A DNA stretch of 64,000 nucleotides from Nitrospira sp. (GTDB lineage: Bacteria; Nitrospirota; Nitrospiria; Nitrospirales; Nitrospiraceae). The stretch spans positions 62,001 to 126,000 of the forward strand of contig JAUYAO010000041.1 in assembly GCA_030692565.1 (NCBI GenBank), written 5' to 3'. How positions within the stretch are numbered: position 1 is the first letter of the stretch; each line of letters starts with the position of its first letter. The position numbers and the translations under genes were made by a program. A model generated the notes under the pieces. It had not been told where the DNA came from, ran no database searches, and saw only the letters and a list, made by a program, of their open reading frames with translations. This document shows, one piece after another, positions 1-64,000 of this stretch.

Positions 1-1143
1 TCCATGCAGAACTTCGAAGAAGCCGTGCGCCACCGTGAAGAAGAAGAGCGGTTGCGCAAACTGCTGGATGAATCGAAGCGCGAATGGAAAAAGAGCCAGG
101 AAAAGAACAAGCCGACCATCGGAAAAGAAGATGTGGCCTACGTCGTCTCGAAGATGACGGGCATCCCGCTCTTTAAACTGGAAGAAGAAGAGTCGAACAA
201 GTTGCTGCACATGGAGGATTTCCTCCACAAACGCGTCATCGGCCAGAACGAAGCGATTTCGGCCGTATCGCGCGCCATCCGCCGCTCACGGGCGGGTTTG
301 AAAGATGCGAAGAAGCCGATCGGCTCGTTTATTTTCATGGGTCCCACCGGCGTCGGCAAAACCGAGTTGGCCAGGACCGTCGCAGAATTCTTATTCAACA
401 GCGAAGATGCCTTGATTCGCGTCGACATGTCCGAATACCAAGAGAAGTTCACCAGCTCGCGACTCTTTGGAGCGCCTCCGGGCTATGTCGGCTACGAAGA
501 GGGCGGACAGCTGACCGAGAAGGTCCGTCGCCGTCCGTATTCTGTCGTGCTCTTCGATGAAATCGAGAAGGCCCATCCGGACGTCTTCAATGTGCTGCTT
601 CAAGTCTTAGACGACGGTGTGCTGACCGACAGCCTGGGTCGTAAGATAGATTTCAAGAACACCGTGATCATCATGACGTCGAATATCGGCACCAAGATGA
701 TCCAAAAAGGTGTGTCGCTCGGCTTCCAGAGTACGGAAGGGGAGCAGGCGAGGAGAAAGAAGGAAGAAGTGATGGGCGAATTGCGCCGCTCCTTCAGCCC
801 TGAGTTCCTGAACCGGATCGACGAAGTCGTAATCTTCCATCAACTGGAGAAGGAACAGCTCTACACCATCCTTGATATCCTGGTTCGTGAGCTGAACGCA
901 CGGCTTGTGGAAAAGGGTGTCGAGATCGAGCTGGATGACGAAGTCAAACAATGGCTGATCAAAGAAGGATATGAGCCGTTGTATGGGGCCCGCCCGATGC
1001 GCCGGACCATTCAACGCGCCATCGGCGATCCGCTCTCCGATGACCTCATCAGAGGACGGTTCAAGGACAGCCGCAAGATCAAGGTCGTGCTTCGCGACGG
1101 AGCCCCAACCTTCATCGAGCAGGAGACGATGGCCAGCGTCTAA
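1..1143 (+). CDS. clpC: ATP-dependent Clp protease ATP-binding subunit ClpC (3' part)
   Basis: The window opens inside this gene; the reading frame is open at base 1, so 380 C-terminal residues are visible. It is a Hsp100 AAA+ unfoldase that feeds substrates to ClpP in the cytoplasm. Visible are the end of the linker region (charged helix rich in E/R/K), then the second AAA module: Walker A GPTGVGKT near visible residue 113, the GYVGYEEGG pore loop, Walker B ([11 protein letters not shown]), sensor segment MTSNIGT and the NRID arginine-finger region, ending in the Clp C-terminal domain ([11 protein letters not shown]). The short linker favours ClpC over ClpB. A strong terminator follows, so this is a transcription unit end. 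Confidence 0.93.
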
Positions 1144-1190
1144 CCCGTCCATCGGGATACGCTCGTACGACAGAGTGAGATTGATTCATC

Positions 1191-1225
1191 TGCACCCCCT
1201 GCGGTCATTGACCGCAGGGGGTGCA
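1191..1225 (+). terminator. Rho-independent terminator after clpC
   Basis: A perfect 16-bp GC-rich stem (arms TGCACCCCCTGCGGTC and its complement) around a 3-base ATT loop lies 47 bases after the clpC stop and is followed by TGCTTTT. It separates clpC from tsaD. Confidence 0.85.
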
Positions 1226-1263
1226 TGCTTTTCAGCGACAGAGTGTGATAACTCTACAGAGTC

Positions 1264-2352
1264 ATGACGACGAGTCCATCCGCTGCAACTGAACACACCA
1301 CTTCCTGGACCCCATGCCCGATACTGGGGATTGAATCCTCCTGCGATGAAACATCGGCTGCAATCCTGAATCACGATGGAACGGTCCTCTCGAACATCGT
1401 GTCCTCACAAGACTCAGTTCATCGCCAGTTCGGCGGCGTGGTGCCTGAGCTGGCCGCACGCGCCCATCTGAGTACCATTGACCGGGTTGTCCAGTCCGCG
1501 CTGGTTGAAGCACGTCTTTCCAGGCATGACCTTGGGGCCATCGCCGTCACACAAGGACCCGGCCTCGCCGGTGCGCTTCTGGTCGGACTCAATTACGCCA
1601 AAGGATTGGCCTATGGGCTCTCGCTCCCGCTTGTTGGCGTCAATCATCTAGAAGGACATATCGCCTCTGCCTGGCTGGCGGATCCCGCATTCCCGTTCCC
1701 CTGCATTGTTCTTGTCGTATCCGGTGGGCATACCCATTTATTCAGGAGGGAAGCCGATGGTCGAACCATACTATTGGGCTGCACCAGGGACGATGCCGCC
1801 GGTGAAGCGTTTGATAAGGGCGCGCAGATGCTCGGCCTTGATTATCCTGGTGGCCCCGCGATCGATCGCCTGGCGCGCCAAGGGAACCCCAAAGCCATTC
1901 GCTTCCCCTTGTCTCGCTTACAAAAGAGCAGCTTGGAGTTCAGCTTCAGCGGGCTGAAGACATCGTTGCTCTATCGGCTTCGAGGAATGGACGCAGCGGC
2001 ACGTACCGCCCAGGCCGCCGATCTGGCAGCGGGCTACCAAGAGGCGATTGTGCGCGTTCTTGTCGATCGGGCGTTTGTGGCGGTACGGTCGTCCGGCGTG
2101 GATGCGCTGGCCGTGGTCGGGGGGGTTTCCGCCAACTCACGGCTTCGTACACTGCTTACCGCGAGAGCCCAGGAAGAGGGAGTCAGGCTCGCGTTGCCGC
2201 CGATGGCCTACTGCACCGACAACGCCGCCATGATTGCATCTGCCGGGAGACAATTGCTCCTACGCGGGCACCGGCCCGTCGCTGACCTCGAGATTCTGCC
2301 ATCACTGCGACCGGGCACTTACGCCGGCCGTGCAACCGTCCACCCGCGCTGA
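1264..2352 (+). CDS. tsaD: tRNA N6-adenosine threonylcarbamoyltransferase TsaD
   Basis: TsaD (Kae1/Qri7 family) transfers the threonylcarbamoyl group from TC-AMP to A37 of ANN-decoding tRNAs (t6A). The 362-residue protein has the ASKHA N-terminal signature GIESSCDETSAA (residues 22-33), the metal-binding HLEGH (His128 and His132), and a C-terminal CTDNAAMIA segment supplying the third metal ligand. A ~20-residue N-terminal extension precedes the conserved domain. The partner tsaC, which makes TC-AMP, lies at 37048 in the same window. The stop codon sits in the sequence CTGA just upstream of hflX, so the two genes probably form one transcription unit. Confidence 0.95.
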   Translation: MTTSPSAATEHTTSWTPCPILGIESSCDETSAAILNHDGTVLSNIVSSQDSVHRQFGGVVPELAARAHLSTIDRVVQSALVEARLSRHDLGAIAVTQGPGLAGALLVGLNYAKGLAYGLSLPLVGVNHLEGHIASAWLADPAFPFPCIVLVVSGGHTHLFRREADGRTILLGCTRDDAAGEAFDKGAQMLGLDYPGGPAIDRLARQGNPKAIRFPLSRLQKSSLEFSFSGLKTSLLYRLRGMDAAARTAQAADLAAGYQEAIVRVLVDRAFVAVRSSGVDALAVVGGVSANSRLRTLLTARAQEEGVRLALPPMAYCTDNAAMIASAGRQLLLRGHRPVADLEILPSLRPGTYAGRATVHPR

Positions 2353-2366
2353 CCAAGAGGCCGCCT

Positions 2367-4058
2367 ATTCCTGAGATACAAGGCAAAACTCTCGGACTTC
2401 GTGCCAGCCAACTCGCCGCGATCGAGCATCTCTATCGACGACGGAATGCGGTCGATGAGGTCCTGTCCCTTGAGCTGGCGACAGAGCTCTCGACGCTCTC
2501 GGCTGAGTACCGGCGTCCAATCTCGCTGCTTCTCACCAGACGCGGTGTCGTGCAGGAAATCATCGTGGGAACCGACATGGTGTTGTCGCCCACCACACTG
2601 TCTAAATTTCGCGCAGGCCCCCGCTCACTGCGAGGGCTCCGCCTGATTCGAACGCAACTCCAAGACCGGCCCTTAAGCCAGGAAGATCTGACCGACCTCG
2701 GCTACCTGCGCCTCGACCTGATCGGCATTCTCTCAGTATCACCAAACGGCACGCCTGGGACGCTCTATCTCGCGCATCTCCTGCCGCCGAATGAAACCGG
2801 GCGACTCTGCGAAGTCCTCAAACCGACGCCGCTACAGGAATGCCCCCTCGTCTTCGACCGATTCATCAAAGACCTCGAAGTAGACCTGCAGGAAGCTCTC
2901 AAGCATCACGCCGTGACCAGCGGGAGCGAGTCCGCCATCCTGGTCAGCGCATCGTCGCATGGTCGCGCCGAGCAGGAAGAACGGCTCGCCGAGCTCGCCG
3001 ACCTTGCGGCCTCTGTCGGCGTCACCGTGTTTGATTCGATTGCGCAACGCATTGGAGACGGCCACCAGCGATACCTGCTGGGAAGCGGAAAACTGAAAGA
3101 AGTGCTGATACAAACCCTGCATAAGGGCGCGGATATGGTCATCTTTGATCAAACGCTTACGCCGGCCCAGGCGCGGGCGATTGCCGAGATGACAGACATC
3201 AAAATCATCGACCGGACGCAGTTGATTCTCGACATTTTTGCGCGCCGGGCCCATAGCCGTGAAGGCAAGGTCCAGGTGGAACTGGCGCAATTACGCTATC
3301 TGCTCCCGCGCCTCTCCGGACAAGGCACACAGCTGTCACGCCTCGGCGGAGGCATCGGAACCAGAGGCCCGGGAGAAACGAAATTGGAAACCGATCGCCG
3401 GAAGATTCGCGATCGGATTACCCACTTGGAGCGCGAAATCGAACAATTCTTCAAACACCAGAATCAACGCCGCGCACGCCGGGAACGGCAGCAACTGCCG
3501 GTCCTCTCCTTCGTCGGCTACACCAACGCCGGCAAGTCGACCTTGCTGAACCTCCTCACGGAAAGTCATGTCTCGGCGGAAAATCGCCTCTTTGAGACAT
3601 TGGACACCACCAGCCGCCGCCTGCGCTTCCCGCAGGATCGGGAAGTCATCGTCACCGATACCGTCGGATTTATCCGCGATCTCCCCAAAGAACTGATCGG
3701 GGCGTTCCGGACGACGCTGGAGGAATTGCGCGAAGCCGATTTACTGCTCCATGTCGTCGATGCGAGCGCGCCCGACATCGACGTTCAGATGAAAGCCGTC
3801 CTGGATATTCTCGAAGAATTGGAGCTCGATAAGATCCCGCAAGTCCTGATCTTCAATAAGTGCGATCGACTGCCCGCCGCTCAAGCCGAAGCCCTATGCC
3901 GACGCTATGACGCCATCGGCATCTGCGCCCTGGACGCATCGACATTGCGGCCGCTGATTGATCACCTCGCAACACGCGTTCACACCATGACCAGCACCGA
4001 GGAACCCGACCTTCCTCCACCGCCGGCCCCGGATCCTGCACTTGCATCTCACCATTAA
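2367..4058 (+). CDS. hflX: GTPase HflX, probable ATT start
   Basis: HflX is a ribosome-binding GTPase that splits stalled or heat-damaged 70S ribosomes. Its G domain shows G1 GYTNAGKST (near residue 385), G3 DTVGFIRDLP and G4 NKCD, preceded by the HflX glycine-rich segment GGGIGTRGPGETKLE. The first GTG is at 2550, but the frame is open back to 2286 and codes for a typical HflX N-terminus (LRASQLAAIEHLYRRR and onward). No ATG, GTG or TTG occurs in that stretch. The ATT at 2367 follows AAGAGG by 6 bases and would give MPEIQGKTLGL; CTG at 2349, overlapping the tsaD stop, is the alternative. From ATT the protein has 563 residues. Confidence 0.9.
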   Translation: MPEIQGKTLGLRASQLAAIEHLYRRRNAVDEVLSLELATELSTLSAEYRRPISLLLTRRGVVQEIIVGTDMVLSPTTLSKFRAGPRSLRGLRLIRTQLQDRPLSQEDLTDLGYLRLDLIGILSVSPNGTPGTLYLAHLLPPNETGRLCEVLKPTPLQECPLVFDRFIKDLEVDLQEALKHHAVTSGSESAILVSASSHGRAEQEERLAELADLAASVGVTVFDSIAQRIGDGHQRYLLGSGKLKEVLIQTLHKGADMVIFDQTLTPAQARAIAEMTDIKIIDRTQLILDIFARRAHSREGKVQVELAQLRYLLPRLSGQGTQLSRLGGGIGTRGPGETKLETDRRKIRDRITHLEREIEQFFKHQNQRRARRERQQLPVLSFVGYTNAGKSTLLNLLTESHVSAENRLFETLDTTSRRLRFPQDREVIVTDTVGFIRDLPKELIGAFRTTLEELREADLLLHVVDASAPDIDVQMKAVLDILEELELDKIPQVLIFNKCDRLPAAQAEALCRRYDAIGICALDASTLRPLIDHLATRVHTMTSTEEPDLPPPPAPDPALASHH

Positions 4059-4083
4059 CCGCGGCAGAATTGCGCCACTTTCA

Positions 4084-4746
4084 ATGAACGCTCATTCGCG
4101 CCGCCACTCATCCGTGACAACCAAGCCAGCTACGCTTGCGCGCCTGCTGTTGAAGCATCAGCCGAAAGCCGAGATGGAGCTGACCCACCAGTCTCCGTGG
4201 GAATTGCTCGTCGCCACCATCCTGTCCGCCCAGTGCACCGACCGGCGGGTCAACCAAGTCACCCCGGCGCTGTTCAAGCGTTTTCGTCAACCGCAAGACT
4301 ACGCCACGGCCCCTCCGCTCGAACTTGAGGCCCTGATCAAATCGACCGGGTTCTACAAAAATAAAGCCAAGCACTTAATCGGATGCGGCAAAGCCGTGAC
4401 GGAACGATTCGGCGGATCCGTTCCGCAACGCATGGAAGAATTGACGACCATCCCAGGGGTCGGCCGCAAGACCGCGAACGTGATCCTGGGGACCGCCTTC
4501 GGGCAACCGTCGATCGTCGTCGACACGCATGTCAAACGAGTCGCCAATCGACTAGGCCTGACCACCTCGGACAATCCCGAGCGAATCGAACAGGATTTGC
4601 AGCAGCAATTTCCCACCGCTCAATGGACCGCCATTTCCCAGCGACTGCTCCTGCACGGACGCTATATCTGCCTGGCGCGCAAACCCCTCTGCAATGCATG
4701 CCCGCTCTATACAGAGTGCCAATGGAAAGGAAAGCTCCCGCAATGA
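4084..4746 (+). CDS. nth: Endonuclease III
   Basis: DNA glycosylase/AP lyase for oxidised pyrimidines in base-excision repair. The 220-residue protein matches the usual family length (E. coli 211). It shows the helix-hairpin-helix IPGVGRKTANVILG with the catalytic Lys, the catalytic Asp in VDTHVKRVANRLGL, and a C-terminal iron-sulfur loop with C-x6-C-x2-C-x5-C spacing (CLARKPLCNACPLYTEC). The ATG at 4084 is preferred over an upstream TTG at 4042 that would overlap hflX and add non-conserved residues. The stop overlaps the yicC start (ATGA). Confidence 0.93.
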   Translation: MNAHSRRHSSVTTKPATLARLLLKHQPKAEMELTHQSPWELLVATILSAQCTDRRVNQVTPALFKRFRQPQDYATAPPLELEALIKSTGFYKNKAKHLIGCGKAVTERFGGSVPQRMEELTTIPGVGRKTANVILGTAFGQPSIVVDTHVKRVANRLGLTTSDNPERIEQDLQQQFPTAQWTAISQRLLLHGRYICLARKPLCNACPLYTECQWKGKLPQ

Positions 4747-5621
4747 TCACCAGCATGACCGGTTTCGGACGACGACAAGGGGCCTGGCAGGACGGACAGG
4801 TGACGGCAGAAATTCGCTCCGTCAATCACCGGTTTTTGGAAACCGGCCTGCGACTGCCGAAGACCATGAGCGCGCGTGAAGAACACATCAAAAAAGCCAT
4901 TCAGGAACATTGCCGCCGCGGACGCGTCGACCTCACGGTCCTCGTGCAGGGCGGGCGGGGAGGGGCACGCTCGCTGCAACTTGACGCTGATCTGGCGAAG
5001 CAGTACCATCAGGCCCTCCGGAATCTCCAGAAAACGCTCAAGCTCAAAGGAACGATCGATGTCGGGCTCCTGGCAGGATTCCGTGATGTCATTACGATTT
5101 CCGACCAGCCGTCCGACGACCCCAAGCTTGCCGCGCTCATAGAAAAACTGGCAGGCCAGGCGATTCAAGACCTGGTGAAGATGAGAAAGAAGGAGGGGGC
5201 CCTCCTCGCGACGGATATTCGCGCGCGCCTTGAGACCTTGCGCGGACTGAAGGCACAAGTGGCGGTTAAAGCCCCGTCAGTGGCCCAAGAGGCTTTTGAC
5301 CGCATGAAAATCAGACTTGAAAAGCTGCTGTCGTCTGAGATCCCGGATGTCCCGAAATTGCATCAAGAGCTGGCCCTCTTTGCGGATCGCAGCGACATCA
5401 CAGAAGAATTGGTCAGACTCGATGCACATATGATACAGTTCGACCATACGCTTCAGAGTTCAGAGTCCGTGGGCAAAACGTTGGACTTTCTCCTGCAAGA
5501 GATGGGGCGAGAGGTCAATACCATCGGCTCCAAGGCCAACGATGCGACGATCACGGCATCGGTCGTACAAATGAAGGCAGAGTTAGAGCGAATCAGAGAA
5601 CAGATTCAGAACGTGGAATGA
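4743..5621 (+). CDS. yicC: YicC family endoribonuclease
   Basis: The 292-residue protein begins MITSMTGFG, the family hallmark, and ends with the conserved C-terminal block (GREVNTIGSKANDATI near the end, then the IREQIQNVE tail). YicC proteins are cytoplasmic ribonucleases linked to small RNA turnover and stationary-phase fitness. The start ATG overlaps the nth stop by four bases, so translation is probably coupled. The stop in turn overlaps the gmk start. The yicC-gmk-rpoZ-coaBC order is widely conserved in bacteria and supports the assignment. Confidence 0.92.
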   Translation: MITSMTGFGRRQGAWQDGQVTAEIRSVNHRFLETGLRLPKTMSAREEHIKKAIQEHCRRGRVDLTVLVQGGRGGARSLQLDADLAKQYHQALRNLQKTLKLKGTIDVGLLAGFRDVITISDQPSDDPKLAALIEKLAGQAIQDLVKMRKKEGALLATDIRARLETLRGLKAQVAVKAPSVAQEAFDRMKIRLEKLLSSEIPDVPKLHQELALFADRSDITEELVRLDAHMIQFDHTLQSSESVGKTLDFLLQEMGREVNTIGSKANDATITASVVQMKAELERIREQIQNVE

Positions 5622-6358
5622 CCAGCATCATGAGCACCAGTCCTGCGCCAACCGCATCAGATCCGCGTCCCTATGTCCCCGAACGACGGGGAATTTTGTT
5701 CATTATTTCGGCGCCGTCCGGAACGGGCAAGACGACACTCTGCAAACAAATTACCGCCTCGGTACCGGGAATTTGGCATTCGGTCTCCTATACCACCAGG
5801 CAGCCGCGCCCCGGTGAAGAACACGGACGGGAATACTTCTTCATCGAAGAGAAAATCTTTCAGGACATGGTGGCCAAAAACGAGTTCATGGAATATGCCC
5901 ATGTGTACGGCAACTGGTACGGCACTCCGCGCAAGGCTCTGATGGACAAGATGGAGCAGGGGATCGACGTTCTGCTGGAAATCGACGTTCAGGGCGCCTT
6001 GCAGATCAAGAAGAAGGTGCAGGACGCGGTGTATATCTTCATCCTGCCGCCCTCAATGGAAACATTGCGCACCAGGCTCCAGAGCAGGGCCTCCGACACC
6101 CCGGAGGAAATTCAGCGCCGATTACAGAAGGTGAAGGAGGAGGTGTGGAGTTACCGCGAGTACTACTACATCGTGCGTAACGACAACCTGGAACAGTCTC
6201 TTAAAGAACTCCAGAGCGTGTTCCTGGCGGAACGCCTCAAGACGAAGCGACTGGATATGCATTGGCTCGAACAGAACTTCATTCTCGAGAAAGAATCCAA
6301 ACCGGGAGATCGTGACCAATCTTCCATTGCTAAAGGGAGTACCGCGCACCATGATTGA
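5618..6358 (+). CDS. gmk: Guanylate kinase
   Basis: Phosphorylates GMP to GDP with ATP. The P-loop SAPSGTGKTT lies at residues 31-40, followed by the GMP-binding SYTTRQPRPGE and the GREYFFI segment, and LEIDVQGA in the core. At 246 residues it is longer than the ~205 usual: it carries an N-terminal extension of ~25 residues and an unconserved charged C-terminal tail. A second ATG at 5630 (MSTSPAPT) is an alternative start. ATGA overlap with yicC. Confidence 0.94.
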   Translation: MTSIMSTSPAPTASDPRPYVPERRGILFIISAPSGTGKTTLCKQITASVPGIWHSVSYTTRQPRPGEEHGREYFFIEEKIFQDMVAKNEFMEYAHVYGNWYGTPRKALMDKMEQGIDVLLEIDVQGALQIKKKVQDAVYIFILPPSMETLRTRLQSRASDTPEEIQRRLQKVKEEVWSYREYYYIVRNDNLEQSLKELQSVFLAERLKTKRLDMHWLEQNFILEKESKPGDRDQSSIAKGSTAHHD

Positions 6359-6704
6359 CATGCTCAACCTCTTGCCCCAGTACAAACTCGGCCAATTCGA
6401 TTCACGCCATCGGCTCGTCATCGTCGCGGCTCAACGAGCCAAGCACCTGATCCAGGGAGCCAAACGCTCCGGCCTCGTCCGCTTCACCAAGGAAACCACC
6501 TGCGCGCTCGACGAAGTGCTGCGCGGAGAGGTCAAGTATCTCGTCGGCGAGGAAGCCCGTGAGGCCATGAAAGAAGCCAAGCGCGGAAAAGAAGGCGAGA
6601 CCGAGCGGTTGGCCATGATGACCGGTGAGGACGCCAAGGAAATTAAGAAAGAACTCAGCGTCTATGTCGATGACGCCGCTAAGCCCGCCCCAGCGGAGGA
6701 GTAA
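6351..6704 (+). CDS. rpoZ: DNA-directed RNA polymerase omega subunit
   Basis: The 117-residue protein contains the omega-like pattern: a YKLGQFDSRHRLVIVAAQRA core, then LIQGAK and KYLVGE. Omega binds the beta' subunit and aids RNA polymerase assembly. The start at 6351 overlaps the gmk stop and replaces an upstream in-frame GTG (6312) that would add residues unlike the family. The C-terminal tail (about 40 residues) is Lys/Glu/Ala-rich and not part of the conserved core. Position between gmk and coaBC is the standard one. Confidence 0.88.
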   Translation: MIDMLNLLPQYKLGQFDSRHRLVIVAAQRAKHLIQGAKRSGLVRFTKETTCALDEVLRGEVKYLVGEEAREAMKEAKRGKEGETERLAMMTGEDAKEIKKELSVYVDDAAKPAPAEE

Positions 6705-6706
6705 CG

Positions 6707-7957
6707 TTGGATTCAGAGACGACGCCAGGGACGTTGACCGGTAAACGGGTGGCGCTCGGCGTCACAGGAAGTATCGCGGCCTATAAGGCCGTGAGCCTTC
6801 TGCGTGCCCTCACACGGCAAGGGGCCAGCGTCTCCGTCGTGATGACCAAGGCCGCGACGAAGTTCGTCACGCCGATGACCTTTGAAGTGTTGTCCGGCCA
6901 GGCCGTGACGACCGACCTCTTCGAAGCTCATCAAGAGATGAAGCATCTCTCCATCCCGGAAGAGGCCGATGCCATCGTAGTCGCCCCGGCGACGGCCAAC
7001 TTTCTGGCAAAGGCCGCTGTCGGACTGGCGGATGATGTCCTGTCGACCATGCTACTCACGAGCCGCTGTCCCTTGATTGTGGCACCGGCCATGGACGGCG
7101 ACATGTGGACACATCCCACCGTCCAAGACCATGTCAAGACGCTCCGCTCTCGAGGCACAACAGTCCTGGACCCCGAAGAAGGTCCGCTCGCTTCAGGGCA
7201 AGTGGCCCAAGGGCGACTTGCCGCCGAGACTCGAATCCTCGAAGCCATTGAACAGGTCCTCATCCCGCTCGCCGATTTGAAAGGGCAGAGGATCCTCGTC
7301 TCAGCCGGCCCCACCCAGGAAGCCATCGATCCGGTTCGCTACATTTCCAACCGCTCGTCGGGAAAGATGGGCTATGCCATCGCGGAAGGGGCCAGAAACC
7401 GAGGTGCCGAGGTCATCCTCGTCACCGGCCCCACCGCCCTCACACCCCCGGCCGGCATCCGTGTCGTGCCAATCATCACCGCCAAAGAAATGGCGGAAGC
7501 CATGTCGGCTCAGTTCAGCTGGTCCTCCATCGTCATTATGGCCGCGGCCGTGGCGGACTTTCGTCCTAAGACTCCAGCAGCCCAGAAGCTGAAAAAGGGA
7601 ACCGCCGCCGTGCCTCCGCTGGAGTTGGAACGGGCTCCCGATATTCTGGCCATGCTCTCGGCCAAACGCACCTCCCAAATCCTGGTTGGCTTCGCCGCCG
7701 AAACGCAACACCTCGTCCAACATGCGACCGACAAACTCACGGCGAAGGGCCTCGACCTGATCGTCGCCAACGATGTCACCCAAGCAGGAGCGGGATTCGG
7801 CAGCGAACACAATGCGGCCATCATCCTCTCCCGCACCGGAATTCAGCACGCCTTCGACCTCCGTCCAAAATCACAATTGGCTCACGATATCCTCTCAACC
7901 ATTGTAGAATTTGCCAAGAACGAACCTCGCAAACAGACACCGGCTTCCGTGCGATAG
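6707..7957 (+). CDS. coaBC: Bifunctional phosphopantothenoylcysteine decarboxylase/phosphopantothenate-cysteine ligase CoaBC
   Basis: Makes 4'-phosphopantetheine precursors for coenzyme A: CoaB joins cysteine to 4'-phosphopantothenate and CoaC decarboxylates the product. N-terminal HFCD flavoprotein domain: GVTGSIAAYKA, the VVAPATANFLAKAA segment and APAMDGDMW. C-terminal CoaB domain: SAGPTQEAIDPVRYISNRSS, a GKMGYA loop and VANDV. Length 416 residues is typical. The start is TTG, two bases after the rpoZ stop, with GGAGGAG as ribosome-binding site. The later coaD gene (34447) is in the same pathway. Confidence 0.95.
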   Translation: MDSETTPGTLTGKRVALGVTGSIAAYKAVSLLRALTRQGASVSVVMTKAATKFVTPMTFEVLSGQAVTTDLFEAHQEMKHLSIPEEADAIVVAPATANFLAKAAVGLADDVLSTMLLTSRCPLIVAPAMDGDMWTHPTVQDHVKTLRSRGTTVLDPEEGPLASGQVAQGRLAAETRILEAIEQVLIPLADLKGQRILVSAGPTQEAIDPVRYISNRSSGKMGYAIAEGARNRGAEVILVTGPTALTPPAGIRVVPIITAKEMAEAMSAQFSWSSIVIMAAAVADFRPKTPAAQKLKKGTAAVPPLELERAPDILAMLSAKRTSQILVGFAAETQHLVQHATDKLTAKGLDLIVANDVTQAGAGFGSEHNAAIILSRTGIQHAFDLRPKSQLAHDILSTIVEFAKNEPRKQTPASVR

Positions 7958-7965
7958 GAGCCTCA

Positions 7966-8796
7966 ATGGCATCAGGATCCCGGGCCAACGCCGCTGAAAT
8001 CGATCGTCATGCGACCACCCTGGCGAAAGACCCTGCCTCCAAGGCCTTTATTCCATTGGCTGAAGAGTATGGGAAAGCCGGCATGTGGTCCGAAGCGGCA
8101 GGCGTCCTCGAAGACGGGCTGAAGTACTACCCAGGATTTATCACGGCGATGGTCGCGCTTGGCCGCGCCTATGACCAGCTGAGCCAACCGACCAAAGCCA
8201 AAGCCATTCTGGAAGAAGCCATCAAGATCAGTCCGGAAAACCTCCGGGCGCATCGAACCTTGGCGAAAATCTACACCGCCGAAGGCTCCACCGCCCAGGC
8301 GCTCCGCTCATGCGACGTGATCCTCGCTCTCAATCCATTAGATCAAGAATCGCTCTCGCTGCGCGCCTCCCTCGGCGCCGCCATCCCGAACCCATCCGAA
8401 ACACCTAAGGCACCATCGACAAGAGCAACCGTCGCATCGTCCGAAGCGGCTGCTGTCGCACCTGATCCACACCTGCCGGCCGCTGCGGAGCTATCAGCCC
8501 TAGCCGAAAATACAGACACCGCTGCAGAGGTGGTAGAACCCGCCATGCCGGATCTCCTAGCTGATGCCACCGCCAGTATGGCCTCAGTCCTAGAAACGGA
8601 ACAGCCCCGGGCACAAGAGCCGGCACCCGTTGAGGCTGCCATGACGACTGCACTCGCCGCCGAACAGACTCCCGTGTCTGCTCCATCACGAAACCAGACA
8701 GCCACCAATCGACTGGAGCATATGCTGCAGTCCATCCACGCTCGCCGCCGCGATCGCCCCTCTCCCGAGGCCACCACAGTCTCAACTCAATCCTGA
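7966..8796 (+). CDS. TPR-repeat protein
   Basis: A 276-residue protein with about three tetratricopeptide repeats in residues 20-130 (for example FIPLAEEYGKAGMWSEAAGV and ALGRAYDQLSQPTKA), followed by a ~140-residue Ala/Pro/Glu/Thr-rich low-complexity region with no recognised domain. No signal peptide. It starts 8 bases after coaBC and is probably cotranscribed. TPR proteins act as protein-binding scaffolds; the partner is unknown. The disordered tail resembles those of many Nitrospira TPR proteins, but the function cannot be named. Confidence 0.8.
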   Translation: MASGSRANAAEIDRHATTLAKDPASKAFIPLAEEYGKAGMWSEAAGVLEDGLKYYPGFITAMVALGRAYDQLSQPTKAKAILEEAIKISPENLRAHRTLAKIYTAEGSTAQALRSCDVILALNPLDQESLSLRASLGAAIPNPSETPKAPSTRATVASSEAAAVAPDPHLPAAAELSALAENTDTAAEVVEPAMPDLLADATASMASVLETEQPRAQEPAPVEAAMTTALAAEQTPVSAPSRNQTATNRLEHMLQSIHARRRDRPSPEATTVSTQS

Positions 8797-8804
8797 CCAA
8801 AGGT

Positions 8805-8833
8805 TTGACCCACTCCGACGGGGCTGCTAGAAT
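8805..8833 (+). promoter_or_regulatory. Sigma70-type promoter of the aroQ-efp-accBC unit
   Basis: TTGACC (8805-8810), a 17-base spacer and TAGAAT (8828-8833) lie just after the TPR gene and 67 bases before the aroQ start. This is close to consensus and marks a new transcription unit. Confidence 0.7.
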
Positions 8834-8900
8834 GCCGCCGCTAAGCACCTTGTCGTGTACTCAATATTTTTCGTGACTTCGGAGGCAGTGCGTACCTGAG

Positions 8901-9401
8901 ATGGTTCGAATCCTTGTGCTACATGGGCCCAATCTCAACCTGCTCGGGACTCGGGAGCAATCGATTTACGGCACCACCACGCTCGACGAAATTGATACCG
9001 CCATTGCCCAGACAGCCGAGGGCTTGAACATTGAAGTCGATACCCGCCAATCAAACATGGAAGGGGAGCTGGTCACCTGGATCCAGGAAGCGCGGTCGGG
9101 TTATCACGGCATCATTATCAACCCGGCAGCCTATACGCATACCAGCGTGGCCATTCGGGATGCCCTGGCCGCCGTCGCCCTGCCGACCGTGGAAGTGCAT
9201 CTCTCGAATATTTACCAGCGGGAAGCATTCCGTCATCATTCCTACATCGCAGGAGTGGCGATGGCGCAACTCTCCGGCTTCGGACCAGCCGGCTATCTCC
9301 TCGCCCTCCAAGGACTCCTTGAACATCTCCTGGAGCAAGGCACCAAGACAGGCGGGGCCGCATCAAAACCCGTCCGCCGAACCCGCCGACGAAAAGCATG
9401 A
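8901..9401 (+). CDS. aroQ: Type II 3-dehydroquinate dehydratase
   Basis: Third step of the shikimate pathway: dehydrates 3-dehydroquinate to 3-dehydroshikimate. The 166 residues contain the family motifs [13 protein letters not shown] with the following catalytic Tyr23, [17 protein letters not shown], and [18 protein letters not shown] basic C-terminal tail ([11 protein letters not shown]) extends beyond the usual ~145-150 residues. It heads an operon with efp, accB and accC, an order seen in many bacteria. Confidence 0.95.
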
Positions 9402-9445
9402 GCACCAGGCATTGAATCACCGTGTGAGGATGAAGGGAGTCTGCA

Positions 9446-10006
9446 GTGATTTCGACAGTTGATTTTCGCAATGGCGTTCGCTTGATGGTCGAAGGCGACC
9501 CCTTTTACATCGTCGAGTTTCAGCATGTGAAACCAGGCAAAGGCGGCGCCTTCGTCAGGACCAAGCTGAAGAGCTATCTCACCGGCAACTTACTCGACCG
9601 CACGTTCCGATCCGGCGAGCGCTTTGAAGAACCGAAACTCGATGAACGGGAAATGCAATTCCTCTACGCCACCGACGACGATTACACCTTCATGGATAAC
9701 GAAAGCTACGAACAGCTGACGTTTGCCAAGAAGACGTTGGGGGAGAATGCGGATCTGATCAAGGAAAACATGATCGTGAAGATTCTCGTCTACGAGCATC
9801 GACCGATCGACGTCGAACTCCCCAATTTTATCGAGCTCAAAGTCGTGGACGCCGATCCGGGCGTGCGCGGGGACACCGCCTCAGGCGGCACCAAACCCGC
9901 CACCGTCGAAACCGGCGCGATCATCAAAGTTCCCCTCTATCTGGAGGTAGGCACCGTGATTAAGATCGACACCCGCACCAGATCCTACGTGGAGCGCGTC
10001 AGGTGA
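9446..10006 (+). CDS. efp: Translation elongation factor P
   Basis: EF-P rescues ribosomes stalled at consecutive prolines. The 186-residue protein has the KOW-like N domain with the modifiable loop HVKPGKGGAF (Lys32 at the tip), two OB folds and the C-terminal VGTVIKIDTRTRSYVERV signature. No modification enzyme gene (epmA/B or earP) was seen in this window; the residue at the tip is Lys, not Arg, so an EarP system is unlikely. GTG start with AGGGAG seven bases upstream. Its stop overlaps the accB start (GTGA). Confidence 0.95.
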   Translation: MISTVDFRNGVRLMVEGDPFYIVEFQHVKPGKGGAFVRTKLKSYLTGNLLDRTFRSGERFEEPKLDEREMQFLYATDDDYTFMDNESYEQLTFAKKTLGENADLIKENMIVKILVYEHRPIDVELPNFIELKVVDADPGVRGDTASGGTKPATVETGAIIKVPLYLEVGTVIKIDTRTRSYVERVR

Positions 10007-10575
10007 GTAAGCGGAAACCGGCGCGTCCGAAGACCAAACAACCCCGACCGATCGTGCTCCCTCAGGCTTTTCCCGGAGCACAAGGGCAGGCCGACACCAT
10101 CTTGACCGGCACGCAGACCAAGCAGATCCAGGACCTGATCGATCTGCTCCGCCGAAATAACCTGACCGAACTGGAACTCGAACGGCAGGGCGTCCGTATT
10201 CGCGTCCGGCATGAAGTCGGCATGAAGACCGTCACCACGTCGGTGCAAGACGCGACGCCGGCATCGCCACAGTCCGGCAGCCAACCGGCGGCGTCCTCCG
10301 GCCCCTCGGCTGAAGAAACGGCCGGCATGTTCACCATTACCTCGCCGATCGTCGGCACCTTCTACCGCTCGCCGTCTCCCGACGCCGATCCCTATGTGGA
10401 AGACGGGGACTACGTGAAGAAGGGCCAGGTCCTCTGCATCGTCGAAGCGATGAAGCTCATGAACGAAATCGAATCCGAAACCGACGGGCGTATCGTGAAG
10501 ATCCTGGCGGAGAGCACGAAGTCCGTCGAATACGGACAGGCGCTGTTCCTGATCGATCCCAAAGCGACCCAATAG
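10003..10575 (+). CDS. accB: Acetyl-CoA carboxylase biotin carboxyl carrier protein
   Basis: Carrier of the carboxybiotin arm in acetyl-CoA carboxylase, the first committed step of fatty acid synthesis. The 190-residue protein has a basic N-terminal segment, a helical region (QIQDLIDLLRRNN), a Pro/Ala/Ser-rich linker and a biotinyl domain with CIVEAMKLMNEIE, where Lys151 is the biotinylation site. GTG start overlapping the efp stop. The other subunits are accC just downstream and accA at 56362; accD was not found in the window. Confidence 0.94.
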   Translation: MSKRKPARPKTKQPRPIVLPQAFPGAQGQADTILTGTQTKQIQDLIDLLRRNNLTELELERQGVRIRVRHEVGMKTVTTSVQDATPASPQSGSQPAASSGPSAEETAGMFTITSPIVGTFYRSPSPDADPYVEDGDYVKKGQVLCIVEAMKLMNEIESETDGRIVKILAESTKSVEYGQALFLIDPKATQ

Positions 10576-10608
10576 TCCGCCGCAATCGATACACCTCGGA
10601 GTGACTGC

Positions 10609-11949
10609 GTGTTCAAGAAAGTTCTGATTGCCAATCGCGGAGAGATCGCCCTGCGGGTCATCCGCGCCTGTAAAGAGCTCGGCATCAAGACCGTCGCCAT
10701 CCACTCGGAAGCCGACGCCGCCAGTCTGCACGTCCGCGCCGCCGATGAAAAGGTCTGTGTGGGCCCGGCCGAAGCGGCCCTGAGCTATCGCAATATTCCC
10801 AACGTCCTGAGCGCGGCGGAAATCTCCGGCGCCGACGCCATTCATCCCGGCTACGGCTTCCTGTCGGAGAACGCTCACTTCGCCGAAGTCTGCGAATCCA
10901 TCGGCATCAAATTTATCGGCCCGTCCTCCGAGAACATCGCCATGCTGGGCGACAAAGCCAAGGCGCGCGAAATTGTGATGAAGCGCGGCCTTCCCGTCAC
11001 GCCCGGCAGCCCCGGTGAACTCCGGAGCGAGGAAGAGGCTCTGCAGGCCGCGCAGAAGATCGGCTTTCCCGTCATCATCAAGGCCACCGCCGGCGGCGGC
11101 GGACGGGGCATGCGCGTCGTGAACAAAGCCGAAGACCTGGCCCGCGCCTTCCAAGCGGCACAAGCCGAAGCCAAATCGACGTTCGGCAACGAAAGCGTCT
11201 ATCTCGAACGATACTTCCTCGAACCGCGCCATATCGAAGTGCAGGTCATGGCCGACCACCGTGGCCACGTCATCCACTTGGGCGAACGGGATTGCTCGAT
11301 CCAGCGGCGGCACCAGAAGCTGTTGGAAGAAACTCCGTCACCGGCAATCGATGACAAGCTGCGAAAAGAAATCGGGCGCGTCGCGGTCGAAGCCGTGAAA
11401 GCCGCGCATTACCGGAACGTCGGCACCGTGGAATTTCTCCTCGACAAGGACCGCAATTTCTTTTTCATGGAAGTGAATACCCGCATCCAGGTCGAACATC
11501 CGATCACCGAAATGGTGACCGGTGTCGATTTGATCAAGGAACAGATCCGCCTGGCCGCGGGTCTTCCCTTGACCCTCCGGCAGCAAGACGTCGTCATGAA
11601 CGGCCACAGCATGGAATGCCGGATCAACGCCGAAGACCCGGAGAAGTTCACCCCATCGCCCGGCACCATCACCAAATACAGCCCGCCCGGCGGATTCGGC
11701 GTGCGTGTCGATTCCGTCATGGAATCAGGCGCGGTCGTCTCACCACACTACGACTCGATGATTGCGAAACTGATTACCCACGGCCGCGACCGCCAGGAAT
11801 GTATGGCCCGCATGCGCCGCGCCCTCGACGAATTCGTCATCGAAGGCATCAAGACCACCATCCCGCTCCACCGCCGCATCCTCGACGACCCCGACTTCCA
11901 AAAAGGCCACGTCTCCACGACGTTCCTTGAGCGGTTCCTGGCGAGCTAA
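10609..11949 (+). CDS. accC: Acetyl-CoA carboxylase biotin carboxylase subunit
   Basis: ATP-grasp enzyme that carboxylates biotin on AccB with bicarbonate. Start [20 protein letters not shown] (GTG codon, preceded by CGGAG) is diagnostic. The glycine-rich ATP loop [24 protein letters not shown], and the catalytic [14 protein letters not shown] block are intact. Length 446 is standard. It ends the aroQ-efp-accB-accC unit; the DNA after it is accessory. Confidence 0.96.
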
Positions 11950-11976
11950 CACCACCCTGGCGTGTGTTGCTCTTCA

Positions 11977-12005
11977 TTGACCAACGGTCCCCTGCGAAGT
12001 AGTAT
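11977..12005 (+). promoter_or_regulatory. Near-consensus sigma70 promoter upstream of an accessory patch
   Basis: TTGACC (11977-11982), 17-base spacer, TAGTAT (12000-12005). It lies 35 bases before the short ORF at 12041 and would also serve the DUF433 gene. Confidence 0.6.
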
Positions 12006-12040
12006 CGTATCCGCCAAACAGCACGACAAAGGGAATCGGC

Positions 12041-12241
12041 ATGCCGTCCAAGAGAACCGGCCTTCTGAAACAGCCCAATAGCCAGAGGCTCACAACCTCT
12101 CGGAGACGAAGAGCAGACCTCCTCGACCATGAGCTGAATCAGTCTTCATGGATGCCATTCTTTGGTAGCCTGAAGAAATTCACCGCCGATTTCATGGAGC
12201 AGGGTCGGTGGCAACCAACAGCCAGCAGACGTAAAATGTGA
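12041..12241 (+). CDS. Hypothetical 66-residue protein
   Basis: A short basic ORF with a good promoter 35 bases upstream and a purine-rich AAAGGGAAT segment before its ATG. The protein is Arg/Lys-rich in the N-terminal half and has FFGSLKKFTADFMEQ in the second half. I do not recognise the family. It may be a small antitoxin-like protein or a decayed fragment, given the damaged toxin-antitoxin pair just downstream. Confidence 0.35.
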   Translation: MPSKRTGLLKQPNSQRLTTSRRRRADLLDHELNQSSWMPFFGSLKKFTADFMEQGRWQPTASRRKM

Positions 12242-12277
12242 CTCACACGAAGCCCGTCATGCCCTGACGCATCCACC

Positions 12278-12577
12278 ATGAACATTGTCACGACACAGCA
12301 CATCGACATCTCTCCTGACATTGCCGGTGGCAAGCCCAGGATAGCCGGACACCGCATCACAGTTCAGAACATCGTGATCTGGCATGAGTGTATGGGTCTG
12401 ACCGCCGATGAAATCGCCTCCAATCACGAAGTCTCCTTGGCCGATATCTACGCAGCGCTGGCCTATCACTACGATCATCGCCAGGAATTAGACGAAGCGA
12501 TTCTGGCCGACGAAACCTATATCGCCGAGTTGCAGAGCCGGACTACGTCAAAGCTGAGTGGAAAGATCGGTGGCTGA
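12278..12577 (+). CDS. DUF433 family antitoxin-like protein
   Basis: 99 residues with the DUF433 pattern: HIDISPDIAGGKPRIAGHRI, then an ITVQNIV helix and LTADEIASNHEVSLADIYAALAYH, which is a winged-helix-like DNA-binding core. DUF433 proteins are predicted antitoxins partnered with DUF5615 PIN-like toxins (VapB45/VapC45 type). The 3' end overlaps the DUF5615 reading frame by 8 bases, the usual arrangement. The partner here carries a nonsense codon, so the antitoxin may be an orphan. Confidence 0.8.
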   Translation: MNIVTTQHIDISPDIAGGKPRIAGHRITVQNIVIWHECMGLTADEIASNHEVSLADIYAALAYHYDHRQELDEAILADETYIAELQSRTTSKLSGKIGG

Positions 12578-12914
12578 CCGGATCAAGTTCTATCTGGACG
12601 AGCATGTCCCGAAAGCGGTGGCCGAGGGGTAGCGCCGGCGTGGCGTAGAGGTCATCACGGTTCAAGAACTCGGCTTGCAGGCGGCTGAGGATGTGAAACA
12701 CCTGGAGCGGGCCGACCAAGACGGACGAGTGATCGTCACGCAGGATACGGACTTCCTACGGCTGCATGGAGCAGGCCATCCTCATCAAGGCACTGTCTAT
12801 GCGCCGCAACAGACACCCGTCTTGCACATACTGCGGTCTCTCATGCCGCTCTATGATGTTTTGTCCGCCCAGAGATGGTACGGCATGTCACACTTCTCTG
12901 ACCGCTATTCCTAA
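12570..12914 (+). pseudogene. DUF5615 PIN-like toxin with in-frame TAG
   Basis: Starting at GTG 12570, the frame reads DRIKFYLDEHVPKAVAEG, then TAG at 12630-12632, then continues in the same frame with RRRGVEVITVQELGL and VIVTQDTDFLRLH to the stop at 12912. These are the DUF5615 landmarks: the N-terminal DEH and the ITxxE and TxDxDF acidic motifs of a PIN-like ribonuclease. Only the one codon is damaged (probably Leu TTG to TAG). No frameshift is present, so the inactivation looks recent. A TTG at 12675 could restart translation but would omit the first acidic residues. Confidence 0.82.
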
Positions 12915-13089
12915 CAATCCGCGCGCCCCCTGAAATAATACAATTCCACCGATTTACTTTCCCATTGGCAATATATTGGAGAGGCACAAAGTCCAATACT
13001 GGCCTCATCTATTTCATCTGTTTCGCGAGCGGCAGGGACTCTATTCGTACTTCAGGTTGAGAAATGAAAAAACGGCATTTCGATGGGCA

Positions 13090-14325
13090 TCATTCCCTTC
13101 TGCGAGAGAGCGGAACTGAAGATGGGAAGAACTGAAGAGTCGGTTGAGGACCGGTCTCGCGAGTCAAATACTTACCCATGTGTTCAGCAATGACTTGATG
13201 GCCCTTCGGATTGAGATGCGGATCCATTTTTGAATTCATATACACTCGCTTGTCTTCTTCCGCGAACCACGAGAGCATATCAGTCACAGGGAGAGGGGCC
13301 ACTGCCTCGGCAACGTCCCTCAGTAGGGCGTCGTTGAACGGAGTGGCCAACAGGCGAACATAGAACACGACCAGCGGAATGTGGCGTTCCTCGCACAGTC
13401 GTGCCATTTGGCGCAATGAGCTCATCGAGTCTCTCCAGCCGGCTTCTAATCTAAATTCATATGTATCCAAGTCGGCGGCGCTGCGGATGCCGTACCGGCC
13501 GTACCGGCCTGCGTAGACAGCCAACCGATATAACCAACTTTGTTCGAGCAGGAGTTGCAGAACTTGGGGCGGAGACTTCTCCTGGGCGGATACGCCTTGC
13601 GCTGAGCTTGGGGCAGGCGGAGCGGCCTCGATGTCATTCGGGTGGTACAGGAGAAGGACTAGGTCCGGCTCAAGAGCGAGTCCGTCATTTCGAAGAAACG
13701 TGTACTCTTGGACCGTGTTATATCCAGCTACCCCGGCATTGATGACCCGAATGGGGCGTCCCACTTCAGTTGTAAGGAGTTGCTGAAGTTTGACCGAGAA
13801 TGTTTCATTTTGAACCACGCCCCATCCGAATACCACGGAATCTCCCAGCATAAGAATTCGATATTCAGATCGTTTCTTGGAGCGAATGGGATCATCGCGA
13901 AGACCGAGTTCGTTGAAGCGGACGTCCACGCCTTGATACATTGCCTCCCAGGATCGGCGGTGCCGAACAACCAGGTCCGGGTCTGCGACTCGATCCAGAT
14001 TGTACCGACGGGTTTCTTCAAAATAGGAAATCCCGAGCGGGTCGGCCATGCGACAGAACACTTCCGCCGTGGTCAAAGCGACACAGACCGAGACACCCAG
14101 GAGAAGAATTGCCCGCCGGTGCTGATAAATGCGCTGTTTGAGCAAGATGGATACGCAGACATTCAGACAGAAGAGCACCGTCAGGAGAACGAAGTAGCTC
14201 AAGGAATATCGATGCAGCACGGATGGGGATTCGGAACGGTGGGTGCCGAGCCAGACTACGAAGAACCAGCTGGCAGATATGAATGCCAACCAGAAGAGTC
14301 GGAACCATATTGAAGGTGCAGACAT
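13090..14325 (-). CDS. Membrane-anchored SGNH/GDSL hydrolase family protein
   Basis: 411 residues from the ATG at 14325, which has AGGGAG about 10 bases upstream; an in-frame start at 14343 is less likely. Three hydrophobic segments (about residues 6-26, 39-60 and 71-89) are followed by an SGNH domain: LMLGDSVVFGWGV (nucleophile Ser), INAGVAGYNTVQE, a HPND block, and DPHLNPKGH with the catalytic Asp/His pair. Such proteins often act as O-acyl esterases or acetyl-transfer partners in polysaccharide modification. No polysaccharide genes lie nearby. Base composition appears lower in GC than its neighbours, suggesting acquisition. Confidence 0.8.
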   Translation of the reverse strand: MSAPSIWFRLFWLAFISASWFFVVWLGTHRSESPSVLHRYSLSYFVLLTVLFCLNVCVSILLKQRIYQHRRAILLLGVSVCVALTTAEVFCRMADPLGISYFEETRRYNLDRVADPDLVVRHRRSWEAMYQGVDVRFNELGLRDDPIRSKKRSEYRILMLGDSVVFGWGVVQNETFSVKLQQLLTTEVGRPIRVINAGVAGYNTVQEYTFLRNDGLALEPDLVLLLYHPNDIEAAPPAPSSAQGVSAQEKSPPQVLQLLLEQSWLYRLAVYAGRYGRYGIRSAADLDTYEFRLEAGWRDSMSSLRQMARLCEERHIPLVVFYVRLLATPFNDALLRDVAEAVAPLPVTDMLSWFAEEDKRVYMNSKMDPHLNPKGHQVIAEHMGKYLTRETGPQPTLQFFPSSVPLSRRRE

Positions 14326-15053
14326 CCTGTACTTCTCCCTCACTAGTCAGAAGTTCTACTCCGCAGTGAGCTTCTTAAGCCGGATTGTGTGCAAATGGGT
14401 GAGGCTTCCAGTAAAGTCTAGCCCTAGGTCGGCACGGCACCAAGAAAAGTCAAGAATTCGACGGACGATTCAAAATGCAGGCGAAGTGATTCGGCAAGGT
14501 TCTCCCAAACTCGCTCGGTCATGAGAATAAAGTGTCGCGGAGAATCATCAACGATTCACTTGAGAATTACCCATGAATCAGACATTAAGAGGGGGCCTTG
14601 GGCGGTTGGACCGCATCTGTTCTTTTTTAAGTGCGCCTCGCGGTGTTCTGCCTAGGCGGCGGAACGACCTGTCAGCAGATAGTCAAGAACCACTCCATTC
14701 TGCATACGACTGTCAAGCGCTCGGTGCGACTCAACCTGATGGTAGAAGGTCCGACGTCTGTTTAGTCCCCCCAAACACCTTCGTGATCTGGGTGGGATGG
14801 GCGCGCAATTCCTCGGCCAATTCGACCAGCGCCTCGTCGCCTTTCCCCGCGATTACGGCACCGGATCCCTGAAGGCAGCCCCATGATTGCGTTTCGCTCT
14901 CTTCATCGCCTCGTGCCCTGTTTCGCCAGCACCCAGTGGCTTCGGTGAAGCAAGGCTACCACTTAGCGCACTATCCGGTTGTCCGGGTCCCCCTCTAGCT
15001 TCCTACGCATTCCATATGCGAGTCCCCGGTAGAGACTCGTTACCCCATCAGAG
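14326..15053. other. Gene-poor stretch with an IS3 relic
   Basis: No intact gene is supported here. On the minus strand at about 14770-14870 one frame reads GDEALVELAEELRAHPTQIT, which matches the helix-turn-helix of IS3-family OrfA transposases (ELAxxFxVHPxQIT). Nothing of OrfB or terminal repeats was found. The remainder appears to be decayed intergenic DNA. Confidence 0.45.
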
Positions 15054-15059
15054 TACAAT
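15054..15059 (+). promoter_or_regulatory. -10 element close to the thiE start
   Basis: TACAAT ends 9 bases before the thiE ATG at 15069; the predicted transcript would have a leader of only 2-3 bases. No convincing -35 hexamer and no ribosome-binding site are visible. No TPP riboswitch fold was recognised upstream. Confidence 0.4.
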
Positions 15060-15068
15060 CGGTCCATC

Positions 15069-15716
15069 ATGGCTCAACTTTGCTATATTGACTTCGCCGG
15101 CATTTACCTCCTCCTCGATCCATCAGTCTCACCAGACAGGCCGCTAGGTGAAGCTCTGACTCAATCTGCTCGAGCCGGGGTAAAGATCGTTCAGTACCGC
15201 AACAAGACTGCCTCAATGAAAGAGGCTTATGCGGAAGCGCTGCCGCTCAGAACGCTTGCAGCGGAGTTGGGCGTCTTGTTTATTGTGAATGACCGCTGCG
15301 ATCTGGCACTGGCGGTGGATGCGGACGGGGTACATCTGGGGCAGGGAGATCTGCCGCTCGAGCTTGCACGAAAGGTGATGGGCCCGGACAAGCTGATCGG
15401 CATCTCGACACACAATCCCGATCAGGTGAGGGAAGCGAGTGCGGGAAAACCGGACTATCTCGGCTTTGGCCCGATCTTCAAACCGGGCTCAAAACAGGAT
15501 CACGATCCGATCGTAGGGATTGAAGGTCTGCGGGCAGTTCGCGTACTCACGTCACTGCCGGTCTTTGCCATCGGGGGAATTACTGTAGAGAACGTCGGTG
15601 AAGTGATGAAGGCAGGCGCGAACGGCGTCGCCGTCATCTCTGCCATTCTCAAAGCCACGGACATCACGCAGGCCGTCAGCGACTTCCTCGCGCAGATGCC
15701 AACACCAGCCTCGTAA
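15069..15716 (+). CDS. thiE: Thiamine phosphate synthase
   Basis: Joins HMP-PP and thiazole phosphate to give thiamine monophosphate. The 215-residue TIM barrel shows VQYRNKTASMKE (pyrophosphate-binding), FIVNDRCDLALAVDADGVHLGQGD, IGISTHN, YLGFGPIF and the phosphate-binding AIGGI...ANGVAVIS. Length is normal. Other thi genes are absent from the window. Its last 41 bases overlap the 3' end of the convergent bioD gene. Confidence 0.93.
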   Translation: MAQLCYIDFAGIYLLLDPSVSPDRPLGEALTQSARAGVKIVQYRNKTASMKEAYAEALPLRTLAAELGVLFIVNDRCDLALAVDADGVHLGQGDLPLELARKVMGPDKLIGISTHNPDQVREASAGKPDYLGFGPIFKPGSKQDHDPIVGIEGLRAVRVLTSLPVFAIGGITVENVGEVMKAGANGVAVISAILKATDITQAVSDFLAQMPTPAS

Positions 15717-16407
15717 GGTTTTTCATCTCGCTGTTCGCAGCCATTGTTTCGACAACCCGTTCAAACCGTGCATCCACGCCAGCCCTGTAGGGGAGCGGCC
15801 CGATCACCGGGACGCAAGCAAACTCCCGCAACAGTTCTAGAGTCGAACATTCCTGTCGTCGTGCCACAGCGGTCTTCGCCGGAACTGTTCGGTTCAACAC
15901 CAACGCAAGGATCGGAATCTTTCGCTCACGTAACGCATTGAGCGTGAGCATCGCATGATTCACTCCACCGAGCCCGGCCCGCCCGACAACCAGCACAGGA
16001 GCTTTCAGCTTCTCGATCAGATCCAGCACATCCATCGTTGGAGTGATCGGTACATGCACACCACCCGCGCCTTCAACCAGCAATACCTCATGCTGAGATT
16101 GCAGCTGACGGTAGGCCCGCATGATTATTGGGATCGTAATGGATCGTCGTTCAGCCCTCGCTGCGTCTAACGGTGCAATCGGAAGTCGAAAGGCATAGGG
16201 CCTGACGAGTTCGAGGGAATCACACACCTGCGCCGCAACCCTGAGTCGATCGGCATCGGATGGTCGGCCCTTCACTACGCCGGTTTCGACCGGCTTCATC
16301 ACGCCGACATCGAGGCCCAGTGTTTTCAAGCTCCACGCAAGCGCCGCCGTCACCAGCGTCTTACCGACTGCGGTATCCGTCCCCGTGATGAATATCCCGT
16401 GTGTCAC
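15676..16407 (-). CDS. bioD: ATP-dependent dethiobiotin synthetase
   Basis: Closes the ureido ring of biotin from DAPA, CO2 and ATP. The 243-residue P-loop enzyme begins GIFITGTDTAVGKT (P-loop at residues 9-17) and has MKPVETG, LLVEGAGGVHVP and VGRAGLGGVNHAMLT. The SDR gene lies 16 bases upstream on the same strand, so the two are probably cotranscribed. Its 3' end overlaps thiE. Biotin is the cofactor of AccB, also encoded in this window. Confidence 0.93.
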   Translation of the reverse strand: MTHGIFITGTDTAVGKTLVTAALAWSLKTLGLDVGVMKPVETGVVKGRPSDADRLRVAAQVCDSLELVRPYAFRLPIAPLDAARAERRSITIPIIMRAYRQLQSQHEVLLVEGAGGVHVPITPTMDVLDLIEKLKAPVLVVGRAGLGGVNHAMLTLNALRERKIPILALVLNRTVPAKTAVARRQECSTLELLREFACVPVIGPLPYRAGVDARFERVVETMAANSEMKNLTRLVLASARGSR

Positions 16408-16423
16408 GCTCGCTGCTCGCTTC

Positions 16424-17197
16424 TCAGAGATCCCGACTATCGCAGTTCCAAACCTGGCCCGACAGATCGTTGAGCTGCGTCATATGCACAATCGTTCTTC
16501 CCACTTCTTCAAGAGCCGGTGGACGCCGGAGCGCATGGTCCGGCCAGTCATGATCTTCCGGCATCGCCCCTTCTGAGAGGCCGGTCATGTGCCAGCCAGG
16601 CAGCACCAGATTCACCCGCACGTTCTGCGGCCCCCATTCCTGCGCAGCGGTCTTCACCAGTCCAATCAGGCCGGCTTTCGACGCTGCATAGGCGGCTTGT
16701 CCGATCGATCCATGATATCCCGCATGGGAACCAACCACGACGATCGAGCCGCCGCCTTGAGACAGCAGGAGAGGAGCCATCGACTGCAGACAGTGAAAGG
16801 TGCCGGTCAGATTCGTTTGAATGACACTCATCCAGTCGTCTTCCCGCTGCCGCAGGACCAGACTACTTGCCGCGATTCCGGCATTGCAGATAAATGCCGT
16901 CGGCTTCGGTGCCTTCTTGAGAAACGCATCGATCATTCGTCGAACTGAGTCACCCTCACGCACATCGGCCTGATAGAGACCGCCGGTTCCACCGGTCACG
17001 CGGACCGCGCGCAGAGTCTTCGCAGCCTCGGCCTTCCGTCGATGATAGTGCACGCCGACATACCAGCCCATTGCCGCAAAGGCACGGCAGATGGCTCGCC
17101 CGATCCCGCCGGAGGCTCCGGTCACCAAGACTGAGCGCCGTCCGGGTGTGCGCGCCGCTGACCGTTTCGCTGATCCGGTTCGTTTCGGTGAAGCCAT
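16424..17197 (-). CDS. SDR family oxidoreductase, FabG-like
   Basis: 257 residues from the ATG at 17197; a longer frame to 17278 would run into the divergent promoter region. Classical short-chain dehydrogenase: TGASGGIG for NADP(H), ICNAGIAAS, catalytic Ser in VVVGSHAGY and the YxxxK pair in AAYAASKAG. An N-terminal basic extension (SPKRTGSAKRSAARTPGRR) is unusual. Being 16 bases upstream of bioD suggests a role in making the pimeloyl chain of biotin or simply a second 3-oxoacyl-ACP reductase; substrate cannot be read from the sequence. Confidence 0.85.
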   Translation of the reverse strand: MASPKRTGSAKRSAARTPGRRSVLVTGASGGIGRAICRAFAAMGWYVGVHYHRRKAEAAKTLRAVRVTGGTGGLYQADVREGDSVRRMIDAFLKKAPKPTAFICNAGIAASSLVLRQREDDWMSVIQTNLTGTFHCLQSMAPLLLSQGGGSIVVVGSHAGYHGSIGQAAYAASKAGLIGLVKTAAQEWGPQNVRVNLVLPGWHMTGLSEGAMPEDHDWPDHALRRPPALEEVGRTIVHMTQLNDLSGQVWNCDSRDL

Positions 17198-17316
17198 GGC
17201 GAAGGGATTATGTCGGCAGCCATTCGACAACGCAAGCCCGGGGAACCGGCATCGGCCCATGCCTTGCTGCCTCCGCAACGCCTATGGTACGGTCATTCCA
17301 ACAGAGGAGGATCCTG

Positions 17317-18108
17317 ATGTCGCACAGTCCCCAAGCCTTGTCCCACGTCTTCGCGCCACTCGCAGTGGCCGCTGCGCTGCTCGCCATTGGATTATTCGCA
17401 ACCACGCCGCTGGCGGCAGAAGAACCCTCCCAAATCGCCCAGTCCGAAGACTACTTTCCCGACCGGATCGGCACCCGCTGGCAATACCGTGGCCAGATTT
17501 CCGAAGGACCGGTGCAGGTGATCGACAATAAGTTTTTCGCCAACACGTCGTCAGTCACCGGAACCAAAAAGCTCAACGGCGTGACGGTCACGGTGTTCCA
17601 TGATACGAATCCCGGCAACCACGGTGAATCCGACAGTTACTATCGCCGCGATAGCGTCGGCATGGTGTATTACGGATCCGATCCCGGCACGCCGCTGGAA
17701 AAACAAATCGTGCCCTATCAAATCGTCCGCTTTCCCATCACCATTCCGTCGTCGTTTCAGCAATTCAACCGGAGCGGCCTCGATTTCGGCAGCGATATGG
17801 ATCGAGACGGCGTGAATGAGAAGGTCGATATGGTCGGCACAACCCGTGTGGTGAGCCACGAAACGATCACCGTCCCGGCCGGGACCTATTCGAATGCCGT
17901 GAAGGTGGAAGCCCGCATGACCATGCAGATCCATCTCTCCGGCGGCGATAAGCCGGCCCGTGGCATCGATGTTATGACAGCCTGGTTTGCCAAAGGGGTC
18001 GGGCTGGTCAAATATGTGGAGCGACAGGAATTGTCCGCTTCAAAGGAAGATCGCGGCATGGTGACCGAGATTACCGAAGAGTTGGAAGAATTTACGCCGG
18101 CTCGCTAG
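17317..18108 (+). CDS. Secreted protein of unknown function
   Basis: 263 residues starting at ATG 17317, which has GAGGAGG six to eight bases upstream. The N-terminus is a signal peptide (LAVAAALLAIGLFATTPLAAEE, cleavage expected after the AxA-like motif near residue 35). The mature part starts with YFPDRIGTRWQYRG and is mostly beta-strand, with HETITVPAGTYSNAVKVEARM and a TAWFAKGVGLVKYVE segment near the end. That pattern recurs in periplasmic or outer-membrane-associated proteins of unknown role. Divergent from the SDR gene. Confidence 0.75.
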   Translation: MSHSPQALSHVFAPLAVAAALLAIGLFATTPLAAEEPSQIAQSEDYFPDRIGTRWQYRGQISEGPVQVIDNKFFANTSSVTGTKKLNGVTVTVFHDTNPGNHGESDSYYRRDSVGMVYYGSDPGTPLEKQIVPYQIVRFPITIPSSFQQFNRSGLDFGSDMDRDGVNEKVDMVGTTRVVSHETITVPAGTYSNAVKVEARMTMQIHLSGGDKPARGIDVMTAWFAKGVGLVKYVERQELSASKEDRGMVTEITEELEEFTPAR

Positions 18109-18164
18109 CAGGCTGTTGAGAGTAAATGTCATGGCCCCAAGGGAATATTGCGAGCCTCTCTTGC

Positions 18165-18296
18165 CTTCCCCTCCTTCGTAAGGAGGGGCTAGGGGAGGTC
18201 GAGTTCGCCGGCTGCATCACCGGTGCGGTAATTCGTGAGTCATACAGCCGCCCTGAGGCTCTACCCCTCCTCACCTCCCCTGACAAGGGGGAGGAA
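18165..18296. repeat. Nested palindromic repeat between convergent genes
   Basis: A left block (18165-18198, CTTCCCCTCCTTCGTAAGGA and following) is an imperfect inverted copy of a right block (18266-18296), and each block is itself a hairpin. It sits between the convergent secreted-protein gene and putA and may act as a bidirectional terminator or be a dispersed genomic palindrome. A related pyrimidine-rich hairpin occurs at 43669. Confidence 0.5.
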
Positions 18297-18331
18297 GAGA
18301 AAAGACGACAACCAGTGACATTTTTCACGAA

Positions 18332-21283
18332 TCAGTCCGTCGCCTCAAATCCCCGGCGCAGCGTATTTTCGCTGATGACTCGCGACGTCATAAACTGCTG
18401 CAGATAGTCGTCGCCTCCGGCCTTTGCACCGACGCCGGAGAGCCGGTGACCGCCGAACGGTTGACGGCCGACCAGCGCCCCCGTGATCGGGCGATTCACG
18501 TACAAGTTCCCGACATCGAATTGCTCGCGAACCAGCGCTAGGTTCGCCGGGCTGCGCGAGTAGATGCCGCCGGTCAGGGCATACGTCGTCGAGTTGGCCA
18601 TCTCCAGCGCGTCCGTCATGCCGGCCGCTTTCATCACCGCCAGCACCGGGCCGAATATTTCCTCCTGCGCCAGCCGATGGTGCGACACCACATCGGCAAA
18701 CACGGTCGGTCCGACGAAATGCCCTGGCCCTTCGGTCGATCGACGAATGAGTAAGCGGCCTTCTTGCCGACCCATCGCGATCAACTCCTCGATTCGTCGC
18801 TTTGCTCGGGCGTCGATCACCGGCCCCACTTGCGTCCCAGGGTCGAGCGGATCACCGATGGCAAGGCTCATCACCGCGTCATGCAATCGCGAGAGAAATT
18901 GGTCATACACACTCTCCAGCACGATCGCTCTCGAACAAGCCGAACATTTCTGCCCGGCATACCCGGTAAAGGACGCGACGACGCCCGCGATCGCTTCATC
19001 GAGATCCGCCGTGTCATCGACAATGATCGCGTTCTTGCCACCCATCTCGGCGATCACACGCTTCACCATAGACTGACCAGGCTGCATGGCCGCTGCGCCG
19101 GCGATCAACTGCAGACCGACGTCCTTTGAGCCGGTGAAGGCAATGGTCGATATCTCCGGATGCGCGGCCAGCGCCCGCCCGATGTCCGGCCCCCCGGGCA
19201 AGCAGGTCAACGCACCGAACGGGACGCCGGCTTCACGCAGAATGTCGGTCAGCAATCGACCCAGCAGGGGCGACCGTTCGGATGGTTTGAATAACACGGT
19301 GTTGCCGGCAACCAACGCCGCGCTCACCATGCCGGCCGGAATCGCGAGGGGGAAATTCCACGGCGCAATCACCGCCGTCACGCCGCGCGGCCCATAGATC
19401 CGATGATTCCGTTCCCCAGGATAATGGCCCAACTGAAGCGGGGAGTCCAACCGGTCCATTTGTCCGGCGTAGAATTCGAGGAAGTCGATGGCCTCTGCCA
19501 CATCCGCATCCGCCTCCCGCCAGGGCTTGCCGACCTCAATAATTTCCCACGCCGACAGCTCAGACCGCCGCTCGCGCATGAGCGCCGCCGCGCGCCGCAT
19601 AGTGGCACTACGATCCGCGGCAGGCCGTCGCCGCCATTCCGCCGCAGAAGACACAGCCAACGCTACCGCCTTCGCCGCGTCGGCATGAGCCGCGCTCTGC
19701 ACGAGCGCGACGACTTCGTCCGGATGAGCAGGGTTGCGCGACTCCATCAGCGTTCCGGTCAATCGCAATTCCCCATGCGGCGACCCCCACTTGTCTCCCG
19801 TCCGCGCACAAACCTTTTTGATCGCCTCTTGCATTGCCGCCCGACTGGCGGCCTTCGAAAAATCCCGATGCGGCTCATTCACAAAATCCTTAGAGCCAGG
19901 AGGAGACGCCGCCACGGGGGAAGGCGAGAGTGCCGGAGGGGCCAAGAGCGTGTTCAATGATTGCGACTCGACATATTCTTTGCGCAGGAAGGATTCGTTC
20001 GACGTGTTCTCCAGCAAACGCCTGACGAGATAGGCCATGCCCGGCAGCAGACGCCCGACCGGCGTGTAGAGCCGCACGCGCCGTCCATGGGCTACCATCG
20101 CATGCTGGAAGGGTTCGGCCATGCCATAGATCATCTGATACTCAAATGCCTCAGGCGGAACAGCCAGCGATTCCGCCACGGCCTCAATCACGGCCAAGGT
20201 CCGAAGATTGTGGGTGCCGAAGGCCGGATGAATCAGATCACGGTGCTGGAGTATCAGAGGAATCAGCGCTTCGTAGTTCGCATCCGTCTCGGCTTTCTGC
20301 TCAAACAACGGCACCGGCCATCCGGCCTGATGATGGCGAACAGTATCAGAATCCCAATAGGCTCCCTTCACCAAACGGATGGTGATCGGCGTGCCACGCC
20401 GTGCTGTCCAGGTGATCAAGTCGTGGATATCGCGTTCTGTTTCCCGATGGTAGGCCTGCATCGCGACCCCGGCATGGAGAAAGGAGCGGTAGTTCTCTTC
20501 TGTAAACAGCCGTCGAAAGATATCCAAGAGCAGGTCTTTGCTGTCGGCCTGCTCCATATCGAAGATCAATCCGCACGATGTCGCTGCCGCCAGATCCACG
20601 ATCGGCCGTAAGCGCGCCCCCACCGCGCGATAGGTTCCGTCGGGATCGATAGGATCGAGGCGCGCAGTGAGCGCAGAGATCTTGAGCGAGAGCTGGATCC
20701 TGGGCAGAGCGCCCAGATGATCCCGCTCCAAACGCGGAGCAGCGGGCCAGCGTTCCGCCTCCGACTGCAATTCTGACAACGCCGCCAGACAGCGATCACG
20801 ATACTGATCGGCTTCGAGGTTGCTGATCGTCGCCTCACCTAACAAGTCCACGGACCAGGCGCGCCCGTCCTTCCACAATCCCGCGAGAACGGGGAGGGCC
20901 TCGGCCAGCGAGCCTCCGGCAATGAACGTCCGGGCCATCTGCTCGACTTGATGACGAATCGATTTTCCGGTGATCGCAGCTCCCCAAGTCGTCGCAGCGA
21001 GGGCCTTCATTCCCCACTGCAATCCGAACACATGACCGTGGCGCACGCCGAAATACTCCTCTGCCAGCTTCACGACCGCCTGATCAGATGCCAGAGCGGG
21101 GAGCACATCGATGAACCGGAATAACTGCACCTTGAAGACCGGATCTTTCATCGCCAGATTGATCACGCGTTGCGACCACCAACGGCCCTCAAAGATCGTC
21201 GGTGCTCGGCCCGCAGATAATGTCGAGAGGTGAGTTCCGATGCGGAGAACGGCGGATGCAAGTGACGATGCGCTCGACGTCAT
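18332..21283 (-). CDS. putA: Bifunctional proline dehydrogenase / L-glutamate gamma-semialdehyde dehydrogenase
   Basis: Oxidises proline to glutamate. The 983-residue protein has an N-terminal FAD-linked proline dehydrogenase barrel (DMEQADSKDL, IRLVKGAYWD, YQMIYGMAEP, RLYTPVGRLLPGMAYLVRR) and a C-terminal aldehyde dehydrogenase (APWNFPLAIPAG, FTGSKDVG, AEMGGKNAII with the catalytic Glu, and GYAGQKCSACSR with the catalytic Cys). It lacks the ribbon-helix-helix DNA-binding domain of enterobacterial PutA. It is transcribed divergently from the desaturase gene. Confidence 0.93.
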   Translation of the reverse strand: MTSSASSLASAVLRIGTHLSTLSAGRAPTIFEGRWWSQRVINLAMKDPVFKVQLFRFIDVLPALASDQAVVKLAEEYFGVRHGHVFGLQWGMKALAATTWGAAITGKSIRHQVEQMARTFIAGGSLAEALPVLAGLWKDGRAWSVDLLGEATISNLEADQYRDRCLAALSELQSEAERWPAAPRLERDHLGALPRIQLSLKISALTARLDPIDPDGTYRAVGARLRPIVDLAAATSCGLIFDMEQADSKDLLLDIFRRLFTEENYRSFLHAGVAMQAYHRETERDIHDLITWTARRGTPITIRLVKGAYWDSDTVRHHQAGWPVPLFEQKAETDANYEALIPLILQHRDLIHPAFGTHNLRTLAVIEAVAESLAVPPEAFEYQMIYGMAEPFQHAMVAHGRRVRLYTPVGRLLPGMAYLVRRLLENTSNESFLRKEYVESQSLNTLLAPPALSPSPVAASPPGSKDFVNEPHRDFSKAASRAAMQEAIKKVCARTGDKWGSPHGELRLTGTLMESRNPAHPDEVVALVQSAAHADAAKAVALAVSSAAEWRRRPAADRSATMRRAAALMRERRSELSAWEIIEVGKPWREADADVAEAIDFLEFYAGQMDRLDSPLQLGHYPGERNHRIYGPRGVTAVIAPWNFPLAIPAGMVSAALVAGNTVLFKPSERSPLLGRLLTDILREAGVPFGALTCLPGGPDIGRALAAHPEISTIAFTGSKDVGLQLIAGAAAMQPGQSMVKRVIAEMGGKNAIIVDDTADLDEAIAGVVASFTGYAGQKCSACSRAIVLESVYDQFLSRLHDAVMSLAIGDPLDPGTQVGPVIDARAKRRIEELIAMGRQEGRLLIRRSTEGPGHFVGPTVFADVVSHHRLAQEEIFGPVLAVMKAAGMTDALEMANSTTYALTGGIYSRSPANLALVREQFDVGNLYVNRPITGALVGRQPFGGHRLSGVGAKAGGDDYLQQFMTSRVISENTLRRGFEATD

Positions 21284-21402
21284 GCGGCCTCCTGAACGAT
21301 GACCACTCTTGACTCAATCAGTATACGCCGATCGCTCACCGGCTGCGTCATCTGGAATGCGATTCCACTGCTCAGACGGCGGCGAGCGGAATGAAGAAAC
21401 AG

Positions 21403-21431
21403 TTGTAAAGCATGCGTCATTTGGCTAACAT
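21403..21431 (+). promoter_or_regulatory. Putative sigma70 promoter of the desaturase gene
   Basis: TTGTAA (21403-21408), 17-base spacer and TAACAT (21426-21431), followed by an AT-rich stretch and then CAGGAGG before the ATG at 21500. Confidence 0.5.
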
Positions 21432-21499
21432 AAATAAATAAGTAACGTTCACCGAAGTCGTGATGGTGGACTGTATGATCCCCAGCTTCAGGAGGATGA

Positions 21500-22363
21500 A
21501 TGACTGCACCCGATCAAGCCGTCTCCACTGATTACACTGATTTTTCGTATATCAATTTTTTATTGTTTTGCGCCGTCGTCGCCGCCACCGTCATTGGGAT
21601 TCCGCTGTACGGGTACTTTGTCGGATTCACCACCTTCGATTGGATCCTTTCCTTTGTCATGTATGTCGTGACCGGCATGGGGATCACCGTCGGCTACCAT
21701 CGCCTGATCTCCCATCAAAGCTTCGAATGTCCTGACTGGGTCAAACGTTGCGCACTGGTTGCCGGGGGATGGGCGCTCCAAAACTCGGCCCTCATCTGGT
21801 GTGCCGACCACATTCGCCATCATGCCCGCACGGATACAGACGAAGACCCCTACAATGCCAGCAGAGGCTTCTGGCACAGCCACTGCGGCTGGCTCTTTTA
21901 CGAAACCCCGCATCGCACCGACAAGTACGAAATCCGGCTTCGCCGAGACCCCGTGATCCTCTGGCAACACCGCTACTATTGGTTGATCGTGGCATCCGGG
22001 TTGGCCATCCCTTTTGCCCTCGGCGTGTGGTGGCATCAAGGCTGGATGGGCGGCATCAGCGCCCTGCTGCTCGGCGGGCTCTTCCGCATGTTCATGGTGC
22101 TCAACTCCACGTTCACGATCAATTCCCTTTGCCACATGATCGGCAGTCAGCCGCACGGGACACAGGACAGCAGCCGCGACAGCTGGCTGATCTCCTTCGT
22201 GAGCTTCGGGGAGGGTTATCACAACTATCATCACACCTATGCGCGCGACTACCGCAACGGACCCAAGTGGTATAACTTTGACCCCTCGAAGTGGATCATC
22301 TACACATTGTCGCTGTTCGGATTGGCGACCAATCTGCGCCGGCCCGATCCCTCGGTGTTCTAG
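21500..22363 (+). CDS. Acyl-CoA / acyl-lipid delta-9 fatty acid desaturase
   Basis: A 287-residue integral-membrane di-iron desaturase. The three histidine boxes are present: HRLISH, HIRHH and HNYHH, in the usual order. Hydrophobic segments lie at about residues 14-38, 45-62, 150-170 and 180-200. It introduces a cis double bond into fatty acyl chains and so adjusts membrane fluidity. It has a good ribbon of GGAGG before the ATG. It stands alone between putA (divergent) and mrp. Confidence 0.92.
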   Translation: MTAPDQAVSTDYTDFSYINFLLFCAVVAATVIGIPLYGYFVGFTTFDWILSFVMYVVTGMGITVGYHRLISHQSFECPDWVKRCALVAGGWALQNSALIWCADHIRHHARTDTDEDPYNASRGFWHSHCGWLFYETPHRTDKYEIRLRRDPVILWQHRYYWLIVASGLAIPFALGVWWHQGWMGGISALLLGGLFRMFMVLNSTFTINSLCHMIGSQPHGTQDSSRDSWLISFVSFGEGYHNYHHTYARDYRNGPKWYNFDPSKWIIYTLSLFGLATNLRRPDPSVF

Positions 22364-22531
22364 CCTCGTCTTCAGCTTCCCCAGTCGGGCCATAGCCGCC
22401 TATGGTCCGACTGGCCCATTTCCTTTCCCCCAGCCCATCGCTTATGATGGCCGTAGCATTGTGCGTCCATGTCTTTCGGCCGCGACCGTAGCCTTGTGAG
22501 CCGAACCATCGATATAGCGGAGGACCGATCC

Positions 22532-23407
22532 ATGGCAGATGAACATTCCCACGAAGCGCAGCAAGCCCCGGCGAAAGAGAATTTTATTCCCGGCGTGAAG
22601 CATGTCATTGCCGTCAGCAGCGGCAAAGGCGGCGTCGGCAAATCGACGGTCGCCTCAAACCTGGCCTGCGCCCTGGCCCTGACCGGGGCAAAGGTCGGTC
22701 TCATGGATGCGGACTTGTACGGCCCCAACATTCCCATGATGATGGGCAGTTCAAAAGGCCCAGAGCAAAAAGACGGCAAGATCGTCCCAGTGGAAAACTA
22801 CGGGGTGAAACTGATCTCCATGGCCTACCTGGTGCCGGAAGAAGCGCCGCTCGTGTGGCGAGGCCCGATGGTCCATCAATACCTGCAGGCGTTTTTCCGC
22901 GACGTGTTGTGGGGCGACCTGGACTACCTCCTGCTCGACCTGCCTCCCGGCACCGGAGATGTCCAACTCTCCATCTCGCAAATGGTGCCCCTGGCCGGCG
23001 CCATTACCGTGACCACGCCCCAGGAAGTGGCACTCTACGATGTCCGGAAGGGCATGGCGATGTTCCAAAAAGTGAACGTCCCGCTGCTCGGCATCGTCGA
23101 AAACATGAGCTCGTTCGTCTGCGGCCATTGCGGCGAACGCACCGACATTTTCTCGCATGGCGGCGGGGAGCGGGCCGCGGAGAAACTGGGCATTCCCTTC
23201 CTCGGGCGCATCCCCATCGATCCGGCGATTCGCGACGGCGGCGATTCCGGCCATCCGATCGTGGTAGGCAATCCCGCCTCTCCCCAGGCGGCCGCCTTTC
23301 GGGACATTGCTCAAAAGATCATTCACGCGTTAGGCGCGACGGAACAGAGCGGCTCGTCGATCGACAGCCTGCTGAAGAAGATCAAGCAGCCATTTACCAA
23401 TAGCTAA
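22532..23407 (+). CDS. mrp: Mrp/NBP35-type iron-sulfur cluster carrier ATPase
   Basis: Scaffold or carrier that delivers Fe-S clusters to apoproteins. The 291-residue protein from ATG 22532 (GCGGAGGA upstream) has the deviant Walker A SSGKGGVGKST, MDADLYGPNIP, LLLDLPPGTGD and the cluster-binding CGHC in FVCGHCGERTDIF. It lacks the N-terminal DUF59 domain of longer Mrp proteins. It is followed by a Rieske protein, two unknown genes and lipA, an Fe-S enzyme, which suggests a shared Fe-S theme. Confidence 0.92.
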   Translation: MADEHSHEAQQAPAKENFIPGVKHVIAVSSGKGGVGKSTVASNLACALALTGAKVGLMDADLYGPNIPMMMGSSKGPEQKDGKIVPVENYGVKLISMAYLVPEEAPLVWRGPMVHQYLQAFFRDVLWGDLDYLLLDLPPGTGDVQLSISQMVPLAGAITVTTPQEVALYDVRKGMAMFQKVNVPLLGIVENMSSFVCGHCGERTDIFSHGGGERAAEKLGIPFLGRIPIDPAIRDGGDSGHPIVVGNPASPQAAAFRDIAQKIIHALGATEQSGSSIDSLLKKIKQPFTNS

Positions 23408-23435
23408 CAGGGCGTCTCACAGCGGAGGAACGGCA

Positions 23436-23741
23436 ATGGGAGATTTCGTACGGGTCGCGGGCACGGCAGATGTAAAACCCGGGCATGCCATCGTCGCGGA
23501 AGTCAACGGCAAAACCCTGGCGGTCTTCAATGTCGACGGCACCTTTCACGCGATCGACAATACCTGCGTGCATCGCGGCGGACCGCTGGGCGAAGGCGAT
23601 CTCCACGGCAATGTCGTCGCGTGCCCCTGGCACGGCTGGCAGTTCGATGTCACGACAGGAGAATGCGTCAAGAACCCCGCGGCCAAAGTCGAAGTGTATC
23701 AAGTCAAAATCGAAGGCGACGACATCAAGATCCTCGCATAA
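23436..23741 (+). CDS. Rieske [2Fe-2S] ferredoxin
   Basis: 101 residues forming a single soluble Rieske domain. The ligand pattern is C-x-H (CVHRGG) and C-x2-H (CPWHGWQFD). It resembles the ferredoxin components of non-haem oxygenases and the small subunit of assimilatory NirD. No oxygenase or nitrite reductase large subunit is adjacent, so its electron partner is unknown. GGAGGAA lies about six bases before the ATG. Confidence 0.9.
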   Translation: MGDFVRVAGTADVKPGHAIVAEVNGKTLAVFNVDGTFHAIDNTCVHRGGPLGEGDLHGNVVACPWHGWQFDVTTGECVKNPAAKVEVYQVKIEGDDIKILA

Positions 23742-23766
23742 TTCGTTCACACAGAAAGAGAGCGCG

Positions 23767-24132
23767 ATGGCCACCACCACAAAAGATCAGACCGAGATCG
23801 CCGCAGCCCTGGTGCGGCTCTATGTGTTCCTGGCTCAATATCTCGACCGCTGCTTCGATGAAGCCGCCCGCAAGAGTTACCCGGACTCGGAGCTGCAGGC
23901 CCACCTGACAGAGACACGCACACAGCTCATGGACATTCTCTCTGTGAATCCCGTCGTGAAGAAGAAACTCGAAGAAGACTGCAACCGGATTCTGGCTCTG
24001 GGCGCGACGTGCTTGACATCCGGCGCAGCAGATCCCAAGACCCGTGAATCGATTCAGGCGGAACGGGCAATCCTCAAGAGCAAAACCCTCGCGCTGAGCG
24101 ACCTCGTCGCCGTGTTTCGCGCATTGGAATAA
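23767..24132 (+). CDS. Conserved helical protein of unknown function
   Basis: A 121-residue, almost entirely alpha-helical protein starting MATTTKDQTEIAAALVRLY; AGAGAGCGCG precedes the start. It has two or three Cys (around residues 36, 78 and 85) and no signal peptide or membrane segment. I do not recognise a family. It lies 25 bases after the Rieske gene and 13 bases before another unknown gene, so it is likely part of the mrp-Rieske-lipA unit. Confidence 0.7.
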   Translation: MATTTKDQTEIAAALVRLYVFLAQYLDRCFDEAARKSYPDSELQAHLTETRTQLMDILSVNPVVKKKLEEDCNRILALGATCLTSGAADPKTRESIQAERAILKSKTLALSDLVAVFRALE

Positions 24133-24145
24133 GGCCCAGCACGCT

Positions 24146-24517
24146 ATGGGAGAGAGCGGCCTCGATAAACATCAGCTCGCCGGGCTGGATTATCGGGAAA
24201 GGGGATTCAACCGCCCCGTTGAATTCGTACGAGCAGGGGAACAGTTTTGCGCCATCTTGCGATATGAAACCATTCGCATCAGTACCGATCCTCACCCCGG
24301 GCAAGATGCGGCGCTCATGGCACTCATTCGGGATCTGCACCTGCAGGGATATCGGCAACTCAGAACCCAGGTCAGCTTTCGCAACGGCATCTACCTCGGC
24401 TCGCAAGAACTGTGGGTCGAATATCCGGACCCCGCGCCGCCTCCAAAGCCGGCAGGCTTGCTGAGCCAGATCCTGGGATTGTTTCGAGCACGCAGACAGG
24501 ACAACACCCTCTCATGA
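24146..24517 (+). CDS. Unknown protein upstream of lipA
   Basis: 123 residues starting MGESGLDKHQLAGLDY; predicted mixed alpha/beta, with a conserved-looking central block (ALIRDLHLQGYRQLRTQ, LGSQELWVEYPDP) and a basic C-terminal tail (GLFRARRQDN). No signal peptide. Family not recognised. Its stop overlaps the lipA ATG (ATGA), implying translational coupling and perhaps a role near lipoate metabolism. Confidence 0.7.
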   Translation: MGESGLDKHQLAGLDYRERGFNRPVEFVRAGEQFCAILRYETIRISTDPHPGQDAALMALIRDLHLQGYRQLRTQVSFRNGIYLGSQELWVEYPDPAPPPKPAGLLSQILGLFRARRQDNTLS

Positions 24518-25407
24518 GCCTCATCTCCATTGAAGCACTCCGCTCTCCCGAACGTCCGCGTTTGCCCGCCTGGTTCAAAATCAACGCACAGACCGGTCCG
24601 GACTATCTCGACATCAAGCAGACGATGGACCGCCTCAAGCTCCACACCATCTGCGAAGAAGCCCGCTGCCCCAATCGGTGGGAATGTTGGAACGCGCGCA
24701 CCGCCACCTTCCTGATTCTGGGTGACATCTGCACGAGGCGCTGCCACTACTGCTCGGTTGAGACGGGGAGACCGCTCGCAGTCGATCACGGCGAACCTCA
24801 GCGGGTCGCTGAAGCCGTTCAGGCGCTCGGCCTCCGCCATGCCGTCATCACCTCGGTGAATCGCGACGAGTTGCCTGACGGTGGCGCAACCATCTTTGCG
24901 GAAACGATCCGCCAGACGAGGGCCCTCAGCCCAGGCTGTACGATTGAAGTCTTGATTCCTGACTTTGAGGGAAATGAGGCCGCGCTCACCACCGTCTGCG
25001 CAGAGAAACCGGAGATCCTGAATCACAACATCGAGACCGTCCGCCGCCTCTTTCCATCGCTCAGGCCGCAAGGCAAATATCAGCGGTCGATTGAATTACT
25101 CGCCCAGGCCAAGCGGCAAGGAATGACGACCAAGTCCGGCTTGATCCTGGGTATGGGAGAGACGCTCGACGAAGCCCGCGACGTGATGCGCGACTTGCGC
25201 GCCGTCAATTGCGACATCATGACGATCGGACAATACCTCCAACCGACAAGAGACCATCTGCCGGTCGCTCGCTATTACGACCCCTCCGACTTCGCACTCT
25301 TGAAAGAGGAGGGGATCGCCATGGGCTTCACGCACATTGAATCAGGACCGCTGGTGAGAAGTTCCTATCATGCGGAACAACAAACCGTTCAGACCACACC
25401 ACCCTAA
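24514..25407 (+). CDS. lipA: Lipoyl synthase
   Basis: Radical SAM enzyme that inserts two sulfurs into protein-bound octanoyl chains. The 297-residue protein has the auxiliary-cluster cysteines CEEARCPNRWEC, the radical-SAM C-x3-C-x2-C motif (CTRRCHYC), VNRDELPDGG, and the C-terminal RSSYHAE with the auxiliary-cluster Ser. ATG overlaps the previous gene. lipB and lplA are not in the window. Confidence 0.95.
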   Translation: MSLISIEALRSPERPRLPAWFKINAQTGPDYLDIKQTMDRLKLHTICEEARCPNRWECWNARTATFLILGDICTRRCHYCSVETGRPLAVDHGEPQRVAEAVQALGLRHAVITSVNRDELPDGGATIFAETIRQTRALSPGCTIEVLIPDFEGNEAALTTVCAEKPEILNHNIETVRRLFPSLRPQGKYQRSIELLAQAKRQGMTTKSGLILGMGETLDEARDVMRDLRAVNCDIMTIGQYLQPTRDHLPVARYYDPSDFALLKEEGIAMGFTHIESGPLVRSSYHAEQQTVQTTPP

Positions 25408-25501
25408 CTTTGCTGTTCTCTCCACCCCATCATCTTCCTTCCTCTCCTCGGTCATTTCCATAGGCATCAAATGAAATCCGCACGACATTCCCCGACGTCA
25501 G

Positions 25502-25519
25502 TGTCTAAAGCATTAGACA
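25502..25519. promoter_or_regulatory. Operator-like dyad upstream of the globin gene
   Basis: TGTCTAA-AGCA-TTAGACA is a perfect 7-bp inverted repeat with a 4-base centre, 152 bases before the globin ATG. An A/T-rich run follows. It resembles a transcription factor site; the factor is unknown. Confidence 0.4.
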
Positions 25520-25671
25520 GATCAGCGACTTAAGTCAAAAAACAATTTTTCCGATAGAGGTTTCAACGGATGGCCGGTCCTGCTTGCGCACTGGGACGTG
25601 CTCCCCCATGCCAAGTCCATCTTAAGTTGAGCACTGCCGGAGACCGAGAGCGTCTCTTGCGAGGAGAAGGC

Positions 25672-26073
25672 ATGTCCTTAGTAGAGGTTAAGGAGAGTTA
25701 CAGCCGTTGTTGCGTGAACCCAAAGTTCTTTGATGTGTTCTACGCCAACTTCCTAGCCAGCCACCCCACGATCGCTCCGATGTTTGCAAAGACCGAAATG
25801 TCCAAACAGAAGTCGCTCCTCAGGCAGGGGATCTCGATGATGTTTATGCATTTAGGCGGCAATGGCGTGGGCACGACCGGCATCGATCGAATCGGGGAAA
25901 GTCACAGCAAGAAGAAGATGAATATCGATCCGAACCTCTATGACTTTTGGATCAACTCTCTCGTGAAAAGTGTGAAGGAGTGCGACGAAAAGATGACTCC
26001 TGCACTCGAAACTGAATGGCGGAAAACGCTCCGAACCGGAGTGGATCGCATTGTGTCATTCTACAATAAATGA
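25672..26073 (+). CDS. Single-domain globin
   Basis: 133 residues from ATG 25672, which has GAGGAGAAGG just upstream; an in-frame start at 25570 is disfavoured. The pattern fits the flavohaemoglobin/sensor-globin family: KFFDVFYANFLASHPTIAPMF (A to CD region with the conserved Phe), and a candidate proximal His in IGESHSKKKMNI, followed by the G and H helices. No reductase domain is attached. Likely haem binding with an oxygen or NO role. It stands alone, with its own upstream dyad. Confidence 0.82.
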   Translation: MSLVEVKESYSRCCVNPKFFDVFYANFLASHPTIAPMFAKTEMSKQKSLLRQGISMMFMHLGGNGVGTTGIDRIGESHSKKKMNIDPNLYDFWINSLVKSVKECDEKMTPALETEWRKTLRTGVDRIVSFYNK

Positions 26074-26145
26074 GCACCATCCCTGAAGCTGGACAGCGCG
26101 CGCGGCAGCCATCACTATTTGATGGCTGCCCTGCTCGATCGATCT

Positions 26146-26361
26146 TCACCCCCGCACAAAATACGGAATGGCCATGAGCGCCACCCCGATTACAACCAGC
26201 GCATAGACATTCGCGATGAAGTAGGGGAAGACACAAAGGGCAACTCCCACGCAGAGAGGGACCACGGCCTTTTGCTTTCTGCCATAGATACAAAAACCGA
26301 CACCGATCGATCCGAAAAGCATCCCCCACATCAACGCAGCCGTACTGCCCAAGTCAAACAT
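26146..26361 (-). CDS. Small integral membrane protein
   Basis: 71 residues with two to three hydrophobic segments (about 5-25, 31-49 and 52-68) separated by YGRKQK. The MFDLGSxAALMWGMLFGSIG start is a pattern seen in small membrane proteins sometimes annotated as amino-acid transport related, but nothing here shows a transport role. It lies 11 bases downstream of the pgm start-proximal neighbour in the reverse reading order, i.e. just beyond the pgm 3' end region on the complementary strand. Confidence 0.65.
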   Translation of the reverse strand: MFDLGSTAALMWGMLFGSIGVGFCIYGRKQKAVVPLCVGVALCVFPYFIANVYALVVIGVALMAIPYFVRG

Positions 26362-26372
26362 GGCTCAGGATC

Positions 26373-28022
26373 TCACTTGGCTGAGGCGAAGGCCTTGGCG
26401 ATCAGCTCCTGAGCCGCACCCTGTATCTGCTTCAAATGTTCCTTACCTCGAAAACTCTCCGCATAGAGCTTGTAGACATCTTCCGTACCGGAGGGGCGGG
26501 CGGCAAACCAGCCTTGCTCGGTCACGACTTTCAATCCGCCGATGGCCGCCCCGTTGCCGGGGGCGGTCGTCATCATGGCGACAATCTTGTCTCCGGCCAG
26601 TTCCGTCGCTTGAACCTGAGCAGGGGAGAGCTTAGACAGAATCGCCTTCTGTTCAGGCGTCGCCGCGGCATCGATTCGTTCATACCGCGGTTCGCCCAAT
26701 TCCTCAGTCAGATCCTGATAGAGTTGCGCCGGATCTTTGCCGGTCTTGGCCATCATCTCAGCCGCCAGCAAATCCATGATGATGCCGTCTTTGTCGGTGG
26801 ACCAGACGGTCCCGTCCCGCCGTAAGAAAGACGCCCCGGCGCTCTCTTCACCGCCGAATCCGAGTGAGCCATCCAGCAATCCACTCACAAACCATTTGAA
26901 GCCGACCGGCACTTCAACAAGTTTCCGCTTGAGTTTGCCGGCGACTCGATCAATGAGACTGCTGCTGACCAACGTCTTGCCGATACCGGCATCAGGCTTC
27001 CAGCCAGGGCGATTGGCAAACAAGTAGGCGATCGATACGGCGAGGTAATGATTCGGATTCATCAAGCCCGCCGTGCGTGTCACGATCCCATGGCGGTCGT
27101 TATCGGCATCGTTGCCGAACGCCACGTCGAAGCGATCTTTCAGCGCGATCAGATTCGCCATGGCATAGGGCGAGGAGCAATCCATCCTGATCTTGCCGTC
27201 CCAGTCCAAGGGCATGAAGCGAAAAGTCGGATCGACGGTGGGGTTCACATTTTCAATGTTCAATCCGTAGCGCTCAGCGATTGGCTGCCAATAGGCCACA
27301 CCGGAGCCGCCCAGCGGGTCGATGCCAAGTTTCAGCTTGGCCGACTTGATCACGTCGAGGTCGATGACATTATCCAAATCCTTCACGTAGGCGTTGAGGT
27401 AATCATGTCGGTGAGTTGTAGGAGCTTTTCGAGCCTGTTCATAGGACAGACGCTTCACCCCTTGGAGTCTGCCTGCAAGAAGGGCATTGGCTCGATCTTC
27501 GATCCATTTGGTGACCTGCGTATCGGCCGGTCCGCCATGCGGCGGGTTGTACTTGATACCACCATCTTCAGGCGGATTGTGCGACGGGGTAATGACAATG
27601 CCGTCGGCCAGACCGGATGTGCGGCCGCGGTTATAGGTCAGGATCGCATGAGAAATGACCGGGGTCGGTGTAAAGCCGCCATCCTGATCGATCATCACCG
27701 TGACACCATTGGCCGCAAGCACTTCAAGCGCCGAGATACAGGCAGGCTCTGACAACGCATGGGTATCTTTGCCGAGGTACAGCGGTCCGGTCGTCTGCTG
27801 TGCGGCACGGTATTCGCTGACTGCCTGGGTGACGGCGAGAATATGCTGCTCGTTGAAGCTTCGCTTGAGGGATGACCCACGGTGGCCGGACGTCCCAAAT
27901 GTCACACGCTGGTCACGAACCGAGACGTCGGGCGTATCTGACAAATAGGCAGAGAGCAGCCGATGGACATCGACAAGAATGGACTGTGGAGCCGGCTGAC
28001 CGGCCAAGGGATGAATCGGCAT
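26373..28022 (-). CDS. pgm: Phosphoglucomutase (alpha-D-glucose phosphate-specific)
   Basis: Interconverts glucose 1-phosphate and glucose 6-phosphate, linking glycogen and sugar-nucleotide synthesis to glycolysis. The 549-residue protein shows [10 protein letters not shown], the phosphoserine loop [12 protein letters not shown] (Ser147), the Mg-binding DADNDRHG, sugar-binding [10 protein letters not shown] and the C-terminal phosphate loop [10 protein letters not shown]. Length is that of the E. coli Pgm type. GCGCGAGG precedes the ATG. Confidence 0.95.
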
Positions 28023-28242
28023 AGAAAGCCTCGCGCGAAGTCATTGTCTGAGTTACTACAGACTGTTGCATGTACGCTTTGAGCGAGACACTGTCAATCT
28101 GTGAGAGAATACCGGATGGCCAATGGGGTAAGGCTCTCTTGATCAACAGCTGAAGAGAAGAGTAAAGATATGAGTAATAAATCCCATTCGATTAAGCAGT
28201 TTACATAATACCTCTTATCGGACACTACTATTCAGAAGACTT

Positions 28243-28890
28243 ATGCGCTTAGATTTCCTCAATCGCCTTCAGAAAGAACTTTCCGTTACGAGCACCGCTC
28301 TCCACGAAGCGGTTGTCTCAATTGCGGAGCGTGTCAATCGCAAGGTTCAGATCCTCCGCCTCCATTGGCAGGCATCAAGCGTACTTGAGCGAATCGATGC
28401 CATCAGCCAGGATCTTGGACATCAGATCGTTGACCAGATCTCCCGCCGCCCCTCCGAGCGCCGCCCTCTCGATCCTGACCTCTCGGAGGTCGACAACACC
28501 ATCCATCGTGCCACCACCCGCATCCAGACGCTCAAACAATCACTGGTTGAACTCGATGTTCAAATCAGGCAGCTGAAGCTGGAAACCATCCACGAAGACC
28601 TCCTTCGCCTCCAGCAGGATCTCAGCCAACGTTCGGCCGGCATTGAACGAGTCATGATCCCGCACAGTTCTGCCGCTGTCGGACAACGCATTGGCGACGT
28701 TCCGCGTGCATCATCCATTCACATCGCCACGGTCATGCGCGGACCATTCCTGTTGGCGCCTGCTGAGGACCTGACCTTCCGTACAGGCGACATTGTCGTC
28801 CTCATGGGCGGACAGACGGAACTGGATCATCTCTCCACCTGGTTTACCCGCCGCCGTCACTCCACCTCCTCCGCAACGCAGTCCGCCTAG
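28243..28890 (+). CDS. Coiled-coil protein with a C-terminal RCK_C (TrkA-C) domain
   Basis: 215 residues. Residues 1-140 are long amphipathic helices with heptad-like Leu/Ile spacing (TRIQTLKQSLVELDVQIRQLK). Residues ~145-205 form a TrkA-C/RCK_C domain (VMIPHSSAAVGQRIGDV, the FLLAPAEDLTFRTGDIVVLMG core). No membrane segment and no RCK-N nucleotide-binding domain is present. RCK_C domains bind small ligands and regulate K+ channels or transporters. No transporter gene is adjacent, so the target is unknown. Confidence 0.75.
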   Translation: MRLDFLNRLQKELSVTSTALHEAVVSIAERVNRKVQILRLHWQASSVLERIDAISQDLGHQIVDQISRRPSERRPLDPDLSEVDNTIHRATTRIQTLKQSLVELDVQIRQLKLETIHEDLLRLQQDLSQRSAGIERVMIPHSSAAVGQRIGDVPRASSIHIATVMRGPFLLAPAEDLTFRTGDIVVLMGGQTELDHLSTWFTRRRHSTSSATQSA

Positions 28891-28919
28891 CCCCATAGGC
28901 AGAAGCCTAGGCCTTCCGG

Positions 28920-28925
28920 TAGAAT
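28920..28925 (+). promoter_or_regulatory. -10 element abutting the htrA start
   Basis: TAGAAT ends 6 bases before the htrA ATG at 28932, the same spacing as at dnaE. The -35 region is poor and no ribosome-binding site is visible, so a leaderless transcript is possible. Confidence 0.4.
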
Positions 28926-28931
28926 GAACGC

Positions 28932-30329
28932 ATGATGATGCGTGGGCCTCGATCTCTTAGAGCCACTCTGATCTTCTCCGCGCTCCTATTCCCTTGGGCA
29001 AATCCTCTCCCTTGGGCAAATCCTCTCGCGACGGCAGCGATCACGGATTCTCCGGGAATACGGATGCTCGAAGAAATTCAAACCGTCATTACCGATCTGG
29101 CGGAGCAGGCCAAGCCGTCCGTCGTGAACCTCTTTCCGATTTCAGGTGCGGGACGACCGCGTGAATCGGGTGCAGACCGCACGCCCGGTGCATCGGGGTC
29201 CGGATCCGGCCTCATTGTGGACAACGAGGGACACATCGTCACGAACAACCATGTCATCGGCGATGCCCTTGAAGTCGAGGTCCGTTTATTCGACAAGACG
29301 AAATTGATCGCACAAGTCGTAGGCAAAGATCCGGACACCGATCTGGCACTCCTAAAAGTCACCGTCGATCGCGCGTTGCCTTTTGCCCGATTTGGCGATT
29401 CCAGCGCGGTGCGCGTCGGTCAGTGGGTGCTTGCTGTGGGGAACCCGTTTGGACTTGATCGCACCGTCACGCTGGGTGTGGTGAGCGGAATCGGACGGGA
29501 AAACGTCAATCTCTCCCGTTACGAAAACTTCATTCAGACCGACGCCTCGATTAACCCCGGCAATTCCGGCGGACCGCTCTTCAACCTGCGCGGGGAAGTC
29601 ATCGGCATCAATACCGCCATCATCAACTTCGCCCAAGGGATCGGATTTGCCATTCCTTCGAATATGACCAAACAGGTCATTCAGCAACTGATCGCACGCG
29701 GCAAAGTGGTGCGCGGATGGCTGGGGGTCGGCATCCAGCCGCTCACGCCGGAGCTGGCGAAAAAATTCGGTGTGACTGAAGGCGAAGGGATCCTCGTCAA
29801 TGAGGTCTTCGAAAAAGATCCGGCCGCCGAAGCCGGCATCAAGCCCGGCGACATTATTCTGACGATCGACGGCAGCGTGGTAGACTCGCCGAACAAGCTG
29901 TCCCGCTTGATCGGCGCGCTCCCGCCCGGCGCTGCCCCGAAGATCGAAGTCATCCGAGATTTCACGCGACACATCCTCACCGTTCCCTTGAGCGAACGAC
30001 GGGACACCGCGGTCATGGCCTCTCTCCCGCAGTCCCGAACCGAGGTGAAACTGGGGCTCGATCTTCAGGACCTCTCAGCCGGACTGGCAGAAAAATTCAA
30101 ACTCCGCGAAACGCGCGGCGTGCTGATTACCAAAGTTGATCCAGGCAGCCTGGCTCACGCAGAAGGGCTTCGTGAAGGCGACCTGATCAAGGAAGTCAAC
30201 CGCGCCGACGTGGCCACCGTCGGCGAATTCACGTCGGCGATCACAAAAGTCCGGCGCGGCGACACGGTCCTACTCCGCGTCCTTCGAGAAAATCGCGCGT
30301 TCTACGTCGTCCTCAAATCCACCGACTAA
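28932..30329 (+). CDS. Periplasmic serine protease of the HtrA/DegP family
   Basis: 465 residues: signal-like N-terminus, trypsin-like protease domain and two PDZ domains (about 270-360 and 365-465). Catalytic residues are His107 (VTNNHVIG), Asp137 (PDTDLALLKV) and Ser212 (GNSGGPL). The role is quality control of envelope proteins. The hydrophobic N-terminus holds an 18-bp perfect tandem duplication giving PWANPL twice. The gene is convergent with the EF-G-like gene downstream, only six bases apart. Confidence 0.92.
   Translation: MMMRGPRSLRATLIFSALLFPWANPLPWANPLATAAITDSPGIRMLEEIQTVITDLAEQAKPSVVNLFPISGAGRPRESGADRTPGASGSGSGLIVDNEGHIVTNNHVIGDALEVEVRLFDKTKLIAQVVGKDPDTDLALLKVTVDRALPFARFGDSSAVRVGQWVLAVGNPFGLDRTVTLGVVSGIGRENVNLSRYENFIQTDASINPGNSGGPLFNLRGEVIGINTAIINFAQGIGFAIPSNMTKQVIQQLIARGKVVRGWLGVGIQPLTPELAKKFGVTEGEGILVNEVFEKDPAAEAGIKPGDIILTIDGSVVDSPNKLSRLIGALPPGAAPKIEVIRDFTRHILTVPLSERRDTAVMASLPQSRTEVKLGLDLQDLSAGLAEKFKLRETRGVLITKVDPGSLAHAEGLREGDLIKEVNRADVATVGEFTSAITKVRRGDTVLLRVLRENRAFYVVLKSTD
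28991..29026 (+). repeat. 18-bp perfect tandem duplication inside the htrA signal region
   Basis: CCCTTGGGCAAATCCTCT occurs twice head to tail, in frame, lengthening the hydrophobic leader by six residues. Confidence 0.9.
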
Positions 30330-30335
30330 GCGGCC

Positions 30336-32438
30336 TTAGTGCGCCGCGACGGCATGCGGTTCAACCTTGTGTCCCTCAATGATCTTCCCCGCCAGCTCTC
30401 GCGGAACTTCCTCGTAGCGGGCAAACTCCATCCCGTAACTGCCCCGCCCGCCGGTCATTGCGTTCAGCGCCGGGGCATACTTCAGCAACTCCGCTAACGG
30501 CACGAGGGCTTTGATCTGTTCGGCATGGTCATCCGCCTGCACCGAAACAATTCGTCCCCGGCGCGCATTGATGTCCCCCATGACGGCGCCGACGGTGTCC
30601 GTTGGGGCCTCGACCTCCACCAGCATCAGCGGCTCAAGCAGAACGGGATGTCCCGCCTCCATGGCCTTCTTGAAGGCCATCGACCCGGCAATCTTGAATG
30701 CCATCTCGGAAGAATCGACGACGTGGAAGGAACCGTCATAGACCGTCACGCGCACATCCACAACGGGGAACCCGCTCAGGCCGCCCTCCTGCATGGCCTC
30801 CACCACGCCCTTCTCAATTGCCGGAATAAAGTTGCGCGGGATCGCTCCCCCGACCACACGATTCTCAAAGACAAATCCTTCTCCCCTCGCCAGAGGGGCG
30901 ATTTCCAGCCAGCAATCGCCAAACTGACCGTGGCCACCCGTTTGCTTCTTATACTTCCCCTGCGCCTGCGAGACGGCTTTGATCGTCTCCCGATAAGGGA
31001 CTTTGGGCGTGTGAAGCGTGACGTCCGCTCCGAATTTCCGGTGGAGCTTCTCCAGCGCCAGATCGATATGGAGTTGCCCCATTCCACTGAGCACCATATC
31101 CTTGGTCTCGGGGTTGCGAACAAATTCCAGCGTCGGGTCTTCCTCGATCAACTTATGCAAACCAAGGCTCACTTTGTCGATTTCCGACTTGGACTTGGCC
31201 GCAATGGCGAACGATAACACCGGACGAGGCAAGGCAAAGGACGGATAACAGATCGGCGCACTCTCGTGACAGAGCGTGTCGCCTGTCTGCGTATCCTTGA
31301 GTTTCCCGATCGCTACAATGTCTCCCGACTTGGCCGCACTGATGAGCACATGCTTCTTGCCCAATAGCGTATAGAAATGGCCGAGCTTCTCACGGACGTG
31401 TCTCGTCCCGTTGAGGACCGTCGAGTCCGCCTGGATCGTTCCTGACAAGACCCGGCAATAGGACAGCCTCCCGACGAAGGGGTCGATGATCGTCTTGAAG
31501 ATCAGACCGGAAAACGGCTCTTGCAGGCTCCCCTTCCGTTCGCACGGCTGCCCAGTTTCTGGGTGCCGCCCTAGCGCAGGATGGATGGCAGCCCGTTCCG
31601 CAGACGACGGCAGTAGGGTGACAAGAGCATTGAGCAATGACCATACGCCGACATTGCGCAGCGCCGAGCCGGCATAGACCGGAAGGAACTGCCTGGTCTG
31701 GATATCGCTCCGAAGCCCGTCCACCAATTCATCCCGATTCAAATCGCCTTGTTCCAGATAGCGACTCAGCAGCCCCTCATCACGCTCAGCGACCGCTTCG
31801 ATTAATTGTTTCCGCGCATGCTTGACCGCCTGTTCCATCTCGGGAGGAGCTGCGGCTCGTTCGATCTTGGGAGAGGAGCACCCTGAACGGATCAATGTTT
31901 CATCCAGCAGATCAATCATGAAATCGAAACCGGAACCGGAGTGCGCAGGCAGCACCATAGGAATCGGCGTACACTCCAGCTGCGTCCGGCAGAGATCCAA
32001 GGCAGCGTCGAACGAGGCGCCTTCCCTATCCAACCCGTTCACGAACACGAGACACGGCAAGCCCAGATCTCTCACTCTGTGCCAAAGGCGGGCCAGTTCA
32101 GTCCGGACTCCGGCGTCGGGATTGAGTACGATGATGACCGCATCAACGGCCCGCAAGGCGGACAGCGATTCACCCGATAGGCTCAGCGCGCCGGGAGAAT
32201 CGACGAGCGTGACCGCCGTCTGATTCCAGGTGAAGTGGAGAAGGCTCGTGCTGGCGGAACAGTGATGATGGAGTTCTTCCGGTTCGAAATCGGAAACGGT
32301 CGTGCCCTGGAGTACGGAACCGAGAGTCGGGATGGCACCGCTTGCGTAAAGCAGGGCCTCGGTGAGGGATGTCTTGCCTGCGCCGACGTTGGACACCAAC
32401 GCGATATTCCTGACGGACTCTGCGCGAATCTCGCCCAT
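30336..32438 (-). CDS. EF-G-like translational GTPase family protein, divergent G motifs
   Basis: 700 residues with EF-G layout: GTP-binding domain, domain II (LIFKTIIDPFVGRLSYCRVLSG), domains III-V (YKKQTGGHGQFGD, GAIPRNFIPAIEKGV, MGDINARRGRI). The G motifs depart from consensus: P-loop SNVGAGKTS, G3 DSPGALS instead of DTPGH, and G4 NGLD instead of NKxD. The catalytic His of G3 is thus absent. It resembles the second, EF-G-like paralogue (FusA2/EF-G-2 type) rather than the essential EF-G. No ribosomal protein genes are adjacent. Function uncertain; may bind ribosomes with slow GTP turnover. Confidence 0.85.
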   Translation of the reverse strand: MGEIRAESVRNIALVSNVGAGKTSLTEALLYASGAIPTLGSVLQGTTVSDFEPEELHHHCSASTSLLHFTWNQTAVTLVDSPGALSLSGESLSALRAVDAVIIVLNPDAGVRTELARLWHRVRDLGLPCLVFVNGLDREGASFDAALDLCRTQLECTPIPMVLPAHSGSGFDFMIDLLDETLIRSGCSSPKIERAAAPPEMEQAVKHARKQLIEAVAERDEGLLSRYLEQGDLNRDELVDGLRSDIQTRQFLPVYAGSALRNVGVWSLLNALVTLLPSSAERAAIHPALGRHPETGQPCERKGSLQEPFSGLIFKTIIDPFVGRLSYCRVLSGTIQADSTVLNGTRHVREKLGHFYTLLGKKHVLISAAKSGDIVAIGKLKDTQTGDTLCHESAPICYPSFALPRPVLSFAIAAKSKSEIDKVSLGLHKLIEEDPTLEFVRNPETKDMVLSGMGQLHIDLALEKLHRKFGADVTLHTPKVPYRETIKAVSQAQGKYKKQTGGHGQFGDCWLEIAPLARGEGFVFENRVVGGAIPRNFIPAIEKGVVEAMQEGGLSGFPVVDVRVTVYDGSFHVVDSSEMAFKIAGSMAFKKAMEAGHPVLLEPLMLVEVEAPTDTVGAVMGDINARRGRIVSVQADDHAEQIKALVPLAELLKYAPALNAMTGGRGSYGMEFARYEEVPRELAGKIIEGHKVEPHAVAAH

Positions 32439-32542
32439 GGCAGACCCTCCTTATAGCTAGTCGCACATATTGTTAGACCATCCGCCTCCTCATTGTCGTC
32501 CCTGCTTGTTTGTCGTCTCGCCCTGACTGATCGAGTCCCTTC

Positions 32543-33241
32543 TTATACCTTAATCCATCCTTCATCGGCAAAGCTCACGTATCGACCGTCTCCGATGACC
32601 AGATGGTCCAACACACGAATCCCCAGCACTTCGCCGGCCGTCACCAGTCGGTCCGTCAATCGACGATCTTCGCTACTCGGTGTCGGATCACCGCTGGGGT
32701 GATTGTGCAGGAAAATCACACCCGCGGCAGACTCACGGACCGCAAGGGCAAACACTTCGCGCGGATGGACGATGCTCAAGGTGAGACTCCCCTCCGACAC
32801 CGTGGCCTCTTTCATGACCGTATTCTTCGCATCGAGCAAGATGACCTTGAAGATTTCGTGCTTGAGATCGCGTACCAGTGGGTGGAAGTGCCGAAACAAA
32901 TCTGAGCTGGATGAAATTTTTGTCCCCGTCGAGAGAGGAATCGCCATGGCTCGCTTTCCCAATTCAAGCGCCGCCTTCAGCTGGGCAACTTTTGCCGGAC
33001 CTATCCCTGGAATCGTACAAAGCTCTTCAATTCCGCTCCGGGCCAACGATGCCAGCCCGCCGACACGGTGCAGCAGCTCCATCGCGACCTGCACTGCGGA
33101 TGAATCTCGACGTCCAGTTCTCAACAAAATCGCCAACAATTGCGCATCCGAGAGAATCTCAGGCCCTTTGGCCAGAAGACGTTCTCTCGGACGTTCAGTC
33201 GCAGGCCAGTGCCCGATCCCTCTGTGAGTGTCAGTCGTCAT
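32543..33241 (-). CDS. radC: RadC family protein with JAB/MPN domain
   Basis: 232 residues: N-terminal helix-hairpin-helix region (LCTIPGIGPAKVAQLKAA) and a C-terminal JAB/MPN metalloprotease-like domain with the HNHPSGDPTPSSED motif. RadC was first linked to DNA repair, but that role is disputed; the family is often found near mobile DNA. Length is typical and all metal ligands are present. Nothing nearby points to a specific function. Confidence 0.9.
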   Translation of the reverse strand: MTTDTHRGIGHWPATERPRERLLAKGPEILSDAQLLAILLRTGRRDSSAVQVAMELLHRVGGLASLARSGIEELCTIPGIGPAKVAQLKAALELGKRAMAIPLSTGTKISSSSDLFRHFHPLVRDLKHEIFKVILLDAKNTVMKEATVSEGSLTLSIVHPREVFALAVRESAAGVIFLHNHPSGDPTPSSEDRRLTDRLVTAGEVLGIRVLDHLVIGDGRYVSFADEGWIKV

Positions 33242-33296
33242 GATTCACCCTCTCTGAACAAAAATCTGACGCCACGCACCTTTTTGCACGACCCCC

Positions 33297-33315
33297 TGGG
33301 GTAGGTTTTACCCCA
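33297..33315. promoter_or_regulatory. Operator-like inverted repeat
   Basis: TGGGGTA-GGTTT-TACCCCA is a perfect 7-bp inverted repeat located about 55 bases before the putative sigma54 promoter. It could be an activator site or a hairpin. Confidence 0.35.
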
Positions 33316-33367
33316 TGGAGACAACTACGTAACCGATAAACCATTGAAATATTGACACACGACAATT

Positions 33368-33383
33368 TGGTGCAGCTTTTGCT
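33368..33383 (+). promoter_or_regulatory. Possible sigma54 (-24/-12) promoter
   Basis: TGGTGCAGCTTTTGCT contains GG and GC separated by exactly 10 bases, with the TTGCT of the -12 box; positions 4-5 of the consensus -24 box are not matched. It lies 45 bases before the zinc-ribbon ORF. Confidence 0.35.
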
Positions 33384-33427
33384 TTATTCGGCATACAGCG
33401 GTTCACGCAGACACCTGGGAGGATTCG

Positions 33428-33601
33428 ATGGAATGTCCGAAATGTAAAGGGCTGATGATGTTGGAGCGGTTCTCAGATTTCTTCCTCATTTTCTACGCCT
33501 GGAAATGCATCAACTGCGGCGCGATCATCGATCGCACGATTTCCAATAATCGAAGAAAGAGTCTGGCCGCTCGGGATACCCAACCGGTATCAGCAAGCTA
33601 A
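33428..33601 (+). CDS. 57-residue zinc-ribbon protein
   Basis: A short ORF with GGGAGG seven bases before the ATG. It encodes MECPKCKGLM, a hydrophobic stretch (FFLIFYAWK), then CINCGAII and a basic tail. Two CxxC pairs (Cys3/Cys6 and the later pair) predict a zinc ribbon. Small CPxCxG-type proteins of this sort are common and mostly of unknown function. It stands alone between radC (divergent) and rsmD. Confidence 0.75.
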   Translation: MECPKCKGLMMLERFSDFFLIFYAWKCINCGAIIDRTISNNRRKSLAARDTQPVSAS

Positions 33602-33673
33602 ACGATCGAGCATTGATTCGCTTTCGTCCGATCCGACCCAGGCTATCGAATCGCCCTTATCGGAGGGCTCGCG

Positions 33674-33693
33674 CATCCACTCAGGAGTGGATG
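33674..33693. other. Short perfect hairpin
   Basis: CATCCACTC-AG-GAGTGGATG, a 9-bp stem with a 2-base centre, 72 bases after the zinc-ribbon ORF. There is no T-run, so it is not a clear terminator. Confidence 0.4.
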
Positions 33694-33819
33694 TGGCGGT
33701 AAGTATAGCGGCTTCCTAACTGACGGTCAAAGCCATCCATCCCTCTGACTCTTTCTAGGCAAACTCACATCGGCACCAGCCCTTGAGTTCCATCCAGCAC
33801 TTCACCCCCGTGCCGTCCC

Positions 33820-33849
33820 TTGACCCCTATAAAAACGCTGTGTTACAGT
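33820..33849 (+). promoter_or_regulatory. Putative promoter of rsmD-coaD-aminotransferase
   Basis: TTGACC (33820-33825), 18-base spacer, TACAGT (33844-33849), 34 bases before the rsmD ATG. Confidence 0.45.
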
Positions 33850-33883
33850 CGCGCTCTCTTAACGATGTCCCCTATTTACTGAC

Positions 33884-34450
33884 ATGCGAGTTATAGCTGG
33901 ATCCCACCGGGGTCGACGCCTTCAGGGACCGCACGGCACCACACTCCGTCCCACCTCTGACCGAGTCAGGGAAGCATTGTTTTCTATCCTGGGTAACCGG
34001 CTTCCAGACAGTCGCGTGTTGGATCTCTTTGCGGGAACCGGAGCGATCGGCATTGAGGCACTCAGCCGTGGAGCAGCGCACGTGACCGCCGTTGAGTCGC
34101 AAGCGGAATCCTTGAAACTCTTGCGGCACAATGTCGCGGAGTGCGGGATGAACACCCTCGTCACGATTCAAGCAAGAACGGTCAAACAATTTCTGACCAG
34201 GCCTGAGCTGTGGGGCGGCCCCTATGATATTGTGTTTGCCGATCCTCCGTATGACCTCGCCTACAAACTGGAAGACATCTTCCAAACCGTCCATGCTACA
34301 CTCACGCCACCCGATGCCTGGCTCGTCGTCGAACATGCGTCGAAATCCACCCTTCCCGACCGGCTCGGCTTGGCAACGTTTAGGAAGCACTATCAATACG
34401 GAGATACGGCGCTGTCGATCTATTCGTTTCCCGCAGAGGCCACAGTATGA
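33884..34450 (+). CDS. rsmD: 16S rRNA (guanine966-N2)-methyltransferase RsmD
   Basis: SAM-dependent methyltransferase acting on G966 of 16S rRNA in the assembled 30S particle. The 188-residue protein has MRVIAGSHRGRRL, RPTSDRVREALFSIL, the SAM loop LDLFAGTGAIGIEALSRGA and the catalytic DPPY. Its stop overlaps the coaD ATG; the rsmD-coaD pair is conserved in many bacteria. Confidence 0.94.
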   Translation: MRVIAGSHRGRRLQGPHGTTLRPTSDRVREALFSILGNRLPDSRVLDLFAGTGAIGIEALSRGAAHVTAVESQAESLKLLRHNVAECGMNTLVTIQARTVKQFLTRPELWGGPYDIVFADPPYDLAYKLEDIFQTVHATLTPPDAWLVVEHASKSTLPDRLGLATFRKHYQYGDTALSIYSFPAEATV

Positions 34451-34935
34451 AAATCGGTATATACCCCGGGACCTTTGACCCTATTACGCATGGTCATACC
34501 GATATCATTACACGCAGCCTGCGCGTTTTCGACAAGGTGGTCGTGGCGGTCGCACCGAATCCAGCCAAGCATCCGCTCTTTAATCTGACCGAGCGGCTGG
34601 AGATGGTGAAGCTGGTCATGAAGGATCTGACCCAGGTCGACGTGACCGTCTTCGAAGGCCTCCTGGTTGACTATGTCGCGCGGTCGGGAGCCCATGCCAT
34701 TATTCGAGGGCTGCGAGCCATCTCTGACTTCGAGCACGAATTTCAGATGGCCCTCATCAACCGGAAACTGGCCAAGAATGTGGAGACCGTATTTCTCATG
34801 CCCAGCGAAGAATTTTCGTACCTCTCTTCCACCATCATCAAAGACGTCGCCCAGCACGGCGGTCCGTTAACGGAGTTCCTGCATCCCGACGTGGCTCGAC
34901 GTCTTGAAGAACGAATCCGGAGCCTCAAACAATGA
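34447..34935 (+). CDS. coaD: Phosphopantetheine adenylyltransferase
   Basis: Penultimate step of coenzyme A synthesis (phosphopantetheine + ATP to dephospho-CoA). 162 residues with YPGTFDPITHGHTDII (HxGH nucleotidyltransferase motif), RGLRAISDFEHEFQMA and EEFSYLSSTIIKDVA. ATGA overlaps on both sides. Acts downstream of CoaBC, encoded at 6707. Confidence 0.96.
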   Translation: MKIGIYPGTFDPITHGHTDIITRSLRVFDKVVVAVAPNPAKHPLFNLTERLEMVKLVMKDLTQVDVTVFEGLLVDYVARSGAHAIIRGLRAISDFEHEFQMALINRKLAKNVETVFLMPSEEFSYLSSTIIKDVAQHGGPLTEFLHPDVARRLEERIRSLKQ

Positions 34936-36128
34936 AACTCGCCGCACGCGTCAGTCGAATCACTCCGTCTCCGACATTGGCCATGACCGCGACCGCCAAA
35001 GCCATGGCTGCGCAAGGGATCGATGTCGTCGATTTCTCATCCGGGGAACCGGATTTCGATACGCCGGAACCCGTCAAGGCCGCGGCCGAAGCAGCCATTC
35101 GCGCCGGCTTTACGAAATATACCCCTTCGTCAGGCATCGACGAGCTTCGTCAAGCCATTGCCGATAAACTTCTCGCTGAGCAAGGTTTGCGCTATGAGAA
35201 GGCCCAAATCTTGGTTTCCTGCGGAGCCAAGCACTCGCTCTACAACGTCGCCGAAGCCCTCCTAGAGGCCGGCGATGAGATTATTATTCCAACACCCTAC
35301 TGGGTGTCCTACGCCGATCAGGCGCTCCTCAATGATGCCACCCCCGTGCTGCTCCCAACCAAGGAAGACGAGGACTATGCCATCAATCCTGAGGAACTGC
35401 AGAAGTTAGTCACGCCGCGCACCAAAGCCATCATCGTCAATAGCCCCTGCAATCCGACCGGAGCCACTTACGACAAACGCACACTGGAGGCCATTGCAAC
35501 CATCGCGGTGAAGCACAACCTCCTGATCATCTCCGATGAAATTTACGAGAAGGTGCTGTACGACGGAGCGACGCATATCAGCATCGCCACCCTGGGACCT
35601 GAAGTGGCCGAGCGCACAGTCATCATCAATGGTGTCTCCAAGGCCTACGCCATGACGGGATGGCGCATCGGCTATGCAGCCGGACCGAAGCCTCTCCTGA
35701 CCGCCATGGCCAATATCCAAAGCCAAAGCACGTCCAATCCCTGCTCGATCTCGCAGAAAGCCGCCGTCGCTGCGCTCAAGCTTGGTGGACCGTTTACAGA
35801 AATGATGGTGGTGGAATTCGACCGGCGAAGAAAAGTCATGGTGGAGCGCCTCAATGCGATTCCTGGTGTGTCCTGCCGGATGCCAGGAGGAGCCTTCTAT
35901 GCCTTTCCCAACATCGGCGGCGTGCTGGGGCGAACAGGACCGAACGGACCGGTGGCTTCACCGCAAGCATTGGCCAACTATCTCTTGAATGAGGCCCATG
36001 TGGCCGTGGTGCCCGGTGAGCCGTTCGGCAGTCAGCATCACATTCGGTTGTCCTATGCGACCAGCATGGACACCATCACGAAGGGATTGGATCGCATTGC
36101 TGCCGCGTTTGGTAAGCTGACAGCATGA
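34932..36128 (+). CDS. Pyridoxal phosphate aminotransferase, class I (aspartate aminotransferase-like)
   Basis: 398 residues of fold-type I aminotransferase. Landmarks: SSGEPDFDTP, YTPSSGIDELR, NSPCNPTGA (cofactor Asn), SDEIYEKV and the Schiff-base Lys237 in NGVSKAYAMTGWRIGY, and a substrate-binding Arg in HIRLSYA. This is the Ib subgroup of bacterial aspartate (or aspartate/prephenate) aminotransferases. ATGA overlap with coaD. Exact amino-acid specificity cannot be fixed by eye. Confidence 0.9.
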   Translation: MKLAARVSRITPSPTLAMTATAKAMAAQGIDVVDFSSGEPDFDTPEPVKAAAEAAIRAGFTKYTPSSGIDELRQAIADKLLAEQGLRYEKAQILVSCGAKHSLYNVAEALLEAGDEIIIPTPYWVSYADQALLNDATPVLLPTKEDEDYAINPEELQKLVTPRTKAIIVNSPCNPTGATYDKRTLEAIATIAVKHNLLIISDEIYEKVLYDGATHISIATLGPEVAERTVIINGVSKAYAMTGWRIGYAAGPKPLLTAMANIQSQSTSNPCSISQKAAVAALKLGGPFTEMMVVEFDRRRKVMVERLNAIPGVSCRMPGGAFYAFPNIGGVLGRTGPNGPVASPQALANYLLNEAHVAVVPGEPFGSQHHIRLSYATSMDTITKGLDRIAAAFGKLTA

Positions 36129-36197
36129 CCGCCACTTGACTCACGCGCAACAAGGGTTATTGATAAATTATCGACTACGCATTCCGGAGGGTCACAC

Positions 36198-36584
36198 GTG
36201 CCTATTTACGAATATCTCTGCCACGATTGTTCATATACGTTTGAACTCAAACAGAGCATGAAAGACGAAGCCGTCGCCACCTGCGCGAAATGCGGCAAAT
36301 CCGTCAGCCGAATCATTTCGGCGCCCGCAATCATGTTCAAGGGATCCGGCTGGTACATTACGGACTATTCGGACAAGATGAAACCGCCGACCGGGGAGAC
36401 CACCAAACCGACGCCCACGGCCACGACAACCGCGCCGGCCGAGTCGTCGGCGACACCAGCGGCAGCGTCGTCATCGACGCCCTCCGCGCCATCTGCGCCG
36501 CCGGCTTCCGGAGGAACGACCAGCTCGTCCACTCCATCCGCCAGCAGCGCACCTGCATCCAGCACCACCTCAGGCCAGAAGTAG
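36198..36584 (+). CDS. FmdB-type zinc ribbon protein
   Basis: 128 residues. Residues 1-45 form the FmdB/CxxC_CXXC_SSSS zinc ribbon (Cys8, Cys11, Cys29, Cys32) with the following GSGWYITDY. The second half is a low-complexity Ala/Pro/Ser/Thr tail. GTG start with CGGAGGG upstream. These proteins are widespread putative regulators of unknown target. Confidence 0.88.
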   Translation: MPIYEYLCHDCSYTFELKQSMKDEAVATCAKCGKSVSRIISAPAIMFKGSGWYITDYSDKMKPPTGETTKPTPTATTTAPAESSATPAAASSSTPSAPSAPPASGGTTSSSTPSASSAPASSTTSGQK

Positions 36585-36599
36585 GCTGACGTCTCCGAG

Positions 36600-37001
36600 C
36601 TACCTTCGCTTGGCCGGAACGTTCTTCTTGACAGGAGCCTTCGCGGCAGGCTTGGCCGTTGGCTTGGCAACCGCCTTGGCAGGAGCCTTCGGGGCCATTG
36701 CCTTGACCGCCTTAACCCGCAACGCCTCGACCTGATTCTGAAGGCTTGAGATCATTCCGGTCTTTTCACGATTCATCCGTCCCAGGTCATCGACTTGGGT
36801 CTGTAGATCTTGCTTCGCCTTAGACAGATCGTTGATCTGATTCTGAAGCTGAGCCTTCTCCATATTCACCGTTTGCACTTCTGAACGGAGCTGTTCCACC
36901 TGGGCCTGAAGCGCAGGCGGCCAATAGTCACAGCCCGACACCGCCACCCCCACCACCGCCACTATCCCGACAAGCATTCGCTGACGCAGCACATTCACCA
37001 T
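36600..37001 (-). CDS. Coiled-coil lipoprotein
   Basis: 133 residues from ATG 37001 (AAGGAGGG upstream). Signal peptide with lipobox VSGC (Cys about residue 23), then a coiled coil (VEQLRSEVQTVNMEKAQLQ and onward, heptad pattern for ~65 residues) and a basic Lys/Ala/Pro tail. Resembles small Lpp-like or SlyB-type spacer lipoproteins, but the family is not recognised. It is convergent with the fmdB-type gene. Confidence 0.78.
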   Translation of the reverse strand: MVNVLRQRMLVGIVAVVGVAVSGCDYWPPALQAQVEQLRSEVQTVNMEKAQLQNQINDLSKAKQDLQTQVDDLGRMNREKTGMISSLQNQVEALRVKAVKAMAPKAPAKAVAKPTAKPAAKAPVKKNVPAKRR

Positions 37002-37047
37002 ACGACCCTCCTTTCTGACATCCATGCGCGGATGTATAGCATACTTC

Positions 37048-37695
37048 TCACGGCTTGAGGTGAAATCCTCGCGCCACAAGCGCCTGTTGAATCATCGCTC
37101 GATCGATCGGCCCTTCACGAATCATCCGCACACCGTCACACACACTCAACACCGTCGACGGCAATCCGCCCTGCGTGGGCCCGCTATCAACGATGGCATC
37201 GACCATGGTGCCGATTGTCCGTTCTACCTCTGCCGCGGTCTGAACCGGCGACTCCCCTGAGCGATTCGCACTCGTACCCGTCAAGGGTCCCGTATGTCGA
37301 AGAAGCTCCGCGAGAGCGGCGTGAGAAGTATGACGAACCCCCACTGTGCCGGTCCCCGCCGTGATAGCCGTTGGAAGTCCTGGACCGGCGGAAAACACCA
37401 GCGTCAGCGGTCCCGGCCAAAAAGCCTCCATCAGCACCTGCGCGGCAGGAGACACCTCGGCGACAAGATCCTGAAGCTGTGCCTGATCACCAATCAGAAT
37501 CAAAATAGGTTTGCCATCCGGTCGACCCTTAATGGAGAGCAGGCGCGCCACGGCTGCCCCATCGAGCGGATTCGCCCCTAAGCCATAATAGGTTTCTGTG
37601 GGAATCGCGAGCACCCCGCCGGCCTGCACCAATCGGGCAATCCGAGGGAACAGCACAGCTGAATCCGTTGCAGAGTACGACTCGATGACAGCCAT
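37048..37695 (-). CDS. tsaC: L-threonylcarbamoyladenylate synthase (Sua5/YrdC family)
   Basis: Makes TC-AMP from threonine, bicarbonate and ATP for t6A synthesis; the transferase TsaD is at 1264. 215 residues from ATG 37695: the YrdC core with IPTETYYGLGANP, SIKGRPDGKPILIL (KxR motif) and GTSANRSGE (SxN motif). A longer frame to 37827 would overlap purD. It starts 25 bases after the purD stop on the same strand. Confidence 0.92.
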   Translation of the reverse strand: MAVIESYSATDSAVLFPRIARLVQAGGVLAIPTETYYGLGANPLDGAAVARLLSIKGRPDGKPILILIGDQAQLQDLVAEVSPAAQVLMEAFWPGPLTLVFSAGPGLPTAITAGTGTVGVRHTSHAALAELLRHTGPLTGTSANRSGESPVQTAAEVERTIGTMVDAIVDSGPTQGGLPSTVLSVCDGVRMIREGPIDRAMIQQALVARGFHLKP

Positions 37696-37720
37696 GAAAG
37701 GTGCGGGATGCGTGGAACTG

Positions 37721-38992
37721 CTAGCTGCTGCGCCGAAGAGCGCGATGGGCAATGTCCGTCCGGTAATGCTGTCCGTCGAAAGAAATCTTCTGAACTCGTC
37801 GGTAGGCGGCCTGTTGCGCCTCCGCAATCGTGGCCCCTCGCCCGGTGACGCCTAACACCCGGCCACCGGCGGTCACCACGTCAGAGCCCTTTCGGACAGT
37901 TCCGGCATGAAACACCGTCGCTGAGGGCTCGCCGTCGGCAAGTCCGTGGATGGCCTTTCCCGTTTCATAACTGCCGGGATAGCCCTCCGACGTCATCACC
38001 ACACACACGGCACAGTCGTCATGCCACTCCACCGTCAACTGATCCAGCCGATGCTCAACGACGGCCTCGATCACATCGATGAGATCAGACTTGAGCAGCG
38101 GCAACACCACCTGCGTTTCAGGATCGCCCATGCGCGCATTGAACTCAAGCACATAGGGGACGCCCTTCACGACCATGATTCCGGCGTATAGCACACCTTG
38201 AAACGGAGAACCCATCCGGGACATCGCCGACACAATCGGCTGCAACACGTCGCGAGTGACCTGCATACGCAAGGCCGGGGTGCACAACGGAGCCGGGCAA
38301 TAGGCGCCCATGCCCCCCGTGTTGAGCCCCGTGTCGCCGTCGCCCACACGCTTGTGATCCTGTGCCGGCAACATGGGCACCACCGCCTTACCATCCGTAA
38401 ACGCCATGATGGTGAGTTCTTCGCCGTCGAGGAATTGTTCGATGAGCACGCGCTGGCCGGCCTGACCGAAGACGGCATATTCCATCGAATCGACGATCGC
38501 CTGCTTCGCCTGCTCGCGAGTGGTTGCAATGATCACGCCCTTGCCCTGGGCCAGCCCATCGGCCTTAATGACGACCGGGAGTTCGTGCGCCTCGACATAC
38601 GCGAGCGCCTCGTCCATCTTTTCAAAACTCTTCGCCCGCGCCGTTGGAATCTTGGCCAAGGCCATCACATCCTTCGAAAAGATCTTGCTGGACTCCAGCC
38701 GGGCGGCATTTTTGGTCGGACCAAAGATTTTCAACTTGGCCTTGCGAAACTCATCGACAATGCCGTTCGCCAGCGGCACTTCCGGGCCCACCACCGTCAG
38801 ATCAACCTGTTCCTTGATGACAAAATCTTTGAGCGCCGTAATATCGTCCGCCTTGATCGGCAGACAAGCCGCCAGCGACTCAATCCCGGCATTCCCCGGC
38901 GCACAGAAAATTTGCGGCTTCCGCGGACTCTGCGAGAGCTTCCACACCATCGTATGTTCGCGCCCACCGCTCCCGACGACAAGAATCTTCAC
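37721..38992 (-). CDS. purD: Phosphoribosylamine-glycine ligase
   Basis: Second step of purine synthesis: ATP-grasp ligation of glycine to phosphoribosylamine. Residues: VKILVVGSGGREHTMVWKL at the start, GPEVPLANG, VVIKADGLAQGKGV and EFNARMGDPETQV. The GTG at 38992 is chosen since the extra residues from a GTG at 39019 fall in an inverted repeat and are not family-like. 423 residues, typical. tsaC follows on the same strand. Confidence 0.95.
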   Translation of the reverse strand: MKILVVGSGGREHTMVWKLSQSPRKPQIFCAPGNAGIESLAACLPIKADDITALKDFVIKEQVDLTVVGPEVPLANGIVDEFRKAKLKIFGPTKNAARLESSKIFSKDVMALAKIPTARAKSFEKMDEALAYVEAHELPVVIKADGLAQGKGVIIATTREQAKQAIVDSMEYAVFGQAGQRVLIEQFLDGEELTIMAFTDGKAVVPMLPAQDHKRVGDGDTGLNTGGMGAYCPAPLCTPALRMQVTRDVLQPIVSAMSRMGSPFQGVLYAGIMVVKGVPYVLEFNARMGDPETQVVLPLLKSDLIDVIEAVVEHRLDQLTVEWHDDCAVCVVMTSEGYPGSYETGKAIHGLADGEPSATVFHAGTVRKGSDVVTAGGRVLGVTGRGATIAEAQQAAYRRVQKISFDGQHYRTDIAHRALRRSS

Positions 38993-39012
38993 AAGGAACC
39001 CTTTCGTAACGG

Positions 39013-39125
39013 GTGACACGTGACTGGTGACAAGTGAAAATTCAATACGGACATGCAGGGGAAATTGGGGATGATTCTATTCAGCCCGTTGGCAAACTGA
39101 TCACTTATCACATGTCACTCGTCAC
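39013..39125. repeat. Imperfect inverted repeat between purH and purD
   Basis: Left arm 39013-39037 and right arm 39101-39125 are inverted copies matching at 20 of 25 positions, each built of repeated GTGAC/GTGAT words. Possible terminator-like structure or dispersed palindrome in the purH-purD spacer. Confidence 0.45.
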
Positions 39126-39131
39126 GGCCTG

Positions 39132-40685
39132 TCAATGGCGGAAGTGGCGCATGCCCGTCATAATCATCGCCAACCCCTGCTCGTCCGCCGCCTTAATGAT
39201 TTCGGCATCGCGAATCGAGCCGCCCGGCTGAATCACCGCCGTAATCCCGGCTTGCGCCGCCGCATCCAGACCGTCGCGGAACGGGAAAAACGCGTCCGAG
39301 GCCATCACGCAGCCCTTCACCGGCATCTGCGCTTTCATCACCGCCAGCTTCACGCTATCGACGCGGCTCATTTGCCCGGCACCGATCCCGACCGTCTGGC
39401 CAGGCATCGCGTAAATGATGGCGTTTGACTTCACATGTTTGCAGACCTTCCAGGCGAAGGCGCAGGCCGCATACTCCTCGTCCGTCGGCTTGCGCGCCGT
39501 CGGGACTTGCAGCGTACGAAGGTCCGTCAACACACCCAAATCGCGATCCTGCACGATCAACCCGCCGACGAGTTTCTTGAGGTCGAGTCCCACCTGCGGC
39601 ACCTTCGTGAGCGGCCCGACGTCGAGCAACCGCAGATCCTTCTTGCGCTTGAGTTCGGCCAGCGCATCCTCGGCAAACCCGGGAGCAATCACCACTTCGA
39701 CGAACGTTGAGGTGATTTCCTTGGCGGTGGCCAGATCGACCGGCCGGTTGAACGCCAGCACGCCACCGAACGCCGAGACCGGATCCGTCGCACGCGCCTT
39801 CACATAGGCTTCGACCGGCGTCGCGCCCAGCGCCACACCGCAAGGATTGTTGTGCTTGATGATCGCGACCGCACACTCGTCATATTCTTTCGCCAGCTCG
39901 AGGGCCGAATTCGCGTCGAGGAAGTTGTTGTACGACATCGCCTTCCCGTGCAGAATTTTCCCGCGCGACACCGACGGCTCATTAGAGTTAAATTCGCGAT
40001 AGAACGCGCCCTGCTGGTGAGGATTCTCTCCGTACCGCAACGTCTCCGCCAACTCGAATTGCAGCGAGAGGATCTTGGGGAACTTCACATCTCCGCCCTG
40101 CACCTGCTTTTCGAGATAGCCCGCAATCAGGCTGTCATAGCGCGCCGTATGCTGAAACACCTTCATGGCCAGCTCGCGACGCAACCCAGGCGGAACCGTC
40201 CCCGCCTTTGCCGCATCCAATACGCGCGTATAGTCCGCCGGATCGACCACGACCAGCACATCTTCATGATTCTTCGCCGCAGAGCGCAGCATCGACGGAC
40301 CGCCGATATCGATATTCTCAATCGCTTCTTCGAAGGGGCAGTTCGGCTTCGCAATAGTGGCTTCAAAGGGATAGAGATTCACCACCACGACATCGATCGG
40401 GCCGATATTGTGCTGTTTCATCTGATCGACATGAGCCGGCACCGAGCGACGACCGAGCAACCCACCATGGATCTTCGGATGGAGCGTTTTCACACGACCA
40501 TCAAGAATCTCCGGCGAGCCCGTGTACGTCGCCACATCCGTGACCTTCACGCCCGCGTCACGCAAAGCCTTGGCCGTCCCGCCCGTCGAGAGAATTTCTG
40601 CCCCAAGAGCCTCCAAGCCCTTGGCCATCTCAATGACTCCCGTTTTATCTGAAACACTAATCAGCGCCCGCTTGATGCTGGCCAT
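39132..40685 (-). CDS. purH: Bifunctional AICAR formyltransferase / IMP cyclohydrolase
   Basis: Last two steps of IMP synthesis. 517 residues from ATG 40685 (GGAGTGA upstream). N-terminal MGS-like cyclohydrolase domain ([35 protein letters not shown]) and C-terminal transformylase domain ([37 protein letters not shown]). Followed by purD on the same strand after ~140 bases. A longer frame to 40811 adds unconserved residues. Confidence 0.96.
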
Positions 40686-41003
40686 GTCGTCACTCCTTAC
40701 AGAAATGCTCGATAAAGTAATGGTTTGTATCTTGGAAGGCGGGCGAAGGATAGCAAATGGATCAGGGAAGTTCAAGAATGGGTCCGAGCAGACGCCAAGC
40801 AAGAAGTTCACTTCAGAAATACTGCATTCTCTTTCTAATGTGCGGACTGAACCTTGGCCTTGACCTCACCCTCTCAGCCCCCTCTACATCCGTAGGGTAG
40901 ACTACGCCCCCGTCCAGCGACTATGATGCCGATGTCGAGAAGTATTAGTCATCCAAGCTCTTCACCACAAGGGAAGAGTTCCATTCATCATCGAGGCTCC
41001 ACA
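40686..41003. other. Divergent spacer upstream of the He_PIG lipoprotein
   Basis: No gene is supported. It must hold the purH promoter (minus strand) and the promoter of the lipoprotein gene. A weak TTGACC with an 18-base or 17-base spaced TCTACA is seen around 40860-40890 but is not convincing. Confidence 0.3.
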
Positions 41004-43619
41004 ATGGGTACGCATATTTTTAGCCGACACACAATCTGGACCGTCTTCGTGTCACTCCTCGTCGCTCTAGGCATGGGAGCCTGTTCAGACGTGTCGAATG
41101 CTCCGGCGCCTGTTGCGGGACCAGGGCCATTAGCAATATTGACGGCATCACCATTACCGGACGGCACCGTCAATCAAGCATATAACCTCACGCTGACTCC
41201 TTCGGGGGGCACGTCTCCCTATACCTGGAGTTTGGCCGCTAATTCACCACAACTCCCGGCCGGGCTCTCGTTGAATGCGTCCACAGGAGCCATCACCGGT
41301 ACCCCGCCTAATGCGGTGACCAGTAATACTGAATTCAAGTTGGTAGACTCGAAGGGCGAGACGGTCCAAAAGGTGCTTCCAATCACCATCAATCAGGCCC
41401 CGGTTCCTTTAGGCATTGTCACTAATTCACTTCCTTCAGGGTCCATCAATCAACCCTATGCCGTTGCTTTAGGTCCGAATGGCGGCACCTCTCCATATAC
41501 ATGGGCGCTCAAAGCTGGCTCACCACCGCTGCCAAGTGGACTCTCGCTCAACTCCGGGGGGGTTATTTCTGGGACACCCACCGTGACAAGCAATGCCACC
41601 CATACGTTTACACTGACAGATGCAACCGCCCTGACGGTCGAAAAAGCCCTGCAATTAACTATTAGTGCCATCCCTCTGTCGATCACAACCAGCTCACTCC
41701 CACAGGGGACGGCAAACCAATCCTATAGTGCGCAATTGGTTTTTGCTGGAGGCACGGGGAGCAAGACATGGGGACTTGCAGGAGGATCTCCTGCTCTCCC
41801 TAACGGATTGACACTGAATCCATCAAGCGGCTTAATAAGCGGGATCCCATCCGGAACCAGCAACCAAAACTATACCTTCACCGTCACTGACCAAACTCCA
41901 CCGACACCTCAGACAGCGAGCGCGGTCCTACAACTAGTTGTCGGCGCGGCACCACCAACCTTAATTATCACGACACCCGGAACATCCTCTCTGCCAAGTG
42001 GCTCAGTGGGCTCTGCCTATAACACTTCCCTGATCGCCACAGGAGGAACAGGGGCGCAAACTTGGAGCATTACCAGTGGAACACTCCCCAATGGCCTAAC
42101 GCTCACCCCCTCAACGGGAGCTATTACTGGGACGCCACAACTAGGCAGTAACGGGATATCGTCCATAACGGTTCGAGTTCAAGATTCAGGAAGTCCGCAG
42201 CAGTCTGCGCAAAAGACATTATCGATTACGATCGGTCTACCAGCGGCACCGAATATTACGACAACCTCGCTTCCGGCGGGAACATTCAATGTAGCCTATA
42301 GCCAGACACCCTCGATCACGGGAGGCTTTGGCACTCTTGTCTGGGGGATCACCAGTGGAGGTCTTCCCTCAGGCCTTAGCCTTAATACCTCAAACGGAAA
42401 CATTTTCGGCACTCCGACCAGCACTGGCACTTCTAACTTTACCTTGCGGGTCCAGGACCAAACATCCCAATTCGATGATCAGACACTGTCAATTGCGATC
42501 AATCCCCCTGCTCCCCCCTCAATAAATTCGTTCACACTCCCAACGGGAACCGTGATCCAGGCCTACCCCGCCACGCAACTCACAGCCACCGGAGGAGCAG
42601 CTCCCTTGACGTGGACAGTAACTCCGGCGCTACCGGGAGGGCTAACCATAGCTCCCTCAACTGGAATCATCAGCGGTACCCCAACAAGTGGCAGCAATGG
42701 AGTGACGACACATACATTTAGAGCCACCGATTCGACCCAGCCAATCAATCAATTTGGTGAACTGACGCGAACCTTGACTATCAATGCCGATGTCACGGCT
42801 GTGACAATCTCGACCCCCTCGCTACCATCCGGCACTGTGGGCCAAAGCTACTCGGGCCAACTCGCGGCGTCAGGCGGGACGACACCCTATACATTTAGCG
42901 TCAACACCGGCTCATCACTGCCGGCCGGGCTCGCGGTGAGTGCATCAGGAGCCATTACCGGCATACCGACGGCAACTAATTCTAGCGCTACGACATTCAA
43001 AGTACTCGATTCCACAAGTCCAAACCAACAGTCCACCACCAAGGCGTTAGCGATTACGATTGCTGCTGCGCCACCGCCTCTCACGATCTCCACGACGACA
43101 CTCCCAACAGGCACAGTTGGACAAGCCTATAGCGGCCAACTCGTAGGCTTTGGTGGCACACCGGCATATCAGTGGTCAGTAACTCCGGCACTACCAGCCA
43201 ATTTACAACTCGATCAATCAACTGGAGCAATTACCGGAACACCGGGAGCCAATAGCAGCACCTCATATACATTCACTTTGCAGGATAGTGCAGCCCAATC
43301 GGTCCAAAAATCGCTGACCTTAACAATTAACGCTGCACCATTACCTTTAACCATTACCACCGGTTCACCGCTCCCTGATGGTAAAGTCGGCGTTGCGTAT
43401 GGCCCTGTTACCCTAGACGCCTCAGGTGGAGCGCCAGCCTATACCTGGTCATCAGTCGTGACACCTGCGTTACCGACAGGACTAACATTTGATGCGCCCA
43501 CACATACAATTAGCGGAACACCTTTGGCGGCTGAACCTGCTACGGCTCATACTTTTACCGTCCAGGATTCAACGCTACTTTCAGCAGGTAAGGCATTAAG
43601 CCTGACAATCAACCCGTAG
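41004..43619 (+). CDS. Lipoprotein with nine putative-Ig (He_PIG) repeats
   Basis: 871 residues from ATG 41004. Signal peptide with lipobox GMGAC, then a short linker (DVSNAPAPVAGPGP) and nine repeats of ~90 residues. Each follows SLPxGxxxxxY, ASGGxxPYxWxxxxxLPxGL and GxIxGTPT, the putative-Ig/cadherin-like pattern found in bacterial surface and adhesion proteins. No catalytic domain or C-terminal anchor is visible. Probably outer-membrane-attached and exposed. Base composition looks lower in GC than the core genes. It has a paralogue at 43809 with the same leader and linker, and a fragment at 50298. Confidence 0.85.
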   Translation: MGTHIFSRHTIWTVFVSLLVALGMGACSDVSNAPAPVAGPGPLAILTASPLPDGTVNQAYNLTLTPSGGTSPYTWSLAANSPQLPAGLSLNASTGAITGTPPNAVTSNTEFKLVDSKGETVQKVLPITINQAPVPLGIVTNSLPSGSINQPYAVALGPNGGTSPYTWALKAGSPPLPSGLSLNSGGVISGTPTVTSNATHTFTLTDATALTVEKALQLTISAIPLSITTSSLPQGTANQSYSAQLVFAGGTGSKTWGLAGGSPALPNGLTLNPSSGLISGIPSGTSNQNYTFTVTDQTPPTPQTASAVLQLVVGAAPPTLIITTPGTSSLPSGSVGSAYNTSLIATGGTGAQTWSITSGTLPNGLTLTPSTGAITGTPQLGSNGISSITVRVQDSGSPQQSAQKTLSITIGLPAAPNITTTSLPAGTFNVAYSQTPSITGGFGTLVWGITSGGLPSGLSLNTSNGNIFGTPTSTGTSNFTLRVQDQTSQFDDQTLSIAINPPAPPSINSFTLPTGTVIQAYPATQLTATGGAAPLTWTVTPALPGGLTIAPSTGIISGTPTSGSNGVTTHTFRATDSTQPINQFGELTRTLTINADVTAVTISTPSLPSGTVGQSYSGQLAASGGTTPYTFSVNTGSSLPAGLAVSASGAITGIPTATNSSATTFKVLDSTSPNQQSTTKALAITIAAAPPPLTISTTTLPTGTVGQAYSGQLVGFGGTPAYQWSVTPALPANLQLDQSTGAITGTPGANSSTSYTFTLQDSAAQSVQKSLTLTINAAPLPLTITTGSPLPDGKVGVAYGPVTLDASGGAPAYTWSSVVTPALPTGLTFDAPTHTISGTPLAAEPATAHTFTVQDSTLLSAGKALSLTINP

Positions 43620-43668
43620 ATAACTTCGTTGCGCCAATTGTACTGAGTTACGTGCATCGCTCCTTTCC

Positions 43669-43703
43669 CTCCCCTTCGTAGGGGAGACAAGCTCAGGGTT
43701 TTT
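43669..43703 (+). terminator. Weak hairpin-T-run after the first He_PIG gene
   Basis: CTCCCC-TTCGTA-GGGGAG (43669-43686) followed by GTTTTT at about 43698-43703. The stem is only 6 bp. Confidence 0.35.
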
Positions 43704-43808
43704 CCTGTATGATCCACAAATAATTTCAACCGAGCGCAAACCGGCCATCAGCCTACACTTGCTCGGAATGCTGTCTGATTTCATTGCCAGGATTTCGAAG
43801 AGATCGTC

Positions 43809-45026
43809 GTGCGGATATTAACCCTGACGAGACCCAGCCTGATGAGCAACCCAGCGAGAGCCCTTGCGAATCTGTGGACTCTTGGCCTGATACTCCTCCT
43901 CGCAATTGGAGCTGCGTCGTGCGGCGACGTCTCTAACGCTCCAGCCCCGGCACCAGGACCAGGCGCCTTAACCATCACAACATCGTCCCTGCCGGCAGGA
44001 ACGGTGAATCAACCCTATGCCACCGCGATAGGGGGGGCCGGCGGGATCACTCCCTACAGCTGGGCTGTCACGCCAGGACTCCCGGCTAATCTGACCTTCG
44101 ACACTGCCACTGGCGCCATCACAGGAATCCCGGCAGCGCAGGGAACCAGTCCGCTCACCTTTACCCTGTCCGACTCTTCATCGCCTCGGCAATCTGTCCA
44201 GAAACCGCTTTCTCTCACGGTCAATCCCGCCCCAGCAGTCCTATCGATTGTCACTACATCACTCCCGAGTGGGAATGTCGGGCAGGTCTATAACCAGACC
44301 GTGCAGGCGACTGGCGGGACCGGTGCGCTGGATTGGACTATCTCAGCGGGGACACTTCCACAGAACCTGAATTTGAATGCGACGACCGGTGTGATTTCCG
44401 GAACGCCAAATGCCCCGGGTACGTCGTCGTTTACAGTTCGCGTCGCCGACACGACAGGACAAGCCGACACACAGGCCCTCTCAATCCTTATCAACCCAGC
44501 TATTCCGCCGAATATCACCACTACATCTCTTCCAGGCGCAACCGTCAACCAGGCCTATAACCAGACACTCCAAGCTACGGGCGGAACAGGGACGCTTGCG
44601 TGGAGCGTATCAGTAGGATCGCTGCCAACGAATCTCGCCTTGAACTCAGCTGGAATCATTTCAGGCACCCCGACCAATTTAGGCACTGCGAACTTTACGG
44701 TGAGGGTGACCGATGCGCTATCTCAGTCAGACACCCAGCCGCTTTCAATCTCCGTCACTACTGCACTGACAATCACGACGGGCTCAGCGAGTTGCAGAGT
44801 CAATCGGAATTGCAACACCACATTGGCTGCGTCCGGCGGTTCCACACCCTACACATGGAGCCTCAATGCAGGATCTCAACCGCTCCCAGCCGGACTCAAA
44901 TTGAGCGCAGCAGGCGTCATCAGCGGCACCCCAACGGTTATCGGATCAACGTCACCGACGTTCAGAGTGCAGGACTCAGCCGGTCGCTCTGCTACGAAGC
45001 AGCTGACGGTAGCGATTACTTCCTAA
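43809..45026 (+). CDS. Second He_PIG-repeat lipoprotein
   Basis: 405 residues, GTG start. Lipobox GAASC, linker DVSNAPAPAPGPGA that nearly matches the linker of the 41004 gene, then four repeats of the same type; the fourth is degenerate with SASCRVNRNC, which may be a disulfide. Tandem paralogue of the preceding gene. Only 11 bases after its stop begins the first duplicated dnaE promoter and head (45038), the arrangement also seen at 50819-50873. So this gene family was ancestrally the upstream neighbour of dnaE. Confidence 0.82.
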   Translation: MRILTLTRPSLMSNPARALANLWTLGLILLLAIGAASCGDVSNAPAPAPGPGALTITTSSLPAGTVNQPYATAIGGAGGITPYSWAVTPGLPANLTFDTATGAITGIPAAQGTSPLTFTLSDSSSPRQSVQKPLSLTVNPAPAVLSIVTTSLPSGNVGQVYNQTVQATGGTGALDWTISAGTLPQNLNLNATTGVISGTPNAPGTSSFTVRVADTTGQADTQALSILINPAIPPNITTTSLPGATVNQAYNQTLQATGGTGTLAWSVSVGSLPTNLALNSAGIISGTPTNLGTANFTVRVTDALSQSDTQPLSISVTTALTITTGSASCRVNRNCNTTLAASGGSTPYTWSLNAGSQPLPAGLKLSAAGVISGTPTVIGSTSPTFRVQDSAGRSATKQLTVAITS

Positions 45027-45037
45027 TCGCCATCAGG

Positions 45038-45067
45038 TTGACTTCCCCTTCCCCGCCCTCCTAGATT
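45038..45067 (+). promoter_or_regulatory. Duplicate of the dnaE promoter (copy 1)
   Basis: TTGACT, 18-base spacer, TAGATT, then 6 bases to ATG. Same layout and nearly the same sequence as the genuine dnaE promoter at 52809; -35 intact and -10 with one change. Confidence 0.65.
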
Positions 45068-45073
45068 CCGACC

Positions 45074-45145
45074 ATGGCTTCGTCCTTCGTTCATCTCCAC
45101 CTGCACACCCAATTCAGCCTCCTCGACGGCGCTCAATCGGACTGA
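45074..45145 (+). pseudogene. dnaE: Duplicated 5' end of dnaE (copy 1)
   Basis: Reads MASSFVHLHLHTQFSLLDGA exactly as DnaE, then a stop after 23 codons. Removing the one extra C after the GCT codon 20 restores the DnaE frame (AAT CGG ...), so it is a frame-shifted dnaE head, not a separate gene. Homology ends within a few bases of the stop. The changes in the first 20 codons are synonymous relative to dnaE. Confidence 0.9.
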
Positions 45146-45219
45146 TCCGCCACTTCCGCTTTTCAGGAGCCCCGCGCACAGGTGATACCGTATCGCCCTC
45201 GGAAAGGGTCTGTCGGCTG

Positions 45220-45228
45220 TGGTAATAT
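45220..45228 (+). promoter_or_regulatory. Extended -10 promoter of brnT
   Basis: TGG-TAATAT ends 8 bases before the brnT GTG. No clear -35 and no ribosome-binding site, consistent with a leaderless transcript. Confidence 0.45.
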
Positions 45229-45236
45229 TCTGAGTC

Positions 45237-45530
45237 GTGACAACTCGACACTATGGGGATTTTGAATGGGATGAGACGAAGGCCCTCGCAAACCGTCTCA
45301 AACATGACGTGCCCTTTGAGGAAGCCCTCACGGCTTTCGCAGATCCACTGGCGATTGATGCGCCCGACCGATATATACCGGGACGGCTTGTATTGATTGG
45401 CCATTCGGCGCGTGGCCGGATACTATTCGTCGTGTATGAAGAACGAGGAGACCGCATTCGGTTAATCAGCGCGCGAAAAGCCTCGCCCATCCAAAGGAGA
45501 AAATATGAAAAAGACCTCGACGCATCGTAA
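45237..45530 (+). CDS. brnT: BrnT family toxin
   Basis: 97 residues, GTG start. BrnT is a RelE-fold ribonuclease toxin. Pattern: FEWDETKALANRLKHDVPFEEA, FADP, RLVLIGHSARGRILFVVYEE and ISARKASPIQRRKYE, which are the family landmarks. The antitoxin frame starts inside its 3' end (26-base overlap), so expression is coupled. First cassette after the duplicated dnaE head. Confidence 0.9.
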   Translation: MTTRHYGDFEWDETKALANRLKHDVPFEEALTAFADPLAIDAPDRYIPGRLVLIGHSARGRILFVVYEERGDRIRLISARKASPIQRRKYEKDLDAS

Positions 45531-45774
45531 GCCAATTCCGCCGGAAGACGCGTTAGAGCGATACGATTGGGGCAAGGCCGTCCGAGGGCGACACGCACAT
45601 CGTTTTCCGAAAGGCGCCCTCGCCGTAGTCATCGCTCCTGAACTACGGCGGCACTTCTCGACGGCGGATGCTGTCAACGACGGATTGCGCGTGTTGCTGA
45701 AGATGGCGACGCTGGCAAAGACGAGTAGTCCGCCTAAGCAGATGCGGACAGGGAAACGGCGAGAGGTCGCATAA
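45505..45774 (+). CDS. BrnA-position antitoxin
   Basis: 89 residues immediately overlapping brnT. Contains RYDWGKAVRGRHAHRF at the N-terminus and a C-terminal helical segment (FSTADAVNDGLRVLLKMA), consistent with an antitoxin that binds DNA through a ribbon-helix-helix-like part. Assignment rests largely on position after BrnT; sequence similarity to canonical BrnA is not obvious to me. Confidence 0.65.
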   Translation: MKKTSTHRKPIPPEDALERYDWGKAVRGRHAHRFPKGALAVVIAPELRRHFSTADAVNDGLRVLLKMATLAKTSSPPKQMRTGKRREVA

Positions 45775-45869
45775 GCTGGCCCAGGGCTGCACACGCCATG
45801 CTATGTTGCCGAGATCGAGATGATTTGGGGTCAGACATGAGTATTGACTTTCGTCCTACCAGCCTCAGT

Positions 45870-45950
45870 CTAAGCAGCGGTCAGCGGGGAGATGTGATTG
45901 ATCGTACCCTTGATGTTCCGCGCAGCCTCCCACAAGTCCACCGCACGCTG
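45870..45950 (-). pseudogene. higA: 3' fragment of higA
   Basis: Encodes only the last 26 residues of the HigA protein found at 51320 (from the QRAVDLWEAARN segment to the stop). It breaks off at GCTG and is joined to the REP copy R1. DNA just beyond R1 (about 45984-46047) matches the region upstream of higB (about 51964-52027). So a higBA locus lost its centre here and has a REP end at the scar. Confidence 0.85.
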
Positions 45951-45958
45951 AGGAAAGA

Positions 45959-45983
45959 GATGGGGTCATTGCTTGACTTTGCA
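45959..45983 (+). repeat. REP/RAYT end sequence, copy R1
   Basis: GATGGGGTCATTGCTTGACT and TTGCA following; identical to the left end of the RAYT element at 49295. Lies between the higA fragment and the DUF6883/DUF4926 cassette. Confidence 0.9.
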
Positions 45984-46309
45984 CCTCGGCTCGGACCGAC
46001 AGGTATGAACCGCCGCACAGGACAGTTTCGCGGCGCGGGGCGGGAGTCTGGTTCATCTGGTCTGGTTCGTCTGTCTCGTGTGGTTGGTTCGATGAACACG
46101 AGAGACAAGACAGATCCGCAGACCGGAGAAACCACCCTGGGGTCGTCGTTCGGAAAGCGTTGATCGTCCGGCTACCAGCTGCCCCATATTTCCTACAGCC
46201 TCCAATCTGTGTAGAATACCGCAACGCTCGTCCCCTCCATCCTCACTCCGCCTTCAGCGGCAAGTGATGAATCGAGAGGAGCGCCAAGGCCACGCATTCC
46301 GCGATCTCA

Positions 46310-46660
46310 ATGACTATTCCCAACGCTGCCAACTGCATTGTCGAAGCAGAAAAGGTGAGGGACTATTTGCTCAACCTCTCTCATCCGGCAGGGAAGAGTA
46401 AGGCAGCATTCTTCACGATGATGGGTTTCCGGCAGCAAGACTGGGAAGTTTTGGCGACAGTCTTGGGCCAGATGGTGCGTAACTCTCCAGTGACAATAAG
46501 CATGACATCTCGCCATGGGCAGAAGTATATTGTAGACGGTGCGTTGGTCGCGCCAACTGGCCAACTGCCTCTCATTCGCACGGTGTGGGTTGTTGATACA
46601 GGAACCGATAGGCCGCGGTTGGTCACGGCCTATCCAATGAACCAGGAGTCACGATCATGA
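46310..46660 (+). CDS. DUF6883 family protein, putative toxin-like partner
   Basis: 116 residues: KVRDYLLNLSHPAGKSKAAFF, QQDWEVLATVL, GQKYIVDGALVAPTGQ and RTVWVVDTGTDRPRLVTAYP, which is the DUF6883 pattern. Function unknown. The ATGA overlap with DUF4926 and the place in an array of toxin-antitoxin pairs suggest a toxin-immunity or toxin-antitoxin cassette; that is inference. An upstream TAGAAT at about 46210 may be the promoter. Confidence 0.75.
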   Translation: MTIPNAANCIVEAEKVRDYLLNLSHPAGKSKAAFFTMMGFRQQDWEVLATVLGQMVRNSPVTISMTSRHGQKYIVDGALVAPTGQLPLIRTVWVVDTGTDRPRLVTAYPMNQESRS

Positions 46661-46887
46661 TTAAAGAGCATGACCTCGTTGTATTAGGAGCCGCTGTTCC
46701 TGATGAGGGTCTTGTGGCTGGCGATGTGGGGACCGTCGTCCATATTTATCGTGACGGCCAGGCGTTCGAGGTAGAATTCACTACGCTGGAAGGTAAAACC
46801 GCAGCGGTCATCACGGTCGAAGCCTCACAAGTCCGCCCGGTTGGACAACGAGAAATCTCGCACGCCCGCGAACTGGCTCCTAGATGA
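46657..46887 (+). CDS. DUF4926 family protein
   Basis: 76 residues, beta-rich: EHDLVVLGAAVPDEGLVAGDVGT and VVHIYRDGQAFEVEF, typical of DUF4926, which has an SH3-like fold. DUF4926 and DUF6883 genes are often neighbours in my recollection. Translationally coupled to the preceding gene. Candidate antitoxin or immunity protein. Confidence 0.75.
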   Translation: MIKEHDLVVLGAAVPDEGLVAGDVGTVVHIYRDGQAFEVEFTTLEGKTAAVITVEASQVRPVGQREISHARELAPR

Positions 46888-46899
46888 TTTAGGAGCCAG
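46873..46899. other. Perfect 10-bp hairpin at the DUF4926 3' end
   Basis: CTGGCTCCTA-GATGATT-TAGGAGCCAG; the DUF4926 stop codon lies in the loop. No T-run follows, so termination is uncertain. Confidence 0.55.
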
Positions 46900-46929
46900 C
46901 ATAGAAAGGAAAAAGAGATGGTAAAAAGA

Positions 46930-46973
46930 GATGGGGTCATTAAAAAGAGATGGGGTCATTGCTTGACTTTGCA
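46930..46973 (+). repeat. REP/RAYT end sequence, copy R2 with tandem partial copy
   Basis: GATGGGGTCATT occurs at 46930 and again at 46949, each preceded by AAAAAGA; the second continues GCTTGACTTTGCA. So the outer 12 bases plus about 7 flanking bases are tandemly duplicated. It lies between the DUF4926 and DUF4258 cassettes. Confidence 0.9.
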
Positions 46974-47168
46974 TCTTGACCGCCACGCTTCCATGATGGA
47001 GGTCCCTTTCTCTAACTCATCCCACTTCTCAGCAGCGGTAGACCCTACCACCTTGTTACGTTCAGCAATGCCCCCTTCTTGAAAATCTGGGCCATTGACT
47101 CCGTCTAGACTCCATCTTATAAGCTTACGGCGTTGACGCTTCCGAACCTGGACAGGAACTACCAATAG

Positions 47169-47486
47169 ATGGATGAGGCTGAAGTTCGTCGATGTGCGGC
47201 CAATTGCCGATTCACGGACCACGCTCGAAAGGAGATGGACGAAGAGCCTTTGGGCCGCATTCACCTCGAAGAAGTCTTGCAGATAATCGAGACCGGTGAG
47301 ATCATCGAACAGTATCTTGACGATACCCCGTATGCGAGCTGTCTTCTCTTGGGATACACGCGATCCGGGAGGCCGCTCCATCTCGTCTGTGCGCCGGTTT
47401 CTGCTGAGGAGCGGTTAATCGTGATCACGACCTACCAGCCTGACCCAATCCGATGGGAACTGGATTTGCGAAGGAGGAAGCGCTAA
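47169..47486 (+). CDS. DUF4258 family toxin
   Basis: 105 residues: RFTDHARKEMDEEPLGRIHLEEVLQ, TGEIIEQY, LLGYTRSGRPLHLVCAP and VITTYQPDPIRWE, the DUF4258 (RelE/MqsR-like) pattern. Its stop overlaps the start of a YgiT-type zinc-finger gene (TAATG), the usual order of such toxin-antitoxin pairs. The region from R2 to here is duplicated downstream of R3, where the copy is truncated. Confidence 0.85.
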   Translation: MDEAEVRRCAANCRFTDHARKEMDEEPLGRIHLEEVLQIIETGEIIEQYLDDTPYASCLLLGYTRSGRPLHLVCAPVSAEERLIVITTYQPDPIRWELDLRRRKR

Positions 47487-47716
47487 TGCACTGCGTCATC
47501 TGCAAGAGAGGCACGGTCAAATCGGGAACAGTCCAGGCGGAGCTTCGAGTCGGAACCGACCACCTCATGGTGCCGGTAGAAACGGAGGTGTGTGACGAAT
47601 GTGGGGAGGCCTATTACTCAACCGAGACTATGCGGCATCTCGAACAAGTGCGCGAAAACTTCCTCCGCAAAGTTATCGTTCCGCCCTCGGTCGGACACGT
47701 GTACCAGATTTCTTGA
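47486..47716 (+). CDS. YgiT-type zinc finger antitoxin (MqsA-like N-domain)
   Basis: 76 residues from ATG 47486, with GGAGGAAG upstream. Two CxxC pairs (CVICKRG and CDECGEAYY) form the YgiT zinc ribbon; the tail (EQVRENFLRKVI) is helical. It lacks the XRE DNA-binding domain of full MqsA. Partner of the DUF4258 toxin. Confidence 0.87.
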   Translation: MHCVICKRGTVKSGTVQAELRVGTDHLMVPVETEVCDECGEAYYSTETMRHLEQVRENFLRKVIVPPSVGHVYQIS

Positions 47717-47757
47717 CGATCACTGGAAAACTTCTAAGCGAGGGAAAGAGGGAAATG

Positions 47758-47782
47758 GATGGGGTCATTGCTTGGCTTTGCA
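47758..47782 (+). repeat. REP/RAYT end sequence, copy R3
   Basis: Same as R1 except for one change (TTGGCT for TTGACT). Followed by DNA homologous to that after R2 (47783 onward versus 46974 onward), so R2 and R3 begin duplicated units. Confidence 0.88.
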
Positions 47783-48006
47783 CCTCGGCACCACGCTCCC
47801 ATGATGGAGCTTCCCTCTCCAATTCCTCATCCCGCTTCTCTGCTGCACCACCTCTCACGGTGGCACGTTCCGCAATGACCGCTGCTTGACAGTCCGCTGC
47901 CATTGACTCTGTCTACGCTCCATTTTATACGCTTACGCGTGGAGCGTTCGCCATGAATCGGCTTACGCCGCTGACGATTTCAGGCCTGGATAGAAATTGC
48001 CCATAG

Positions 48007-48156
48007 ATGGATGAGACTGCCGTGCGTCGAGGTGCGGCCAATTGTCGATTTACGGATCACGCTCGAAAGGAGATGGACGAAGAGCCTTTGGGCCGCATTC
48101 ACGTCGAAGAAGTCTTGCAGATTATCGAGACCTGGAAGAAGAACAATGGGGTGTGA
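48007..48156 (+). pseudogene. Truncated copy of the DUF4258 gene
   Basis: 49 codons closely matching the first ~44 residues of the 47169 protein (RFTDHARKEMDEEPLGRIHVEEVLQIIET), then a switch at GAGACCTGGAAGAA into sequence that also occurs at 51239, ending at TGA. The C-terminal toxin core and its antitoxin are missing. The junction looks like recombination with a higA-linked segment. Confidence 0.85.
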
Positions 48157-48208
48157 GTATTGACCGAACCGCTTAGCCTTGTATTGCTTTCGTCCTACCG
48201 GCCTCAGT

Positions 48209-48475
48209 CTAAGCAGCGGTCAGCGGGGAGATGTGATTGATCGTACCCTTGATGTTCCGCGCAGCCTCCCACAAGTCCACCGCACGCTGGGCATTCAACC
48301 AGAATTCAGGGCTGTTGCCGAATAAACGAGAGAGTCGCAACGCCATCTCAGGACTCACCGCACGCCGCTCCCGCAGCAACTCATTCACCGTCTGGCGAGA
48401 CACCCGAAGAGACTTGGCAAAGCTGGATACGGTCAGGCCATACTCCGGCAAAAAATCCTCCCGCAGAAGGAGCAA
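48209..48475 (-). pseudogene. higA: higA truncated at its 5' end by a REP copy
   Basis: Matches the HigA at 51320 from REDFLPEYGLT to the stop with one substitution, but the first ~20 residues and the higB partner are gone; the break is at the R4 repeat. A TTG could restart translation at 48475. The helix-turn-helix (SSFAKSLRVSRQTVNELL) is intact, so a truncated antitoxin could still be made. Confidence 0.82.
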
Positions 48476-48477
48476 AA

Positions 48478-48522
48478 GATGGGGTCATTAAGCAAAAGAT
48501 GGGGTCATTGCTTGACTTTGCA
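48478..48522 (+). repeat. REP/RAYT end sequence, copy R4 with tandem partial copy
   Basis: GATGGGGTCATT at 48478 and 48499, each preceded by AGCAAAA; the second continues GCTTGACTTTGCA. As in R2, the outer bases plus ~7 bases of flank are duplicated, but with a different flank. Confidence 0.9.
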
Positions 48523-48640
48523 CTGCGCTCTGCCTACGCTCCGCCCCCATGGCTCGCCAACTTCGTATGGAATACTCCGCCGTCCCGGAGGGGAACAAGG
48601 AACTTGTTCCCCTCCCATCGTACGAAACGCGATGACCAAA
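48523..48640 (+). mobile_element. Deletion derivative of the RAYT element with a REP-like hairpin
   Basis: After R4 the DNA follows the left end of the RAYT element (CTGCGCTCTGCCTACGCTCC and the first codons MARQLRMEY), then diverges. A perfect 13-bp hairpin, GGAGGGGAACAAG-GAA-CTTGTTCCCCTCC, lies at 48587-48615. GGAG at the 5' foot is like the tetranucleotide found at REP hairpins. This looks like a non-autonomous relative of the element. Confidence 0.65.
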
Positions 48641-48748
48641 GAAATCGGCGACGACCTCGAGGCCGCCCTCGAACAGTTCCGGCTCAGTCACTGCCGACTT
48701 TGGCGATGGCGCGATGTCCGCGGATAATCCGAGCGAGATGCAGCCGAC

Positions 48749-49060
48749 ATGAAGATCATTCGCTCCATTGCTGGAATTCCTATTCGTCTGACTACCGAGC
48801 GCTTTGGGCATATCGCCAAGCGGCACCCTGAAATGGCGGATCAACAAGACCGTATTCTGGAGACCTTGGGGGCGCCTGATTACGTTCAAGAGGGCGACAG
48901 CGGAACCTGTATTGCTGTAAAGTCGTATCCGAACACGCCGTTGTCCCAGAAGTCTTGCGCGGTGGTGTATCGGGAACTGAACGACGTGGACGGATTTGTC
49001 GTCACCGAGTATTTCACGAGCAGGCCCGCTGTCTGGAGGAGGATTCTATGGAAGCCGTGA
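48749..49060 (+). CDS. Putative PBECR/RelE-like nuclease toxin
   Basis: 103 residues: PIRLTTERFGHIAKRHPEM, ILETLGAPDYVQEG and a C-terminal VVTEYFTSRPAVWRR. The pattern (RLTxERxxHI..HPEM) recalls the phage-barnase-EndoU-ColicinE5/D-RelE-like nuclease group. The exact family was not verified. It overlaps the DUF2283 gene by 13 bases, the usual toxin-antitoxin arrangement. Confidence 0.65.
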   Translation: MKIIRSIAGIPIRLTTERFGHIAKRHPEMADQQDRILETLGAPDYVQEGDSGTCIAVKSYPNTPLSQKSCAVVYRELNDVDGFVVTEYFTSRPAVWRRILWKP

Positions 49061-49275
49061 AGGTATTTGATAAGAAAGATGTGCCTCTCGATTGGGAATA
49101 CGATGACGATGCCGACACGCTCTATTTGAGTTTCGGCAAACCGAAGGCAGCTACGGGCCTCGATATCGGACAAGGCGTCATTGTTCGCTACGATGAACAG
49201 GCGTGCGAGGTGGTGGGGTTGACCATCGTCGGAGTCGGACGCCGGCTGGAAGAATACGTCAAGACGAAGGCCTGA
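49048..49275 (+). CDS. DUF2283 family antitoxin-like protein
   Basis: 75 residues from ATG 49048 (GGAGGA upstream). DUF2283 pattern: WEYDDDADTLYLSFGKPK, DIGQGVIVRYDE and VVGLTIVG. These small beta proteins commonly follow toxin-like genes and are predicted antitoxins. Overlaps the preceding gene. R5 begins about 20 bases after its stop. Confidence 0.83.
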   Translation: MEAVKVFDKKDVPLDWEYDDDADTLYLSFGKPKAATGLDIGQGVIVRYDEQACEVVGLTIVGVGRRLEEYVKTKA

Positions 49276-49294
49276 AGACGAATAAAAAGAAAGA

Positions 49295-50292
49295 GATGGG
49301 GTCATTGCTTGACTTTGCGCTGCGCTCTGCCTACGCTCCGCCCCCATGGCTCGCCAACTGCGCGTGGAATATCCCGGCGCACTCTACCACCTCACCGCGC
49401 GCGGCAATGATCAGCAACCGATCTTTCACGACGAGACCGACCGGCAGCATTTCCTGACATTGTTCGGTGACGAAATCCTCCAACAGCACTGGCGCTGTTA
49501 TGCCTATTGCCTGATGGGCAATCACTATCATCTGCTGCTCGAAACGCCTGAACCGAACCTGAGTCGCGGCATGCGACGCCTCAATGGGTCTTATACCCAG
49601 CGCTTTAATTGGCGACATCGCCGGGTCGGCCATCTGCTGCAAGGCCGATTCAAAAGTCTGGTCGTGGAGCGGGAAAGTTATCTCCTGGAACTCTGTCGGT
49701 ATGTGGTGCTGAATCCCGTTCGGGCGGGAATGGTTGTGGCTCCGCAGGAATGGATGTGGAGCAGTTATGGGGCGACGGCGGGGCTGCGCACGGCGCCGCC
49801 GTGGCTAGATGTGACGAGCGTGCTCGGTCTGTTTGATGCAGCCCAAGACCGGGCTCGGCAGCACTATCAGCAGTTCGTCGCGGACGGCGTCGGACGTCCG
49901 TCACCGTGGGCTCAAATCACCGGCCAGATTTTTTTAGGAAGCCCGGCATTTCGGGAGCGCATGGCCACGCTCCTGCCTGATCAACGACCGGCGAATGTAC
50001 CCTTAGCGCAAACTGATCCGACGCGGCTGGACGCGAGAGAAATCCTGAATCACGTCGCGGCAGTCTATGGGATTTCGACCGCAGCCATGGTCGCTCGTAC
50101 GCATCGAGAGGCCTACCAGACCGCTGTGTGGTTGTTGCGACGCGCCGCGAACGAACCGTTGAACCTGGTTGCCGTGCGATTCGGCGTGTCCGCTTCGCGG
50201 ATTTCGAAAATTCAAGACTCGGTTGAATCGACGCCCCTCACACCTCAGCAGCAAACGGTAATGGAGCGGTGCAAAGTCAAGCAATGACCCCA
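49295..50292 (+). mobile_element. Complete RAYT (REP-associated tyrosine transposase) element
   Basis: About 1 kb bounded by inverted copies of TGGGGTCATTGCTTGACTTT plus three more bases: R5 at 49295 on the left and R6 (complement) at 50270-50292 on the right. It encloses one transposase gene whose last codons lie inside R6. A 13-bp tandem repeat (CACTTCTGTGCTA) starts at the right edge. The element interrupts a third He_PIG gene. Outer-end copies R1-R4 occur upstream in the same orientation as R5. Confidence 0.85.
49346..50287 (+). CDS. REP-associated tyrosine transposase (IS200-like Y1 family)
   Basis: 313 residues. N-terminal Y1 (HUH) domain: MARQLRVEYPGALYHLTARG, HUH motif GNHYHLLLE (His60, His62) and the catalytic Tyr119 in CRYVVLNPVRAGM. 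The C-terminal half holds a DnaA-C-like helix-turn-helix (REILNHVAAVYG, AVRFGVSASRISKIQ). RAYTs bind and cleave single-stranded REP sequences. The reading frame ends in CKVKQ, encoded by the inverted terminal repeat, which also supplies its stop codon. All motifs are intact. Confidence 0.93.
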   Translation: MARQLRVEYPGALYHLTARGNDQQPIFHDETDRQHFLTLFGDEILQQHWRCYAYCLMGNHYHLLLETPEPNLSRGMRRLNGSYTQRFNWRHRRVGHLLQGRFKSLVVERESYLLELCRYVVLNPVRAGMVVAPQEWMWSSYGATAGLRTAPPWLDVTSVLGLFDAAQDRARQHYQQFVADGVGRPSPWAQITGQIFLGSPAFRERMATLLPDQRPANVPLAQTDPTRLDAREILNHVAAVYGISTAAMVARTHREAYQTAVWLLRRAANEPLNLVAVRFGVSASRISKIQDSVESTPLTPQQQTVMERCKVKQ

Positions 50293-50819
50293 CTTCTGTG
50301 CTACACTTCTGTGCTCCACTCGCAGCCACCGGGGGCACTTTGCCCTATTCCTGGTCAGTAACTCCGGCCTTGCCTAGTGGGTTGGTATTGAATGTCGTCT
50401 CTCCTGGAACCATAAGTGGTACGCCGCTCAGTGGTAGCGCTGGGACAAAGACCTATACCTTTACAGTCACAGATTCCACTTCACCGTTTAATCAAACAGC
50501 AACCAAGCTATTCTCTTTGACGATCAACCTTACGGTGCCCACGTTAGCAATCACATTTCCAACAGGCTCCACACTTCCAGACGCAAATGTAAACACCCTC
50601 TATCGTCAAACACTCCTCGCTTCAGGCGGCACCCCTCCCTACACATGGTCTGTCTCTCCTGCTCTGCCCACGTGGCTCCAGCTTGATGCCGCCACCGGAA
50701 TACTTACCGGTACGCCGACAGCCACAGCCACAATCACCCGAACATACACCGTTCGCGATTCTACATTGCCGACCAACCTCACCACTCCACGATCGATCAC
50801 CATTCGCGTAAGAAACTAG
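50293..50819 (+). pseudogene. C-terminal fragment of a third He_PIG protein
   Basis: Open frame of ~173 codons carrying one and a half He_PIG repeats (ATGGTLPYSWSVTPALPSGL, ASGGTPPYTWSVSPALPTWL) and a natural stop. It has no signal peptide, start or lipobox: the 5' part is absent up to the RAYT right end. The stop is followed, after ~17 bases, by the second duplicated dnaE promoter and head, just as for the intact gene at 43809. Confidence 0.82.
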
Positions 50820-50836
50820 CCATCTCCTCCATCGGT

Positions 50837-50944
50837 TTCACTTCCCCTTCCCTGCCCTCCGAGAATCCGGCCATGGCTTCGTCCTTCGTCCATCTTCATC
50901 TGCACACCCAATTCAGCCTTCTCGACGGCGCTCAATCAGATTGA
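50837..50944 (+). pseudogene. dnaE: Duplicated dnaE promoter and 5' end (copy 2)
   Basis: Promoter remnant TTCACT-18-GAGAAT (key -35 and -10 bases changed), then at 50873 MASSFVHLHLHTQFSLLDGA with synonymous differences from dnaE, the same extra C as copy 1, and a stop at 50942. Without the C it continues as NQIEP like DnaE. The shared insertion shows copies 1 and 2 derive from one another. Confidence 0.9.
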
Positions 50945-50961
50945 ACCACGACCCCCTGCAC

Positions 50962-51180
50962 TTAGGACGCCCACTTCAACTCGAGCTTCTTGTGATGGAC
51001 GGCACAGTCCCGCAAATACAGGTTGATCAGGTTCTGATACGGCATGCCGAGGTCGGTCGCGATCCCCTTGAAATACGCCACTGTCGTTTTATCCAGACGA
51101 ATGGTGATCGGCTGTTTTAATTTCGAACTGTACGGGTTCCGCACCCCCTTCATCTTCGAGAAGTCGTACTGCGCTCTCAT
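50962..51180 (-). CDS. BrnA-type antitoxin without adjacent toxin
   Basis: 72 residues from ATG 51180 with GGAGGTGA upstream. Pattern: MKGVRNPYSSKLKQPITIRLDKTTVAYFKGIATDLGMPYQNLINLYLRDCA, of which the RLDKTTVAYF and LINLYL parts are the ribbon-helix-helix core of BrnA. No BrnT reading frame is next to it on either side, so it is an orphan or regulates another module. Confidence 0.82.
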   Translation of the reverse strand: MRAQYDFSKMKGVRNPYSSKLKQPITIRLDKTTVAYFKGIATDLGMPYQNLINLYLRDCAVHHKKLELKWAS

Positions 51181-51319
51181 CTCGTCACCTCCGGTAGTGT
51201 GCTGATTCCTGTCGAGTGGCTTTTCTGGCAGATTAGCGAGACCTGGAAGAAACACAATGGGGCGCGAGTATTGCCCGAACCACTTAGTCTTGTATTAGTT
51301 TCGTCCTACAAGCATTAGT

Positions 51320-51634
51320 CTAAGCAGCGGTCAGCGGGGAGATGTGATTGATCGTATCTTTGATGTTCCGCGCAGCCTCCCACAAGTCCACCGCACGCTG
51401 GGCATTCAACCAGAATTCAGGACTGTTGCCGAATAAGCGAGAGAGTCGCAACGCCATCTCAGGACTCACTGCACGCCGTTCCCGCAGCAACTCATTCACC
51501 GTCTGGCGAGACACCCGAAGAGATTTGGCAAAGCTGGATACGGTCAAGCCATACTCCGGCAAGAAATCCTCCCGCAGCATCACCCCAGGATGCGTGGGCC
51601 GGACTTTACGCTCTCGCTTGTTGGGGATGCTCAT
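51320..51634 (-). CDS. higA: HigA family antitoxin
   Basis: 104 residues, complete. XRE helix-turn-helix (SSFAKSLRVSRQTVNELLRERRAVS), preceded by RPTHPGVMLREDFLPEYGLT, the HigA signature. Ribosome-binding site GGAGAGGTG before the ATG. It follows higB by 13 bases (toxin first), the normal HigBA order. Two damaged copies lie at 45870 and 48209. Confidence 0.93.
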   Translation of the reverse strand: MSIPNKRERKVRPTHPGVMLREDFLPEYGLTVSSFAKSLRVSRQTVNELLRERRAVSPEMALRLSRLFGNSPEFWLNAQRAVDLWEAARNIKDTINHISPLTAA

Positions 51635-51647
51635 CGTACACCTCTCC

Positions 51648-51929
51648 TCAATGATAATCGGCTATCTCAACCTCGTACGCATCGCCATCTTCAAATCGAA
51701 AGCACACTCGCCATTGGTCGTTGATGGAAATCGAATATTGCCCAGCCCGGTCTCGTTCCAATTTGTGAAGTCGATTGCTCGGAAGTACAGATAGCTCAGT
51801 TACGCTCGTCGCGAGATCAAGATATTCCAGTTTCCGTACTGCCCGCTCCCAGATTCCCGGAGGAAAGCGCTTCGACTTACCGCTCTCGTACAGCTCCCTC
51901 GTACGCCTGTCGGCAAAGGTCTTGATCAC
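51648..51929 (-). CDS. higB: HigB family toxin
   Basis: 93 residues from GTG 51929: IKTFADRRTRELYESGKSKRF, AVRKLEYLDLATSVTELSVLPSNRLHKLE and the C-terminal GQYSISINDQWRVCFRFEDGDAYEVEIADYH block, of which short parts (QWRVCFRF, VEIADYH) are the RelE-like HigB core. Ribosome-dependent mRNA endonuclease. A longer frame to 52058 is disfavoured: a near-perfect promoter ends six bases before the GTG. Confidence 0.92.
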   Translation of the reverse strand: MIKTFADRRTRELYESGKSKRFPPGIWERAVRKLEYLDLATSVTELSVLPSNRLHKLERDRAGQYSISINDQWRVCFRFEDGDAYEVEIADYH

Positions 51930-51935
51930 GCGGAA

Positions 51936-51964
51936 AGTGTAATGCCATACGTGACACCTGTCAA
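51936..51964 (-). promoter_or_regulatory. higBA promoter with no leader
   Basis: On the minus strand TTGACA, 17-base spacer, TACACT, then 6 bases and the higB GTG. The spacer holds an imperfect dyad (GTGTCA...TTACAC) that could be the HigA site. No ribosome-binding site can fit. Confidence 0.65.
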
Positions 51965-52051
51965 CCTCGGCTCGAACCGGCGGGTAGCAACAGTCGCACA
52001 GGACCGTTTCACGGGGCGTGGCAGGGATCTTCATCTCGCTCATTGCCCGCC

Positions 52052-52080
52052 TTGACATACTGACACTTCATGAGTATGCT
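52052..52080 (+). promoter_or_regulatory. vapBC promoter with operator dyad and no leader
   Basis: TTGACA (52052-52057), 17-base spacer, TATGCT (52075-52080), then 7 bases to the vapB ATG. An inverted repeat CATACT-11-AGTATG (52056-52078) spans the promoter, as expected for VapB autoregulation. Confidence 0.68.
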
Positions 52081-52087
52081 TTGACGC

Positions 52088-52339
52088 ATGCGTACAACGA
52101 TCCGACTCGATGATCAGCTCCTAAAATCTGCAAAACGCTTGGCCCGCGACACAGGCACCTCATTGACCGCGGTCATTGAAGATGCGCTTCGTCAGATTCT
52201 GTCTCGCCGAGCGATCAAGCAGCCACGTAATCCTGTGAAACTCACCACGGTCTCAGGCCTCGGAGTCCGCCCCGGTGTGGACCTAGATGATTCCTCAGCT
52301 CTGCTTGAGCTCATGGAGCAGTCGCATGGTTCTTCTTGA
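52088..52339 (+). CDS. vapB: VapB-type ribbon-helix-helix antitoxin
   Basis: 83 residues. N-terminal ribbon-helix-helix MRTTIRLDDQLLKSAKRLA with the TGTSLTAVIEDALRQIL helix, then a toxin-binding tail ending in SSALLELMEQSHG. It overlaps the vapC start by 14 bases. The start codon sits directly at the expected transcription start. Confidence 0.88.
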   Translation: MRTTIRLDDQLLKSAKRLARDTGTSLTAVIEDALRQILSRRAIKQPRNPVKLTTVSGLGVRPGVDLDDSSALLELMEQSHGSS

Positions 52340-52754
52340 CGTCAATGTACTGGTCTATGCCCACCGCGAGGACTCACCCCGCCACATTGAATATCTCCGC
52401 TGGCTTGAAGATCTCGTCAACTCTGATCATGCCTACGGCCTGTCCGATCTTGTCTTAAGCGGTTTTCTCCGCGTCGTCACCCACCCCAAAGTCTTTAATC
52501 CACCGAGCGGAACCGATAAAGCCTTGGCATTTGCGGAAGAGTTACGAAACCAATCCACCTGCGCCATCATCAACCCCGGCCCACGTCATTGGGACATCTT
52601 TTGCCGCCTGTGCAAGAGCTCAGGGATCAAGGGAAACCTAGTTCCGGATGCCTTCCTTGCTGCCCTGGCTATCGAAAGCGGGAGCGAGTGGGTCACAGCC
52701 GATCGCGACTATCATCGCTTCCCCGGTCTTCGTGTGCGCCACCCGCTTGAGTAG
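52326..52754 (+). CDS. vapC: VapC family PIN-domain toxin
   Basis: 142 residues from ATG 52326. PIN ribonuclease: LLDVNVLVYAHR with Asp5, a central Glu region, and PDAFLAALAIESGSEWVTADRDYHRF with the distal acidic residues. This is the subgroup common in Mycobacterium-like VapCs. Cleaves tRNA or rRNA in characterised members. Last gene before dnaE, same strand. Confidence 0.9.
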   Translation: MVLLDVNVLVYAHREDSPRHIEYLRWLEDLVNSDHAYGLSDLVLSGFLRVVTHPKVFNPPSGTDKALAFAEELRNQSTCAIINPGPRHWDIFCRLCKSSGIKGNLVPDAFLAALAIESGSEWVTADRDYHRFPGLRVRHPLE

Positions 52755-52808
52755 TCCCAGATAAATCCACGCTGTCATGTTGTGTCATCACGATCGCCTT
52801 CCCCTCGT

Positions 52809-52838
52809 TTGACTTCCCCTTCCCCGCCCTCCTAGAAT
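52809..52838 (+). promoter_or_regulatory. dnaE promoter, apparently leaderless
   Basis: TTGACT (52809-52814), 18-base spacer, TAGAAT (52833-52838), then CCGGCC and the ATG at 52845. The expected transcription start falls on or next to the A of ATG. The same module occurs at 45038 and 50837. Confidence 0.65.
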
Positions 52839-52844
52839 CCGGCC

Positions 52845-55800
52845 ATGGCTTCGTCCTTCGTTCATCTCCATCTGCACACCCAATTCAGCCTCCTCGACGG
52901 CGCGAATCAGATCGAGCCGCTCGTGCAGCAGATTAAGTCGTTCGGCCAACCGGCTGTAGCCATGACCGACCATGGCAACATGTTCGGCGCGATCGAGTTC
53001 TATCGCAAAGCCAAAGATGCGGGCGTCAAACCCATCATCGGATGCGAAGCCTATATGGCGCTCGGAAGCCGCCACGCGAAGAAAGACAGCGGGCTCGCCC
53101 ATAACGATTATTACCATCTGATTCTCCTGGCCCGTAACCTAACCGGCTACCAGAACCTCATCAAGCTTTCTAGTAAAGCATACCTTGAAGGGTTCTACTA
53201 TAAACCTCGGATGGATAAGGAACTTCTCAAGGAGCATCACGAAGGGTTAATTGCTCTGTCAGGCTGCCTCAGCGGCGAGATTCCCTACCTCATCGGCCAG
53301 AAAGACATGGACGGCGCGATGGCTGTGGCGGGCGAATTTCAAGAGATCTTCGGGAAGGAACACTTCTACCTCGAAGTGCAAGCCAACGGCCTCGATCACC
53401 AGCGCATCGCCAATGCCGGCCTGATCGAAATCCACAAAAAGATGAACATCCCGATGGCAGGCACCAACGACTGTCACTACCTCAAAAAAGAGGATTCCCA
53501 CCCGCACGAACTGATGCTCTGCCTCCAAACCGGCAAGACCCTCAGCGACCCGAACCGGATGAAGTTCGACACCGACCAGCTCTATGTCAAATCGACGGAA
53601 GAAATTACGCCGGCCTTTGCCGAATTCCCCGGCGCCGTCACAAACACCTGCCGCATCGCCGACAACTGCGACCTGGAGCTCGTCCTCAACAAGACGCACT
53701 TGCCGCAATACAAAGTCCCGGAAGGCTATACGCGCGAATCCTACGTGGAACATCTGGCCATCGAAGGACTCAAGGCCCGGCTGAAAGAACGCCCCAGCAC
53801 GATTCTACCGGCCGCCTATGAACTGCGGCTGCGCGAAGAGCTGATGGTCATTTGCTCCATGGGCTTTGCCGGCTACTTCCTGATTGTCTGGGACATTATT
53901 CGCTTCGCCCGCTCACGCGGTATTCCCGTCGGGCCGGGACGCGGATCGGCGGCGGGCAGTCTCGTCGCCTATGCACTGCGCATCACAGACCTGGATCCGC
54001 TCGTCTACAGCCTGCTCTTCGAGCGGTTCCTGAATCCGGAACGTGTGTCCCTCCCCGATATCGACATGGACTTCTGCATGGATCGCCGCGGCGAGGTGAT
54101 CAACTACGTCGTGGACAAGTACGGCAAGGACCACGTCGCGCAGATCATCACGTTCGGCACGCTCGGCGCGAAAGCGGCCATTCGCGATGTCGGCCGCGTG
54201 CTTGAAATTCCCTATGCCGAGGCCGACAAAGTCGCCAAGCTGATACCCAACCAGCTCAACATGACCTTGCAACAAGCCCTTGAGCTAGAGCCGAAGCTCA
54301 TGGAGCTGGTCAACACCGACGCCCGAATCGCCGAACTCATGAAAGTCGCGCAGTCGTTGGAAGGCCTGGCGCGGCATGCTTCGACGCACGCCGCCGGCGT
54401 CGTCATCTCCGAAGGCCCCCTGACCGACCATGTGCCTCTCTACAAGGGGGCCAACGACGAAATCGTGACGCAATACACGATGGGCGACGTCGAAAAGATC
54501 GGCCTGGTCAAATTCGACTTCCTCGGTCTCAAGACCCTGACCATGATCCATCGGGCGGAGATTCTCATCAACGAAACGCATCCGGATCGGCCTCCGCTCG
54601 CAGTGGAACAGCTCCCGTTCGACGATGTAAAAACGTTCGATCTGCTCTCCTCCGGCAAAACCACCGGGATCTTCCAGCTGGAAAGCTCCGGCATGCGCGA
54701 TCTGCTCACCGGCTTCCGGCCGGACCGGTTTGAGGACATCATCGCCATCATCGCCCTCTATCGCCCCGGTCCGATGGACCTGATTCCCGACTTCATCAAG
54801 CGCAAGCAGGGCAAAGTCCCGATCACCTACGAGACGCCTGAACTTGAGCCGATTCTGAAAGACACCTACGGGGTCATCGTCTATCAGGAACAGGTCATGG
54901 CGATCGCCAACAAGATCGCCGGCTTCTCACTGGGACAAGCCGACATTCTCCGCCGCGCCATGGGCAAGAAGAAGCCGGAGGAGATGGAGAAGCTGCGCGT
55001 CAAATTCCTGGAGGGCGCGAAGAACAACAAGATCGCCGAGAAGAAGGCGGAGAAGCTCTACGAGCTCATTCAAAAGTTCGCCGGGTACGGATTCAACAAG
55101 TCGCACGCGGCGGCCTATGCCGTGGTTTGCTATCACACCGGCTATCTCAAGGCGCACTACCCGACTGAGTTTATGGCCGCGCTCATGACCACGGACATGG
55201 GCAACCAGGATAAGATCGTCGGCTACTTCACCGAATGCCGCGACCTCGGCATCAAGGTGCTGGGGCCGGATATTAACGAGAGCGGCAAGAACTTTACGGT
55301 CATCGACCGCGCCATCCGGTTCGGCATGGCGGCGATTAAGAACGTGGGCGAAGGAGCCGTCGAATCCGTCCTCGCCATACGGGCAGAGACCGGTCCGTTC
55401 AAATCCTTCTTCGACTTCTGCCGCCGCGTCGACCTCCATAAGGTCAATAAACGCATGCTCGAAGGATTGATCAAAACCGGAGCCTTCGATTCCACCGCCG
55501 CAAAACGGGCGCAGCTCATGGCCGTGATGGATCAAGCCGTGGAAGACGGCGCCGCCGCACAGCGCGAGCGCGACCTCGGACAAACCAGCATCTTCGGCGA
55601 CGAGCACAGCGGACCCGATGCCTCCGCCACGCTGGCCACGCCGCCGCTCCCCGCGATCGCTGAATGGGATCAAGCACTGCGCCTAAAATATGAACGAGAG
55701 CTGACCGGATTCTACATCACCGCTCATCCGCTCACTCGCTACGAAGCGACACTCAAAGCGCTCTCGACGGCCACAACCGTCGGATTGTCCGACGTGTCCG

Positions 55801-56306
55801 ACGGGAAAGAAGTCCGGATCTGCGGCATCATCGCGTCGGTCAAATCGATGATCACCAAAAAGGGCGATCGGATGGCCTATCTGAACGTCGAAGATCTGCA
55901 CGGGACCGTCGAAGTCATCGCCTTCCCGGATCTCTTCAAGACCGCCGGCGAGCTGATTGCACCGGAGCGGCTGGTGCGCATCACCGGCACCATCGACCGC
56001 GGAGACAAAGGCACCAAGCTGCGGGGTGTGAAGATCGAGCCGCTGGCCGATGTACAAACGCAATCCATCAAGCGCGTCCAGATCAGACTGTCGGATCCAT
56101 CGGAGACCACCGACCAACTTCCGAAACTGCGCGACATTTTCACGCGTTATCCTGGCAACACGACGGTTTCACTGACGTTCTCGATGGGGAACGCCCTGGA
56201 AGCCGATACCGTCCCCCTGCCGAACCACACGATTTCCCCCAGCGAATATTTTGTGGCAGACGTTGAAGAAGTGCTAGGCAAAGGGGCACTGTCTTTGCTA
56301 TCTTAG
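52845..56306 (+). CDS. dnaE: DNA polymerase III subunit alpha
   Basis: Replicative polymerase. 1153 residues: N-terminal PHP domain (HLHLHTQFSLLDGANQ, VAMTDHGNM), palm with PGRGSAAGSLVAYAL and the catalytic LPDIDMDF, then FAGYGFNKSHAAAYA, helix-hairpin-helix and an OB fold (KVRICGIIASVKSMITKKG near 1000). The C-terminal region is complete. Its 5' end, with promoter, is repeated twice upstream. accA follows, as in many bacteria. Confidence 0.96.
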   Translation: MASSFVHLHLHTQFSLLDGANQIEPLVQQIKSFGQPAVAMTDHGNMFGAIEFYRKAKDAGVKPIIGCEAYMALGSRHAKKDSGLAHNDYYHLILLARNLTGYQNLIKLSSKAYLEGFYYKPRMDKELLKEHHEGLIALSGCLSGEIPYLIGQKDMDGAMAVAGEFQEIFGKEHFYLEVQANGLDHQRIANAGLIEIHKKMNIPMAGTNDCHYLKKEDSHPHELMLCLQTGKTLSDPNRMKFDTDQLYVKSTEEITPAFAEFPGAVTNTCRIADNCDLELVLNKTHLPQYKVPEGYTRESYVEHLAIEGLKARLKERPSTILPAAYELRLREELMVICSMGFAGYFLIVWDIIRFARSRGIPVGPGRGSAAGSLVAYALRITDLDPLVYSLLFERFLNPERVSLPDIDMDFCMDRRGEVINYVVDKYGKDHVAQIITFGTLGAKAAIRDVGRVLEIPYAEADKVAKLIPNQLNMTLQQALELEPKLMELVNTDARIAELMKVAQSLEGLARHASTHAAGVVISEGPLTDHVPLYKGANDEIVTQYTMGDVEKIGLVKFDFLGLKTLTMIHRAEILINETHPDRPPLAVEQLPFDDVKTFDLLSSGKTTGIFQLESSGMRDLLTGFRPDRFEDIIAIIALYRPGPMDLIPDFIKRKQGKVPITYETPELEPILKDTYGVIVYQEQVMAIANKIAGFSLGQADILRRAMGKKKPEEMEKLRVKFLEGAKNNKIAEKKAEKLYELIQKFAGYGFNKSHAAAYAVVCYHTGYLKAHYPTEFMAALMTTDMGNQDKIVGYFTECRDLGIKVLGPDINESGKNFTVIDRAIRFGMAAIKNVGEGAVESVLAIRAETGPFKSFFDFCRRVDLHKVNKRMLEGLIKTGAFDSTAAKRAQLMAVMDQAVEDGAAAQRERDLGQTSIFGDEHSGPDASATLATPPLPAIAEWDQALRLKYERELTGFYITAHPLTRYEATLKALSTATTVGLSDVSDGKEVRICGIIASVKSMITKKGDRMAYLNVEDLHGTVEVIAFPDLFKTAGELIAPERLVRITGTIDRGDKGTKLRGVKIEPLADVQTQSIKRVQIRLSDPSETTDQLPKLRDIFTRYPGNTTVSLTFSMGNALEADTVPLPNHTISPSEYFVADVEEVLGKGALSLLS

Positions 56307-56361
56307 TGTACGTAATTGGGGGTATGCCTCCATAGGATTTCACCCTGGAATACCGAGCTCC

Positions 56362-57327
56362 ATGCGCGACTATCTCGAGTTTGAAAAGCCGGTCCGCGAG
56401 ATCGAAGAGAAGATCGAAAAGTTAGCGGCGGCCAATTCAGGTAAAGCCTCCACGCAGGAAGAAATCCGGAAGTTGCGCGGGAAGCTTGCGCAGGTCGAGA
56501 CCCAGCTCTATAGCACATTGACCCCCTGGCAGCGGACTCAACTCGCCCGCCACCCCCAGCGCCCCAGCACTCTCGATTACATCAGCGAACTCAGCCGCGG
56601 ATTTCTGGAACTCCATGGGGATCGCTCCTTCGGAGACGACCGGGCCATCGTCGGGGGATTTGCCAAGTTCAACGACCGTACAGTCATGATCATCGGACAC
56701 CAGAAGGGTAAGACGCTGAAGGAGCGCATGCAGCGAAACTTCGGCATGCCCAATCCAGAAGGCTATCGGAAAGCCTTGCGGCTGATGCGCTTGGCGGAAA
56801 AGTTCGGCCATCCCATCATTACGTTCATCGATACTCCGGGAGCCTACCCCGGCATCGGCGCGGAAGAACGCGGACAGGCGGAAGCCATCGCCCGCAATCT
56901 CCTGGTGATGTCGCGGCTCAAAGTCCCGATTCTGTCCGTCGTGATCGGCGAAGGCGGCAGCGGCGGCGCGCTGGCGCTGGGAGTGTCAGACCGCGTCCTC
57001 ATGCTGGAACATTCGGTCTATTCGGTGATTTCTCCTGAAGGTTGCGCGGCTATTCTCTGGGACAACCCCGCCAAGGTCCCGGATGCGGCCATGGCCCTTA
57101 AGATCACGGCCCAGGACCTGATGGGGCTTGGCGTGATCGATGAGATCGTTCCCGAACCCTTAGGCGGAGCGCACCGTGAACCCAAAGCCGTCTGCGACCG
57201 GGTTGCGAAAGCCCTCACCAATCAACTCTTTCAACTGCTCGATCTCCCGCACAACGAACTCCTGAACCAGCGCGACCTCAAGTTCCGGAAGATCGGCGCC
57301 GTCGAAGGACTCACTGCACTGGCCTAA
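56362..57327 (+). CDS. accA: Acetyl-CoA carboxylase carboxyltransferase subunit alpha
   Basis: Transfers the carboxyl group from carboxybiotin to acetyl-CoA with AccD. 321 residues: N-terminal helices (YLEFEKPVREIEEKIEKL), then the crotonase-like domain HPQRPSTLDYI, ELHGDRSFGDD, TFIDTPGAYPGIGAEERGQ and VIGEGGSGGALALG. It is 55 bases after dnaE. Works with AccB and AccC encoded at 10003-11949. Confidence 0.96.
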   Translation: MRDYLEFEKPVREIEEKIEKLAAANSGKASTQEEIRKLRGKLAQVETQLYSTLTPWQRTQLARHPQRPSTLDYISELSRGFLELHGDRSFGDDRAIVGGFAKFNDRTVMIIGHQKGKTLKERMQRNFGMPNPEGYRKALRLMRLAEKFGHPIITFIDTPGAYPGIGAEERGQAEAIARNLLVMSRLKVPILSVVIGEGGSGGALALGVSDRVLMLEHSVYSVISPEGCAAILWDNPAKVPDAAMALKITAQDLMGLGVIDEIVPEPLGGAHREPKAVCDRVAKALTNQLFQLLDLPHNELLNQRDLKFRKIGAVEGLTALA

Positions 57328-57340
57328 CCGCAACATTCCC

Positions 57341-57934
57341 CTATCCCAGCAACCCCGCATCCATGAATCGCTGTTGAATCGCTGTTTGCATGGCCGAGGC
57401 CACTTCCGCTCGGCAGTCATTTAAACTCTCATCCTGTAAATATCGCTCAATCGTCCGCGGCAGTTTTTTCCACCAGGCTCTCGCCGAGATCCGCACCTGA
57501 TCCGCTTCGACACCTGTGCAGGCCAGCAGCTTCCGGATCTCGTGCTCGAAGAACGCGACATGCGTTTCTTCGTCATCCACGATGGACTGCATGTCCGGCC
57601 GGAGGCCGACCAGCAGCTTGGCAAACTCCAGCCCCAGCGCTTCGTATCCGAACAACAGCACGGCGAGCGACGACCACTGCTGCGGCACAGTCGGCAACAC
57701 CTCACGTCCCCAGGACTGATAGCCCACCAGCGTTTCAAAATATTTCAAGTGGTCTTCCTCATCGGCTTCATGCTGTTTGAGGAAGGCCAGAACATTCGCC
57801 GGCACATCGCGCAACTGCGCCGCTCGCACCGCCCAGAGAGCCATAGCCTCGGCTTTAAGAAATCGCTCCAACAAGGATGGTTCGCACTCCGGCGGCAAGC
57901 GGAGCGGCTCAGCGTGATCGTGTAACGGTGACAT
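57341..57934 (-). CDS. Ferritin-like di-iron protein of unknown function
   Basis: 197 residues, helical. Possible di-iron ligands: Glu in LKAEAMALW, ExxH in HEADEEDHLKYFE, Glu in FGYEALGLEF and ExxH in DDEETHVAFFEHE, i.e. the four-helix ferritin-like pattern. It resembles DUF455/MiaE-like or Coq7-like proteins but the family cannot be fixed. Convergent with accA, 13 bases apart. Confidence 0.7.
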   Translation of the reverse strand: MSPLHDHAEPLRLPPECEPSLLERFLKAEAMALWAVRAAQLRDVPANVLAFLKQHEADEEDHLKYFETLVGYQSWGREVLPTVPQQWSSLAVLLFGYEALGLEFAKLLVGLRPDMQSIVDDEETHVAFFEHEIRKLLACTGVEADQVRISARAWWKKLPRTIERYLQDESLNDCRAEVASAMQTAIQQRFMDAGLLG

Positions 57935-58143
57935 AATCGACCGTCATAGTACGCGAGCCGCTTTTTATTGTCCAAGAGACCTAGGGGACGCACAGGTTGC
58001 CCCGATCCATTGACCAGCGCAAATCCGACCTTCTATTGTCAGAATCCATCGCATTTGAGACAGTACGTACAGCTACTCACCAGACCGGCGATATGTCCAC
58101 GCACCGTAGATTGACGTCGGTCCACCAACGAGGACAGATTTCC

Positions 58144-58845
58144 ATGAAGAGCCCCACTGCCTTGTCGCTATCGACGCGCCTATGTCCACTCAGCCTCTGC
58201 CTCCTCACCAGCGCCTTGCTCACGGGAGTCGGCTGTGTCAGCCAGCAAACTTATGACAAGACCAAAGACGAAACGAATGAACTGACCCGCGCCCTGGATG
58301 CGACGCGCACCGACATCACCGAGTTGGAGCAGCGCATTGCGGCGCTGAAGGCCGCGAATCGGCAGGAAGATGCCGTCGCCACCGAGCTGCGCGCGGCCAT
58401 CCAGCGGGAAGAGGAAACGCTGCCGGTTCTCAGAAAACGCGCGGAAGAGAAGCTCGCCGCTCTCCAAACACAGGTGGCAACCCTTGTGAACCAAAGCCGT
58501 CTGCTCGCACGAGAGATGGCGGACGCGAAGCAGGAGGGCGTCTCATTGCAGGCGATGGTCACGCAGCACAAACAGGAGATGGAGGAATCACGTGCGCTGC
58601 TCACTCCGATCACACCGGCAACGAGCGCGCAGACCCCACCGACCGTGACGCCGGTTGCTCCCTCGATCACACCGATCAGTCCGGCCGTGCCGCCGCAACA
58701 GACGGCACAAGCCGCGCCGACCGCTCCTGTGAAGCCGGCGACCGCGCCTCGTCCGGCTAAGGTGGAACCAGCTCCGGCGGACGAGTCTTGGACCGATTGG
58801 ATCAAGAACAGGGTATCCAGTATATGGAGTTGGATCTTCAACTAG
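58144..58845 (+). CDS. Coiled-coil lipoprotein
   Basis: 233 residues from ATG 58144. Signal peptide ending TGVGC (weak lipobox), a coiled coil from about residue 35 to 140 (QTYDKTKDETNELTRALDAT, TELEQRIAAL, EEKLAALQTQVATLV), a Pro/Thr/Ala-rich linker, and a short amphipathic end (DWIKNRVSSIWSWIF) that may touch a membrane. No family recognised. The next gene is another lipoprotein. Confidence 0.75.
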   Translation: MKSPTALSLSTRLCPLSLCLLTSALLTGVGCVSQQTYDKTKDETNELTRALDATRTDITELEQRIAALKAANRQEDAVATELRAAIQREEETLPVLRKRAEEKLAALQTQVATLVNQSRLLAREMADAKQEGVSLQAMVTQHKQEMEESRALLTPITPATSAQTPPTVTPVAPSITPISPAVPPQQTAQAAPTAPVKPATAPRPAKVEPAPADESWTDWIKNRVSSIWSWIFN

Positions 58846-58947
58846 GCAGTAGCAGTCCGGCCCCGCACAATCCCTGTCGTACCCTTCCGCCGCAGGCCGG
58901 AGCATTTTCCTTGCGCAAGAAGCAACAATCAACCAGGGAGATCGCGC

Positions 58948-59334
58948 GTGAATCGCCAAACAAAAGCATTGCTGGCAACCCTGTGTGCGATGCTGGTGAC
59001 CGGTTGTGCCGGCATGCAAGGCCCGCCGGAGGATCTGCTGAAGCGAGTACCTGTCGTCGAGATCGGAAAGCCGGAACCCGCCGATAAAAATTACATCCTC
59101 TATATTCCCGGAGGCAAGACCATCCTCGTTCAGATGACGGTGAAGGGCCCCCTCATCGTCAATCCGGGAGAAGCCACCACCCGCATCCAACTGACCCAGA
59201 GCCTCTACCTCTATAAGGAATGGTCCAGCCTCGACGGAAGAACCTGGACCCATCAGGCCTTTCAAGGCCGCGTCGCCATCGGACTGGCACCCCAGGGCGG
59301 CATCGTCGAGGTCTTTGTGAATCGACCGGATTAG
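58948..59334 (+). CDS. Lipoprotein of unknown function
   Basis: 128 residues, GTG start with GGGAGAT upstream. Signal peptide with a clear lipobox LVTGC. The mature part is beta-rich (YILYIPGGKTILVQMTVKG, RIQLTQSLYLYKEW). Not recognised. Its stop overlaps the 3' end of the convergent flavoprotein by four bases. Confidence 0.75.
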   Translation: MNRQTKALLATLCAMLVTGCAGMQGPPEDLLKRVPVVEIGKPEPADKNYILYIPGGKTILVQMTVKGPLIVNPGEATTRIQLTQSLYLYKEWSSLDGRTWTHQAFQGRVAIGLAPQGGIVEVFVNRPD

Positions 59335-60551
59335 CGGGGCGTGAACCAGGCCACCGCTCCTGCGCCGGCTGCGCGGCCGCTGGCAAAGCAGGCCGTGAGC
59401 AGATACCCGCCCGTCGGGGCTTCCCAATCCAGCATCTCTCCAGCGCAAAAGACCCCCGGCACCTCGCGCAACATCAATCTGGCATCGACCGCTTCAAAAA
59501 TAACGCCACCGGCCGAACTGATCGACTCCGCCAGCGGCCTGGTCGCAATCAGTTTCAACGACAGCGACTTGATCGCGGCGGCCAGTTTCGCCGGATCGGC
59601 AAAGTCTTCTTTTGACACGACCTCCCGCAAAAGGCCGACCTTCACTCCGGTCATGCCGAGCCGGCGCTCCAGATGCGTCGCCATGGTTTTTTTCCCGCGG
59701 GGCTTGGCAAGATCGTTCGTTAAACCGGAGAGATCACGGTCAGGCGCCAAATCCAGCCGCAAGACGGCGAATCCCTTGGTGGCAAGTTCATCACGGAGCA
59801 GTGCGGACATCGAATAGATCACGCCCCCCTCTACGCCCGTCGAGGTCACCACGAATTCGCCTTGCTGCCACTTTTCTCCGCCCGCCGGCGTCTGAATTTT
59901 CAACGCCACAGACTTCACCGGATGGCCGGCGAACTTCTTCTTGAAAATTTCCGTCCAGGCAATATCGAACCCGCAATTGGCCGGGCGCAACGGACTCACC
60001 GAGACGCCGCGCTGCGCAAGCCACGGCACCCAGGCCGCATCCGAACCCAGTTGCGGCCAACTCCCTCCGCCGAGCGCGAGGATCACCGCGTCGGCCCGAA
60101 CGAGCTGCTTCCCCTCGGGAGAGTCGAACTGCAGCGCGCCTTGCGCATCCCATCCAAGCCAGCGATGCCGCACATGAAAGCGAACGCCGGCCTGACGGAG
60201 TCGCCGCAGCCAGGCCCGCAGCAACGGAGCCGACTTCATGTCTTTCGGAAACACCCGACCGGACGATCCTACAAATGTCTCAATCCCCAGTCCCTTGACC
60301 CAGGCGCGCAGGGCCTCCGGTCCAAAGCCGGCCAGGAGCGGAGCGATCTGAGTCCGCCGCATCCCATACCGCGACAGCATTTTCTCGACCGGCTCGGAAT
60401 GCGTGAGATTCAGTCCACCCTTCCCGGCCAGCAAGAATTTGCGCCCGACCGACGGCATGGCGTCATACAAGTCCACCTGCGCTCCCGCTGCGCTCGCACT
60501 CTCCGCAGCCATCAGGCCTGCCGGACCGCCTCCGATAATCGCAATCTTCAT
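59331..60551 (-). CDS. YhiN/HI0933 family flavoprotein (NAD(P)/FAD-dependent oxidoreductase)
   Basis: 406 residues from ATG 60551. N-terminal dinucleotide fold IAIIGGGPAGLMAAESAS, then KFLLAGKGGLNLTHSE, FVGSSGRVFPKDMKS, LALGGGSWPQLGS, and a C-terminal CAGEMLDWEAPTGGYLL FAD contact. This is the YhiN/HI0933 family, with unknown substrate. The gene is 40 bases upstream of the DUF488 stop on the same strand. Confidence 0.88.
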   Translation of the reverse strand: MKIAIIGGGPAGLMAAESASAAGAQVDLYDAMPSVGRKFLLAGKGGLNLTHSEPVEKMLSRYGMRRTQIAPLLAGFGPEALRAWVKGLGIETFVGSSGRVFPKDMKSAPLLRAWLRRLRQAGVRFHVRHRWLGWDAQGALQFDSPEGKQLVRADAVILALGGGSWPQLGSDAAWVPWLAQRGVSVSPLRPANCGFDIAWTEIFKKKFAGHPVKSVALKIQTPAGGEKWQQGEFVVTSTGVEGGVIYSMSALLRDELATKGFAVLRLDLAPDRDLSGLTNDLAKPRGKKTMATHLERRLGMTGVKVGLLREVVSKEDFADPAKLAAAIKSLSLKLIATRPLAESISSAGGVIFEAVDARLMLREVPGVFCAGEMLDWEAPTGGYLLTACFASGRAAGAGAVAWFTPR

Positions 60552-60591
60552 CGGGCCCACCGCGATCCGTTCCCATCAAACTGCCACATCG

Positions 60592-60972
60592 TCATGTCGT
60601 GCTTCGCTTTCGTGTGATTGATTGTTTCAACACCAGCTGGATCACCGCCGCCTGATTGAATCGTTCGTCCCGGGCAGAATACACCAGCGTCACTGGTCCT
60701 TCCTTCGCCTGCTGCCGGACCGCGTCGAGCAGTGGCTGCTGTTCCCTTAATTCGATCCGATACCGCTCGCAAAATTCGTCCCACTTGGCCGGATCATGAT
60801 TGAACCAGCGCCGCAAGACCGTGGACGGGGCAATGCCTCGCATCCACAGATCGATCTGTGCCGCGACTTTCGAAACACCCCTCGGCCACAGCCGATCCAC
60901 CAGAATCCGATACCCATCGCCCTTCATCGCCGGCTCGTAGATGCGCTTGATCCTGACCAGGGTCGCGGCCAT
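60592..60972 (-). CDS. DUF488 family protein
   Basis: 126 residues: VRIKRIYEPA, YRILVDRLWPRGVSK, WFNHDPAKWDEFCERYRIEL and VTLVYSARDERFNQA, the DUF488 pattern. Function unknown; some members are proposed to act in stress or sugar metabolism. Its ATG overlaps the aldo/keto reductase stop by one base, so the two genes are coupled. Confidence 0.88.
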   Translation of the reverse strand: MAATLVRIKRIYEPAMKGDGYRILVDRLWPRGVSKVAAQIDLWMRGIAPSTVLRRWFNHDPAKWDEFCERYRIELREQQPLLDAVRQQAKEGPVTLVYSARDERFNQAAVIQLVLKQSITRKRSTT

Positions 60973-61811
60973 TACAATCCGATCGTTTCGATCCGCTGCA
61001 ACTCTTCCGCCGTCAACGTGAATTGATCTGATGCCAGATCTTCCTTCATATGTTCGGGATTCGTGGTACCCGTCAGGGGCAACATCCCGATCTGCATAGC
61101 AAATCGGAAGACAATCTGAGCGAGCCCGGTCCCGTACTTCACTGCCATTGCGCGCACATCAGGCTCCGTGAAGACCTCGCGATTCGCCGTGAGGAGCGAG
61201 AAGCCCTGATAAATGATCTGGTTCGCCCGACACAGATCCCGCACTTCTTTGTCCCAGCCGAAAGCGGCATAGCAGCGATTCTGCACGACCATCGGCTTGT
61301 GCCTGGCCTTGGCACATAGCAGAGCGAGCTGTTCAGCCGACACACTGCTGACACCGATCATTTTGGTCTTGCCGGAATCGTAGAATGACTCGATCGCCGC
61401 CCAGACTTCCCAATCTGCCGCGCCCAATCCCCGCCTGGAATAGGGCCCATGCAGGACATAGGAGTCGAGATAGTCGGTGTGGAGATGCGACAAGGAACTC
61501 TGAAAGGACTGATTGACCTGTGTCGTAAGATCAACGCTCGCTTCATAGGGTGTCCGGTGGTCCTGCCCGTCAACCGAGGTAAACTTGGTCTGAAGAAACA
61601 GCGCCTCCCGCTGGAACCCCTGTTTTGCCAGGACCAACAGCGCATCCCCGACCAGGGCTTCCTGATAGTGGATGAGCTGATTCGCCGTGTCGATTGCCGT
61701 GAAGCCTGACGCCACGGCGAGTTGCACCAACCGGCTCGTCGCCTCTTTCTTCCAGGCCGTGCCGTACATGAAGGAAGGAATCGAAATACCGTTATATGCC
61801 ATCAAAGTCAT
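60972..61811 (-). CDS. Aldo/keto reductase
   Basis: 279 residues from ATG 61811. TIM-barrel AKR with the tetrad Asp (AIDTANQ), Tyr (LIHYQEALVG), Lys (LQTKF) and His (VLHGPYS), and a C-terminal NADPH region (PLTGTTNPEHMKEDL). Substrate unknown. Two genes downstream on the strand are DUF488 and the YhiN-like flavoprotein, so a small redox-type operon is likely. Confidence 0.88.
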   Translation of the reverse strand: MTLMAYNGISIPSFMYGTAWKKEATSRLVQLAVASGFTAIDTANQLIHYQEALVGDALLVLAKQGFQREALFLQTKFTSVDGQDHRTPYEASVDLTTQVNQSFQSSLSHLHTDYLDSYVLHGPYSRRGLGAADWEVWAAIESFYDSGKTKMIGVSSVSAEQLALLCAKARHKPMVVQNRCYAAFGWDKEVRDLCRANQIIYQGFSLLTANREVFTEPDVRAMAVKYGTGLAQIVFRFAMQIGMLPLTGTTNPEHMKEDLASDQFTLTAEELQRIETIGL

Positions 61812-61936
61812 GAAAGAGCCTCCTGATTGCATGCTGACGGAAACAACCCCTCCCTGTCCAGCGAGATCGAGCCCCTACTAAGTGAAGCCGCCATCCAATC
61901 CGGCTACCGCTTTTCATGGAGCGGCATCCCTCCTTC

Positions 61937-61945
61937 TGCTATACT
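61937..61945 (+). promoter_or_regulatory. Extended -10 promoter, leaderless arrangement
   Basis: TGC-TATACT ends 7 bases before the ATG at 61953. No ribosome-binding site between them. Confidence 0.5.
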
Positions 61946-61952
61946 TTTCCCC

Positions 61953-62306
61953 ATGTATCGTCGAATCATGCCTCAGATGCTCGTCATCGGCTGGCTTGCG
62001 CTGCTGCCTTGTCTCTGGACCACAGGAGACCTGGTCGTCGATCTGGTGTTTGAAGCGCCGGACGTGACGTCCAACGCCGATGCCTCAGCAGAGGAACCGG
62101 ATAATGCCGCCGAACATCTGCTCATGCCATCCGCACAAACGGACCGTTTAACCGCAGCCGCACTCGCAGCAACTCCGGCAACTGACTTCGATGTCTCCTC
62201 CATTGTCGTCACGGCACCGGGCAACGCGACTCCGAGAGCCGCGCCCGCTCTGCACTATCCTCCTAGAAACAAACCCGTTTCCCTGCCTCTGCCTCTTCGT
62301 ATCTAG
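61953..62306 (+). CDS. Hypothetical exported protein
   Basis: 117 residues. N-terminal hydrophobic segment (LVIGWLALLPCLWTTGDLVV) that could be a signal peptide or anchor, then a low-complexity Ala/Pro/Thr-rich part with no domain. Not recognised. It precedes the Omp85-like gene on the same strand after a 76-base gap. Could be part of the same envelope-related unit. Confidence 0.6.
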   Translation: MYRRIMPQMLVIGWLALLPCLWTTGDLVVDLVFEAPDVTSNADASAEEPDNAAEHLLMPSAQTDRLTAAALAATPATDFDVSSIVVTAPGNATPRAAPALHYPPRNKPVSLPLPLRI

Positions 62307-62382
62307 ACTCATCCAGCGTCTCCACGCCCTGCGCTCGTCCTGTTGATCGACGGGCGCTTCTCTTTATTACCAACGGAGGCCT

Positions 62383-63693
62383 GTGATGCGGCATGCGTGC
62401 ATCCTTTCACGTTTCATACGTAATCGCGCTCGGTTAATTCTCGGTTTGGGCCTCATATATACGCTGAATCACCCGGCAGTATTCGATGTTGCTCTGGCTG
62501 CACAAGGCATTACGGAAGGTGAAACCGCCTCGATCGATGCGGTTCATATCGAAGGATTGATCCATACAAAACAGGAGACCATTCTCCGGCTGCTGCCCCG
62601 GCCCCTGCCGGCCGAATTCACCGGAACGGAAGTTGAGGAGTTTGAGCGGCGTGTGCGAAATCTAAGCCTCTTCGATCACGTGCAGGTGGCGCGAGACGGC
62701 CACTCTCTGACGGTTGCCGCTCAGGAAAAGATCACCCTGGCGCCGATCCTCAACTTCACCAGCGGCAGCAGTGTCAAGGATCTGAATGCGACCGTCGGTC
62801 TGGTCGAATACAATCTGTTCGGCACGGGCACGCAACTTGGCGGGCAGTTCAACTACAGCCAGCGCGGGCCGAACGTCGACCTATGGCTCTCACAACATGC
62901 CTTCGAGCCCAATCGATGGGCCAAAGAAATCAAGGGCTCGTACAACGTCAACGGCATCCGGTTTGCCGATTCGACGTCCACCTGGACGCGGAATCGGATC
63001 GGCACCGAATTGGAACTCAAAGGGCCGTACGACTATCGCACGCCGTTGCGGTATGAGGTGGTCCTGAAGGTGTACCGTGAGCTGGTCGAAGACATGAAAG
63101 GAGATCGCCGTCCGCCCGATGGGTATTACGTCGGGGTGATTCCTGAACTGACCTGGGATCAATACCACTGGCACGATCTGGTGCCCAGCGGGTATCGCAT
63201 TGCGCTGGAACTTCGACCGGGATTCTTGTTCGGCGCCAATCAGCAGCGGCATGAAGCCAAGGTGCGGTATCTCCACGGCATTCCCCTTGGATCAACCACC
63301 GTGCTGATGGTGAACAGCGTCGCGGAAGCGGTCAACAATAGCGGAAACCCGAATCACAGCCTCCTGATCGGCAGTATCACCGGCGTGCGTGGACTGTCCG
63401 ACAATCTCTACCGAAACCGAGCACAGGCCTATACCAATCTGGAGCTCCGGCACGCCGTTGCGGTGGCGTCGCGCTGGGCGGTGCAAGGCGTCCTGTTTTC
63501 CGACTTCGGCACATTTCAATCATTCACTGAAGAAGGGAGGCTCCAACACTGGCAGGGAACCGTGAGTGTGGGGACCGGAATACGCATCATCCCCACCTTC
63601 CTCTCCAATACCCTGTTACGAGTAGACATCGCCCAGCTGTTCTCGCCGAGTCACAATACGCTACTCCAGATCGGCATCACCCAGTATTTCTGA
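62383..63693 (+). CDS. Omp85/BamA-like outer membrane protein
   Basis: 436 residues. Signal peptide (LGLGLIYTLNHPAVFDVALAA), one POTRA-like domain (residues ~50-125: ASIDAVHIEGLIHTKQETIL, FERRVRNLSLFDHVQV), then a C-terminal beta-barrel. ITGVRGLSDNLYRNR recalls the VRGF/Y-type motif of the Omp85 superfamily, and the protein ends in an aromatic residue (QYF) as outer membrane barrels do. With one POTRA and no substrate genes nearby, it is more like a TamA/TpsB/surface-antigen relative than BamA itself. Confidence 0.82.
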   Translation: MMRHACILSRFIRNRARLILGLGLIYTLNHPAVFDVALAAQGITEGETASIDAVHIEGLIHTKQETILRLLPRPLPAEFTGTEVEEFERRVRNLSLFDHVQVARDGHSLTVAAQEKITLAPILNFTSGSSVKDLNATVGLVEYNLFGTGTQLGGQFNYSQRGPNVDLWLSQHAFEPNRWAKEIKGSYNVNGIRFADSTSTWTRNRIGTELELKGPYDYRTPLRYEVVLKVYRELVEDMKGDRRPPDGYYVGVIPELTWDQYHWHDLVPSGYRIALELRPGFLFGANQQRHEAKVRYLHGIPLGSTTVLMVNSVAEAVNNSGNPNHSLLIGSITGVRGLSDNLYRNRAQAYTNLELRHAVAVASRWAVQGVLFSDFGTFQSFTEEGRLQHWQGTVSVGTGIRIIPTFLSNTLLRVDIAQLFSPSHNTLLQIGITQYF

Positions 63694-63798
63694 CCAAGAC
63701 AGAGTCCCCATCGCCGGGATAGGCCAGTGCTCGCTGTTTCAAACCGCCGGTGGAATTGATAGAGTGCGGCGCACGTACCGAAGCGGAGCACAGAAACC

Positions 63799-64000
63799 AT
63801 GGACAGCGAAGAAACTCTTCCCGTCGTCGAACTGAGAGTCACACCCTGCTATAGCCAGGCCAACCCCTGGGTGATCCAGGCGATCTCAGGATTCTTATCG
63901 GCCTATTTTATGGAATACCCGGGCTTCCGGGTGCTGAGACACGCCGATGAAGCTTCATCGGGTATGCACGTGTGGACCTGTGAGATTCCCGCTTCGCTGA
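63799..64000 (+). CDS. Hypothetical protein, cut by the window end
   Basis: Only the first 67 codons are visible (start MDSEETLPVVELRVTPC). The segment QANPWVIQAISGFLSAYFMEY is moderately hydrophobic. Not recognised, and the frame remains open at the last base. Confidence 0.6.
   Translation, partial: MDSEETLPVVELRVTPCYSQANPWVIQAISGFLSAYFMEYPGFRVLRHADEASSGMHVWTCEIPASL

Follow-up and report, generated by a model that had tools for sequence, protein, structure and literature searches.

What are the short repeats that separate the small gene pairs of a toxin-antitoxin (TA) array in Nitrospira sp., and did they take part in assembling it? We analyzed 64,000 nt of assembly GCA_030692565.1 (contig JAUYAO010000041.1, positions 62,001-126,000, forward strand); this whole stretch is the window, and array coordinates are counted from its first letter. 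An earlier note had read the repeats as REP-type ends of a RAYT-like element that serve as boundaries of gene cassettes. The parts of the array, with genes called by Pfam and NCBIfam profiles, are listed below. R1 to R6 are the repeat copies, TIR is terminal inverted repeat, and TIRYT is a tyrosine transposase with such repeats.

45237..45530, +, BrnT toxin (Pfam)
45505..45774, +, BrnA-like antitoxin ORF, assigned by position; no Pfam match
45827..45850, +, GGGGTCAGACATGAGTATTGACTT, an end sequence from a second TIR family, to the left of higA' (sequence)
45848..45950, -, higA' fragment, 99% identical to 48187-48289
45951..45981, +, R1: 11-nt leader AGGAAAGAGAT and 20-nt TIR core; truncates higA', whose homology stops at 45950
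46026..46172, +, 147-nt intergenic repeat that folds strongly (folding)
46310..46887, +, DUF6883 / DUF4926 pair (Pfam)
46910..46971, +, R2 with stutter: leader and GG, leader and GGGGTCAT, leader and full core (46952-46971) (sequence)
47169..47716, +, DUF4258 / YgiT (MqsA-like) pair (Pfam, NCBIfam)
47750..47780, +, R3 with leader, core with 1 mismatch; homology to the R2 unit starts at R
48007..48156, +, truncated DUF4258', matching the copy in the R2 unit at 86% identity (179 nt)
48209..48475, -, higA'', 5' end cut by R4 (Pfam, NCBIfam)
48470..48520, +, R4 with stutter: leader and GGGGTCATT, leader and full core (48501-48520) (sequence)
48521..48583, +, TIRYT 5' remnant inside R4 (sequence comparison)
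48749..49275, +, PBECR2-like / DUF2283 pair (Pfam)
49287..49317, +, R5, left end of a complete TIRtron (sequence)
49346..50287, +, TIRYT, a Y1 (HUH) transposase of 313 aa with a DnaA-DBD-like C-terminal domain; last codons overlap R6
50272..50315, -, R6, right end (core 50272-50291) with outer-flank stutter at 50292-50315; borders the He_PIG remnant
50298..50819, +, remnant of a He_PIG gene, broken at R6 (sequence comparison)

Profile matches were positive for BrnT, DUF6883, DUF4926, DUF4258, HigA, and DUF2283, and these names, like that of the Y1 transposase, stand as first given; the proposed BrnA had no Pfam match, and PBECR2 reached 20 bits, under its cut-off of 27.1. The YgiT/MqsA-like protein scored over the YgiT_finger cut-off and under those for MqsA. 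PADLOC gave no match for 10 proteins. A promoter and terminator scan of the array returned about twice the shuffled means.

The 20-nt core of the repeat R, GGGGTCATTGCTTGACTTTG, occurs six times in the window, five times in direct orientation (R1-R5) and once inverted (R6), as the earlier note had described; all lie within 4.3 kb. These six matches (≤3 mismatches) compare with a mean of 0.01 in 100 shuffles. The 20-mer starts on the + strand at 45962, 46952, 47761 (1 mismatch), 48501, and 49298, and occupies 50272-50291 on the - strand. The previously proposed starts were near these, except that R2 and R4 had been placed 22-23 nt outward, owing to the inclusion of part of an additional end copy (the stutter described below). 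Each left end is made up of a ~11-nt outer leader followed by the core. The genome as a whole carries 31 copies (≤3 mismatches), against 0 for the reversed-pattern control; with six of these in the array, the probability of at least 6 in a given 4330-bp stretch is 9e-13. Solo copies are dispersed across the genome, and pairs of 73-222 bp resemble REPINs. Viral contigs held no exact match. A classical REP hairpin was ruled out for R: its single-stranded stem measures 4 bp, and 69/200 and 28/200 shuffles fold equally well. Inspection of the R ends revealed no GTAG tag. R is a terminal inverted repeat, and the REP label must be given up.

R5 and R6 are inverted around the TIRYT gene in a unit of 994 bp. 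This unit is a TIRtron, an element of known kind, and R1-R4 are solo left ends of TIRYT elements; the assignment of the repeats to a RAYT-like element was thus correct. GGGGTCAT agrees with the GGGGWSAS motif at 7/8 positions. The protein matched the Pfam family Y1_Tnp at 36.6 bits and REP_Tyr_transpos at 79.7 bits (cut-off 80). Residues H60, H62, and Y119 are invariant across 5 proteins, and we take Y119 to be the conserved tyrosine of Y1 transposases. The structural model is confident for the C-terminal helices and of low confidence for the core (mean pLDDT 54); Foldseek matched it to ISDra2 and 4er8 and, weakly (E 0.013), to the DnaA-DBD structure 3pvp. No separate Pfam domain was matched in the C-terminal part, and a sequence search of solved structures found no relative at E 0.01. 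Plasmids yielded 23 matching records, all at <60% identity and each spanning less than 80% of the protein.

R1-R4 lie at seams between gene fragments. Comparison with intact higA showed that R1 and R4 truncate this gene; the breakpoint of R6 against He_PIG is less sharp. At the left end of the contig-26 element, homology to orfA, which by our own reading is of the IS3 type, stops 1 nt outside the duplicated leader. No case of simple insertion of R into an intact gene was found: in the cut genes that could be compared, the other half was not seen beyond R. No target-site duplication was seen by eye at paired elements with inspected flanks. A clean empty site with both flanks was not found, and the mapping of empty sites suggested in the earlier note, carried out in 10 relatives for the elements on contigs 44 and 26, gave no contiguous one. 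At least two seams are without R, namely, DUF4258'/higA, joined at a short shared sequence, and the dnaE fragments. A role in site-specific attachment was also considered for the dnaE 5' fragments, but they break off at different 3' points, which makes a single attachment point unlikely.

Left ends have a characteristic outer sequence. Among 33 copies that a loose script rule classed as left ends, there was a bias to GGAAAGAGAT at positions -10 to -1, with a roughly flat composition further out; 24 right ends and 66 unclassed copies had a weaker A/G bias. Some copies also have a "stutter," in which the outer flank of R recurs in tandem, accompanied by a brief, abortive start of the end. The outer 8 nt were repeated within 36 nt at 20/122 R copies, compared with 67/4280 random positions (p 8e-14). 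Stutter was found at 9/27 copies in the Nitrospira genome itself, all nine with a spacer resembling the start of R, and at 11/95 copies elsewhere, six of which were judged clear (L195, L203, L210, L213, L215, and L225). In 235 genomes of the order, the pattern GGGGTCA-N8-17-GGGGTCA had 174 matches, some of them coding or part of other repeats, versus 32 for the reversed pattern. The flank was duplicated in 16/20 pairs that continue as a TIR versus 10/35 other pairs, several of these ten being, as judged by eye, inner parts of TIR stutters (p 3e-4). The stutter points to rounds of nicking and copying at the end; ordinary replication that slips where a fork has stalled could also produce it without the transposase.

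TA genes recur between neighboring R copies outside the window, where 11/17 short R-to-R intervals contained them, compared with 1-2/48 controls (p 1e-7 to 9e-7). The 17 intervals came from Nitrospira-group and gammaproteobacterial contigs, with controls from the same contigs and the window's own four gaps excluded. Loci L188-L230 and L066-L080 provided 22 intervals, from which 6 TIRYT units or remnants were removed (L200, L209, L219, L223, L067 8243-8627, and L069). Loci L041-L065 and L081-L085 gave one more, in G002, which was outside the Pfam scan and by eye holds a lipoprotein gene and no TA gene; its addition took the count from 11/16 to 11/17. Three further TIRYT units (G059, G069, and G074) were left out of the interval count. 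Two intervals (L228 and L191a) were scored as TA on an antitoxin match alone, and L220 by homology to a Pfam-confirmed ParE; the control scan covered 64/100 ORFs (those ≤175 aa and without N), with L196 excluded. In the Nitrospira genome, four other R copies lie near ParE, PIN, ParE/Phd, or DUF433 genes. R also occurs at non-TA loci of the same genome (glyoxalase, helicases, RHS, and a nuclease homologue), a scatter that does not support the cassette idea of the earlier note. The recurrence of the pairing in distant bacteria suggests that TIRYT-type ends help assemble rows of TA genes. Among the papers found in a mostly open-access literature search, no title or abstract opening reported an association of RAYT, REPIN, or TIRYT with toxin-antitoxin genes, or the stutter.

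Starting from the observed identity of the ends, their solo and paired copies, gene truncation, stutter, leader bias, and TA co-occurrence, we propose that TIRYT ends act as recombinogenic joints in TA islands through nicking, extension, and joining, an explanation to which, taken whole, we give even chances. In the order of events that we infer, TIRYT would nick at the outer edge of the leader; synthesis from the free 3' end of the flank, running across the leader into the first core bases before rejoining, could then leave stuttered ends. At other times the broken end would be joined to other DNA, and the end would become a joint between unrelated fragments. TA modules would be bracketed by such joints at purH-dnaE, a gene-capture hotspot, and in other TA islands.

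The strongest competitor, which we regard as somewhat unlikely, is that TIR elements and TA genes accumulate together passively, both gathering in intergenic hotspots that tolerate insertion, purH-dnaE among them; the look of punctuation would arise only because small modules leave short gaps where insertion is harmless. The purH-dnaE interval holding the array ranges between 0.23 and 12.2 kb (13 genomes) and, in relatives, acts as a hotspot where genes of many types collect. The presence of R beside non-TA genes, the existence of module homologues without R, and the second TIR family and 147-nt repeat that also lie between modules all fit passive gathering as well. It accounts poorly for the strong TA enrichment over same-contig controls, for the genes truncated at R ends, and for the homology of the R2 and R3 units, which begins at R.

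That homology (R2-DUF4258 and R3-DUF4258', 86% identity over 179 nt) would also be expected of a true cassette system, in which TIRYT recognizes one or two TIRs around a TA module and moves or duplicates it, MITE-like or one-ended, so that the array grows by TIR-led cassettes. The RelBE module points the same way: a recognizable downstream-side R was present in up to 4/8 matched genomes of a sister genus (a tandem RelBE copy in G146, which abuts unread bases, was left out), and in the Nitrospira genome the module neighbors an R that has 3 mismatches and is itself within a TIRYT remnant. One gammaproteobacterial contig likewise has four direct R copies (two at 3 mismatches) with TA genes in two of the gaps. 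Against this, the homologues of the PBECR, DUF4258/YgiT, DUF6883, and RelE/HTH modules checked elsewhere had no R, indicating that R does not invariably belong to a cassette. In some cases TA genes sit within the TIR, in others beyond paired TIRs, and the promoter-side R' of RelBE may, by our own reading, be a -35 box merely resembling R. We consider such a system decidedly improbable. A genome scan for homologues of the array in G042 gave many short repeat matches; 4 RelE/HTH homologues were checked and had no R, with weaker or partial ones (e.g., in G173 and G021) outside the check. The cassette idea of the earlier note is supported in part, by co-localization and by the breakpoints at R; movement of the genes as units is conjectural, given the R-free homologues checked for four modules and the seams without R. 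The array varies between species: in the close relatives G068, G023, and G014, R is absent (≤1 mismatch), as are the DUF6883, DUF4258, and PBECR modules at the array locus. No strain pair showing cassette loss by recombination of two direct R copies was found.

Origin of the direct copies solely from segmental duplication by homologous recombination within one strain, with no role for TIRYT, is very unlikely: higA' and higA'' are 99% identical over 103 nt and R4 and R5 share 93 nt at 90%, but the divergence between the R2 and R3 units, 14% across their 179 nt, is far above that of a recent duplication, R1 and R4 cut higA at different points and have different leaders, and solo R copies are scattered over the genome.

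The reading of TIRYT ends as recombinogenic joints has a bolder form, which we hold to be unlikely: TIRYT would be a distinct TA mobilization system whose short ends (leader and TIR) are nicked, copied, and joined singly, stringing TA units into arrays in several phyla, with the stutter as the scar of nick-extend-religate cycles. If so, the stutter would be a genomic footprint of the action of a RAYT-like transposase on DNA in cells. How TA genes spread and pile up in chromosomes, and how RAYT or TIRYT proteins act on cellular DNA, are open questions. An end that brackets TA genes in unrelated bacteria, together with a signature of aborted copying, makes both testable by surveys and biochemistry, with test material as small as one 313-aa protein and one 31-nt site.

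Several known systems resemble the array. Integron cassette arrays have small genes in a row with repeats of one orientation between them. Our array is alike in layout, but R is a transposon end that hardly folds, whereas the folded attC belongs to the integron. The 147-nt palindrome was considered as an attC; it folds strongly, but by our own reading its ends are without attC-like core sites. Mobile insertion cassettes (MICs) carry passenger genes between transposon ends, without a transposase. Set against the portion of the MIC descriptions available, inward-facing ends around one passenger were found here for RelBE only, with one end doubtful. The dif (pdif) modules of Acinetobacter plasmids, in the accessible part of their descriptions, are likewise small accessory modules between copies of a short site, and the term toxin-antitoxin also occurs in the papers on them; dif sites serve XerCD, whereas R is the end of a TIRYT element. 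With REP/RAYT and REPIN systems, as far as the available text of PMC6006769 extends, the array has in common a related transposase, dispersed ends, and closely spaced pairs; R differs in having neither a strong palindromic hairpin nor the tag. TnpA-Y1 subclass 2.1, in the same partial text (PMC6006769), combines a Y1 core with a C-terminal DnaA-like/HTH domain, and its gene is without REP hairpins. TIRYT has this domain layout and likewise no hairpins, and the surroundings of dispersed TIRs treated here extend beyond that description. The closest relative is the TIRtron (Di Nocera et al. 2013, PMC3733652), described, in the portion available, as a tyrosine transposase gene between TIRs with a GGGGWSAS-type motif and with dispersed single or grouped TIRs. 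The leader, stuttered ends, and TA link are features of the present copies and absent from that portion, whereas the gene-between-TIRs layout, the motif, and the single and grouped copies are shared.

The array, situated in the purH-dnaE interval, carries, as the earlier note correctly observed, six copies of the 20-nt element-end core R (GGGGTCATTGCTTGACTTTG) inside 4.3 kb of the window, five direct (R1 to R5) and one inverted (R6). Genes are cut at these ends. The match of the truncated higA at 45848-45950 to intact higA runs to 45950, and AGGAAAGAGAT-R1 comes immediately after it. A second truncated higA ends near 48466, with the R4 leader (the outer ~11 nt found at left ends) beginning ~4 nt further on, and 60-odd nt of the 5' end of a tyrosine transposase (TIRYT) gene stand directly after R4. 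The R2 and R3 units match at 86% over 179 nt, a likeness that starts at R, their left neighbors being unlike. R6 adjoins a He_PIG remnant, the exact edge being less sharp than at other seams. On contig 26, a further TIRYT element adjoins an IS3-type orfA, whose homology ends 1 base outside the duplicated leader. Some joints are free of R: the truncated DUF4258 and the sequence downstream of higA are joined where both share a stretch near GCAGATTA, and elsewhere modules are set apart by 5' fragments of dnaE.

The gaps R1-R2, R2-R3, R3-R4, and R4-R5 all hold toxin-antitoxin (TA) genes or their remnants (4/4). As the discovery set, they were left out of the count outside the window, where intervals were defined by neighboring R copies (≤3 mismatches) 350-1700 bp apart. 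Loci L188-L230 and L066-L080 gave 22 intervals, from which six TIRYT units or remnants were subtracted; L041-L065 and L081-L085 gave one more counted interval (G002) plus three TIRYT units. Leaving out the G002 interval would make the tally 11 of 16 and would not alter the odds. TA genes were present in 11 of these 17 intervals, as follows.

TA genes in R-to-R intervals outside the window
One gammaproteobacterial contig, two gaps: RHH antitoxin; RelB/ParE/PIN
Another gammaproteobacterial contig: RelB/ParE
Nitrospira-group contigs: TacA/GNAT; DUF433/DUF5615 (twice); RelE/HTH; TumE; an Unstab_antitox gene; RelBE (twice)

No TA genes were found in the other six (L197, the second of L203, L066, the first of L067, G002, and L075); the L075 interval gave an HTH_3 match alone, and that of G002 holds a lipoprotein gene, as judged by eye. 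Controls were 48 one-kb intervals taken in the same loci, none of them closer than 1.5 kb to an R copy, with 64 of 100 ORFs scanned. They yielded one or two TA-type ORFs, a DUF5615 and an RHH_1 match that is probably NikR (one-sided Fisher p 1e-7 to 9e-7). At three sites, in two species, an R copy also closely follows the 3' end of one of a set of related lipoprotein genes, whose products share a C-terminal PIW-H/R-x-Y; such genes may be another recurrent neighbor of R.

R copies adjacent to lipoprotein genes
G069, L082, near 6011-6028
G002, L085, near 6421
G002, L084, 10843-11813

Several observations speak against movement of modules as units. Homologs of PBECR/DUF2283, DUF4258/YgiT, and DUF6883/DUF4926 in other genomes (loci L170-L184) had no R-like sequence, and R was absent from all four RelE/HTH homologs checked. 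Downstream of YgiT in G042 stands a TIRYT remnant that keeps its right end, here too upstream of dnaE; in G019 the sequence after DUF4926 is an end of a second terminal inverted repeat (TIR) family. Among eight matched genomes of a sister genus, the RelBE module has a recognizable R downstream in three (G150, G153, and G146), and in G164 a degenerate R lies there, on a separate contig; since the right flank is common to most of these genomes, this is probably one inherited locus. The promoter-side R-like end of RelBE may be a promoter instead of a TIR, because it contains TTGACC 17 nt from GATAAT. RelBE of the window's own genome has another context: 28 kb downstream of the array (contig 41, 140233-141306; L067, 8234-9307), a TIRYT remnant is broken at a second, 3-mismatch R, followed by the RelBE module and a third R. 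The earlier proposal that R copies bound cassettes holds in the sense of breakpoints strongly associated with TA modules; movement as units is set back by the checked module homologs without R, and the cassette reading is partly supported. A ~45-nt stretch upstream of the PBECR module (48639-48684) has counterparts in 16 other Nitrospira genomes, for the most part not near PBECR.

The array differs among species. In G068, G023, and G014, three of the nearest relatives as judged at dnaE, R was absent at ≤1 mismatch and window segments 46173-48112 and 48467-50330 were unmatched in the fetched stretches at E 1e-4; the array is therefore not invariant. All three have HigBA, G068 also has BrnT/BrnA, and G068 and G014 carry degenerate R-like sequences (4 edits) between higB and the next dnaE copy. 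The distance from purH start to dnaE start is 12.2 kb in the own genome and 11.1, 10.2, 9.2, 7.2, 6.6, 5.2, 4.9, 4.6, 1.5, 1.4, 1.3, and 0.23 kb in the 12 others with both genes in fetched stretches. Cargo of this interval in relatives is mixed, with He_PIG proteins, OmpA, dehydrogenases, GTPases, and PIN domains (families from the 25 commonest in a scan of 50 ORFs). Two dnaE 5' fragments, each the dnaE leader plus ~75 nt of coding sequence, lie between gene modules upstream of the true dnaE (52845), at 45038-45150 and 50835-50947. Similar fragments occur in G068, G023, G039, G013, G031, G006, and G040, with varying 3' breakpoints, and may reflect DNA capture via recombination anchored in dnaE.

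In 33 left-end copies, a class assigned by a loose rule, the 10 bases outside GGGG are biased to GGAAAGAGAT and further positions are roughly flat; the remaining R copies show a weaker A/G bias. R2, R4, R6, and many other copies have a stutter, in which successive copies of the outer flank are separated by a short prefix of the end (e.g., leader-GGGGTCAT-leader-GGGGTCATTGC). Of 122 distinct R copies, 20 have a repeat of their last 8 outer bases within 36 nt, versus 67 of 4280 random positions (9/27 in the own genome and 11/95 elsewhere, six of those 11 judged clear). Inverted pairs that were read stutter at one end at most. The sign is general within the order: across 235 genomes, GGGGTCA-N8-17-GGGGTCA gave 174 matches, spread over 105 genomes and some of them coding or belonging to other repeats, versus 32 for the backwards pattern. 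The flank was duplicated in 16 of 20 readable pairs whose second copy runs on as TIR versus 10 of 35 others. The favored origin of a stuttered end is a nick at the outer edge of the leader, followed by extension and rejoining; slippage at a stalled replication fork is a possible alternative.

The second TIR family, GGGGTCAGGCATGAGTATTGACTT, lies at 45827-45850 and also occurs in another genus of the order; most of its G206 loci (L285, L287-L289, L291, and L292) show the same stutter. A 147-nt intergenic repeat at 46026-46172, recurrent in Nitrospira, has a very strong predicted fold (-57.7 kcal/mol). Seven copies lie in 12 kb of G019 (L185), and some copies show TIR-like motifs at the left edge, as judged by eye.

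A whole-genome scan of the own genome found 31 R copies at ≤3 mismatches and none of a reversed control pattern. With a slightly wider pattern, own-genome loci and the window hold six inverted pairs, spanning 73 to 994 bp, and 20 solo copies. R at ≤1 mismatch occurs in 15 of 79 Nitrospira genomes. A classical REP hairpin was rejected for R, which folds little better than shuffled sequence and has a GGGG-type motif in its terminal repeats instead.

R5 and R6 flank a 313-aa transposase gene whose final codons lie inside R6. The protein matches Y1_Tnp (Pfam) and falls narrowly under the REP_Tyr_transpos cut-off. Four relatives (56-84% identity; Nitrospira, two Gammaproteobacteria, and Deltaproteobacteria) are encoded on contigs sharing the same end sequence, and H60, H62, and Y119 are invariant across all five. 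A weak structural model matches ISDra2 and the REP-associated tyrosine transposase 4er8, with a DnaA-DBD match at the C-terminus. The window element does not fit classical REP hairpin systems. R5-transposase-R6 and the R copies fit the TIRtron/TIRYT type named in PMC3733652, and the element fits subclass 2.1 of PMC6006769.
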